Source: Candidatus Woesearchaeota archaeon (GTDB lineage: Archaea > Nanobdellota > Nanobdellia > SCGC-AAA011-G17 > GW2011-AR17). From it: a stretch of DNA of 44,681 bases. A program made the translations under genes and the position numbers. Shown here one piece after another: positions 1 to 44,681 of the stretch (position 1 is the stretch's first letter; every line of letters begins with the position of its first letter). Below the pieces are notes generated by a model. The model made no database searches. It was not told the origin of the DNA and saw only the letters and a list, made by a program, of their open reading frames with translations. Location of the stretch: contig JACRKH010000060.1 of NCBI GenBank assembly GCA_016235495.1, positions 1-44,681 on the forward strand. Direction: 5' to 3'.

Positions 1-23
1 ACAACAGCTTTGGACATAGACCA

Positions 24-52
24 TTATGAAACGCCAAATTCGGCGTTCATAA
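24..52. repeat. Inverted repeat / hairpin, 11 bp stem with one bulged A
   Basis: TTATGAA(a)CGCC-aaattc-GGCGTTCATAA. Confidence 0.6.
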
Positions 53-155
53 CAAAATTACCAAACCTGTTTGATTTATTTTGGAAAAGGACAGAAAAAT
101 GAAATATTTAAAAACACGAAAAAATATCCGGACATTACAGTAGAGAAGTTTTTGG

Positions 156-467
156 TTAAGTGTTGTTTGTCAAAAAAGTCTGCATGATTAAAATAGCTAA
201 TTGAATCAAACCAAATATACCCATAACAATTGTTAACCACATAATCCACCTTGTTAAGTTGATCATGACTTCTGATTGTTTTGAAGAACCAACATTAAAT
301 TCTTCTACTTCTTGTTTAAGCCTTCTACTCATTTCTAAGGCAATGTCCTGTCTTCCACACTCATTGTTAGTTGATTTATATTTATGAACCAATTCTTTAT
401 CCGAATATGTCTCAAATCCTGTTTCAAAAGAATCAGATATTCCTTTATATTCATCTGTTTTTGACAT
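156..467 (-). CDS. Hypothetical protein with one C-terminal TM helix
   Basis: ORF; hydrophobic stretch LTRWIMWLTIVMGIFGLIQLAILIM. Confidence 0.6.
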   Translation of the reverse strand: MSKTDEYKGISDSFETGFETYSDKELVHKYKSTNNECGRQDIALEMSRRLKQEVEEFNVGSSKQSEVMINLTRWIMWLTIVMGIFGLIQLAILIMQTFLTNNT

Positions 468-534
468 TTTTCCTCTATCCCTAATGGATAATCACTTTTT
501 TATAATTTTATTCTTTAAGAATTTAATCTAGCCT

Positions 535-567
535 GACACACGGCACGCCCCCGCAGACTTTATAAAC
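535..567 (+). promoter_or_regulatory. GC-rich box plus TATA-like box upstream of the 589 gene
   Basis: gacacacggcacgcccccgc followed by tttataaac about 22 nt before the GTG start. Confidence 0.4.
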
Positions 568-588
568 AATTACACCCTAAACACAAAA

Positions 589-1254
589 GTGAAAGCAATC
601 AAACTCTCTCCCTCCAGCATTAACCTTTTCTCAGAATGCCCTAAATGCTTCTGGCTCAGTATAATCAAAGGAATAAAAAGACCCTCTGGTGCTTTTCCTT
701 CATTACCTTCAGGCATGGATAAAATTCTCAAAGAACATTTTGACAGATTCATGAAGAAAGGAGAACTTCCTCCAGAATTACAATCCCTCCAAGGCTACAA
801 ACTCTTTGATGATGAAGAACTCCTCAAAGTCTGGAGAAATAACTTCAAAGGCATATCCTACACAGAAGAAAAAACAGGAATAGTTCTGCATGGAGCAATA
901 GACAATATTCTTGTGAAAGGAAAAAAACTAGTAGTTTTGGATTACAAAACAAGAGGATTCCCATTAAAAGAAGATACACCTGAACATTATCAGGCGCAGA
1001 TGAACCTCTATAATTTTCTTTTACGAAAGAATGCCTATGAAACAGAAGATTATACCTATTTGCTCTTTTATCATCCAAATAAAGTTTTAGAGACAGGAGA
1101 AATTATCTTTAATACAGATATCGTGAAGATGAAGACAAATGCGAAAGATGGTGAGAAAGTGTTTATTGAAGCAATAAAAATACTTAAAGGAGAAGAACCT
1201 GAATCCACTGAAGAGTGTAAGTGGTGTATTTGGAGAGGAGACAATGAAAAATAA
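589..1254 (+). CDS. PD-(D/E)XK nuclease, Cas4/RecB-like
   Basis: N-terminal CPKCFWL, GAIDN..LVVLDYKTRG, QAQMNLYNFLL, C-terminal CKWC; Cas4/RecB-type Cys and nuclease motifs. Confidence 0.8.
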   Translation: MKAIKLSPSSINLFSECPKCFWLSIIKGIKRPSGAFPSLPSGMDKILKEHFDRFMKKGELPPELQSLQGYKLFDDEELLKVWRNNFKGISYTEEKTGIVLHGAIDNILVKGKKLVVLDYKTRGFPLKEDTPEHYQAQMNLYNFLLRKNAYETEDYTYLLFYHPNKVLETGEIIFNTDIVKMKTNAKDGEKVFIEAIKILKGEEPESTEECKWCIWRGDNEK

Positions 1255-2068
1255 TATCCCTTCCTTTGTAAAATGGGCTGGAGGAAAGAAACAACTCATT
1301 GGCCAGTTTGAGAAGTTTTTCCCAAGCAAATTTGAAAGATATTTTGAGCCTTTTGTTGGAGGTGGTGCCGTTGCCTTTCACATACTAAAAAATTATTCTC
1401 CTAAAGAAGCATTTTTATTTGATATTAATAAAGAATTGATTAATTGCTATAATACAATAAAACAAAATCCACAAGAGCTTCTAAAAGATTTACAAGAACA
1501 CAAAGATAAACACAATAAGGAGTATTTTTACCAAATTAGATCCAAAAGTTTAGGAGAAATGAACAAACTTGAAAGAGCTGCAAGATTTATCTACCTAAAT
1601 AGAACTTGTTTTAATGGTTTATATCGAGTAAATTCTAAAGGTATTTTTAATGTCCCCATGGGAGATTACAAGAACCCTCTCATAGTTCCTAAGGAGGATA
1701 TAACTGAGATTTCATCGTTATTAAAGAAGGCAAGCCTAAAATGTTCCTCTTTTGAAAAAGTTTTAAACCTTGCAAAGAAAGGTGATTTTGTATACCTTGA
1801 CCCTCCATATTATCCATTAAAGAAGGGAACAAGTTTTACAGCGTATACCCAAGGAAACTTCTTAGAGAAAGAACAAATAAAACTGCAAAAAGTCTTCTCA
1901 CAATTAAATAAAAAAGGCTGCAAAGTTATGTTATCAAATAGTGACACAGAATTCATTACAGATATTTATAAGAGTTTTCATATTAATAAAGTTAGAGCAA
2001 CAAGGATGATTAATTGCAATGGAAATGAAAGAGGGAAAATAACTGAAGTAGTTATTACGAATTACTAA
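1244..2068 (+). CDS. DNA adenine methylase, D12/Dam class
   Basis: FVKWAGGKKQL, FEPFVGGGAVAF, YLDPPYYPL motifs; overlaps the upstream gene by 11 nt. Confidence 0.93.
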   Translation: MKNNIPSFVKWAGGKKQLIGQFEKFFPSKFERYFEPFVGGGAVAFHILKNYSPKEAFLFDINKELINCYNTIKQNPQELLKDLQEHKDKHNKEYFYQIRSKSLGEMNKLERAARFIYLNRTCFNGLYRVNSKGIFNVPMGDYKNPLIVPKEDITEISSLLKKASLKCSSFEKVLNLAKKGDFVYLDPPYYPLKKGTSFTAYTQGNFLEKEQIKLQKVFSQLNKKGCKVMLSNSDTEFITDIYKSFHINKVRATRMINCNGNERGKITEVVITNY

Positions 2069-2619
2069 TCTACTTCTGGTTCTGGCAAACCCAATATCTT
2101 GAAAGGAAGATTCTTAATAAAATAGTCACATCCTGCCAACTTAATGAACTCTTTTACATCATCATATTTAGATTGGTCAAACCATTCATTTAAAATATAA
2201 CAGTACTCTACCTTAATGCCTGTTTCCATAACAAGCCTTTGATATTGTTGCCTTTTGTATTCACATGTTTGGAGTTTCTCATCAACTGAACCAGATTTTT
2301 GCTGAAACTTCATTTCAATAATATAAAGTCTATTTGTCTGAATGATAAACAAAGCTTGATCCGGGAGTAGCTGGGTAGATAAATGTTTCTTCCAATCCAC
2401 TTGGTACTCTTCTAAGAATATTTTGTAAAAACTATATTTCTTGTAGACACGGGCTACTTCCTTATCCTTGAAGAAGAGTTGATGCCAAATATTATTCTCA
2501 GTTTTTCTTTCAACAACCTTATAGCCTTTTAAGTTTTGAAAAGAAGCAATAAGATCAGCTCTGCCTTCAAATTTCAATCCTGAGAGTGTATTTGCTCCAC
2601 CTTCTCCGCCTTCTTTCAT
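2065..2619 (-). CDS. Putative type II restriction endonuclease
   Basis: Convergent with the Dam gene (4 nt overlap); LFIIQTNRLYIIEMKFQQKSGSVDEKLQTCEYKRQQY resembles PD-(D/E)XK REases. Confidence 0.65.
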   Translation of the reverse strand: MKEGGEGGANTLSGLKFEGRADLIASFQNLKGYKVVERKTENNIWHQLFFKDKEVARVYKKYSFYKIFLEEYQVDWKKHLSTQLLPDQALFIIQTNRLYIIEMKFQQKSGSVDEKLQTCEYKRQQYQRLVMETGIKVEYCYILNEWFDQSKYDDVKEFIKLAGCDYFIKNLPFKILGLPEPEVD

Positions 2620-2859
2620 AAAAAGAGAGAATAGCTTCGAATTTAAAAGTTTAACTTTTATTCATTCTTTGTATAGGACAGAGACAAATGTCCCTAGCCT
2701 ACACATGGTCTGCAATTTCGATACTTTTAAACAGGAATGAGATTGAAAAAGGATGAATAAAAAAGGACAATTGGGGTGCATTTAATATAATCGATCAAGT
2801 TTAGGCCAGGTTATAGGAATAAAAAGACACGAGAAAGCCTACAAAAGGAAAGCCTTATA

Positions 2860-2884
2860 AGTAACATATTACTCATATAAGTAA
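2860..2884 (+). promoter_or_regulatory. Putative operator with three AGTAA half-sites before the MNT start
   Basis: AGTAAcataTTACTcatataAGTAA directly before ATG 2886. Confidence 0.4.
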
Positions 2885-2885
2885 A

Positions 2886-3440
2886 ATGATACTTAACTCT
2901 TTAATCATGGAAGAATTCCTAAGAGACTATGCAGGAGCCTATACAGGCAGTTTTATTTCCCAAAAGAAAGGATTAAACCAAAAAACAGTTTCAAACTACT
3001 TAAATATTCTTGAAAAAGAACATATCCTGCGAAGTGTAACAGAAGGAAAAAATAAAAAATATTCCCTCAATAAAGAAAACAAAGAAATACTCAAGCATTT
3101 TATTCTTGCAATAGAACACTTGAGAACAATAGACTTTTACAAAAAATACCCTCTTATAAAAGAAGTAGCAGAAAAGATACAAAAACACATTCAAGGAACT
3201 GCATTGCTATTTGGCAGTTATGCGAAAGGCATAGCCAAAAAGGATTCAGATATAGACATCCTCATCATAGGAACTTGCAATGAAAAAGAAATAACAAAAA
3301 TAGAACTAATTTATAATGTTGATATAAATCTAAAGATATACAACAAGATAGAAAAAGATATACTTTTCAAAGAAGCAATAAAAAACCATATCCTTCTAAA
3401 AAACTTCGAAACATTTACTGAGGATATGCTCCATGAATAA
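2886..3440 (+). CDS. wHTH + MNT-type nucleotidyltransferase
   Basis: N-terminal winged HTH-like region; LLFGSYAKGIAKKDSDIDILII nucleotidyltransferase motif. Confidence 0.88.
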   Translation: MILNSLIMEEFLRDYAGAYTGSFISQKKGLNQKTVSNYLNILEKEHILRSVTEGKNKKYSLNKENKEILKHFILAIEHLRTIDFYKKYPLIKEVAEKIQKHIQGTALLFGSYAKGIAKKDSDIDILIIGTCNEKEITKIELIYNVDINLKIYNKIEKDILFKEAIKNHILLKNFETFTEDMLHE

Positions 3441-3900
3441 CATTGAATGGTGTTTAAAACAGAAAAATGGTATTGAAATAATAGAACCAAATGATGATTT
3501 AGCAAAAGCATACATACAAAAAGCAGAAGATGCACTCCAAGCTTCATCTCTTTTAGAAGCACATAGGGATTGGAGAATTTCTTCCCTTTATTATTCGATG
3601 TATTTTGCGGTATATGCCATTCTTATGAAAATAGGAATAAAATGTGAGATTCATTCTTGTACAATTACGTTTATGGAAGAGATATTAAAAGATTATTTTG
3701 GCCAAAAGGAGAGAGAATTATTGAAGAAATCTATGAAAGCAAGAATTGATACCCAATATTATACAGATAAGAATATTTCTGAGGTAACATATCATACTAT
3801 GGTTGAAAATGCACCAAAGTTTCTGGTTACATGCAAAGAGATATTGTATCAAATAAATGAAATAAAAATTAAAGAAATAAGAAATCGCATATCAAAATAA
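3433..3900 (+). CDS. HEPN domain protein
   Basis: DWRISSLYYSMYFAVYAILMKIGI and KARIDTQYYTD; overlaps the MNT gene. Confidence 0.85.
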   Translation: MNNIEWCLKQKNGIEIIEPNDDLAKAYIQKAEDALQASSLLEAHRDWRISSLYYSMYFAVYAILMKIGIKCEIHSCTITFMEEILKDYFGQKERELLKKSMKARIDTQYYTDKNISEVTYHTMVENAPKFLVTCKEILYQINEIKIKEIRNRISK

Positions 3901-3935
3901 TTTTATGTTCCTCTTCCAAACAGGTATATTTCATT

Positions 3936-4472
3936 CTACCCCAACAGCTCTTTCTTCAGGGTCTTGTGTGCAATATTAATCTTCTGAAAGGTCTCCAAAT
4001 CCCCGCCCATATCCGGATGATGTGCCTTAGAAAGATCCTTGTACTTCTTTGTAATCATATCAAAATCAAAACTATCATGAGAAACCCCTAACAGCGCTCG
4101 TGCCTCTTTCCTCTGCACTTCCACATCCTTATCCTCATTGAACACAGCAATACATTCCTCTCGCGTTTTCTCGCCAGAAAGCACAGCATTGACTTCGTGT
4201 TCAATCACCTGTAGAATAACATGCAGGTTCTCTATGTAGCGCAAAGAAGTATAGGAATAGTAAAGATTCTGCCAGTCCATATACCAGCTCACAGAAGCAG
4301 CAGCTCGCTTAATCACCATAGCCTCATCTTTGAAAGAAATAGAATCTTCTTCCACACCCAGCTTTTTCAGCTGAGCAGTAATCATATTCTTCAGCTGCAC
4401 TGCCTTTCTGTTGGAAGCCTGCTTCATATCAAACTGAGGAATATCATATCCTCGCACTTTTATCGTTGCCAT
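3936..4472 (-). CDS. J-domain protein (DnaJ-like) with C-terminal J domain
   Basis: ALLGVSHDSFDFDMITKKYKDLSKAHHPDMGGDLETFQKINIAHKTL. Confidence 0.85.
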   Translation of the reverse strand: MATIKVRGYDIPQFDMKQASNRKAVQLKNMITAQLKKLGVEEDSISFKDEAMVIKRAAASVSWYMDWQNLYYSYTSLRYIENLHVILQVIEHEVNAVLSGEKTREECIAVFNEDKDVEVQRKEARALLGVSHDSFDFDMITKKYKDLSKAHHPDMGGDLETFQKINIAHKTLKKELLG

Positions 4473-4565
4473 AGCTCTTTTGCCGAAGAGCTCCTTTATA
4501 AAGCTATGGATGCGAAAAGAGAAAACTTTATATCTTATATAAACTTTAAAACTTATAGAAAAACC

Positions 4566-4700
4566 ATGGAAACAATAACCATCCCGAAAAGAGAATATGA
4601 AACTCTAAAAAAGCAGGCACAAATTGATATGGATGTACTGCATCAGTTCATGAATAGCCTTGCCGATATTAAGGCTGGAAGAATAAAAAAAGTTAGGTAA
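4566..4700 (+). CDS. Putative small antitoxin (44 aa)
   Basis: METITIPKREYETLKKQAQIDMDVLHQFMNSLADIKAGRIKKVR; style of archaeal RelE-partner antitoxins; internal ATG of track ORF 4221-4700. Confidence 0.6.
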   Translation: METITIPKREYETLKKQAQIDMDVLHQFMNSLADIKAGRIKKVR

Positions 4701-5019
4701 TTTTCTGATTCTTAAGAATGTCCTTTATTTCCTGCCCAAAATTGTTCAAAAGTAAAAAAAGAGTATTAATGACTCTTTGTTGATCCTTCTTTTCACTTAT
4801 TGCCACGAGATACACAGCTTTCATATCATCATAAATAAGATAATAAACTCGGATCTTATGATGTTTCTTTTCCCTTAACCAAGGAACTCGTATAGAATCA
4901 CCAACATAAGGATTCTCAAAAAGTTGATCCTCAATCTTTTCCATCCAATCCTGAAATTCTTTGGGGTACTTATTCAGCAGTTTATCAAATGATTCTGAAT
5001 GATAGACAGCATAGGCCAT
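4693..5019 (-). CDS. RelE/ParE-like toxin
   Basis: FDKLLNKYPKEFQDWMEKIEDQLFENPYVGDSIRVPWLREKKHHKIRVYYLIYDD RelE fold pattern. Confidence 0.75.
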   Translation of the reverse strand: MAYAVYHSESFDKLLNKYPKEFQDWMEKIEDQLFENPYVGDSIRVPWLREKKHHKIRVYYLIYDDMKAVYLVAISEKKDQQRVINTLFLLLNNFGQEIKDILKNQKIT

Positions 5020-5132
5020 AAAATATTGTTACCTAAAGGATTTATAAATATTTTCTAGGAATAAACTTTAAAGTTTAAAGAGATACACACCCATAGCACA
5101 ATTTTATAAACTTCTATACTCCCCCAAAAGAA

Positions 5133-5243
5133 ATGAATGACATAGAATTAGCAGAATCCATTGCAAAGACACATAAAAGACTATCAGATTTTGAACAAAA
5201 CATTCAAACGAAAAAATATACTAGAAAAGACTTGGGTTTCTAG
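5133..5243 (+). CDS. Small ORF (36 aa), possibly antitoxin-like
   Basis: MNDIELAESIAKTHKRLSDFEQNIQTKKYTRKDLGF; read by eye, not in track. Confidence 0.35.
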   Translation: MNDIELAESIAKTHKRLSDFEQNIQTKKYTRKDLGF

Positions 5244-5245
5244 AA

Positions 5246-5719
5246 GTGCCTCATATTTCCCTACTAAAAGAAACACTTATTAAGAACCACACTTCCCTAA
5301 AAACAATGAATATCCTCGCACAGAAAGGAACAGAAAAGACTTGTCCAACAGCAGTATTTCTCAAAGAAGGAAAAGTTCTTTCAGGATTAAGGCATTACAC
5401 TCCTGACAAATGGAAAGCAATCTCTGTCTGGACCTTTCCAGGGGGAAGATGTGATGCAGGAGAAACCATAGAACAAACTTTAAGAAGAGAAGTAGCAGAA
5501 GAAATTAATATCACAGACTTTCAAATCACAAAATATCTAGGAACTTTTCCAGGTGCAAAAGAAGGAGACCTGGTTCCTGCATTTCTCTGTACAACAATGC
5601 AAAGCCCAAAGCTTATGGAGCCGGAAAAATTCTCTGAATGGAAATGGTTTCCCGCAAAAAAACTCCCAGAAAATTTTATCAATCCTCATGTACGCAGCTA
5701 TCTGCTTGAAAAAGTATAA
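5246..5719 (+). CDS. NUDIX hydrolase
   Basis: Nudix box GGRCDAGETIEQTLRREVAEEINI. Confidence 0.92.
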   Translation: MPHISLLKETLIKNHTSLKTMNILAQKGTEKTCPTAVFLKEGKVLSGLRHYTPDKWKAISVWTFPGGRCDAGETIEQTLRREVAEEINITDFQITKYLGTFPGAKEGDLVPAFLCTTMQSPKLMEPEKFSEWKWFPAKKLPENFINPHVRSYLLEKV

Positions 5720-5731
5720 ACCATTCTAAAC

Positions 5732-6250
5732 TTATTTAATTTTTCTAATAATTTCCTTATCTACATAATCCGTAAGATCTTCCCAAGCTTTCTTGCAATT
5801 CTCTCCAAGGGAAAAAGGTTCAATATCAAGCTTACTATGTATGCTATGTCTACAAACCAACTCATCAAGTTCGTCTCGATAGATTGTGCTAGGAGAGAAT
5901 TCAATGATCAAACGTAGAGGATAGGCATTTTTGCATTCCTCGAAAATATCTTCCAGAGCAGTAGAAAGTCTTCTGCCATCTTCTAATCTGCCAGTAGTGG
6001 AAATATAAGAGTGAAAAGGACTTGGCGCATCACTAAAAAAATCATAAAAAAAGAGACTATCCCCATAGCGAGAATCACTATAAAACAGAGCAACAAAACG
6101 AAGACTAGAAGATTCTCCAATTCTCTCTAGCCTTCTCCAAAAAGTCTGAAGCGATGCAGAGCTTTGCTCAAAGGGAGCCATCCCATCAAGAAAAAGAGGA
6201 ACAAAGGAAGTATTCACCACAACAAGAGCATCTTTTCCAAAATAATCCAT
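5732..6250 (-). CDS. Hypothetical protein
   Basis: 172-aa ORF with convergent neighbour. Confidence 0.55.
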   Translation of the reverse strand: MDYFGKDALVVVNTSFVPLFLDGMAPFEQSSASLQTFWRRLERIGESSSLRFVALFYSDSRYGDSLFFYDFFSDAPSPFHSYISTTGRLEDGRRLSTALEDIFEECKNAYPLRLIIEFSPSTIYRDELDELVCRHSIHSKLDIEPFSLGENCKKAWEDLTDYVDKEIIRKIK

Positions 6251-6292
6251 CGAAAAAGGAATAAACAGAGCATTAATAAGAATTTCTGTACT

Positions 6293-6376
6293 CTAAGCCA
6301 GCTTTACTTTGCAGATATTGCCCTTGCACACCATCTTCGTTTCCTTCTTCTTCACCATTTTCTTTTTCACAGCCAT
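6293..6376 (-). CDS. Small Lys-rich ORF (27 aa) with CKGNIC
   Basis: MAVKKKMVKKKETKMVCKGNICKVKLA; not in track. Confidence 0.35.
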   Translation of the reverse strand: MAVKKKMVKKKETKMVCKGNICKVKLA

Positions 6377-6386
6377 ACAAACACCT

Positions 6387-6809
6387 CTACAAAGCAGAAT
6401 GCATTTTTCTATATAAAACTATTGCTAAAATAAAAGTGACTAAAACCAAAACATGTACACTCGTGCACCAGAGGCAAATGGCTTCCAAAACAATTTCCCC
6501 ATAAATGAAATAAATCAGAGAAAGCAAGCCTAAAGAACACCAGACAAAAAAAGGCATTTCATATTTTCTCTTTTTTAGAAGAAAACTAAATCCAATCAAT
6601 CCTAAAAACCAAACGACTCCAAAGAATGCAACAGGCACATGATAAATTTCTGAGTACATGCTGGTGTTCACCGTGGAGCAGGAAATCAAAGCATTCACAT
6701 CACAGAATGCTGGCTCAGGAATATAATGATGCTTCACTAAATACAAAGAAAGAACCAATCCAATAATTCCAATAATCAAAAACAAATACCGAAGAGTTTT
6801 TCTTTGCAT
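6387..6809 (-). CDS. Vitamin K epoxide reductase (VKOR) family protein
   Basis: FCDVNALISCSTVNTSMYSEIYHVPVAFFGVVWF and CLWCTSVHV redox Cys pair; start set at MQRKTLRYL inside track ORF 6387-6857. Confidence 0.88.
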   Translation of the reverse strand: MQRKTLRYLFLIIGIIGLVLSLYLVKHHYIPEPAFCDVNALISCSTVNTSMYSEIYHVPVAFFGVVWFLGLIGFSFLLKKRKYEMPFFVWCSLGLLSLIYFIYGEIVLEAICLWCTSVHVLVLVTFILAIVLYRKMHSAL

Positions 6810-6883
6810 AGAGAAAAGAAAATAAAGGCAAATTATAAACTTTTCCTGCTTTCGCAAACTTTATATGCTTCAGAGTAGTATGT

Positions 6884-6999
6884 CGCTGGAGCTGGGATTT
6901 GAACCCAGAAATGCTAGGGAGCATCATGGTTTCCTCAGACCTCTCACCCCTTATGAGAGGCTTTTGAGACCCTGCCATACCAGATTTGGCGACTCCAGC
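6884..6999 (-). tRNA. tRNA-Leu(CAA), class II, with 31-nt intron (6932-6962)
   Basis: Acceptor GCTGGAG/CTCCAGC, D arm GCC..GGC, T arm CTGGG-TTCAAAT-CCCAG, long variable arm GATGC..GCATT; anticodon loop CTCAAAA after removal of a BHB intron. Confidence 0.85.
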
Positions 7000-7083
7000 A
7001 TATTCCCTTCCAAATAAATCCTCTTCAAAAACTTTTCCCAGAAATTTCCAAAGATTTTCAATAAATACTTAAAGACAAAGGAT

Positions 7084-7338
7084 ATGAAAGAAGAGATGAA
7101 GAAAAAAGAATTCCCCATTAAAGGCTGGAAATGGATTTTTTATATCATTGGCTGGCTCGGTGTTCTCAATGTTGCATTCTGGATATACCAGGTAGTTGCC
7201 TATGCACTCTATAACTCAGAAGATAAATTTTTTACCAATCACTTTCACAGAAGAGTATTCAATTGGGGAATTCTCATAACAATAACTATAGCCCTAGCAT
7301 TTCTCATCGCAGCTGCCTTTGCCATTTTTGTAGGCTGA
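7084..7338 (+). CDS. Small two-TM membrane protein
   Basis: Two hydrophobic segments. Confidence 0.6.
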   Translation: MKEEMKKKEFPIKGWKWIFYIIGWLGVLNVAFWIYQVVAYALYNSEDKFFTNHFHRRVFNWGILITITIALAFLIAAAFAIFVG

Positions 7339-7377
7339 TACAAAACTCTTAAGAACTCTTTTTCATTTCTTTTTGAC

Positions 7378-8034
7378 ATGAACACAGAAACCCTCCTCAA
7401 AGTGTACAACATTCTCGAGAAAGAAGTAAAGAATTACAAAGTGCCTATTATCACATTAATAGCACAGACAAAAAAAGATCCCTACAGAGTATTGATAGGC
7501 ACAGTACTTTCATTACGAACAAAAGATGAAGTCACAGCAAAGGCATGTGAGAGATTGTTTGCACAAGCAGACACTCCTGAGAAAATGATAAAATTATCAG
7601 AAGCAGAAATTGAAAAACTCATCTACCCCACTGGCTTCTACAAAACCAAAGCAAAGAACATAAAGATTATTTCTCAAAAACTAATTAATGAATATAACTC
7701 TAAAGTTCCAGACGAAATTGATACACTATTGACATTTCCAAATGTAGGAAGGAAGACTGCAAACTTAGTAGTCATTGAGGGTTATGACAAACCAGGAGTT
7801 TGTGTAGATGTACACAACTGGCGAATTTTAAATAGATTAGGCTATCTCAAAGCAAAAAATCCGGAAGAAACAGAATTCGCAATACGAAAAAAACTTCCAC
7901 AAAAGTATTGGAACAAACTCAATTACATCCTCGTCGCATTTGGCCAGAATACCTGTGTTCCAGTATCACCCCTTTGTTCAAAATGTCCTGTCTACAAATA
8001 CTGTGAAAGAAAAGGCGTGAAAACGCAGAGATAG
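7378..8034 (+). CDS. nth: Endonuclease III
   Basis: FPNVGRKTANLVV HhH, VDVHNWRILNRLG, C-terminal CPVYKYC Fe-S cluster region. Confidence 0.93.
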   Translation: MNTETLLKVYNILEKEVKNYKVPIITLIAQTKKDPYRVLIGTVLSLRTKDEVTAKACERLFAQADTPEKMIKLSEAEIEKLIYPTGFYKTKAKNIKIISQKLINEYNSKVPDEIDTLLTFPNVGRKTANLVVIEGYDKPGVCVDVHNWRILNRLGYLKAKNPEETEFAIRKKLPQKYWNKLNYILVAFGQNTCVPVSPLCSKCPVYKYCERKGVKTQR

Positions 8035-8624
8035 CTAAAAATAAAGTTTCTTCTTTCTCTGCACAGCATGCTCCAAAGCAGGTCGCATTTTTCTCCCTGT
8101 CCTCCAGAGCCAGCCTTTCTCATACGTATTGCATGCAGGAAGCACTTCTCTGCTCACATGATACGCAACATCTTGTCCTAACACTCGTGGCACAGAAAGA
8201 ATACCAGAGAATAATCCATCTTTTCCTCCATGAGCACCATCCAAACATTTCACAAAGCCAGGAATATAATCCCAGAATAAAGAGTGCCATTTGTATATTT
8301 TTCAACACGAAGCAAGTCATCAATCACTTCAGGAAAAGCAGTTCTTCTTTTTGTTCTCGTTCGGTACCACTGCCAATGCTCCCAGACAAGAGAGGAAAAA
8401 TGAGCTCCTCCAACTTCACCAGAAGTATACAATGGCCCTTTTTTTCCTCCAATACTGTGTACAAGCACATCGGAGAATATTCCTAGAATTTCTAAACTCT
8501 CTCGAGGAAAATAAAACTCCCCTTGTTCTGGTCGGGTAGAACAATACAGCACTGCAGACACAAAATCTTTTTTATCCATAAAAAAGCATATTTCCATCTC
8601 TTTAAAAGATTTTAGCAAGTCCAT
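8035..8624 (-). CDS. Hypothetical protein apparently split by a frameshift (parts 8250-8624 and 8035-8253)
   Basis: ...RVEKYTNG in one frame and HSLFWDYIPGFVKCLDGAHGGKDG... in another read as one continuous protein. Confidence 0.5.
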
Positions 8625-8657
8625 AACACTTATAACTTCTTTTAACTTTCCTTCAGC

Positions 8658-9227
8658 GTGCAAAAAGACTGTATTTTGATACTTGGAGCAGGGCTCACGG
8701 CAAGTGGAGAACTCACTGCAATAGGGAAGTCCCGAGTGGAAAAAGGACTGGACTGCTACAAGAAAGCCTTGGCTTCTCGTATACTTCTTTGTGGAGGCAA
8801 TCATGCAAGACTGCAAATAAAACCCCCCAAGACAGAAGCCCAGGCAATGTTTGACTACCTTATACAAGAAGGCATATCCATACAGCACCTCTACAAAGAA
8901 GAAAATTCACAGGAAACATTGGGCAATGCATTCTTTGCAAAAAAATTTTTAGAAAAGCAGGGCTGGAAAAATATTATTATTATCACTTCAAATTTTCATG
9001 TTGCACGCACACAATACCTCTTCAAAAAAGTATTTGGGGCAACAGAATATAATATAGAAATAATTCCTTCATTAACATTTCTCAGCCCAGAAGAAATCTT
9101 GCAAAGGATAGAATCAGAAGCAGAAAAAATCCAGGAATCAAAACGCCAGCTGAGTCACATTGAAAATGGAGACAGCAAAGCAATTCAAGAAATAATTTCT
9201 CAGCTCCCACAATATAAAAAACTATAA
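8658..9227 (+). CDS. DUF218 / YdcF-SanA-like protein
   Basis: CILILGAGLTASGELTAIGKSRVEKGLDCYKK, LCGGNH, TSNFHVARTQYLFKKVFG. Confidence 0.88.
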   Translation: MQKDCILILGAGLTASGELTAIGKSRVEKGLDCYKKALASRILLCGGNHARLQIKPPKTEAQAMFDYLIQEGISIQHLYKEENSQETLGNAFFAKKFLEKQGWKNIIIITSNFHVARTQYLFKKVFGATEYNIEIIPSLTFLSPEEILQRIESEAEKIQESKRQLSHIENGDSKAIQEIISQLPQYKKL

Positions 9228-9251
9228 AAAGAAAAGAAGAATCCTAAGCAT

Positions 9252-9602
9252 ATGCAAATCATCAGCAGAGAAGAACTAAAAAAAGCTATTGATCATAAAG
9301 AGAATTATGTACTCATTGATGTGCGTCAGCCTGAAGAATTAAGTTATGGTATCATTCCTACTGCACACAATATTCCTCTTCCTGAACTCCCAGCAGCACT
9401 AAGCATGGATGAGACTTCATTTGAAAAGAAATACCACTTCAAGAAGCCGGCAAAACAAGACAATATTGTATTCTATTGCCGCTCAGGAGGAAGAGCAGCA
9501 CAAGCCACACACTTTGCAGAGCATCAAGGCTACCATGCAAAGAATTATGCTGGCTCCATTTTAGACTGGTCAGAGATTGACAAGAATGTACATGTGTATT
9601 AG
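9252..9602 (+). CDS. Rhodanese-like domain protein
   Basis: VLIDVRQPEEL, HNIPL, FYCRSGGRA active-site Cys. Confidence 0.93.
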   Translation: MQIISREELKKAIDHKENYVLIDVRQPEELSYGIIPTAHNIPLPELPAALSMDETSFEKKYHFKKPAKQDNIVFYCRSGGRAAQATHFAEHQGYHAKNYAGSILDWSEIDKNVHVY

Positions 9603-9641
9603 TACAAAAACTATATAAATCAATAAAGTCAATAAAGAAAT

Positions 9642-9881
9642 ATGTTTATCCTTGCATCACTCATGTTCTTCATGATGTTCATTTTTATCATTCTTGGAGT
9701 GCTTACATTAATATTCTGGATTTGGATGTTTGCTGATGCAATAAAGAAAAAAGACACGGCATGGATAATACTTTTGATCATAGCATTATTTACAGGTTTC
9801 TTCGCATTAGTCTTTGCGCTCATCTATTACTTTACCCTATACAAGAAAAATCCTAGATTGCATAAAAGAAGAAAGAAATAA
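9642..9881 (+). CDS. Small membrane protein
   Basis: Two TM segments and a basic C terminus. Confidence 0.65.
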   Translation: MFILASLMFFMMFIFIILGVLTLIFWIWMFADAIKKKDTAWIILLIIALFTGFFALVFALIYYFTLYKKNPRLHKRRKK

Positions 9882-9913
9882 CTATTTAAAGAGAGCTTTT
9901 TCCCAATCCTAGC

Positions 9914-10360
9914 ATGAAAGAATGTATCATCCCATGTAACTCTGCACTTGCAATCATGGATCGCGCACTGAAAGCAAAGGCTCTCAAGCCAAACTATCTT
10001 CTTGTGAAATATTATGATACCATAACCAGAGAAAAAAGGGAAGGTATTCTCCTCGAAAGTATAGATGGCTTTCCACTAAGCTGTGCACAAGAGCATCTCC
10101 CTTTTCTAGGTATCCTTGGATTCGTCAACGGCAAAGAACCAGCAGAAGGAACAATCCCTCTTCATGAAGTTTTACCAAAAGAAAATGATGAACTTGCCTT
10201 GGCATACATTATCGAAGGGGTCTACAAAGGAAACTTTGGAGAAGCGAACCCGCAAGGTTGCCAAACAATTCTTCAGAATCACAAAGTAAAGAAAACAGAC
10301 CTTGAAGAAAAAGAATATACCCTTCAAGTGCAAACAAAGCCATTACTTTCTAAAGAATAG
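9914..10360 (+). CDS. Hypothetical protein
   Basis: 148-aa ORF in good context. Confidence 0.6.
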   Translation: MKECIIPCNSALAIMDRALKAKALKPNYLLVKYYDTITREKREGILLESIDGFPLSCAQEHLPFLGILGFVNGKEPAEGTIPLHEVLPKENDELALAYIIEGVYKGNFGEANPQGCQTILQNHKVKKTDLEEKEYTLQVQTKPLLSKE

Positions 10361-10769
10361 CTCTCTTCTTTCGAGCTTCCTTATCATCTGGCTCATGCAA
10401 TTTATGCGTTTCTTCCTGCCATGCATATAAATCTGCATTATTTTGTGTATTTGTAGTATAATCACCACCAAACTGCCCGCCAGCCCCATACTCTTTTTGT
10501 TCCTGCACTGCAGGCTTGAAACTTTCTGCGTAGGCAGCCACTTGATTTTCTAAGGGATTGTTTTTCTCCCTTTCTTTTCTCAGCACCTCAGATTCATCTT
10601 TTATTTTTTGTTCAATAGCTATAGACTTTAGAATAACTTTCTGCTCTTCCTCAGCAGCAGCTTCAGGAGCATCCTCATTATCCTCTCCACTCTTCGGAGT
10701 CTCTTCCTTCTCCTCTAAAAGCCTCCTCAGGAGCTCTTTCTCATCCAGTGGTCTTGCTGAAAAATCCAT
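10350..10769 (-). CDS. Hypothetical charged protein
   Basis: 139-aa ORF, Glu/Lys-rich, disordered-looking. Confidence 0.6.
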   Translation of the reverse strand: MDFSARPLDEKELLRRLLEEKEETPKSGEDNEDAPEAAAEEEQKVILKSIAIEQKIKDESEVLRKEREKNNPLENQVAAYAESFKPAVQEQKEYGAGGQFGGDYTTNTQNNADLYAWQEETHKLHEPDDKEARKKRAIL

Positions 10770-10799
10770 GCTTATATAGTGTCACCCAGCCTTAAAAAG

Positions 10800-11078
10800 C
10801 TATTCCCACTGGCATTTTCCTGAGAAACAGCCGCAGGAGACTCCAGCAGCCTGAGCATCATAACAATCCCTATATTCGCAGGTGCTCACAGAGGGCTCAG
10901 CAGAAGCGGACTGGCATATTTGCGAGGAGCAGCCCCCCACAGCACAGTCGCTATTCCGACTGCAGTCAGCCAGAGAAGAAGTCCCGCAGAATGCAGAACT
11001 ATTTTTTTCTTCAACAACAGCAGGGCTGCTGCATGCCACAAGAAAAATACCCAGAAAAAGAAACAACAAGTTTTTCAT
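10800..11078 (-). CDS. Putative lipoprotein with eight-cysteine-cluster-like domain
   Basis: MKNLLFLFLGIFLVAC lipobox; CSRNSDCAVGGCSSQIC..CEYRDCY..CGCFSGKCQW. Confidence 0.7.
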   Translation of the reverse strand: MKNLLFLFLGIFLVACSSPAVVEEKNSSAFCGTSSLADCSRNSDCAVGGCSSQICQSASAEPSVSTCEYRDCYDAQAAGVSCGCFSGKCQWE

Positions 11079-11150
11079 ACGAATACTAACCTTTACCACT
11101 TAATAAAATTTGTGGGAAACAATTAAATAGCATGAAAAGAATGTCTAACT

Positions 11151-11594
11151 ATGAAAAGAGTCATGCTCAAAAGCAAAGATCTCAACAAACTTCTTGAAGA
11201 ATATCATTTTGAAGCAAAAAAGAAAGATATAGTAGAATGTGTGGAAAACAAAGTCATACTTATCAATAAAATCCCTTCATTTTTCTACTATGAAAAGAAG
11301 CTTATCCCAACAGTAAGAATGCTTGCACAAAAAAGTCTCTTAAAAGAAATAATAGTAGACATGGGTGCAGTAAAATTTGTTATTGGAGGAGCAGACATCA
11401 TGCGCCCTGGGATAATAGAAATGGACTCAGAAATCAAAGAAGGAGAAGCCGTAGTCATTCTCGATGCAAACAATAAGAAACCTTTGGCAGTAGGTATCGC
11501 ACTCTTTGACGGAAAGACAATGCAATCCATGAGTTCAGGAAAAGTAATAAAGAATATCCATCAAGTGGGTGATGAAATCTGGAAAACTATTTAG
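11151..11594 (+). CDS. Archaeal PUA-domain RNA-binding protein
   Basis: GGADIMRPGIIEMDSEIKEGEAVVILDANNKKPLAVGIALFDGKTM. Confidence 0.85.
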   Translation: MKRVMLKSKDLNKLLEEYHFEAKKKDIVECVENKVILINKIPSFFYYEKKLIPTVRMLAQKSLLKEIIVDMGAVKFVIGGADIMRPGIIEMDSEIKEGEAVVILDANNKKPLAVGIALFDGKTMQSMSSGKVIKNIHQVGDEIWKTI

Positions 11595-12373
11595 TCAAAA
11601 GAAATAGGATTTGCCTTTTCCTTCGCTGTAACTAAGTATGCCAATCCTTCTTCACCAAATCTTCCCTCAACACTTCTCCTCCAGAATTCATAAGGATAAT
11701 ATCCTGTGTCTTGATGTATTGAATCGCTAGTATGAGGATTTCCATGAATGAGAATACGCGCAAGATTTTGTCTTGTAGGAAGAATTTTTGTTTCCATAAG
11801 TGAAGCAAGATGTTCATGCTCTTGGATAAATCGTTGTATTCTTTCAACATAGGTGTTTGCAGCTTCCAAAAAGTGTGGATTTCCTGCATAGACTTCGTGT
11901 AGAGCCTCACCAAAACCATCTAATTTATCTGCAAAGGCGACCAATTGTGCTTCAGCTTTTTTTTGTTCACAAGCCAGAAAAAGAAGATGTCCATAAACAA
12001 AACCATTGATACTGCCTTGATTATATCTCTGAGATAAGCTAAAGATTTCTCTTTTTCTCTCCATTTGCAAAGCAGAAATTTCTTCTAAAGAAAGTCGTTC
12101 TTTATGCTTAGAAGTCTCCTCACCCTTTATCATCTCTGTATCATCATGGATAACAGCAATCGCTCGAGCAAGAGAGACATTGAGAGGCAGAGGATAGTCG
12201 CTTTGAAGAAGAGGAAGAAGATCATCAACAAGACCCAATACTTTTCGAGTATGAAAAAGAACATTTGTTCTATAAATCATGGGGCTCTTGCCATGGAACC
12301 TTTTCAGACCGCCAAGAATAGCCTCTCTTTGACCACAGTTCTGTACTTCAACAGAAGGATATGCATTCATCAA
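11591..12373 (-). CDS. HD-domain hydrolase
   Basis: VLFHTRKV, AIAVIHDDTEMI, VAFADKLDGFGEAL HD-type motifs. Confidence 0.75.
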   Translation of the reverse strand: MMNAYPSVEVQNCGQREAILGGLKRFHGKSPMIYRTNVLFHTRKVLGLVDDLLPLLQSDYPLPLNVSLARAIAVIHDDTEMIKGEETSKHKERLSLEEISALQMERKREIFSLSQRYNQGSINGFVYGHLLFLACEQKKAEAQLVAFADKLDGFGEALHEVYAGNPHFLEAANTYVERIQRFIQEHEHLASLMETKILPTRQNLARILIHGNPHTSDSIHQDTGYYPYEFWRRSVEGRFGEEGLAYLVTAKEKANPISFD

Positions 12374-12462
12374 GCAAACAAAAAAGAACTGCCTTAAAAA
12401 ACTTTCCTTTTTAAAGACACTGAGGAGAAAGTATAAAAACAGAAGTATATGCCAAAGTATCT

Positions 12463-14562
12463 ATGTGCAGCATCATTGGAGCAATACAAAGCAGAGAAGC
12501 ATTTACATTTGTTCAGCAAGGACTATCTATAATGCACGAACGAGGAAGGGATGCATCAGCATACTTCGACGGGAAAATGCATTACGCGCAAAATCCCATT
12601 ACACTTCCCCCCTCTACTGCAGAAACTATTATAGGCCATGGCCTGCATGCAATAGTCAGCACATTGCCACAACCTTTGCAGGAAGCAAATGCAGTCTTCG
12701 CAGCAAACTGTGAAATCTACAACTGGAAAGAGCTCGCAAAAGAGCACAAACTCACTGTACGCAACGATGCAGAACTGCTTTTCAAACTGCTTCAGAAGGA
12801 AGGAATAGAAAAAACACTTCCCAAAATTCGAGGAGTCTATGCTTTTGTCTACCTTCAGAACAATACTCTCTACCTTGTAAGAGACATTCTTGGAATCAAA
12901 CCATTATTTTACGAGAAAAAGAATGGATTTCGTTTTGCATCAGAAAAAAAAGTACTTTCTTTAACAGCAACAGAACTCAATCCAAGAACAATACTGGCAT
13001 ATAACCTGAAAACAAAAAAACTTTCAACAAAAAAACGCCCTTTCTTTGCACTCAAACCTTTGCTCACAAAAGATATTCTGAATCAAGTAGAGAAGAAATT
13101 AAAAGAAGCAGTGATGATAAGAATACCTGAACAAAAATTCGCATTGCTTTTCTCTGGAGGTTTAGACTCAGTCCTCATTGCAAAATATCTCCAGGAATCT
13201 GGAAAAGATTTCACCTGTTACACCGCAGCAACGGATGAAAAAAGTCCTGACCTTCTCGCAGCAAAAGCAGCTGCAAAAGAAATGAAATTAAAACTAAAAT
13301 ATACACTCATTTCCAAAGAAGAGACAAAAAAATATCTTCAGAAGATTATCCCTCTCATCGAAGACAACAATGTTGTCAAAGTTGGAGTAGCACTTCCATT
13401 ATATATTGCTGCAGAACAAGCACAGAAGGATGCTAATAAAGTTATTTTCTCAGGCTCAGGTGCAGATGAACTCTTTGCAGGCTACCATCGCTACAAAGCA
13501 AGCGCTCTAGACAAGCTCAACAAAGACTGCTATTCTGATATTCTCAAAATATACGAAAGAAATTGTTACAGGGATGATGTTATTACGATGAACAATAATT
13601 TGGAGCTTCGCGTCCCATTCCTTGATAAAGAACTTGTTGCTTTGACATTGCGTATTCCTCCTGAATGGAAACTGCATGAAGGAACAGAAAAATATATTCT
13701 GAGAGAAATAGCAAAACAGAAAGGGATTCCAACACAGTTTGCAGAGAGAAAAAAAGTAGCAGCACAGTATGGTTCTGGCTTTGATAAAATTCTTGAAAAA
13801 TTAGCAAAGGAAGAAAAGAAAAACAAATCAGCATACCTTGCACAGTTCTCCTCAGTAAAAAATCTAAAGCTAGGAGCACTCATCAGCGGTGGAAAAGACA
13901 GTCTGCTTGCAGCATACATTATGAAGCAGCAAAACTACGAACTCTCCTGTCTCATCACCATAAAAAGTAAGAACACTGCGTCCTATATGTTTCATACTCC
14001 AAATATTCATCTTGCAGAACTCCAAGCAGAAGCAATGCAAGTACCAATTATTATTCAGGAGACAAAAGGAAACAAAGAAGGAGAGCTAAAAGATTTAGAG
14101 AAAGCATTGAAAGAAGCAAAGAAGAAATATAAGATTGAAGGAGTTATTTCTGGAGCACTCTATTCTAATTATCAGCGAGAAAGAATAGAAAGAATTGCAG
14201 ATAAATTAGGATTAAAGATCTTTTCTCCATTATGGCACATGGATCAGGAAAAAGAACTACAACAGCTCTTAGATCTAAAATTCCATTTCATACTCAGTGC
14301 AGTAGCAGCAGAAGGGCTAAATCACTCCTGGCTAGGAAGAGAGATAACAAAGAAAGACTTAGAAAATTTAAAAGAATTAAATAAGAAATATGGCATAAAT
14401 ATTGCCGGTGAGGGAGGGGAATATGAGTCCCTCGTTTTAAATTGTCCACTCTTTCATAAAAAAGTTCAAATTAAGGATGCAGAAATAATAATGGAGAATG
14501 AAAACACTGGGGTGTATAAAATTAAGAAAGCAGCGTTAAGTTTAAATAGATGCTTTACATAG
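12463..14562 (+). CDS. Asparagine-synthetase-like (GATase II + PP-loop) fused to Dph6-like diphthine-ammonia ligase domain
   Basis: N-terminal MCSIIGAI (Cys2 nucleophile), LFSGGLDSVLIA; C-terminal ALISGGKDSLLAAYIM, HSWLGREI, GEGGEYESLVLNCPLF. Confidence 0.92.
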   Translation: MCSIIGAIQSREAFTFVQQGLSIMHERGRDASAYFDGKMHYAQNPITLPPSTAETIIGHGLHAIVSTLPQPLQEANAVFAANCEIYNWKELAKEHKLTVRNDAELLFKLLQKEGIEKTLPKIRGVYAFVYLQNNTLYLVRDILGIKPLFYEKKNGFRFASEKKVLSLTATELNPRTILAYNLKTKKLSTKKRPFFALKPLLTKDILNQVEKKLKEAVMIRIPEQKFALLFSGGLDSVLIAKYLQESGKDFTCYTAATDEKSPDLLAAKAAAKEMKLKLKYTLISKEETKKYLQKIIPLIEDNNVVKVGVALPLYIAAEQAQKDANKVIFSGSGADELFAGYHRYKASALDKLNKDCYSDILKIYERNCYRDDVITMNNNLELRVPFLDKELVALTLRIPPEWKLHEGTEKYILREIAKQKGIPTQFAERKKVAAQYGSGFDKILEKLAKEEKKNKSAYLAQFSSVKNLKLGALISGGKDSLLAAYIMKQQNYELSCLITIKSKNTASYMFHTPNIHLAELQAEAMQVPIIIQETKGNKEGELKDLEKALKEAKKKYKIEGVISGALYSNYQRERIERIADKLGLKIFSPLWHMDQEKELQQLLDLKFHFILSAVAAEGLNHSWLGREITKKDLENLKELNKKYGINIAGEGGEYESLVLNCPLFHKKVQIKDAEIIMENENTGVYKIKKAALSLNRCFT

Positions 14563-14981
14563 CAAAAAGTGTGGTAGCAGGCTCAGTTTATGGGGGTAGA
14601 GACTCAATTGATTCCTATTTGGATATATTGAGACAAAGCTATGCAGGAATAGAAAGGATACTCAGAAGAGTACAAGAACACCAAGAAAGAATAAGAAATT
14701 TCAGTCCTGAGAATGCAATAGAAGATTTCTTACCAAAAGGAAATATTGAAGCAAAAACTGAAGAAACAATTCCTTACACAGAAAAAGGAAATACCAGAGA
14801 ATATCTAGTATCTAACTCAGAAGAATATAAGAGAGCAATAAGAGAAAGTGGTGCTTTCATTCGCGCAAGGGCAATAAGTCATGGTTCTGCAAAGGTTACA
14901 ATAAAGATGAAAGAAAATTCCCAAGATTCTAATATGACAACACAGAGCTATACAATTGAGTTATGGGTAAAAGATTTGTGA
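14550..14981 (+). CDS. Hypothetical protein
   Basis: 143-aa ORF. Confidence 0.55.
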   Translation: MLYIAKSVVAGSVYGGRDSIDSYLDILRQSYAGIERILRRVQEHQERIRNFSPENAIEDFLPKGNIEAKTEETIPYTEKGNTREYLVSNSEEYKRAIRESGAFIRARAISHGSAKVTIKMKENSQDSNMTTQSYTIELWVKDL

Positions 14982-14983
14982 AA

Positions 14984-15289
14984 CTAAAATCGATATAAAC
15001 ACTTCTTTAAATTCACCTTCCCATTCTCAAAAGCAACACCTTCATTTTCTAATAACATTCTTTTCTCTTCAATTTCAATGCCACTCTTTTTTCCTTTAAA
15101 TCCACCTAAAGAACCATTAGAAGCAACAACTCTATGACAGGGTACTTCTGGTGCATAAGGATTTTTTTTCAGTGCTTGGCCTATTGCCTGGTATGCCTTC
15201 GTATGCAAAGCTTTTCCTATCTCCTTGTATGTGCTTACTTTTCCAGAAGGAATTTTTTTACAGAGAGTATAGACTTTTTCCGCAAGCAT
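14984..15289 (-). CDS. ogt: Methylated-DNA-protein cysteine methyltransferase (MGMT/Ogt)
   Basis: IPSGKVSTYKEIG, PYAPEVPCHRVVASNGSLGGF. Confidence 0.93.
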   Translation of the reverse strand: MLAEKVYTLCKKIPSGKVSTYKEIGKALHTKAYQAIGQALKKNPYAPEVPCHRVVASNGSLGGFKGKKSGIEIEEKRMLLENEGVAFENGKVNLKKCLYRF

Positions 15290-15366
15290 AAGAGGAGAAT
15301 AGTCTTGATAAATAAAAGCTTTTCACTTCCTAAATACTTATAAATTTAAATTCTAAAAAAATAACC

Positions 15367-15702
15367 ATGCAATCAGAAGGAGGAACATATAATCCCTTTG
15401 GAAATCAAAAAGTAGGTCTGCGAGAGAGAGCATACTTAACAGGAATTCTTGGGAGTAATGGCTTCAAACAATACACTTCTCCAGAGCATTCAGGAAAAAT
15501 TCTCCTCGCATATAGGCCTTATAGGAACGAAGATCTTCTTCTGAAAACAGAGGGATGGATTGATATAAAAACGGGAAAAGTCTTCACAACAGGAAAAAAC
15601 CTTGCAGCATTGATGGGTAGGCTAAATGAAAGAACATTTATTCAAGGTCTAGAGAAATCCCTATCGGACAATGGTCAGAACCCTGCACTTCATCCTGAAT
15701 AA
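15367..15702 (+). CDS. Hypothetical protein
   Basis: 111-aa ORF; 3' end overlaps convergent xth. Confidence 0.5.
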   Translation: MQSEGGTYNPFGNQKVGLRERAYLTGILGSNGFKQYTSPEHSGKILLAYRPYRNEDLLLKTEGWIDIKTGKVFTTGKNLAALMGRLNERTFIQGLEKSLSDNGQNPALHPE

Positions 15703-16399
15703 AAGCACTTTTTACTTTCTTCATCAAATCCTTGCTCACATAGAAATAATCAATGCGCCAGCCAACATTTCTCTTTCGTGCACCCGCACGCTGTGACCAC
15801 CAGGAGTATTGTACTCTCTCAGGATGCATCATTCTAAAACTATCCACCATGCCTTCCTTTTCAAATGTATCTAACCAATCTCTTTCTACCCTCATAAACC
15901 CAGAAATATCCTCATTATCTTTTGGCCGTGCAAGATCAATTTCATTGTGCGCAGTATTCACATCACCACAAACAATGAGATGCTTTGTATGTTTTTTACA
16001 GAATTTTAGAAACTCTTCATAGAACTCCAACTTATACTGCAAACGCTCTTCTCGTGCCTTTCCATTAGGGAAATAAATATTCATAAGAATAAATTGTTTG
16101 AACTCCAAAACAAGAATCCTTCCTTCAGTATCAAACTTTGTATGCCCTCCAAAACCAGACACCACAGACAAGGGTTTTTCTTTAGTATAACAGGCAACAC
16201 CACTGTATCCTTTTTTTTCAGCGGCAGAAAAGTACACATGATAACCATCAACCTTTGTAAGTTTCTCACCCAATTGATCCGGATGTGCCTTTGTTTCTTG
16301 CACGCAAAGAATGTCTGGTTTTTCTTTATGAAAATAATCCAAGAAACCTTTTTTCTCTACAGCACGAATGCCATTCACATTCCATGAAATAATTTTCAT
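15638..16399 (-). CDS. xth: Exodeoxyribonuclease III / AP endonuclease
   Basis: MKIISWNVNGIRA, ILCVQETK, GDVNTAH, GSDHCPIGI. Confidence 0.95.
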   Translation of the reverse strand: MKIISWNVNGIRAVEKKGFLDYFHKEKPDILCVQETKAHPDQLGEKLTKVDGYHVYFSAAEKKGYSGVACYTKEKPLSVVSGFGGHTKFDTEGRILVLEFKQFILMNIYFPNGKAREERLQYKLEFYEEFLKFCKKHTKHLIVCGDVNTAHNEIDLARPKDNEDISGFMRVERDWLDTFEKEGMVDSFRMMHPERVQYSWWSQRAGARKRNVGWRIDYFYVSKDLMKKVKSAFIQDEVQGSDHCPIGISLDLE

Positions 16400-16501
16400 C
16401 TTTTTTAGATAGAACTTTTGCTATATAATCGTTTCTGAAAATCTTTCCGTTTTTTCTAGTAAAAGTTTATGAATGCAACCTAACCCATTCTCTTTGGAGG
16501 G

Positions 16502-16702
16502 GGCTCTGTAGAAAACTTCAATAAAACCCCATTAGGAGCCTTAAAATTGCTCTACTTCTTATAAATAGGTATTGTTTTATAAAACTAATTTTTATGCAGA
16601 GATATTTTCCCGAGGATGAAAACAATTTTTGAAATTATTAGGAGGTTTGTTTAGTGAGCATATGGCCTAGATCTATCAAATCTGGAACATTTCTACAGAG
16701 CC
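16502..16702. repeat. 13-nt inverted repeat arms GGCTCTGTAGAAA / TTTCTACAGAGCC in an intergenic region
   Basis: 16502-16514 and 16690-16702 exact reverse complements. Confidence 0.6.
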
Positions 16703-16745
16703 TCAGTAAGGAAAACCTTAAATAAACAGGAGCTACTAGAAGGTC

Positions 16746-17318
16746 ATGCCTATTGGATTTGGAAGAAAGAGTGAACCTCAAAAAGATATAACCCTTGAAA
16801 GCTTGAAAGATGTAGAAAAGTTTTTTATTGTTGAAATAAGGGCATTTCAAGAGTTTGAAGGTGACCTCCTCATAGAACTCAGAGAAATAAAAGATCTTGA
16901 GCATAATTTTAGAACTATACTTCTCCAAATGGAATCATTAGAGAAACTTGCCAAAGCAAGGACAGAAATTTTTCAGAACCTCCTTACAGAGATACAAAAA
17001 GACAAGACCAAAGTGAATATTGAATATTGTCAAGAAAGATTTCGTATGATTGAAGCCATCGATAAACAATTAGGCCCAATGCTTGGATCTGTAAATGCTA
17101 AGCTTGATGAACTAACTTTAACTCAAACACATGCACTATATGCTAAAAATAAAGAGAATCATAAAAAAATGCAAAAGATTGATGAAGATGCAAGAAAGCT
17201 TCGTTCCTGGGTATATGCAATTCAGACAAATATGAATTCTTATAAAGAAAGTCTTATGGATATGACCAATCGAGTGCAAAGACTATTCTTTGAAAGGCAA
17301 CGAAGAGAAATGAAATGA
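16746..17318 (+). CDS. Hypothetical coiled-coil protein
   Basis: 190-aa helical ORF. Confidence 0.7.
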   Translation: MPIGFGRKSEPQKDITLESLKDVEKFFIVEIRAFQEFEGDLLIELREIKDLEHNFRTILLQMESLEKLAKARTEIFQNLLTEIQKDKTKVNIEYCQERFRMIEAIDKQLGPMLGSVNAKLDELTLTQTHALYAKNKENHKKMQKIDEDARKLRSWVYAIQTNMNSYKESLMDMTNRVQRLFFERQRREMK

Positions 17319-17446
17319 CCAAACAAAATATTATGGAAGAAACAGAGCTTACAGAGTACACCAAAAGAGAATTAAAAAGAACCAGAGCAACACCAAAAAG
17401 CAAGTATGTTTCTAATGACGAATTACGAAAAAAGCTTTTACAATAA
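17315..17446 (+). CDS. Putative antitoxin (43 aa)
   Basis: MTKQNIMEETELTEYTKRELKRTRATPKSKYVSNDELRKKLLQ, immediately before a RelE-like frame; not in track. Confidence 0.65.
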   Translation: MTKQNIMEETELTEYTKRELKRTRATPKSKYVSNDELRKKLLQ

Positions 17447-17697
17447 GTTTTACTGCAGAGTGGTCTCCTAAGGCTCAAAAGAATCTTGCTTCCCTAGCAA
17501 AAGATATCCAGCTAAAAATTACAGAGAAAATAAAGTTTATAGAAGAAGACCCATTCAAATATGTAGAACATTTTGAGAAAGAAGGTCTTTACAAACTTAG
17601 ATTTGGGAAGTATAGAACTTTGCTAAGCATAAATTTCAAAGAGAAAATTCTTTTTATTGAGATATTTGATAAAAGAGGAAGAGTCTACAAGAGGTAG
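17422..17697 (+). CDS. RelE-like toxin lacking an ATG start
   Basis: ...FTAEWSPKAQKNLASLAKDIQLKITEKIKFIEEDPFKYVEHFEKEGLYKLRFGKYRTLLSINFKEKILFIEIFDKRGRVYKR; open from after stop 17416-17418; only ATT/ATA candidates near the N terminus. Confidence 0.7.
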   Translation: MTKKAFTISFTAEWSPKAQKNLASLAKDIQLKITEKIKFIEEDPFKYVEHFEKEGLYKLRFGKYRTLLSINFKEKILFIEIFDKRGRVYKR

Positions 17698-17732
17698 AAA
17701 CCTTTATATTTCCCCAAAAAATCCACATCTGT

Positions 17733-18620
17733 ATGACGCCAAAAGAAGCATACCTGAGAGCAGGAAAAATACACTATGAAGTCTGTGAACGCTCGAAATC
17801 GCTCATCAAGCCAGGAGCATCTCTTTTAGACATTGCCCGCAAGATAGAGTCTTACATTGCAGAACACCCAGAAGCTTCGCTCGCATTCCCAATAAACTTA
17901 CAACTCAACAATGAAGTGCACTATTCTCCAGTTCCCAACGACACAAGAACAATCACAAAAGAAGATATCATCAAAGTGGATGTTGGTGTGCACGTCGAGG
18001 GATACATTGCAGATGGAGCATACACAATCGCACTGAACAAAGACTACCAAGATATGGTAGACTTCACAGAAGAAGTCCTTAGAAAAACTATCACAGGGTT
18101 AAAGCCAGGCATGAAAGTCTCAGAAATAGGAAAACGTCTTGACAAACTCATGGAAGGATCAAAATATAAAATCATTAAAAACCTCATGGGGCACCAGGTT
18201 CAGCAATGGGACTTGCATTCGACAAAATCTGTATTCGTGTATGAAAGCAGCTCGCCAAACACAATGGAGCCAGGCGAAGCATTTGCTATAGAAATTTTTA
18301 TCACAGATGGTGCAGGGCATATCAAATCAAGCCCGACGGGGATGATTTATGCAATGAAAAAGAAACTGCTTCCAGTCAGAGATACAAAAATAAGAAAACT
18401 CTGTCAAATAATTACAGAAAAAAGAAAATCACTTCCATTTACAGAGAGGTATGTCACAGAGCACTTAGGCTACAGCAGAGTAGACTTTCTCAACCTCAAG
18501 CGCTCAAATAATCTCAATGAATATGCACACCTCTTAGAAATTCCAGGCTCAAAAATTGCACAGTTTGAAGATATTATATACATGGACAAAGACAAAGTAA
18601 TTATTACGACCAAACCTTAA
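17733..18620 (+). CDS. map: Methionine aminopeptidase type 2
   Basis: ASLAFPINLQLNNEVHYSP, VDVGVHVEGYIADGA, NLMGHQVQQWDLHS, GEAFAIEIFITDGAGH. Confidence 0.95.
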   Translation: MTPKEAYLRAGKIHYEVCERSKSLIKPGASLLDIARKIESYIAEHPEASLAFPINLQLNNEVHYSPVPNDTRTITKEDIIKVDVGVHVEGYIADGAYTIALNKDYQDMVDFTEEVLRKTITGLKPGMKVSEIGKRLDKLMEGSKYKIIKNLMGHQVQQWDLHSTKSVFVYESSSPNTMEPGEAFAIEIFITDGAGHIKSSPTGMIYAMKKKLLPVRDTKIRKLCQIITEKRKSLPFTERYVTEHLGYSRVDFLNLKRSNNLNEYAHLLEIPGSKIAQFEDIIYMDKDKVIITTKP

Positions 18621-18652
18621 TATTTAAATATCCAGAACATCTTCTTATTCCT

Positions 18653-19048
18653 ATGATTACACGCTTCAAAAGGATAACCATTGTTCGCATTCGTGCGCCA
18701 GCACAGGAGATTACCCCAGAAATTCAATGGTTGTCTGAATCCCTTGGTTTGTTCTCAGAAAGAGATAAGGATCGTTCCTGTTTTCGTTTATTTCTTGCAA
18801 TAGTCCAGGCAAAGAGGCCAGTATCATCGGATGAACTGGCATACAAACTCAATCTCAGCAGAGCAACAGTAATTCATCACTTAACAAAACTTATTGCTTC
18901 TGGCATTGTCGTGATAGAAGACAGCAAATATGCATTGAGAGCAAAGAACCTCGAATCTACTTTAAAGAAAATGAAGCAGGATGTGCTTTCTGCCTATGAA
19001 GAAATGGAAGACATAGCAAAAAAAATAGATAAAGAGTTGCACATTTAA
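18653..19048 (+). CDS. ArsR-like winged HTH regulator
   Basis: VSSDELAYKLNLSRATVIHHLTKLIASGIVV. Confidence 0.8.
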   Translation: MITRFKRITIVRIRAPAQEITPEIQWLSESLGLFSERDKDRSCFRLFLAIVQAKRPVSSDELAYKLNLSRATVIHHLTKLIASGIVVIEDSKYALRAKNLESTLKKMKQDVLSAYEEMEDIAKKIDKELHI

Positions 19049-19052
19049 AAAA

Positions 19053-19544
19053 TTAATACAAATGTACGTCGTGCACATTCGTGTAGGAAAACAATTCTTT
19101 CGCACTGAACCACAATGCAACTTCATGTGCAGCATCCTTCGCATCACCTGAAGCATGGATAATATTCTTCACTGGTAATTTTTTCGCATCTGCATAGGCA
19201 TAAGACACATGTGTGTAGTCCCCTCGAATAGTTCCAGGCACTGCTGTTCTTGGTTCCGTTCCGCCAACAATCTTTCGCACCACTTCAATTGCAACAACAC
19301 CTTCCCAAACCATCGCAACAACAGGCCCTTCAACCACATAGTCAAGCAGCATATTCCTTACAGCCTCGCCTCTTCGCACAGTAATATCCTCAGTATAATG
19401 CTTCTTCGCAAAATCCTTATCCACATGCAGCATTTTCATGCCAATCAATTTCAGGCCAGAATTTTCAAACCTTCGAATAACTTCCCCAATCAATGCTCTT
19501 TTCACACCATCAGGTTTTATCATGACAAATGTTCGTTCAATCAT
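19053..19544 (-). CDS. ndk: Nucleoside diphosphate kinase
   Basis: RTFVMIKPDGVKRALIGEVI, RTAVPGTIRGDY, NIIHASGDAKDA. Confidence 0.96.
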   Translation of the reverse strand: MIERTFVMIKPDGVKRALIGEVIRRFENSGLKLIGMKMLHVDKDFAKKHYTEDITVRRGEAVRNMLLDYVVEGPVVAMVWEGVVAIEVVRKIVGGTEPRTAVPGTIRGDYTHVSYAYADAKKLPVKNIIHASGDAKDAAHEVALWFSAKELFSYTNVHDVHLY

Positions 19545-19568
19545 TTTTCCTCCATAAAAATAAAAAAA

Positions 19569-19754
19569 TTATTTCTTGCTCTTATCCTTTCCAGCAGAAG
19601 TAACCCACTTCATATTTTGTGGCTTTCGCTTCAAAAACAAAGTATGTTTCTCACACTTTCGAGAACAAAAATGGGTAATCTTCCCAGTCTTGTACACAAA
19701 GATAAGACCAGTGCCAGGCATCAATTCATTTCCGCAAAAACCGCATTTTGCCAT
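19569..19754 (-). CDS. rpl24e: Ribosomal protein L24e
   Basis: CGFCGNELMPGTGLIFVYKTGKITHFCSRKCEKHTL. Confidence 0.95.
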   Translation of the reverse strand: MAKCGFCGNELMPGTGLIFVYKTGKITHFCSRKCEKHTLFLKRKPQNMKWVTSAGKDKSKK

Positions 19755-20051
19755 TTATCGTTTCCCCTTATTGAGCCTTCTTGCCTCAATTTCTGTTTCT
19801 CTCAGCATAAGAATATCTTTCAAACGCACAGGGCCTTTTACATTCCTGCTTAGAATCTTGTTTGCATCTCTGCCCTCAAGAATCTTGCATCGCACTTGGA
19901 TGATTTCCCCTCGTGTGCCAGTTCTTCCCATGATTTCTTCAACACGAGCAGGAACAGCTTCGCTAAAAATAGTTTTCCCAGCAGTTTTTACCTCTGCTTT
20001 TTGTTCCTCTCCCTTTTGAGGAGCCTTTTCTTCTTTTTTAGCTGCTGCCAT
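19755..20051 (-). CDS. rps28e: Ribosomal protein S28e with N-terminal extension
   Basis: AVPARVEEIMGRTGTRGEIIQVRCKILEGRDANKILSRNVKGPVRLKDILMLRETEIEARRL; start set at MAAAKKEEK. Confidence 0.94.
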   Translation of the reverse strand: MAAAKKEEKAPQKGEEQKAEVKTAGKTIFSEAVPARVEEIMGRTGTRGEIIQVRCKILEGRDANKILSRNVKGPVRLKDILMLRETEIEARRLNKGKR

Positions 20052-20388
20052 TTTCGACCTGGAGACTGTCACTTATCTGCTTAATAATATTCTTTGCTTC
20101 GCCTTCTTGTATAATTGCAATGGAGCTCGTTCCAATACCCATTCCAGCTGCTGTTCCCAATTCTATTTTACTAGGAACATTGACAAGAGGAACCTTCTTC
20201 TCTTTACAGAGCGGGCCAAGATGCATGATAATCTCAGCAGGATTCGTATCCTTTGCAACAACAACAAGCTTGGCAATGCCTTTTTCAATAGCTTTAGTAG
20301 TTTCGTTTGTACCTTTTCGTAGTTTCCCAGAAGTCTTTGCTAACTCAACGGCTTCATAGGCTTTCTCGACCAATTGTTTTTCATCCAT
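20038..20388 (-). CDS. rpl7ae: Ribosomal protein L7Ae
   Basis: GTNETTKAIEKGIAKLVVVAKDTNPAEIIMHLGPLCKEKKVPLV. Confidence 0.96.
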   Translation of the reverse strand: MDEKQLVEKAYEAVELAKTSGKLRKGTNETTKAIEKGIAKLVVVAKDTNPAEIIMHLGPLCKEKKVPLVNVPSKIELGTAAGMGIGTSSIAIIQEGEAKNIIKQISDSLQVENGSS

Positions 20389-20623
20389 GTATAAACCTCC
20401 AAACCTGTCATCGGTTTCAAGAAAGGATAAAAAAGAGGCTGTTTATAAAGGTTTCTGTGCATGCCAAGACATTTCGGATAGTGCTCATTTTTTTGTAAAA
20501 ATATATAGGCAAAAAGCCTTGAATTCTACCATTTTAGCCCATTCGAGAAGGTACATAAAAGTATTGGGATTAAGTATATATACTACGATATAATAACTAC
20601 ATAAATCCAAGGTTTGGGAAAAA

Positions 20624-20932
20624 ATGAAAGTAGAATACTATTTCGAAAATCCCTTATGTCATTATAAAACTCTTGAGAGGGTATTATCTAGACAATTTTT
20701 TATTATTGAACCTGTAGGGCCTGGTTGTACTTCGGGTTGTCCACTTTGTTTTGCAAAAAGAAGTAATAGTGATAAAATACTCGTTTCAAATACAACTTTT
20801 CCTGATTTAGAAGATAAGATGTTTATTAATGAAACAACTGAATCAACAATTCCTGGAATGGAAGAAGAAGTTAGCACTTTTTACAAAAGACTGCCATTCC
20901 TATTGTTGAAAAGGAGGATAGAGAACTCTTGA
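20624..20932 (+). CDS. Radical-SAM-like N-terminal fragment/protein (CX3CX2C)
   Basis: EPVGPGCTSGCPLCFAKRS; no room for a full radical SAM barrel. Confidence 0.55.
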   Translation: MKVEYYFENPLCHYKTLERVLSRQFFIIEPVGPGCTSGCPLCFAKRSNSDKILVSNTTFPDLEDKMFINETTESTIPGMEEEVSTFYKRLPFLLLKRRIENS

Positions 20933-21171
20933 AATATTTTGATTTTAGATTATTCTTTGGCGAATATTATTTAAGGAAGGATGTTAGAAATGAAATGTTG
21001 AGTTGGGTGGTAGATGGTGGAAGAGATAAGGGGGTCGATGTCGGACTTTGTTTGGAATGTAATAGTTGTCATGAAATTTCTTCACAAGTAAGAACAAATA
21101 TTCTTTGTGAAGGGATATCACGAAATGTTATTAAAATTGTTCAAGAATTGAGGGGGCTAAAAAGAAAATGA
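20929..21171 (+). CDS. Small Cys-containing protein overlapping the radical-SAM-like ORF
   Basis: TTG start overlapping the upstream TGA; GLCLECNSCHEISSQVRTNILCEG. Confidence 0.5.
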   Translation: MKYFDFRLFFGEYYLRKDVRNEMLSWVVDGGRDKGVDVGLCLECNSCHEISSQVRTNILCEGISRNVIKIVQELRGLKRK

Positions 21172-21764
21172 AACTTATTTTGGTAAGGCACGGTCAGAGT
21201 GAACATAATGTAAAAGGAATAATGCAGGGTCATATATCCAGCAAACTCACCGAACAAGGAAAAAAACAAGCACAAGATGCAGCAGATATTTTGAAAAATG
21301 AAAGGATTGATGAAATTTATGCCAGCGATCTTGGACGAGTAATTGAAACAGCAAATATAATTAACACATACCATCAAAATAAGATTAAATTTACACCAGT
21401 CCTGAGAGAGAGATCTATGGGAAAATTTGAAGGGCAACCTGCGGAAATTTTAGAAAATGCTGTTAAAGAGAGTGGTGAAGCGTATCATCTCTTTAGGCCG
21501 GATGGAGGAGAATCCTGTTTAGATACGAGAAATAAAATGATTATTTTTTTGAATGAGATGATTGTAAAACATGCCCATCAAACAATTTTATTAGTCACTT
21601 CAGGAGGAAATATCTTAGAGCTGTTATTATACTTATTAAAAGCTCCCAGAGAAGATTATAAGAAATATAATCCTCCAAATTGTGGTGTTAGCATCATAAA
21701 CTGTAGTAAAAGCAATAATTGTAAGTTGTTAATGCTTAATTCAAAAAAGATTGAGAACGAGTAA
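21168..21764 (+). CDS. Histidine phosphatase family protein, second catalytic His replaced
   Basis: LILVRHGQSEHN, YASDLGRVIETA, LRERSMGKFEG; expected SHGG position reads VTSGGN. Confidence 0.88.
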   Translation: MKLILVRHGQSEHNVKGIMQGHISSKLTEQGKKQAQDAADILKNERIDEIYASDLGRVIETANIINTYHQNKIKFTPVLRERSMGKFEGQPAEILENAVKESGEAYHLFRPDGGESCLDTRNKMIIFLNEMIVKHAHQTILLVTSGGNILELLLYLLKAPREDYKKYNPPNCGVSIINCSKSNNCKLLMLNSKKIENE

Positions 21765-21767
21765 AAC

Positions 21768-21875
21768 ATGGAAATGCCACAAAGATTTGAAGATTTAGAA
21801 GCATCGTATCCTCATTTTTCCAAGCTAGAGCTTCATTTTTTTAATTTAAAATATTGTGGCATAACTAACTTATAA
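21768..21875 (+). CDS. Small ORF (35 aa) downstream of the phosphatase-like gene
   Basis: MEMPQRFEDLEASYPHFSKLELHFFNLKYCGITNL; not in track. Confidence 0.35.
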   Translation: MEMPQRFEDLEASYPHFSKLELHFFNLKYCGITNL

Positions 21876-21948
21876 ATATTTTTATTACTTATTAGAAATA
21901 AATAGTTAATAAAAAGATTTATATCTTAAGAAAGAAAAAAGAAGAAAC

Positions 21949-22590
21949 ATGAAATTAATCTTTGGAGGGGGAGGATCTGGAGAGCAAAGCCTAGCTACAG
22001 ATAAGGTCTTTCTCAGCTTACTAAAAGAAAATGCAAAAATTCTGTATATTCCTATAGCACTAAGACACAAATATAGCCCTGAAGAATGTTTAAAATGGTT
22101 CAATGGTCAGTACCCTACACTCAAGACACAGACTACATTAGCAGATAACCTTAATGAAATAAACTCCTTAAATGATTTTGAGGGAATATATATTGGTGGA
22201 GGCAACACTTTTTCTCTCTTACAAGAAATTAGAGAAGCTAATTTTGATAAAAAGTTAATAGCATTTGCAAAAAAAGGAGGAATAATTTATGGAGGAAGTG
22301 CAGGAGCAATAATCCTTGCTGAGACTATTTTATCCAGCACAGATAAAAACATAAGCTCTCTTAATAATTTCGAAGCTTTGAGATTACTTAAAAATATTGC
22401 AATATGGCCACATTACAAAAAAGAACAAGATCAGAAAATTTATGAGTTTACTAAACAACACAAAGTATCAATATTAAGCATCTCTGAAGAAGGAGGCCTC
22501 TATTTTGATGGAAATATCCTTAAGATATTAGGAGATAATGTCTGCCTTTTTTTCAGTGAACAAAAAATAGAATTAAACCCTTCTCTCTAA
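21949..22590 (+). CDS. Peptidase S51 / dipeptidase E-like
   Basis: GIYIGGGNTFSLLQ, GIIYGGSAGAIILAE. Confidence 0.9.
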   Translation: MKLIFGGGGSGEQSLATDKVFLSLLKENAKILYIPIALRHKYSPEECLKWFNGQYPTLKTQTTLADNLNEINSLNDFEGIYIGGGNTFSLLQEIREANFDKKLIAFAKKGGIIYGGSAGAIILAETILSSTDKNISSLNNFEALRLLKNIAIWPHYKKEQDQKIYEFTKQHKVSILSISEEGGLYFDGNILKILGDNVCLFFSEQKIELNPSL

Positions 22591-22595
22591 AACCT

Positions 22596-22832
22596 TTATT
22601 CTATAAACTCTGATTTGACATACTTATGCAAAATGGGTGGAACCTTTACTTTACCATCCCTAGTTTGATAGGTTTCAAGCAGTGCTACCATAAGCCTTGG
22701 CGTAGCAAGACCAGAACAATTAATAGTATTAACATAAGCTGTTCCATCATCAGTTCGATACCTTATATTTGCACGTCTTGCTTGAAAATCAGTACAATTA
22801 CTCCCAGAGGAAACTTCAGAAAATCTTCTTGT
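22596..22832 (-). pseudogene. serS: Truncated seryl-tRNA synthetase, C-terminal remnant
   Basis: FSEVSSGSNCTDFQARRANIRYRTDDGTAYVNTINCSGLATPRLMVALLETYQTRDGKVKVPPILHKYVKSEFIE*; in-frame TAG upstream; not in track. Confidence 0.88.
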
Positions 22833-22851
22833 CTACCCCTCTGTCCGCAAA

Positions 22852-23565
22852 CTAATGCACTGCCACGCCAAACAGCGCACCAATGCCAAAGCCGGCCAAT
22901 GCAGCAAGCATGCCAATGAGCATCATCTGCAGGCCAGACTTCCAAGGACTGCCCACAGTAGTCTTCGCCTTATACGCGCCCACAAAGAACAATATCACAG
23001 AGGAAAGCACAAGGCTCGTCCAGACAGCAACATGTACAGGCAAAAAGAAGAAAGGAAATATAGGAATTAATGAACCAATCAATGCAGACAATCCAACAAT
23101 CCATGCAATATGCAATGGGCTTCTCTTCGGTGCACTCAATTTCAATTCTTGTGCCATCATCACATCTAACCATCTTTTTTTATTCGAAACAATATGCTCA
23201 ACCACAGTGTTCAGAAGACTCCCTTTGAATCCCAGTTGAGAATAAATTTTTCGAATCTCCTTTTTCTCTTCATCAGGAACATCTTTAATTTCTCGTGCTT
23301 CTTTATTCCTCTCACTCTGATAAAAATCTGCCTCAGCAGTGAAAGAAGTATACGCAACTGCACCCATAGAAATAGACTCAGCAAAAGTAGCCGCAAATGC
23401 AGCAGTGAGAATAATCTTCAAATCAGAGGTCGCAGTGGCAACACCCAGAGTAACCCCCAAGACATTGACAAGCCCATCCTGCCAGCCAAGAATAAAATCT
23501 CTCCAGCCTGAACTTCCAAGATGCTTTTCCATATGCTTCTTTCTGAGAAAAGCCTGTCTTGCCAT
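22852..23565 (-). CDS. VIT1/CCC1 family transporter
   Basis: ILGWQDGLVNVLGVTLGVA, FAATFAESISMGAVAYTS, TM-rich C-terminal half. Confidence 0.92.
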   Translation of the reverse strand: MARQAFLRKKHMEKHLGSSGWRDFILGWQDGLVNVLGVTLGVATATSDLKIILTAAFAATFAESISMGAVAYTSFTAEADFYQSERNKEAREIKDVPDEEKKEIRKIYSQLGFKGSLLNTVVEHIVSNKKRWLDVMMAQELKLSAPKRSPLHIAWIVGLSALIGSLIPIFPFFFLPVHVAVWTSLVLSSVILFFVGAYKAKTTVGSPWKSGLQMMLIGMLAALAGFGIGALFGVAVH

Positions 23566-23575
23566 AAAAGAAAAA

Positions 23576-23890
23576 TTATCTCCTCTTCTTCGCAGCTTTT
23601 CTAGCTATCTTCTTCACTTTTCTTGTTTCAGCTTCAAGCTTTTTCAATTCTCTTTCAAGCATGGCAAGACTCTTTTTTGAAATAACAATAGCTTCTCTCC
23701 CCACAATATGTGCATCACGGGAAAGCGTTCGTTCAAAGCTATGCAAGCTCTTCTTTTCATCCTTCGCTACTTTCTTGCTAAACTTTTTCCCAAAACTTTG
23801 CACCTTCGCCTTGATTGTCCCAGCAAGGCTTACTCTTCGTACTTTCTTTTTCAACCACTTCACCTCCTTTTCTAAAATGAAGATCAACAA
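23576..23890 (-). CDS. Hypothetical basic protein
   Basis: 104-aa Lys-rich ORF. Confidence 0.55.
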   Translation of the reverse strand: MLIFILEKEVKWLKKKVRRVSLAGTIKAKVQSFGKKFSKKVAKDEKKSLHSFERTLSRDAHIVGREAIVISKKSLAMLERELKKLEAETRKVKKIARKAAKKRR

Positions 23891-23923
23891 GCATACAATG
23901 AAGAAGCAAGTTTAAAAATCTTT

Positions 23924-24568
23924 TTATTTAGAAGCTGCAAGTAAATCATCCAAAGTCTCATAAGGCGCCTCTAAAACCCTGTACATTTTTCTAAGAATCT
24001 CAGATCTAGGAAAACTTCGTGCATGGATATAGGAAGAAATAGTACTCCCAGCAAGGCCTACTCTTTCTCCTAATTGTACATAAGTTAAACCCAATTCTTT
24101 TAGCCTCAAAGAAAGAAAAGCACTAAGCTCTTTGTATGGAGATTGTGTTATTCTTTGTGTTCCCAAATATGTTCTATACTCTCTGGTATTCCTAAAAGGA
24201 GCTCCTGTTTCAGGATGAGTAAGTCTTTGCACTAAAGAGTTATGATATTCATCACAGGATCGAAAAGCCTCTCCATTTTTATTTTTTCTTCGCTGTATCC
24301 CAAATTTTTGATATTCTGCTCGTGAAGCAAATGCTTGTTTAGTTTTAGGATTTATCATAAGAGAAAGACGATAGTCTTGATATTCTCGATAAGAACGAAA
24401 TGCTTCACCTGTCTGAGGATTTATTCTTTCAACCAATCGCACATAGCCATAAACAGTAGAATAAGAAACACTAACACTACTTGCAATATCCCTCACAGAA
24501 AGTCCTTCTTGAGCAAGTTTTTTTATTTCCTCCTTAGTCTCATCGCTAATAACATGCCCCATAAGCAA
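23924..24568 (-). CDS. HTH - four short repeats - XRE-like HTH protein
   Basis: N-terminal GLSVRDIASSVSVSYSTVYGYV; repeats NPQTGEAFRSYREYQDY etc.; C-terminal LTYVQLGERVGLAGSTISSYIHARSFP. Confidence 0.8.
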   Translation of the reverse strand: MLMGHVISDETKEEIKKLAQEGLSVRDIASSVSVSYSTVYGYVRLVERINPQTGEAFRSYREYQDYRLSLMINPKTKQAFASRAEYQKFGIQRRKNKNGEAFRSCDEYHNSLVQRLTHPETGAPFRNTREYRTYLGTQRITQSPYKELSAFLSLRLKELGLTYVQLGERVGLAGSTISSYIHARSFPRSEILRKMYRVLEAPYETLDDLLAASK

Positions 24569-24601
24569 AGGGAGAAATAAATTTCTAATATAAAAGTTTT
24601 T

Positions 24602-25210
24602 CTACAGCCCTAAAGGAAGAACATAACCCAAAATTAGAAGAAGCACTGCAAAGCCTATAGTGCAGAAGTACACAGTCCTGCTCCACGCCAGCACTTTCTT
24701 CCCATCAAGCACCCAGAAGGGCAGCATATTAAAGAGGGCAAGCCAGGTATTAATAATAAAGCCATAGGAAAAGATATTCCCTAACAAACCGAGAGGGGAA
24801 AGAAAGACAAAAGCAGCTAAAAAGAGCAAAGCTAAGACAATATTCACTAAAGGACCAGCAAGAGAAATCTTCCCATACTTTTCTTTGCTCACATGCCCCA
24901 TAATCATCACCGCGCCGGGAGCAGCAAAGACAAAGCCTAAGAAGGAAATAAACACCGCAAGGATAAGCATGCTCATATCCGCACGGAACTCTGCAAAGCA
25001 TCCATATCTTTGTGCAACAATCTTATGCCCCATCTCGTGCAATAAAAATCCTGTACCCACAGCTATTGCAGCAATAATAAAACTCTGAAGAAAATGTGCT
25101 TGTCCAATCCCAAATATCCCTCCAGAGAGCACAATGGCAAAGGCAATGGAAACAAAAAACCATGCTCTGGATAAATCTCGTATTTCAATCCTTGAAAATT
25201 TTATCTGCAT
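24602..25210 (-). CDS. Site-2 protease family (M50) membrane metalloprotease
   Basis: GFLLHEMGHKIVAQRYG, FWVLDGKKVLAWS, multiple TMs. Confidence 0.92.
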   Translation of the reverse strand: MQIKFSRIEIRDLSRAWFFVSIAFAIVLSGGIFGIGQAHFLQSFIIAAIAVGTGFLLHEMGHKIVAQRYGCFAEFRADMSMLILAVFISFLGFVFAAPGAVMIMGHVSKEKYGKISLAGPLVNIVLALLFLAAFVFLSPLGLLGNIFSYGFIINTWLALFNMLPFWVLDGKKVLAWSRTVYFCTIGFAVLLLILGYVLPLGL

Positions 25211-25268
25211 ACTTCTAAAAATCAGTCCATCTATATAAATTTTATCCTTAGGTATTCATGAAGAAAAA

Positions 25269-26906
25269 TCAGTCGTGGGCATACACAAAGAGCATTTTCT
25301 TTTTATTATCAAGGCGGCAGAAGAACATCCTTTCAAACTGAATAATATCCCCTTCCTTCAAATCTTTCAGTGCCTTCTCCCCATGCCCCTCAAGAACAGA
25401 CCCATCATCCATAAGCACCTGCACAGGAACAGCATCCTTTACAGGCACACAATGAATAATTTTTGCTTTAAGTGAGGCATCATAAGCTTCTGAAACATAT
25501 GCTCCATTCTCAAAGTTAAACAGATGCATAAATCGATACATTTGCCCTCGAGGAATATCATCTTGTACATAAAAATCTGTATCAAATGCAACAGTTCGTG
25601 TTCCCATCTCTTTAAACTCAGGATGCAAAGGAACTGTAGCTTTTTTTAAGTCATTCTTCACTGTAATAATCTTCCCGCCCTTGACAAAAAAATATCTTCT
25701 CGCAATAGGATCAATAAGTTTTCTATTGATCGCCGCAACTTGGCTCCAATCGAGATTCGTTGCAGTTGCAGAGAGACCAACTTCAAGAACAAGCTCATAA
25801 AAAGTTTCAGGAACAATCCCTCTTCGTCGCAGCGCCATTAAAGTCATCAGCCTTGGATCATCCCAGCCATCTACCTCTCCCTTTTCAATTCTCTCTCGGA
25901 TAACCCTTCCCTGCGTATCAAATCCATTCACAGAAAATCTTCCATATTGTAATACTTCCTGCTTTTTGAAACCCAGCAAATCTTTGATATAATTCTGTAG
26001 TTCAACTCGCATGCTGCCAAACTCAATGCTTCTGAGAATATGTGTTACCCCAGCAATCTCTTCGCCAATCACTGTTTCGAAATCATACATAGGCCACACA
26101 AGATATTTATCTTTGACAAGAGGATGTGCATGATGAACAATCCTAAAGAGAACAGGATCGCGCATGGTTGCATTCAGGCTGTCAATCTCTCCAACGAGAC
26201 GAAGCGTAGCTTCACCAGCCTTGTACTTCCCTGCAAGCATAGCATTCCACTCCTCCATGTTCTTTCGTTCATGTTGTACTCTGTGGTCGCAAATCTTCGC
26301 ATGTGTTCTGTAGTCGCTAATTTTTTCTTTATCACAAAAACAAACATAAGCAGATTCTTTTTTTATAAGTTCTTCAGCATATTTGTAAAAAGTTCCCATC
26401 TCTTCAGAAGCAACAATAATTCTATCAGGTTCAATGCGCAGCCAGACTAATGCATCATGAATGGCATCATAATATTCTTTCTTTGCTTTTTCGGGATTCG
26501 TATCATCAATTCTCAGAACGCATTTCCCATGATACTTCTGTGCATACATATAATTCAGAAGAAAAGACAAAGCATGCCCTAAGTGGGGATACTTGCTCGG
26601 TTCCGGAGGAATTCGTGTGACCACAGGGCCAGTAACATGCGGTAACTCTGCAAGTTCTCTTTTCTTTTTTTCCTTCTTTTCATGAAGCAGTTCCGGTGCA
26701 ATGCTTTCCAATGCTTCTTTTTGTTGCTCAAGAGACATACTATTCACTTTTTTAACCGCTTCCTGCACTTTCTTAGAAATTTCTTTAATCTCATTCTTTA
26801 ATTTTGGATTCTCAGAAAAAAGCTGCCCGAGAACAGCACCTGGATTCGCCTTGCCATCAAACTTCAAAGCATTAAATAAGGCAAACTTTTCAATCTCTCT
26901 GTCCAT
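25269..26906 (-). CDS. gltX: Glutamyl-tRNA synthetase, archaeal type
   Basis: VTRIPPEPSKYPHLGHALSFLLNYMYA, LRIDDTNPEKAKKEYYDAI, WDDPRLMTLMALRRRGI. Confidence 0.96.
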   Translation of the reverse strand: MDREIEKFALFNALKFDGKANPGAVLGQLFSENPKLKNEIKEISKKVQEAVKKVNSMSLEQQKEALESIAPELLHEKKEKKKRELAELPHVTGPVVTRIPPEPSKYPHLGHALSFLLNYMYAQKYHGKCVLRIDDTNPEKAKKEYYDAIHDALVWLRIEPDRIIVASEEMGTFYKYAEELIKKESAYVCFCDKEKISDYRTHAKICDHRVQHERKNMEEWNAMLAGKYKAGEATLRLVGEIDSLNATMRDPVLFRIVHHAHPLVKDKYLVWPMYDFETVIGEEIAGVTHILRSIEFGSMRVELQNYIKDLLGFKKQEVLQYGRFSVNGFDTQGRVIRERIEKGEVDGWDDPRLMTLMALRRRGIVPETFYELVLEVGLSATATNLDWSQVAAINRKLIDPIARRYFFVKGGKIITVKNDLKKATVPLHPEFKEMGTRTVAFDTDFYVQDDIPRGQMYRFMHLFNFENGAYVSEAYDASLKAKIIHCVPVKDAVPVQVLMDDGSVLEGHGEKALKDLKEGDIIQFERMFFCRLDNKKKMLFVYAHD

Positions 26907-26959
26907 AGGAAAGAAGGGGAAACAGGAATATATAAATATATCCCCAGCTTCACAGAACT

Positions 26960-27421
26960 ATGCAAACTGTCCAGTTCTTAAATACGAGAGAAAAAAAAGA
27001 AATCTATAAGACTTTGGAAGAACAGTTTGGAAGCACAGAAAAATTAGACTATGCCTTTTTTCAGAATTCGCAGGATAAAATATTTTTTATGAGTAATGAC
27101 TATGCAAAGTTAAACACAAATGGTTTAAGAATAAATAATAGGGGCATGTACTTTGCAACAAAAGAAAGAGATGGGATAAGGCTAAGCATTGAAGGTGCCC
27201 AGCTCATAAAACCAACAAAAAATGTTATTCATTTAGATAAAAAACAAGTGGAGCTTTGGATGAAAGGAGAAGATATCCCTATGGAAGGGAGCAATGGCTA
27301 TGTCATTATTCAACATGAGAAGGATATTCTCGGATGTGGCATGCTAAAAAACAATACACTGAGAAACATGGTGCCAAAGGAAAGAAGACTGCATAGCATC
27401 ACAGAATCTTCTGAAGAATAG
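26960..27421 (+). CDS. PUA-domain protein, NOL1/NOP2/sun C-terminal-like or Nip7-like
   Basis: LNTREKKEIYKTLEEQFG..VELWMKGEDI..GYVIIQHEKDILGCGMLKNNTLRNMVPKERRL. Confidence 0.75.
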   Translation: MQTVQFLNTREKKEIYKTLEEQFGSTEKLDYAFFQNSQDKIFFMSNDYAKLNTNGLRINNRGMYFATKERDGIRLSIEGAQLIKPTKNVIHLDKKQVELWMKGEDIPMEGSNGYVIIQHEKDILGCGMLKNNTLRNMVPKERRLHSITESSEE

Positions 27422-27447
27422 GCGTAATTTTTAAAATCAAAAAGAGA

Positions 27448-28014
27448 TTAGCTGATAGTCTTCTGATTAGTCCTATAATCCAGAACATTAAAATGGTCAT
27501 CTAACTCAAAATAAGTCAATGCACAGAAGTCTGATTTGTAGTTCTTCCTTTCTTCTTTTGATTTCTTTAATAGAATAACTACAATATTTGAAATGAACCC
27601 TGCATGTGATATTATGAGTATATTCTGTTCCTTTTGTTTTTTCAGTTTCTGCACAAATCTTTCTGCTCGATGATAGGCATCACTTTCATTTTCCCCTCCT
27701 TCAGGCCTGAATTCTTCTTTGGTTAAGCCTGATTCACGCAGAGCAGTTCTGTATTCCTCTGCAGTCCTGCCTTGGAGAATGCCATTTTTCTGCTCAATAA
27801 CCTCATCTGTGAATTCTACAGGAACATGAAGTATAGCAAGAGTTGGCTCCACAGTTTTTCTAGTCCTATTTAGACTACTACAAATAATTTTATCAATCTC
27901 AAATTTGCAAAGATACTTCGCCAATTTCTGAGCCTGTTCAACTCCTTCCTCTGTCAGTGTATCTTGTTCTTCCCCATATCCTCTTTGTGCATGTCGAATA
28001 AAGTAGAGTTTCAT
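27448..28014 (-). CDS. Histidine phosphatase family protein
   Basis: LYFIRHAQRGYGEEQDTLTEEG, CSSLNRTRKT, ILIISHAGFI. Confidence 0.9.
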   Translation of the reverse strand: MKLYFIRHAQRGYGEEQDTLTEEGVEQAQKLAKYLCKFEIDKIICSSLNRTRKTVEPTLAILHVPVEFTDEVIEQKNGILQGRTAEEYRTALRESGLTKEEFRPEGGENESDAYHRAERFVQKLKKQKEQNILIISHAGFISNIVVILLKKSKEERKNYKSDFCALTYFELDDHFNVLDYRTNQKTIS

Positions 28015-28832
28015 ATTTTCTTTTCCATGATTTCATTTAATTCCCTTTTAGTTCTTTCAATTGTCTTTTGTGGTCTATGCCTCAAAGCAAAACCTAAGTT
28101 ATAAAGGCTTCTATAAAAAATCCCTGATCTCAAAAATCTTGCAGATTGTTCTTCATTAATATTTAATGGATTTCCTAAATTTTCATAGGTAGCTTTAGCA
28201 AGTTGTTCTAAAATGCCAGTCTTGTTCCTTTTTTCCATATACAAAAAAGCAATATCATACCATGGATTTGCAATGGCAGTAAGTCCAAAGTCTATAAAAT
28301 ATAATCCTTCAGATGAAGGAATACAATGTAGCGACTTAAGGTCTCCATGCACAACACAAAGTGGTGATGAAAGGTTATACTCCCCCCGCATAAATTGCAA
28401 TGCCCTTTCTAATATGTCTTCCTCTTCTATGTTACTCTTAGCAAACTCTTCATTTAAATAAGAAAGTCTATGAAATATTTTTTCTTTACTTAAGTCTATC
28501 CTGGGTAATAAAAACGAAGGGACATCATCCAAAGTTTTGAGATATAATTTACTTATTTCAGCTATGCTCTCTACATCTGTAGGCTCTCTTATTTTTTCGA
28601 TAAATTGAAATTCCAAAAAATCATCGCCAAACATAAATAGTGATGGTATTTTAATGACCTCTTGTTTAGCCAGATATCTATAAGCGAGTTCTTCTCTTGC
28701 TCTCTCTAGTGGACTTGGGAATTTTTTGCAGACTATTCGGAGATTATCTCTTTCAACTGCAAAAGTTTTGCTTTGTTCGGTTTGGCAGAGTAATGCCGTC
28801 TCATAAATTTGGAGATATTCCTCAAAATTCAT
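28011..28832 (-). CDS. APH/choline-kinase-like phosphotransferase
   Basis: LCVVHGDLKSLHCI, LYFIDFGLTAIANPWYDIAFL. Confidence 0.88.
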   Translation of the reverse strand: MNFEEYLQIYETALLCQTEQSKTFAVERDNLRIVCKKFPSPLERAREELAYRYLAKQEVIKIPSLFMFGDDFLEFQFIEKIREPTDVESIAEISKLYLKTLDDVPSFLLPRIDLSKEKIFHRLSYLNEEFAKSNIEEEDILERALQFMRGEYNLSSPLCVVHGDLKSLHCIPSSEGLYFIDFGLTAIANPWYDIAFLYMEKRNKTGILEQLAKATYENLGNPLNINEEQSARFLRSGIFYRSLYNLGFALRHRPQKTIERTKRELNEIMEKKI

Positions 28833-29895
28833 AAGTTTCCCTCAAATCTTTTTGAATTTCTTCTAACAATGCTTTTCTTCCACTACAATAAAATGACCTA
28901 TGTTTTATATCCCCATAAAGCAAAAATGATTCTTGAGGGCAGCCGCCATTGCACTGATTCCAGAACTCACAATTTTTGCATTGACCTTCTTTGAGAGAAT
29001 CAGTTCTTTCTTTCATTCTCTTTTGTGCAGAAGTCTCATGATCTCTCAATGGTTTATCATTAACATTGCCAATAAAATTATTTTTATCTATGCCCCGCAG
29101 GCAAGTATAAAAATCACCATTTGTTTTCACTCCAATCACTGAAAAGTTACAGGTCTGTTGAGAGTATAAACAACCTCCGCATTTACCTTTGACTAGCGCC
29201 TTAATAAATTCAGTTATTGGTTTTATTTCTATAGGCTCAGGATCTTCTTTCCAAATTCTATAAAACTCTTTAATAGACTGTGTATATTCTTGTGATGTTG
29301 GCATTAACGGATCCATAACTTTTTGATTAGCAGCTGATCTTTTCCTAGGGAAATATTCAGAAATTCTAAATCCTCTAACCTGTTTTTTCATTTCATAGTA
29401 GATTTCTTTTTCTTTTCCTAGAACTTCTTTGGTTAAAACCATTACTGCATAAGGTTTTTTATTTAATCCAGAGATATTTTTAATGACTCTATCAAATGAA
29501 GGATTGCCATTTTTATCAACTCTTGAATGGTCATGTATATTCCTTGTTCCCTGTATACTCGTTCCAATTGTGAAACCTTCCTTCTCAAAAAAAGTTATAA
29601 ATTCTTTAGTTAGCAAGGTTCCGTTAGTTTGAATATCATTCAGTATCTTTAAATTATTCGGATTATACTTGCTTTGAAATTCTTTTATTTTTTTAAAGAA
29701 ATCAATGCCTGCAATTAATGGTTCTCCACCATGCCACACAAAATCGACTCTATCTTCACTAGCCTCTAAAATATATGAAATCACTTTTTCAAGAGTCTCT
29801 ATTGACATAATTGGTATTTCAAAAGTTGGTCTAAGACAAAAAGTACAACTAAGATTACAACTCTCAGTAATCTCAATCACAGGTGTCAGATTCAT
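28822..29895 (-). CDS. Radical SAM/SPASM enzyme
   Basis: ITESCNLSCTFC (CX3CX2C), VWHGGEPL, C-terminal CKNCEFWNQCNGGCPQ..HRSFYC. Confidence 0.94.
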   Translation of the reverse strand: MNLTPVIEITESCNLSCTFCLRPTFEIPIMSIETLEKVISYILEASEDRVDFVWHGGEPLIAGIDFFKKIKEFQSKYNPNNLKILNDIQTNGTLLTKEFITFFEKEGFTIGTSIQGTRNIHDHSRVDKNGNPSFDRVIKNISGLNKKPYAVMVLTKEVLGKEKEIYYEMKKQVRGFRISEYFPRKRSAANQKVMDPLMPTSQEYTQSIKEFYRIWKEDPEPIEIKPITEFIKALVKGKCGGCLYSQQTCNFSVIGVKTNGDFYTCLRGIDKNNFIGNVNDKPLRDHETSAQKRMKERTDSLKEGQCKNCEFWNQCNGGCPQESFLLYGDIKHRSFYCSGRKALLEEIQKDLRETYEF

Positions 29896-29967
29896 AGTTG
29901 AATTTCCATCCAGTACTTTATTGCACTAATACCCCATTAAAAATAAAAAAACTTACTTTCTGAAGTT

Positions 29968-30066
29968 TTAGTAGCTTTCTGCACCATAATGATCACTATA
30001 AGAAGCTAGTATCTCCTTATCGGACAATGCCTCTAAAACTACCGCCTTTACATTTTCGTTTTTCAT
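29968..30066 (-). CDS. Putative precursor peptide (32 aa) upstream of radical SAM/SPASM
   Basis: MKNENVKAVVLEALSDKEILASYSDHYGAESY; TATA-like box about 40 nt upstream; not in track. Confidence 0.6.
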   Translation of the reverse strand: MKNENVKAVVLEALSDKEILASYSDHYGAESY

Positions 30067-30182
30067 TTTATTTTAACCCCCAACAATGCTAAAAATAGAA
30101 TTTAATAAGAATATATAAACTTTTTGATAAGTTAGTCCATCTTGGGTGTGAAACGTACTCTCTTTTTAAAAAGGTATATAAA

Positions 30183-30812
30183 TTATTTCTTAAAATCCCC
30201 TAACAAGGGATCACCAATACCATAGGGCTTCTTTGAATAATATTTCTTCGCATGTGCGACAAACAACGCATGATACTCCTTAAACAGTTCTACATCTCTT
30301 GGTAATTCTTTATGAAATAAATTCTGCACTTCTTCGTAAGAAGCATGAGCTTTGATGATTTTATAATGCTCTAAAATTCTCTTCGTATATGCATCCACAA
30401 CAAAGTAAGGCTGCTGATACGCATACAGCAGCATGGAGTCCACAGTCTCCGGCCCTATCCCCCACACAGCAAGCAAATTCTCTCGGTCCACTTCTTTTTT
30501 CGAAGCAAGAAAATCAAGGAAGCAGTGAATCTTTTTTGCTTTCTGATTAAAATACCCTGCAGGCTTAATCAATACTGCAAGTTTCTCTTGTGGCATACGC
30601 AAAGCTTTCTCATGTATTTTTCCAGACAATTGCGCAAGAGCCTTCTCCACATTCACCCAGGAAGTATTCTGCGTGAGTATTGCACCAATGCAAATTTCTA
30701 GTTGTTCTTTTTTATTTGGCAGTCTTCCATCGTACACACCTTGTATTGGCCACCACCCCTGCTTCCCATGCAAAGCAAAGAGTTCTTCATATAACTTAAA
30801 TACTTTTTTCAT
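30183..30812 (-). CDS. HhH-GPD DNA glycosylase, endonuclease III-like without Fe-S Cys cluster
   Basis: ILTQNTSWVNVEKAL, AVWGIGPETVDSMLLYAYQQPYFVVDAYTKRIL. Confidence 0.88.
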   Translation of the reverse strand: MKKVFKLYEELFALHGKQGWWPIQGVYDGRLPNKKEQLEICIGAILTQNTSWVNVEKALAQLSGKIHEKALRMPQEKLAVLIKPAGYFNQKAKKIHCFLDFLASKKEVDRENLLAVWGIGPETVDSMLLYAYQQPYFVVDAYTKRILEHYKIIKAHASYEEVQNLFHKELPRDVELFKEYHALFVAHAKKYYSKKPYGIGDPLLGDFKK

Positions 30813-30813
30813 C

Positions 30814-31245
30814 TTATGCAATACGAACAATCTCAAAAACTAATTCCAATTTTCTATCATCAGACTTAAACACAATTTTATCACCAGACTTAAGTCCAAA
30901 TCTTTCTTTTGCTGCTAAAGGACTTTCACTCTCTCCAAGAAAAAATATTTTCACACGCACAAAAGCCCTATGGAATTCATTTTTCCTGAGCCGTGAATAA
31001 TCTATGTACACATAACCGCCCCTTTCTGTCCTTTGAAACTCTCCCTGTTTTTCCTCAATAAAATAATATTTCCTTTCCATAATCTCTGGCAGAAAACTCT
31101 TTGTTCCAGGATTTCTTCCAAAGCTAAAACTATCAACACTATCAGGAATTCTCATCTCTGCAACAAAATTCCCCTTATTTGCCAGAGCAAGAGGAAGGTT
31201 TCGTTCATACACATGAAGGATAAGCATAAAAGAAAGAACGCACAA
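30814..31245 (-). CDS. Hypothetical protein
   Basis: 143-aa ORF; true start may be internal. Confidence 0.55.
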   Translation of the reverse strand: MCVLSFMLILHVYERNLPLALANKGNFVAEMRIPDSVDSFSFGRNPGTKSFLPEIMERKYYFIEEKQGEFQRTERGGYVYIDYSRLRKNEFHRAFVRVKIFFLGESESPLAAKERFGLKSGDKIVFKSDDRKLELVFEIVRIA

Positions 31246-31261
31246 GGAATTATAAAACTTT

Positions 31262-32254
31262 TTATTCTCTATGCCTCAGAGACCAGTCATAATCTTTAAT
31301 TTTATCCTTTGCAAAGAATGTAGGGTGATGCCCTTTTTTGCCAACAAGACCCCAAAGAAGAATTTCCTTCTCAGCTTTATTGAGTTTTCGTATTTTGTCT
31401 TTGCTCTCAAGCTCTTCATCATGAACTAACACACTGTCACACAATCTTTTATAGAAATCTACTGTGAGTGGAGTAGGCAATGCAAATTGTGACATCTGCA
31501 GAGGAACTTTATTCCCTCTTTCATTCAATGTTCGTATCACTGCAAAGTACCCGGCAATCTCATGAGCGCACCAGTTAAAGACACCAGTATCTTGTTTGGC
31601 AAAGCGGATATTAAGATATTCTCCTCGCAGACAGTCATGTCCTTGTGTCATTGTTGCCCATGCAATGCCCCATTTATCAGCATTATCAATAACAGGAACA
31701 TGGTTGATATTAAATTGATACCTTCTCATACCCTTTATTCTTCTTGGAACATGCACATGAAATATAGCTCCATCTTTTTTTACAGCACCTGCACGGGAAT
31801 ATTCTTCAATGCCAACATGTGCAGCAGGAACTTGGTGAACATAAGCATCAATTCTTGCACCTTCAAGGCACTCAACAAGACTCACACGCCTTTCTCTGGT
31901 ATCTCGATGAACATAAGGAACAATAGTTAATGGACTATAGGCATATCCAGCATATGCTTGAGATTCAAGTGCACCAAAGGAATCTATTCTGAAATCAACA
32001 GGAACCCTTGCACCCTTGACAAAGGAAGTAACTCTCTCTCGCAATCCAGCCCGCACAAAAGGACCATGCCTAAGAAAATTCCAGCTGCTGGGATATTTTT
32101 CTGGGACTAATCCTTTAGGAAGAAGAATATAATCACTTTCAGCAATAGAAAGAATAGTTTCTACTAAGTCTTTCTCCACTTCAACAGCATGAAACTCTTG
32201 AATCTCTGTCTTTATAGGCTCTCTAAAAAATCTTTTTTTCTCGTACATAAGCAA
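31262..32254 (-). CDS. Hypothetical protein
   Basis: 330-aa ORF. Confidence 0.7.
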   Translation of the reverse strand: MLMYEKKRFFREPIKTEIQEFHAVEVEKDLVETILSIAESDYILLPKGLVPEKYPSSWNFLRHGPFVRAGLRERVTSFVKGARVPVDFRIDSFGALESQAYAGYAYSPLTIVPYVHRDTRERRVSLVECLEGARIDAYVHQVPAAHVGIEEYSRAGAVKKDGAIFHVHVPRRIKGMRRYQFNINHVPVIDNADKWGIAWATMTQGHDCLRGEYLNIRFAKQDTGVFNWCAHEIAGYFAVIRTLNERGNKVPLQMSQFALPTPLTVDFYKRLCDSVLVHDEELESKDKIRKLNKAEKEILLWGLVGKKGHHPTFFAKDKIKDYDWSLRHRE

Positions 32255-32322
32255 AAAAGAAAAACTCCCTTTTTATAAAACTTCCCAAAACATTTATAAG
32301 CATTCTTCACCATAGAACGCCT

Positions 32323-33333
32323 ATGAAAGAGCTGATGGAACTGATGAACTTGGAAGCAGTAAGTGGTGATGAAAACACTGTTCGTTCCTACCTTCTCAAG
32401 AAAATTACTCCCCATTGTAAAGATGTAAAGGTGGACAAATCTGGAAACCTCATCGTGCACAAAAAGGGAAAAGGTCCTTCAGTAATGCTTGTTGCACACA
32501 TGGATGAAATAGGTTTAATAATTAAGTCCATAGAGAAAGAAGGAACTATACATGTGGCATTCCTAGGTGATATCGACCCCATAACCTGCATTGGGCAGGA
32601 AGTAGAAATTGCCATAAATAAAAAAAAGAAAATAAAAGGAGTAGTTTCAACCATAAAAATCAATGCGGGAGAGGACATGGAAGCCCTTCCCAAAGAAGAG
32701 GATATCATTGTCGACACAGGTTTGACAAAAGCAGAATTAAAAAAGAAAGGGGTTGACATTGGAAGCTTCTTGGAATTCAACAGGAAATCCACCTTTCTTG
32801 GTTCAGAAAATATTATTGCAGGAAAAGCAGTGGATGATCGCGTAGGTTGTTTTATGCTTTTAGAAAGTATTCGAAGAACAAAGAAATCTCCCGCAGATAT
32901 ATATTATGTGTTTACAGTGCAGGAAGAACTAGGAATGTATGGAGCAAAAACCTCTGTATATAATATTAATCCGGAATGGGCAGTGATTCTAGACACCACC
33001 GAAGCAAAGGATTTCACTGAGGAAACAAATCTGCTTGGAGCTGGTCCAGTCTTGACAATTATGGACTCGGATCAGCTGACAGACAGTCGTCTCAACAAAC
33101 ACATAGAAACTATTGCAAAGAAGAAAAAAATTCCCTTGCAGAAAGAAGTCAATGAAATCAATACTACTGATGCTCTCTTCATTTCTTTGGCAAAGGGAGG
33201 CATACCCGCTGCAGTCCTAAACCTTCCCGTACGCAACCTGCACACCGCGGTAAGCATCGTGCACACAAAAGATATAACAGACCTCTGCAGCCTCTTAGAA
33301 TCACTGCTTAAAAATCCAGCGAGAATAAAATAA
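32323..33333 (+). CDS. M42 family aminopeptidase
   Basis: VMLVAHMDEIGL, AGKAVDDRVG, FTVQEELGMYGAKTS, AVSIVHTKD. Confidence 0.93.
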   Translation: MKELMELMNLEAVSGDENTVRSYLLKKITPHCKDVKVDKSGNLIVHKKGKGPSVMLVAHMDEIGLIIKSIEKEGTIHVAFLGDIDPITCIGQEVEIAINKKKKIKGVVSTIKINAGEDMEALPKEEDIIVDTGLTKAELKKKGVDIGSFLEFNRKSTFLGSENIIAGKAVDDRVGCFMLLESIRRTKKSPADIYYVFTVQEELGMYGAKTSVYNINPEWAVILDTTEAKDFTEETNLLGAGPVLTIMDSDQLTDSRLNKHIETIAKKKKIPLQKEVNEINTTDALFISLAKGGIPAAVLNLPVRNLHTAVSIVHTKDITDLCSLLESLLKNPARIK

Positions 33334-33334
33334 A

Positions 33335-34198
33335 CTAATTCTCTTCATCGCCTTGGAAAGCAATAAGGTCTTCAGTCGTTAAAACCTTCCTTCCCTTGCT
33401 CTTTATCTTTTCTTCAACCTTCTCTTTTTTCTCTTCAATCTTTTTATTATCCATCTCTTTTCTATTTTGCTGAGCCTTTTCTTTTTTCTTCTGGTTATCT
33501 CTCTTGACCACATTCACCTTCTTCACTTCTTCCTTGAAGCCCTTGTTTGCCTCAGTAAATGCTTGCTTAAATGTTATAAACTTTTCAAAAGCATCCTCTT
33601 GTTCTTTCTTCACTCTATTAATTTCCTTTGATAAGCGTGTAAACTCTTTGTATGCATCTCTATTTTCTTTCGCCAAACTGCTCATCTGCATATGAATAGC
33701 CTCAGCCTTTCTCTTTTCCTCATCAATTTTCTTAGACAGCCCATAGGCTTCTTTTCCAGCATCAGCACTCAGCTTCACAGTTTCATATTCTTTTTTCAGC
33801 TGCTTTATCTCTTTCATAATTTTCTTTTCATCTTCAAAAGAAACAGCGCCAGTTTCAATGCGCATCTGCTGCTGTTCTATTCTCTTTTGTATCGCCTTAG
33901 GATCTTTATGTTCAGAAGGAGAGCCCTTCTTTTGGTTAATTTGCTTAATAGAATCAATAAGTTTTCGCACCTCAAGGTTCTGTGCATCCCTCTTCACCTT
34001 GAGTTCTTTTATATTCTGAGAAAGACTGTCATTCTTTGCCTTGACAGCACGCACATCTTTGATGAGATCAGCAATCTTCTGCTTCAGCTCTTCTTTTTTT
34101 GCAAACCACAGTTCTTTTTGGGTATTGAGAGAATCGAGAGTTTCTTTAATCTGAGAAATATCCTTTGCTTTTTCTAGTGTTTTTTCTTCCTCTCCCAT
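33335..34198 (-). CDS. Archaeal coiled-coil protein
   Basis: Long heptad-rich ORF. Confidence 0.75.
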   Translation of the reverse strand: MGEEEKTLEKAKDISQIKETLDSLNTQKELWFAKKEELKQKIADLIKDVRAVKAKNDSLSQNIKELKVKRDAQNLEVRKLIDSIKQINQKKGSPSEHKDPKAIQKRIEQQQMRIETGAVSFEDEKKIMKEIKQLKKEYETVKLSADAGKEAYGLSKKIDEEKRKAEAIHMQMSSLAKENRDAYKEFTRLSKEINRVKKEQEDAFEKFITFKQAFTEANKGFKEEVKKVNVVKRDNQKKKEKAQQNRKEMDNKKIEEKKEKVEEKIKSKGRKVLTTEDLIAFQGDEEN

Positions 34199-34313
34199 AA
34201 AAATTCCTCTGTTGGTTTGATACGCCTTAACTTTCCTGAAAATTCACTCCTTTAAATAACTTTTGCCTCATTTTCCGAGGATTTTTCAGAAAAAAATAAA
34301 TAAAAAATAATGT

Positions 34314-34610
34314 TTAACCGAACAAACTACCAAGTCCAGCAGCTGCATCTTCAGAAGGCTTCTTTTCTTCTTTCTTCGCTTCTGGTGCATGAGCAGCATG
34401 TCCACTCGCAGCAGCTGGTGCAGCTACGGAAACTACTGCAGCTTCTTTGATAGCCTCGTCAATATTCACTCCATCCAATGCAGCAACAAGAGCTTTCACT
34501 CTTCCTTCATCAACTTTGATGCCTGCAGCTTCAAGAACTTTCTTGACTCCATGCTCATCGATAGCTTTCCCAGCTCGATACAACAACAGTGCACTGTACA
34601 CGTATTCCAT
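34314..34610 (-). CDS. rpl12: Ribosomal protein P1/L12
   Basis: [32 protein letters not shown]-terminal LGSLFG. Confidence 0.96.
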
Positions 34611-34625
34611 GGTCTTTTCCTCCTT

Positions 34626-35480
34626 CTATTCGATATGTGCTTTTTTCTTTAAAGCGTTAGCCTGTGCATCAGCCTTAGCTAGGAGTTTTGCAATATTATC
34701 ACTAGTCATGATATCTTTCGAATCAGCCAGTGCACTTGCATCTCCATGTGCTTTTCTGATCAGGATCTTTATAGTGTCTTTGGATGCGTAGCCAATCTTC
34801 ACAGCAAGATTCAAAGCTTCTGTGTGTAATCTGATTAAATCAGCAACATACTTCTTCTCATCAATATCCAATGTTTTTCTGTCAAAGATAACGCCATTTT
34901 CAAACACTGCAACAACATTCAGCCCTACTTCCATAGGAAGAATATTCAGTCGTGTCAAAGCCTCAGCAATTTTTGGAGTAAAAACTTCTCCTTCCTTTAC
35001 CAAGAGTTTGTCTTGTTTGATTGCAACCTTTCCATCTTCAATCCCTGCTTTAATTCCCAACTGTCCTAATTCCCCAATAATTGGTCCTGGTGCAAATCCA
35101 GTCTTTCCAGCAGGAACCACAACATCTTTCGGAGCAGTCTGTCCAGCCTTTGCAGGTGCAGGACTCTTGCTTGCAGACAATGTTTTATACAGCTTGAAAG
35201 GATTATCTTTAGTAAAAAGGAGTGCAGGCATACCTCTGCTTCGTTCAGCAAGTGTAGCAAGATTCTTAGGGGACTGCTTCAAAGCAAGTTTGATAAGGCT
35301 ACCCTTTGCCATGCGGACAACAACTCTGCCTCGCAGACTCTGTTTCATTTTTTGCAGTTGTGGAGCAGAGAGATTTTCCATATCCACAAGCCCAATGATA
35401 GGATATTCAGCAATCAAAGCAAGAAGTTCTTTGACAACCTTTTTCTTTGTATCACTCACGAAGGCTTTTGGCTTGTTCAT
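34626..35480 (-). CDS. rpl10: Ribosomal protein L10/P0
   Basis: YPIIGLVDMENLSAPQLQKMKQSLRG, GPIIGELGQLGIKAGIEDGKVAI. Confidence 0.95.
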   Translation of the reverse strand: MNKPKAFVSDTKKKVVKELLALIAEYPIIGLVDMENLSAPQLQKMKQSLRGRVVVRMAKGSLIKLALKQSPKNLATLAERSRGMPALLFTKDNPFKLYKTLSASKSPAPAKAGQTAPKDVVVPAGKTGFAPGPIIGELGQLGIKAGIEDGKVAIKQDKLLVKEGEVFTPKIAEALTRLNILPMEVGLNVVAVFENGVIFDRKTLDIDEKKYVADLIRLHTEALNLAVKIGYASKDTIKILIRKAHGDASALADSKDIMTSDNIAKLLAKADAQANALKKKAHIE

Positions 35481-36142
35481 TTTTTACCTCCGAGAACAAC
35501 TGCTTTGCTCATAGTAAGTTTGAGAAGCACAGACTTAACATTTTGTTCGTGCTGCGGGAGTCCCTGAACAAGTCCATTGTATGCTGCAAGAATATTTTCT
35601 GCAACCTCATCATCTTTCATAGAATCCTTTCCAATAGGACAGCGCACTGCCATTTCATTATTTTTTATAGCCAAACGAACAGTTTTCTGCAGTTTTTCCA
35701 CAATGGGCTTTGTAGACCCTTTGAGAGGAACAATAGCCCCAGCCTTGGGATTGGGCATTCTTCCTTTCGGACCTAAATATCGGCCAAAAGTGCTTGCAAT
35801 AGACCCCATGATGTCTGCCTGTGCAATAAAGAAATCATATTTCCTTGCCAACTTTTTAAGCTCTTTGCCATTTCCAGCAAGGCTCTTAAACTCATCCTGG
35901 CCAATAGTGTGATCACAGTTTGCCTTTGCATCGTTGTATAATGTTCCACCAACTAAGCCGCAGACACTGAGTTTTCTGCCAAGAGTATGAGGAAGAGAAA
36001 TGAACACATCTACTTTATTTTCATTTTTCTTAGGATCAAAATTTTGTAATTTCACGAGAAAATCATAACTCTGAGCGAAATTTCTTTTTGGAGAATCTTT
36101 CTTCAGTTGTTGTATTGCTTCTAAAACGTCTTGTTTTTCCAT
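35477..36142 (-). CDS. rpl1: Ribosomal protein L1
   Basis: RNFAQSYDFLVKLQNFDPKK, GRYLGPKGRMPNPKAG. Confidence 0.95.
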   Translation of the reverse strand: MEKQDVLEAIQQLKKDSPKRNFAQSYDFLVKLQNFDPKKNENKVDVFISLPHTLGRKLSVCGLVGGTLYNDAKANCDHTIGQDEFKSLAGNGKELKKLARKYDFFIAQADIMGSIASTFGRYLGPKGRMPNPKAGAIVPLKGSTKPIVEKLQKTVRLAIKNNEMAVRCPIGKDSMKDDEVAENILAAYNGLVQGLPQHEQNVKSVLLKLTMSKAVVLGGKK

Positions 36143-36211
36143 AATGCTCTCCTACTGAACGTAGTGATACGAGTAGCTTCTGGGATTTTCTGGGGATTTA
36201 TAAAGGTTTTG

Positions 36212-36261
36212 GTGGTTTAAATATACTGTAATATCCGGACATTACAGTGGTTTAAATATAC
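36212..36261. repeat. 20-nt near-palindrome flanked by 15-nt direct repeats upstream of the L1 operon
   Basis: GTGGTTTAAATATAC-TGTAATATCCGGACATTACA-GTGGTTTAAATATAC. Confidence 0.85.
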
Positions 36262-36443
36262 CATAAAGTTCTATTTCTTCATCAAAATAAAAAAGCTCAC
36301 GCCAAATAAGTTATTCATCTTGTCATTTTGAATGACCCACCATCCTCACAAATTTAATTCATAGCTTTGTTTAAGTAAGAGTTATTCTAAAATGGATATA
36401 AATAATTTTGAAGAATAAGGAGGTGATTTTTGTTATAATGAGC

Positions 36444-36944
36444 TCAGATGCAATTTTTATACATTAATTCTAAAATTCTAAGGATTTTATCATTGTCTTT
36501 ATAAGCTATACAGTATTTTTCGTATAATTTTTTTAAAACCCTTTTTCCTTGTTCCTTTCCTTCAGAATTAAGAATAAACTGGGCGGCTATAGGATGAAAT
36601 AATGAAAGACCATCCGCATATCTAAATATTTTTCCTTCTGGGGTTAAAGGTTTACCAGAAGATCCATGATTCACTATACAATCTTTTTCAATGGCGCCAA
36701 GTTTGTATTTCTTTTCCAAAATCTCTAAGCTGAGTTGGGCATGGTTTTCTTCGTGAATGACTTTTCCAACATCATGAATATAGACTAAGGGCTCCAATTT
36801 TCCAATCTCTATGTTCTCCTCAATTGAGAGTGTCTCTAATAGAGCAAGGACACACCTAGAATGAATAAAATTCCAATCATAATCTTGCTTAGGCAAGATT
36901 TTGAATTTTTCTTTTGCAAATTCTTCTGCTTCTTTTATATTCAT
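36444..36944 (-). CDS. HD-domain hydrolase
   Basis: FIHSRCVLALLE, LVYIHDVGKVIHEENHAQ, IFRYADGLSLF. Confidence 0.8.
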   Translation of the reverse strand: MNIKEAEEFAKEKFKILPKQDYDWNFIHSRCVLALLETLSIEENIEIGKLEPLVYIHDVGKVIHEENHAQLSLEILEKKYKLGAIEKDCIVNHGSSGKPLTPEGKIFRYADGLSLFHPIAAQFILNSEGKEQGKRVLKKLYEKYCIAYKDNDKILRILELMYKNCI

Positions 36945-37750
36945 GTTGTTATCGGTCGTGTTTGGAGTATATAAATTTCATTTTTGACAATTCCCCATTC
37001 TATATCCTGAGGAACTCCAAAGAATCTTTCTATTTGAATTCCTTGTTGCATAAGCTCAAATATTTGGTATTTTTGAAGAACAGGTTCTGTATTCATAACG
37101 ACTCTTTCTTCAAGTTTACTTCCCCTAAGAAATAATCCTTTTTCTTGGTTTCCCCTTGTGTAATTATATCTTTTTTTTCCTTTGGCAGCTTCAATATGAT
37201 CTGGATTGACAATACCAGAAACGATATATTCCCCAGTACCAAATATTGCTTCAATAATGATTTCGCCTTTCTCCTGTGAGACAGGATTTTTTGTGAACAT
37301 TATTCCTGAGACATCACAGGGAAGCATCTCTTGAATGAGTATTGCAATATCCGCAACTGCATGTTGACCAGCATAATCCGCATATCTTTGTACTTTAGCC
37401 TTCTCTGGTGAAGAAATAACTTCCATACACGCATCTGCAAGCTCAGTATAAGATACTCCACATTTCGTGAGGAATTGTCCTGCAAAAGAATAGTTTCTAG
37501 AATCTTCACAAGTTGTTGAAGATCGTACAGAAAACGCTACGGCCTTTATGTCTTCTACTGCACTTTCAAGTTTTTCCTGTAAAATTTCTTTGTCGATTGT
37601 TTTTTTTATATATTGCGCTGCTTTGACAGGGATAATTATTCCCTTTGGAATAAGGAACTGAGGATAAAGCTGAAGAAGATTATAGGCTTTATTTCCTATT
37701 TCTTCCTTGCTTAATTCTTTTGCCTTTTGATAGCTTACCATTAATTCCAT
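36941..37750 (-). CDS. Stand-alone PPDK/PEP-synthase N-terminal ATP-binding domain
   Basis: IGNKAYNLLQL, FSVRSSTTCEDSRNYSFAGQF, QEMLPCDVSGIMFTKNP, QDIEWGIVKNEIYILQTRPIT. Confidence 0.92.
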   Translation of the reverse strand: MELMVSYQKAKELSKEEIGNKAYNLLQLYPQFLIPKGIIIPVKAAQYIKKTIDKEILQEKLESAVEDIKAVAFSVRSSTTCEDSRNYSFAGQFLTKCGVSYTELADACMEVISSPEKAKVQRYADYAGQHAVADIAILIQEMLPCDVSGIMFTKNPVSQEKGEIIIEAIFGTGEYIVSGIVNPDHIEAAKGKKRYNYTRGNQEKGLFLRGSKLEERVVMNTEPVLQKYQIFELMQQGIQIERFFGVPQDIEWGIVKNEIYILQTRPITT

Positions 37751-38661
37751 TATTCTATCTTATAGACTCTCCCAGCATCTGCATCAAGGTAAACTTTGTC
37801 ACCTGTACGAAGGCGTTTTGTCGCATTATTTGTTCCAACTATACAAGGAACTCCAATCTCCCGAGAAACAATTGCTGCATGGCAAAGGGTTCCTCCTTGA
37901 TCAGTTATAATTCCTTTTGAAGAAATCATATTAGGAGTCATATCAGGATCAGTTCTTGGTGCTACTAAAATCTCACCATCTTGAAAATCTGCAGTATATC
38001 CTTGGATAACTCTGCACAGACCTTCGACCTCTCCTAAAGATGCCTTTAAACCCTTAACTGCTAGAGTTAAATGATGATTATTCCGTTTTCGAAGTGAAAT
38101 AAAATTTTTCATATAACTAATCTCCATGACCTCAGTTAATTCTTGAGTAGAGTATTTCATAAGACCGGCAATAGGATCTGCAACAAGGATCTTACCTTCA
38201 TTTTCTCCATAAATAACGACATGATGAGTACAATCATCTGTAGGATATTTTATTTCAAGAATAGGAATTCTTCCTTCATTTAGCTCTTCAAGAAGTTTTT
38301 GAACAGTAAATTCTTTTCTCACATATTGAAAATGAGAGTTAGGTTCAAGTGATTTAATAATAGGCAGAAATTCCTTCATATATCTGCTCCATTTTGTTCT
38401 GGACATGAATTCTGGTTGCCCTATCCTAGGGATTTGCAACTTTACTTCAAGACCAAGACGCAGAGAATGCCGTGCAAGTTTTGGATAGCTTCCATACTCC
38501 CCATCACCGCCTTTCCAAAACCTAATTTTATCATGAAGGTACATTTCTTCTTCTTCTCCAAGAGGGAAAGTCTCTGGGAAGAAGTGGTGTAATACCATTA
38601 GGTATGATGATGCGACACATGTATAAGGTGTGCTTTGTATATACGTTTCAATATTTTCCAT
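37750..38661 (-). CDS. C39-like peptidase domain + PEP-utilizing phospho-His swivel domain
   Basis: IQSTPYTCVASSYLMVLHHF, DDCTHHVVIYGENEGKILVADP; C-terminal GIITDQGGTLCHAAIVSREIGVPCIVGTNNATKRLRTGDKVYLDADAGRVY; start at MENIETY after an SD (track ORF starts 38676). Confidence 0.88.
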   Translation of the reverse strand: MENIETYIQSTPYTCVASSYLMVLHHFFPETFPLGEEEEMYLHDKIRFWKGGDGEYGSYPKLARHSLRLGLEVKLQIPRIGQPEFMSRTKWSRYMKEFLPIIKSLEPNSHFQYVRKEFTVQKLLEELNEGRIPILEIKYPTDDCTHHVVIYGENEGKILVADPIAGLMKYSTQELTEVMEISYMKNFISLRKRNNHHLTLAVKGLKASLGEVEGLCRVIQGYTADFQDGEILVAPRTDPDMTPNMISSKGIITDQGGTLCHAAIVSREIGVPCIVGTNNATKRLRTGDKVYLDADAGRVYKIE

Positions 38662-38665
38662 GTTT

Positions 38666-39571
38666 TTATCCTCCAATTAATCTAAAAAATTCTTTTTGAT
38701 TTATCTCCAAGCAAAAATGATATACCTTAAGTTCTGGTATACTCTCTTTATATGTTTGAAAAACCAATTCTCTAAAAAGATAATCTACTATTCCTCCTTC
38801 AATGCTATAGCGTTTTCTCGGTTCTTCAAATCCTGCCCAATGAGACAAGCGCAGAAACCTATGAAGTAAAGTTCTTGTTTCTAAATCTGCTTTTTTAGAG
38901 CATAACCTTTCTATTTCTGTAGAAAATTTTTTTCTCGTGTCTTCTCTATTCTTTCTTATCCGTTCCAAGAGTGCTTCTTGTTTTGGATTGTAGAGCCTTT
39001 TTTGTTCCTGTTCAGCCATTGTAAAATCCCCATAGCTATATCTCTCTGCAAATTCCTCTACAGTTCTTTCTTTGGCTTCTGTTATAAGAAATAGCTCAAA
39101 TGAATCAATAGGGGGTATAATTTCCCTTCCTGTTAAATCCTCTAAGTTTGTTCCTAATTTTTGTAAGATTTGGGGAAGATTATTAGAAACATAAACTCTA
39201 ATTCCTCTATCATTATCCAAAAACCTTTTTGCTGTCTCTCCTATTCTGCTCTTTTCTTCAACAATCTCTGTTATGTCCTCTGCAGTATCGTAGGCAAATT
39301 TATCATGTGCATACCAGCTTGCAAAATAGATATTAATCCCTAGATCCAAACTCAGCTGTGATGTTAATTGTTCCTGGATTCTGGATTCAGAATCTTCTAA
39401 GGTACCATGCTGTTCCGCATAAAGAATTTCTTGCCGTATTTGGGCATAGCCTTTACCCACTCTTCTCACTAGTCCATTAATAACCGAAAATCGCTTCTTT
39501 TGGTCTAATGAGCTTCGCCAAGCATGATAGTGCTCTTCTTCTTTTAATGGAGTGAATTGTAATTCTTTCAT
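38666..39571 (-). CDS. Orphan protein (301 aa) in the radical SAM operon
   Basis: ORF directly downstream of the small peptide and hairpin; no family recognised. Confidence 0.75.
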   Translation of the reverse strand: MKELQFTPLKEEEHYHAWRSSLDQKKRFSVINGLVRRVGKGYAQIRQEILYAEQHGTLEDSESRIQEQLTSQLSLDLGINIYFASWYAHDKFAYDTAEDITEIVEEKSRIGETAKRFLDNDRGIRVYVSNNLPQILQKLGTNLEDLTGREIIPPIDSFELFLITEAKERTVEEFAERYSYGDFTMAEQEQKRLYNPKQEALLERIRKNREDTRKKFSTEIERLCSKKADLETRTLLHRFLRLSHWAGFEEPRKRYSIEGGIVDYLFRELVFQTYKESIPELKVYHFCLEINQKEFFRLIGG

Positions 39572-39582
39572 GTTTCATGTTA

Positions 39583-39602
39583 GGAGGGGATTTCTCCCCT
39601 CC
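39583..39602 (-). promoter_or_regulatory. Perfect 8-bp hairpin with GAAA tetraloop between peptide gene and 301-aa gene
   Basis: mRNA sense GGAGGGGA-GAAA-TCCCCTCC. Confidence 0.75.
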
Positions 39603-39608
39603 CAAATC

Positions 39609-39686
39609 TTAATTTTCTTCCTCGTCAAGGCTTCCACTAATCCCGCCACAAGCAAGGCAGGAAAACTGCCATAATACTTTTTCCAT
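39609..39686 (-). CDS. Putative precursor peptide (25 aa, CxxC)
   Basis: MEKVLWQFSCLACGGISGSLDEEEN; SD GGAGGT 7 nt upstream of ATG, start 3 nt after the radical SAM stop codon; not in track. Confidence 0.75.
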   Translation of the reverse strand: MEKVLWQFSCLACGGISGSLDEEEN

Positions 39687-39689
39687 TTT

Positions 39690-40748
39690 CTAGACCTCCT
39701 TCACCATTTTTTCAACAAAAAAAGAACAAATAGGATTCTCTGCAAACAATTTCTTTTCTTTCCAATATCCATATGCACAGCAACCGCCACAAAGCTTGAG
39801 ATAGGTACAATGAGCACATCTGCCACCCATATTCCTTTTCCTCATTTGAACAAATTCTGGGCAGCTATCCCATACATCTTTGATATCTCTATTTCCCAAG
39901 TCTGCTATCTCTAAGTTATTAAGCATTGGACAGAAAGAAACATTTCCTTTATTGTTAATGTACATATAACTAATTCCCACACTACAGCCTGAATAAACAT
40001 CTAATGACCCATATCTTCTTTCTATTTCTGCAACTAATTCTGTATTTGCAACAAGAGCTAGAGGATCACCAGAAAAATAAGGCATATCATATTTTTTGCT
40101 TAATGTAGGAAGTTTTTTTAATATTTCTGCATAAGACTCTTTATCCAGAGAGAGTTCATCATAATTATTCTCAGCATTTGCAACATAAATACAACCTCTG
40201 AGACCGAGTTCTACAGCTCCTTTTTCTTTTCCGAATTTAAAGAATCTTTCTATTTGATCCTGATTTCTCTTATTAATTGTCATTCGAAGAACAAAATCAA
40301 TATTATTCCTTTTTGCAATATCAATAGCTCTAAGTACCAGTTCAAAAGAGCGATTATTCTGCCTTAACCAATTATGTGTTTCTGCATTTACCCCATCCAA
40401 GGAAAATTGAATTCGTGTCATACCAGATGCTTTAAGCTTTTTTGCATAGCCCTCCGTAAATAGAGAGCCATTACTTACAACTATAATCTTCACATCTTTA
40501 TCTTGTGATTTTATGAATGCAAGAATTGCAGGAAGATCTTTATGTAACAATGGCTCACCTCCACCAATCTCTAACCATTTAAGATCACTCTTCCAATGCA
40601 AAAATATATTTTTTAAGATTTTCTTGGTTTTAGATAATTCGAGCATATCTTCTGAGAAACGTCCTCTGCAATGAAGGCAAGTAAAGTTACACTTCCCCGT
40701 AATATCAATATGTATTACCCTTGGGACGAATTCATTGTCTTGGAGCAT
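39690..40748 (-). CDS. Radical SAM/SPASM enzyme, PqqE-like layout
   Basis: ITGKCNFTCLHC, WLEIGGGEPLL, C-terminal CAHCTYLKLCGGCCAYGYW..NPIC. Confidence 0.94.
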   Translation of the reverse strand: MLQDNEFVPRVIHIDITGKCNFTCLHCRGRFSEDMLELSKTKKILKNIFLHWKSDLKWLEIGGGEPLLHKDLPAILAFIKSQDKDVKIIVVSNGSLFTEGYAKKLKASGMTRIQFSLDGVNAETHNWLRQNNRSFELVLRAIDIAKRNNIDFVLRMTINKRNQDQIERFFKFGKEKGAVELGLRGCIYVANAENNYDELSLDKESYAEILKKLPTLSKKYDMPYFSGDPLALVANTELVAEIERRYGSLDVYSGCSVGISYMYINNKGNVSFCPMLNNLEIADLGNRDIKDVWDSCPEFVQMRKRNMGGRCAHCTYLKLCGGCCAYGYWKEKKLFAENPICSFFVEKMVKEV

Positions 40749-40996
40749 ATTACTAAAAGATAGATGGAAGTATAAATACTTTACTTAAGAAGAATAGCTT
40801 TTTCACTCGGAAGTAAAGTGAATTAGATTTATATACTTATAAATAATCTTTAAAATTTTTGGGATTACGGAACTCCTCAAAATATGTTTTTGGAGAAAAA
40901 TTAAAGTCATAATGCTTCAGGCTTTTCATTTTTCAGGGTTCAAATTTATTCAGTAGGCTCATAAGAAATTTTATTATCTTAGAATACTACCCATTT

Positions 40997-41021
40997 CCTT
41001 TTTCCTTGTTCCTTTCCTTCA
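40997..41021. repeat. 25-nt exact copy of 36540-36564
   Basis: cctttttccttgttcctttccttca at both places. Confidence 0.7.
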
Positions 41022-41090
41022 AAGAGTTTTCCAGCATCAATAAAAGAAGTTTTATAAAATGAATGCAAAGGTCATCCGCTGCCAACCCAC

Positions 41091-41603
41091 TTAACGGAGA
41101 GAAAGCAAATACACGCCCAGCTCCTCAAAGAACAGCTTTTCATTTTCTAAACACTTCCAGCTATAATCTTTAAATAATTTTTCAGGCTCTCCAGTAAGGT
41201 CGCTCATCACCAGCAGAATATTCCCTTTCTCTGTTAAATGCTCTTTTGCCAGCACAAGAAATGCAGTGAGTATCTCATCTCCCACAAGACCGCCAGTCGT
41301 TGCCAGCTTCGAGTCTTCAGGCTCATCAATATCTTCCGGCAGGTACGGAGGGTTAAAAATAATCCAGTCAAACTTCCCTGGAACATGAGAAAACAAATCA
41401 CTCTCTAAAGCAGAAACACCTTTCTTCTGCACAAAAGCAACACACTCTGGATTCACATCAACTGCAAGCACGTCTTTCGTATTTTCTAAAGCAGCCAAAG
41501 CCTGAATTCCAGAGCCAGTCCCCATATCCAGCACTTTACCTTGTACTAATTTTCGCACCCACCTCTGAAGAAGCTCTGAATCCTCTCGTGGCTCGTAAAT
41601 CAT
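41091..41603 (-). CDS. HemK/PrmC-like N5-glutamine methyltransferase
   Basis: YEPREDSELL, VLDMGTGSGIQAL, FDWIIFNPPYLP. Confidence 0.92.
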   Translation of the reverse strand: MIYEPREDSELLQRWVRKLVQGKVLDMGTGSGIQALAALENTKDVLAVDVNPECVAFVQKKGVSALESDLFSHVPGKFDWIIFNPPYLPEDIDEPEDSKLATTGGLVGDEILTAFLVLAKEHLTEKGNILLVMSDLTGEPEKLFKDYSWKCLENEKLFFEELGVYLLSLR

Positions 41604-41660
41604 GAGAAAAAAGATATTAAAATGTTTATATACCTATTGTTATGCTGAAAATTCTTCCAA

Positions 41661-41858
41661 ATGAACAAGAAAAAACTTATAAAGATAAAAAGCCTTAGAA
41701 AAAAGATGAAAAGTAAGCTAATAGGGAAAGAATCTCATCTTGACAGACTCATTGGAATTATTCCTAATAATGGAAGAAATTCAGTCAATGAAGTGAGAAA
41801 AATAAGAAAAAAACTTTCCAAAGAGCCTTTTGACATAGAATATATCAATTCCTTGTAA
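41661..41858 (+). CDS. Small basic protein, possible antitoxin
   Basis: 65-aa ORF convergent and overlapping with the PIN gene. Confidence 0.45.
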   Translation: MNKKKLIKIKSLRKKMKSKLIGKESHLDRLIGIIPNNGRNSVNEVRKIRKKLSKEPFDIEYINSL

Positions 41859-42279
41859 ATTCTTCTGGTTTTATGGCAAAGACACCCTCAGCATCTGCAA
41901 TAAGGAGAAGCTGTTTATCTCTTGTAACAAGGACTGCTCCTATACGTTCTGTAATACAAAGATGGACAAGATCATAATAGCTAATAGAAAAATTATATTT
42001 CACCTCTAATTTTCTTGCCTTATTTTTATCTTCTAAGCTAACCTCTACTCTTTGAAAAGTCTGTAATTCTTCAAGAATGAGAAAATAATCCTTTTTTTCA
42101 AGCTTAATATCTAGTTCTCTTAAAACAATGCCAGAATAAACGATATCATCATAATGAGAACCTTCAACACAATGAAGAAAATCTCTTGCAATTTCCCAGT
42201 AGGGCTTTCCTTTACGAGCATCCCCTTCTTTCTTAAAAAGATTCAGCCAAATGCAGGTATCTACATAGTAAAGAGTCAT
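41845..42279 (-). CDS. PIN-domain protein
   Basis: MTLYYVDTCIWLNLF, SYYDLVHLCITERIGAVLVTRDKQLL; start at MTLYYVD (track ORF to 42318). Confidence 0.85.
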   Translation of the reverse strand: MTLYYVDTCIWLNLFKKEGDARKGKPYWEIARDFLHCVEGSHYDDIVYSGIVLRELDIKLEKKDYFLILEELQTFQRVEVSLEDKNKARKLEVKYNFSISYYDLVHLCITERIGAVLVTRDKQLLLIADAEGVFAIKPEEFTRN

Positions 42280-42358
42280 AAGTGGTGAAGAGAAAAAAGC
42301 CTTAATAAAAGTGAACAAAGAAAATCCGAAAATCTTTCAGGTTTTAATATCTAAGAAT

Positions 42359-42805
42359 CTACTTCAGCTCCCGTAGATACTCCTTCACCCGGGAAACAAT
42401 ACCCAATAAATAAAATTTCTCTATCTTTTCTTCAAACAAGCAAACCATATCATCCTCATTCTCATGAATGCGATAATTATTTCGCACTTTCTCCACAAAA
42501 TAAAGATCTCTCAATCGTTTCACCTGCCTTCGGATATTTGATGCAGCAATGCCATGCAAAGCTAATTTTTCCTCTTTTCTTTTTGCAACAACAAACTCCT
42601 GAATTTCATCACAGCTCATCTCCCTCTTTTGCTCTAAAAGAACCTGAAAAATATCCACAATCACATCTCTCGAATCACCCGGCTGCAGAAGTCCAGTAGA
42701 AAGACAAATCTTTCGTATCAAATCCCTCTTGGGCATGTTATAAGGTTTTTCATACTTTCTCAGCGTCAGTTCTGCCAAGGGGATATCTTTAGAGATTTTT
42801 GTCAT
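42359..42805 (-). CDS. Winged-HTH-like hypothetical protein
   Basis: MSCDEIQEFVVAKRKEEKLALHGIAASNIRRQVKRLRDLYFVEKV. Confidence 0.6.
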   Translation of the reverse strand: MTKISKDIPLAELTLRKYEKPYNMPKRDLIRKICLSTGLLQPGDSRDVIVDIFQVLLEQKREMSCDEIQEFVVAKRKEEKLALHGIAASNIRRQVKRLRDLYFVEKVRNNYRIHENEDDMVCLFEEKIEKFYLLGIVSRVKEYLRELK

Positions 42806-42816
42806 TTTTTGCCTCC
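42788..42816. repeat. 29-nt direct repeat, copy 1 (other copy 43620-43648)
   Basis: tttagagatttttgtcattttttgcctcc exact in both copies. Confidence 0.95.
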
Positions 42817-43637
42817 AGTTTTTTCATTCCAGTATCTTTTGTAAGAAGACTCATTTGTTCTATTGCAATTTCATTTAATTTTACTAACCTTTTTGCTTTG
42901 TCTAATTTCTCTTTTATAAACAAAGCATTGAGATTCTCTAAGTTGGATAAACAAACGAGCTGGCAAACATCAGCATAATCCCTCATATTACCTTCAAATG
43001 TAGGATTCTTATTTTTCCATTCTTTTGCAGTCATCCCGAAAAGTGCTAAATTAAGTATATCAGCTTCTGTGGCATAAATAAGCATTTCTTCAGAAGCAGT
43101 AATTTTCTCAGGAATTAAATTATTCTTAATAGCCTCAGTATGAACCCTATAATTTATTTTTGTTAAATTTCTTTTGATATCCCAATCCAAAGATTTTCTT
43201 TCACTTTCTTCATTTTTGAGCCTCTGAAACTCTTTTATTAAATAGAGTTTAAATTCTGCAGAAATCCATGAAGCAAATTCAAATGCTATGTCCTTATGTG
43301 CATATGTCCCACTATCATATCTTCCACTTTTTGAAACTATTCCTATTGCACGAGTTGTTTCTATCCATTTTTGTGGAGCTAATACGAAGGCATTTGAACC
43401 AGCTTCATTTCTAAAGGAGTCGAATTCGATCCCTTTAAACAAAGGATTATTTATTTTTTCCCATAAACCTAAAAATTCTATGGTGCTTTTTGCCCGCATC
43501 CAATTTCTAACTACATCTTTAGGTTCTTCTGGATTCTTATACCTTGCAATATCAGTAAGAGAAATATAATCTTCTTTATCTTTGTTATAGAGACTTATTT
43601 CCTTATGTAAAACATTCATTTTAGAGATTTTTGTCAT
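42789..43637 (-). CDS. KilA-N domain protein
   Basis: YISLTDIARYKN, VRNWMRAKSTIEFLGLWE, GRYDSGTYAHKDIAFEFASWISAEFKLYLIKEFQRLK; start at MTKISKMN. Confidence 0.92.
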   Translation of the reverse strand: MTKISKMNVLHKEISLYNKDKEDYISLTDIARYKNPEEPKDVVRNWMRAKSTIEFLGLWEKINNPLFKGIEFDSFRNEAGSNAFVLAPQKWIETTRAIGIVSKSGRYDSGTYAHKDIAFEFASWISAEFKLYLIKEFQRLKNEESERKSLDWDIKRNLTKINYRVHTEAIKNNLIPEKITASEEMLIYATEADILNLALFGMTAKEWKNKNPTFEGNMRDYADVCQLVCLSNLENLNALFIKEKLDKAKRLVKLNEIAIEQMSLLTKDTGMKKLEAKNDKNL

Positions 43638-43648
43638 TTTTTGCCTCC
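43620..43648. repeat. 29-nt direct repeat, copy 2
   Basis: Identical to 42788-42816. Confidence 0.95.
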
Positions 43649-43728
43649 TATCCAATATCTAACAGTATCAAATCTGTCATGGTTAAACTATTTCTTCGAA
43701 TCACTGCTTAAAACTTATAAGAAAAAGA

Positions 43729-43763
43729 CTATTTAAAGCTGGCGCGGGGGCATGCCGGCTGTC
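43729..43763 (-). promoter_or_regulatory. GC-rich box plus TATA-like box, similar to 535-567
   Basis: Minus strand gacagccggcatgcccccgc...ctttaaatag; 17/20 match to the copy at 535. Confidence 0.35.
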
Positions 43764-43767
43764 CAAG

Positions 43768-44604
43768 CTACAGCGTATCCCAAGGGCTTTTAATTCTAGA
43801 GATATCCTTTGTACTCACTTTTGTATATATTTCAGTGGTCTTCAAGTCACTATGCCCTAATAGTTTTTGGATATAGCGTATATCAGTTCCTTGCTCCAAA
43901 AGATGTGTTGCAAAAGAATGGCGAAGCATATGAGGGTGAAGCTGAATACCTGCTTGTTTTCCTGCATTCTTAAGAACTGCCTGCACAGGCTTTTTCGTAT
44001 ATTTCCCTTCTCTCCCTTCTAAAACATATTCTGTCTTAAAGCTATACTCACTGTAATATCGCAGCAAATCCCTCTGTAAAGATGCAGACATGAGTGTCAC
44101 ACGATCTTTAGCTCCCTTTCCTTGCCGCACAAAAAGAAGATTTCTGTCAAAATCCAAATCCTTTCTTTTCAGGTCAATGAGCTCAGAAAGCCGAAGACCG
44201 CTGGAATAAAGAAGTTCAATGATAATCTTATGTTTGAGATTCTTTGTTGCAGATAAAAGCTCTTTTATCTTCTCTTGACTGATGACTTTTGGCAGCTGTT
44301 TTATTCTCTTTTTTACAGGAACCTTTTCCGCAAATGCTGTTTGTTGTAATATTTCCATAAAGAAGAATTTGAGTGCTGCATAGAGAAGCCGTGAAGAGTT
44401 GACAGAAATATTTCTGAGTAGGAGATAGGATCTAACACTCTCAGGGTTGAGGCAAAGCGAACTTTTCTCACAGAAGTCTAAGAATTTCCCTGTGTGAAAA
44501 ACATATGCTTTCTTTGTTTGAGGGCTGTATCCCTTTAAATCACACAGATCCTTGAGTTCTTGCAGGTATGCTTCCTTTTTTAGGGTATAATCCAATTGTT
44601 CCAT
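43768..44604 (-). CDS. xerA: Tyrosine recombinase, XerA-like
   Basis: LLYSSGLRLSELIDLKRKDLDF, HPHMLRHSFATHLLEQGTDIRYIQKLLGHSDLKTTEIYTKVS. Confidence 0.93.
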   Translation of the reverse strand: MEQLDYTLKKEAYLQELKDLCDLKGYSPQTKKAYVFHTGKFLDFCEKSSLCLNPESVRSYLLLRNISVNSSRLLYAALKFFFMEILQQTAFAEKVPVKKRIKQLPKVISQEKIKELLSATKNLKHKIIIELLYSSGLRLSELIDLKRKDLDFDRNLLFVRQGKGAKDRVTLMSASLQRDLLRYYSEYSFKTEYVLEGREGKYTKKPVQAVLKNAGKQAGIQLHPHMLRHSFATHLLEQGTDIRYIQKLLGHSDLKTTEIYTKVSTKDISRIKSPWDTL

Positions 44605-44681
44605 ACCAGTCTTACCACGCATGGGATTATAAGCCTATAGCCTGTAAAACCGCAAATCTTTCGGAATCAAAGCTCTAAAAC

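Follow-up and report, generated by a model that had tools for sequence, protein, structure and literature searches.

A short Cys-containing peptide encoded beside a radical SAM/SPASM maturase is the hallmark of the SkfB sactipeptide, the CteB/SCIFF ranthipeptide and the TIGR04340 'ACGX' systems. C39 peptidases and their kin, which include the PCAT1/ComA double-glycine peptidases, DUF3335 and BtrH/CtaG-like relatives, have in common a Cys-His-Asp triad. PEP synthase, PPDK, rifampin phosphotransferase (RPH) and the prodigiosin ligase PigC combine an ATP domain with a phospho-His swivel, and in RPH the ATP phosphates are positioned by Lys22, Arg117 and Thr136, three residues required for activity (PMC4844700). 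Here, we describe a cassette that brings these elements together in a 44,681-nt stretch of DNA (the window) from a Candidatus Woesearchaeota archaeon (GenBank assembly GCA_016235495.1, contig JACRKH010000060.1). Like the radical SAM RiPP systems, the cassette has a short Cys peptide next to a radical SAM/SPASM protein, but it adds an orphan protein, a C39-swivel fusion, a stand-alone PPDK_N domain and an HD hydrolase, its precursor is very short, and all NCBIfam maturase scores of its radical SAM protein are far below the cut-offs. Its C39 domain has the triad of the C39 peptidases, and its peptide has a GG, whereas it lacks an ABC transporter, is fused to a phospho-His swivel and faces a peptide with non-canonical positions -4 and -7. 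The ATP domain and His swivel, with their catalytic residues, are those of PEP synthase, PPDK, RPH and PigC, but they reside on separate proteins, and the C39 domain replaces the TIM barrel or the drug-binding domain. We consider the locus to be a RiPP-like peptide-maturation cassette, with a probability of roughly 60%.

The cassette consists of six tightly packed ORFs on the minus strand, running from 40748 down to 36444 in the order radical SAM/SPASM protein, 25-aa peptide, orphan, C39-swivel fusion, stand-alone PPDK_N and HD hydrolase (Table 1). The ATP-domain gene shares one base with the swivel gene, within TAATG at 37750, and four with the HD gene, as ATGA at 36941-36944. An earlier interpretation made from the letters of this DNA (the sequence-only reading) had described six minus-strand genes with touching or overlapping ends, and its positions and overlaps are exact; Pfam also backs every domain assignment that it made. 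No transporter and no recognised RiPP recognition element is encoded in the cassette. Genes for the archaeal ribosomal proteins L1, L10 and P1 directly follow it, and just upstream lie those for a phage-type integrase, a KilA-N protein and a PIN protein. Of a perfect 25-bp direct repeat, one copy lies within the HD gene and the other beyond the start of the radical SAM gene.

Table 1. Coordinates of the features in the window, with amino-acid identities to the counterparts at two related loci (L032 and L038).
Feature	Position	Strand	Length	Identity, L032	Identity, L038	Basis
Radical SAM/SPASM protein	39690..40748	-	352 aa	73%	38%	Radical_SAM PF04055 E=5e-24, SPASM PF13186 3e-7
Precursor-like peptide MEKVLWQFSCLACGGISGSLDEEEN	39609..39686	-	25 aa	80% (20/25)		L032 counterpart at same position
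Hairpin between peptide and orphan genes	39580-39605	-	11-bp stem, 4-nt loop			-19.9 kcal/mol, z -4.5
Orphan protein	38666..39571	-	301 aa	57%	28%	
C39-like cysteine peptidase domain + PEP-utilizer phospho-His swivel	37750..38676	-		66%		Pfam, PDB profiles
Stand-alone PPDK_N ATP-binding domain	36941..37750	-	269 aa	53%		PPDK_N E=2e-43
HD-superfamily hydrolase	36444..36944	-	166 aa	52%	45%	Pfam HD 9e-7
Direct repeat, copy within HD gene	36540-36564		25 bp			
Direct repeat, second copy	40997-41021		25 bp			
Second radical SAM/peptide unit	30066-27448	-				

With the orphan as query, GTDB species genomes yielded one relative. It lies on contig JAGWAD010000019.1 (L032, identical to G044:C30), from a Candidatus Woesearchaeota archaeon of the same order as the window organism and a different family. 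L032 has all six genes in the order of the window, and the neighbours of its cassette are other genes. A profile of the two orphans detected a third, distant copy in genome G105 (E 4e-10), at a locus (L038) that also encodes a radical SAM protein, a separate C39 protein of 198 aa, a 34-aa peptide and a convergent HD hydrolase; a swivel or PPDK_N gene is not adjacent at L038, and a stand-alone PPDK_N was not found in its genome. A fourth locus (L073, in genome G407) was reached via the HD profile and encodes a 30-aa ORF (MEKEKNLKVVDHKNIEKICGLGPEESSKED), a 501-aa protein, a radical SAM protein of another type, a swivel of 109 aa, a PPDK_N of 244 aa and an HD hydrolase of 182 aa, with gene ends that abut or overlap and with the swivel and PPDK_N on separate genes. 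The sequence-only reading would have fallen if the gene set were not conserved in related genomes; instead, the full set recurs in L032, the core in L038 and a variant in L073. With the whole set repeated in one further archaeon and its core in another, the cassette is apparently a genuine, so far undescribed pathway of peptide production. Where a profile was built from cassette members, their own high scores against it are a matter of construction and did not count as evidence. Of the sampled genomes, 3 of 371 from the phylum and 3 of 378 from the class encode the orphan, and 2 of 190 relatives encode the complete C39-swivel fusion, the collections being samples and no censuses. The distribution of the cassette is very patchy. 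In three congeners, other genes and no cassette lie between the HemK-type methyltransferase gene and that of ribosomal protein L1. It is likely that the cassette spread horizontally.

The radical SAM protein carries its CX3CX2C motif as C20/C24/C27 and SPASM cysteines at C255, C273, C311, C314, C320, C323 and C341, and its cysteines are invariant in L032 and L038. The nearest solved structure is the sactipeptide maturase SkfB (6efn), and CteB (5wgg), also among the nearest, aligns over both halves. Among the scores shown, the protein exceeds no NCBIfam maturase cut-off, the best being 164 bits against 500, and it scores 98 bits against 400 for the ACGX system (TIGR04340), with a single ACGG and no repeat in the peptide. 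A radical SAM match in viral contigs (L042, 28%) is uninformative, and matches to PADLOC pVip reflect generic radical SAM similarity.

The peptides of the window, L032 (MEKVLWQFSCVACGGISGNLEEECD) and L038 (MEKNEQAQSEALYEFGCVACGGLTPEEVCEEVKE) share the core L[WY]xFxC[VL]ACGG; in L038 the peptide ORF starts with GTG, directly follows the C39 gene and closes the gene run. In six frames of 0.71 Mb of fetched DNA the motif is confined to three cassettes, and degenerate DNA patterns for it matched only the cassettes in sets of 10 and 95 genomes, with 0 matches for reversed controls. One motif match in a viral contig (L144) is attributed to chance, since it lies antisense within a phage gene. The window ORF is preceded by a good Shine-Dalgarno sequence (AAGGAGG), and this sequence, the identity to the ORF at the same place in L032 and the restriction of the motif to three cassettes indicate that the ORF is not a chance one. 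Peptide gene and radical SAM gene are kept together in the window, L032 and L038, the gene pair expected of a radical SAM RiPP cassette. In addition, the motif accompanies the related radical SAM proteins of these three loci and is absent at L073, where the radical SAM protein is of another type and the peptide resembles the others only in its MEK start, a CG and an acidic tail. Of the sequence evidence that the peptide is the radical SAM substrate, this co-variation is the strongest; the role had already been proposed and is now well supported. Modification of a peptide by the cassette is likewise a prediction well supported by conservation.

In the fusion protein, the C39 domain covers residues ~10-195, including C20, H151 and D167, and the swivel covers residues ~203-306, with H266 in the motif GGTLCHAAI. 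The protein has 308 aa if read from the TTG at 38676 and 303 aa from the ATG at 38661; the ATG, which stands behind GGAGGA, is the more likely start. Pfam matches the protein to PEP-utilizers (3e-26) and, barely above the gathering cut-offs, to DUF3335 'Peptidase_C39 like' (PF11814, 7e-6) and Peptidase_C39 (PF03412, 1e-4). Against PDB profiles the C39 domain finds the PCAT1 peptidase (7n87, E=1.6e-4) and the swivel finds PEP synthase (8a8e, E=2e-25); the PCAT1 peptidase is also the best match by fold, which is weak support as the model itself is weak (pLDDT 48). Fourteen C39 columns are invariant across the four cassettes, including C20, H151 and D167, so the candidate triad named in the sequence-only reading is intact, and family match and triad together place the window protein in the peptidase C39 family. 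The C39 domains of L038 and L073 fall below the Pfam cut-off. The 501-aa protein of L073 shows the triad pattern in its C-terminal part, and its C39 assignment is based on this pattern and on gene order; profile-profile comparison links it weakly to both the orphan (E 0.09) and C39 (E 0.017). A GG is present in three of the four peptides, and positions -4 (A) and -7 (S) are non-canonical for a C39 leader.

The ATP domain retains K21, R76, T95, E251, Q263 and R265, which are invariant in three cassettes, and its K21, R76 and T95 are the counterparts of the three RPH residues. Its structure matches are RPH and PEP synthase, with E down to 3.5e-26. The cassette thus has both an ATP domain with phosphate-binding Lys/Arg and a swivel His, as a PEP-utilizer does. 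The transferase is split without a TIM barrel, as had been claimed: Pfam places ATP domain and swivel on separate genes and finds no PEP/pyruvate TIM barrel, the C-terminal module of PEP synthase and PPDK, in any cassette gene. Nor is it the single polypeptide of RPH, whose drug-binding middle domain has a C39 domain in its place here. The reversed order of the split modules, noted in the sequence-only reading, is nothing special, since stand-alone PPDK_N genes adjoin genes for an X-swivel protein in other sampled archaea of the phylum (for example L082, L101 and L103). In these pairs X is a helical domain, and no radical SAM or peptide genes are beside them in the stretches read; what is unusual in the cassette, by its predicted domains, is that X fused to the swivel is a C39 domain.

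The HD hydrolase has H28, H57-D58, H68, H93 and D111, and its metal residues are invariant at the three other cassettes, where the HD proteins are ~42-52% identical to it. All HD relatives of at least 190 bits in the phylum sample are at the four cassette loci. A close relative in genome G507 stands alone beside a proteasome gene, those in L075 and L076 have unrelated contexts, and that of G388 is a decayed gene.

The orphan has the invariant motifs HD, EEFA, YGD, EEPRxR and DYxFRE and no credible match in Pfam, NCBIfam, PHROGs, PDB, PADLOC, plasmids or viral contigs. It is predicted, with low confidence, to be mostly helical; an AlphaFold model from a three-row alignment (pLDDT 39) was discarded. 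The sequence-only reading had cast it as the substrate-binding or acceptor component of the phosphotransferase, which the data do not support: profile methods found it unrelated in sequence to the helical domains that archaeal PEP-utilizers carry next to their swivels, and it is retained in the L038 cassette, which has no phosphotransferase. A motif noted by eye, W..EEPRKR..DYLFREL versus ..QDLRKK.., was lost in hhalign reversed-sequence controls, in hmmsearch with shuffles and with a motif HMM.

The following pathway could account for the gene set. The peptide would be made in excess, as its own Shine-Dalgarno sequence and the hairpin 3' of it suggest, and the radical SAM enzyme would modify the W/Y-F-C-C residues of the core, most likely by a crosslink via Cys or the aromatics. 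The C39 domain would bind the peptide and cut at or near the GG. The ATP domain would phosphorylate H266 of the swivel, and phospho-H266 would swing to the species held by C39 and either phosphorylate it or activate a carboxylate, after which the HD hydrolase might act on a phosphorylated intermediate or by-product. The C39, phosphotransfer and HD steps are progressively less certain in that order, and we infer the phosphate acceptor, the role of the orphan and the HD step. Because L038 has no dedicated phosphotransferase, phosphotransfer is an added, non-core step. By analogy with RPH, the domain fused to the swivel would hold the acceptor; as this domain is C39 here, the peptide, or a thioester or product on C39, is the likely acceptor. 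The window contains a second unit with a 32-aa ORF and genes for a radical SAM/SPASM protein, an APH-family kinase and a histidine-phosphatase-family protein, these three with touching or overlapping ends. A phosphotransferase and a phosphohydrolase therefore accompany each of the two radical SAM/peptide units of the window, a weak hint that phosphorylation belongs to such pathways. Tentatively, the cassette could even stand for a new class of RiPPs. Its phospho-His carrier, covalently tethered to a peptide-binding C39 domain, would then pass ATP energy by way of P-His to a radical SAM-modified peptide that the protease holds or has just released, and the resulting phosphopeptide or acyl-phosphate-activated peptide would go on to be ligated or capped.

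The same machinery might instead make a small intracellular peptide-derived cofactor or a redox- or metal-binding compound, similar to PQQ or mycofactocin, rather than a secreted or signalling peptide. The peptide is very short and highly constant, with two conserved Cys and an aromatic pair, the cassette has no transporter, and the radical SAM protein is low-scoring kin of the PqqE and mycofactocin maturase families. However, the cassette includes no candidate for a cofactor-using enzyme, and so patchy an occurrence (3 of 371 genomes) is ill-suited to a core cofactor; we regard this possibility as rather unlikely. A chance association is less probable still, in which the swivel and PPDK_N, perhaps with HD, would be an ordinary split small-molecule phosphotransferase next to the radical SAM, peptide and C39 functions, and C39 would bind another compound. 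Stand-alone PPDK_N domains with X-swivel partners in several other genomes of the phylum and the missing swivel/PPDK_N pair of L038 are consistent with it, but C39 and swivel are covalently fused in two genomes, with ends that overlap both neighbours, and the swivel and PPDK_N of L073 again overlap or abut the radical SAM and HD genes.

The short ORF could also be a regulatory leader peptide (an upstream ORF or attenuator) acting with the hairpin directly 3' of it, and no substrate at all. In L032 this place is taken by another, different G/C hairpin (-11.5 kcal/mol, z -1.7). The peptide genes of the window and L032 do not differ in their first 30 nt, although elsewhere only ~54% of the conserved codons match exactly (P ~0.008), so that an extra nucleotide-level constraint on the gene is possible. 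Against this, the motif is kept at the protein level in L038, where the ORF follows C39 and has no significant hairpin 3' of it (z -0.1), which makes a purely regulatory ORF very improbable. That the radical SAM protein is an AhbD/NirJ-type tetrapyrrole enzyme in a cassette for heme-like metabolism is barely credible, for although AhbD (164 bits) and NirJ2 (156 bits) are its best NCBIfam scores, both cut-offs are 500 bits, the cassette has no heme genes, the nearest PDB structure is SkfB, and the motif of the adjacent peptide gene follows the radical SAM type.

The peptide-maturation cassette thus remains our preferred reading. We found no description of it, and none of a Woesearchaea RiPP pathway, in the open-access PMC literature, and to our knowledge a protease-phospho-His swivel fusion with the ATP domain in trans has not been described. 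The cassette would represent a peptide-maturation pathway in Woesearchaea, and it makes testable both the production of modified peptides by such archaea and a mechanism by which the split PEP-utilizer transferases, which are recurrent in the phylum, would work by tethering the swivel to an acceptor-binding domain.

A second radical SAM (rSAM)/peptide cassette lies on the minus strand of the window at 27448-30066, and it has in common with the main cassette the pairing of a phosphotransferase with a phosphohydrolase. An rSAM with 36% identity to that of the second cassette is found at another locus (L146, 1174-2580), where it is preceded by a 96-aa ORF whose C-terminus is rich in YKEYKDYKDY. 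Elsewhere in the window, a 699-aa protein (12463-14562) fuses asparagine-synthase-like and diphthine-ammonia-ligase (Dph6) domains.

Features of the second cassette and of the surroundings of the main cassette
Feature	Position	Strand	Remark
32-aa ORF MKNENVKAVVLEALSDKEILASYSDHYGAESY	30066-29968	minus	second cassette
rSAM/SPASM gene	29895-28822	minus	second cassette; DynA-like, 245 bits against a cut-off of 450
APH-family kinase gene	28832-28011	minus	second cassette
Histidine-phosphatase-family protein gene	28014-27448	minus	second cassette
Perfect 25-bp direct repeat	36540-36564 and 40997-41021		most of main cassette between copies
Genes for a PIN protein, a KilA-N protein and a phage-type integrase	41845-44622		upstream of main cassette

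Four other loci (L077-L080) carry another set of adjoining gene families that includes a small HD protein; its MoaA-like rSAM is present in L077 and L080, partial in L078 and replaced by a kinase-like gene in L079, and its orphan of about 300 aa is present in L077, L079 and L080. Further HD genes are a close relative standing alone beside a proteasome subunit gene (L099, 8146-8673; genome G507) and a decayed gene (L074, 3052-3462; G388). Across L082, L083, L084, L101 and L103 there are stand-alone PPDK_N genes and helical-domain-swivel proteins as tandem paralogues; as many as 12 swivel matches fall in a single genome, and one protein of 1763 aa contains several swivels.

One copy of the direct repeat lies within the HD gene of the main cassette, and the repeat was not found at the five congener loci examined. 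The PIN, KilA-N and phage-type integrase genes upstream suggest that the neighbourhood of the main cassette is mobile.
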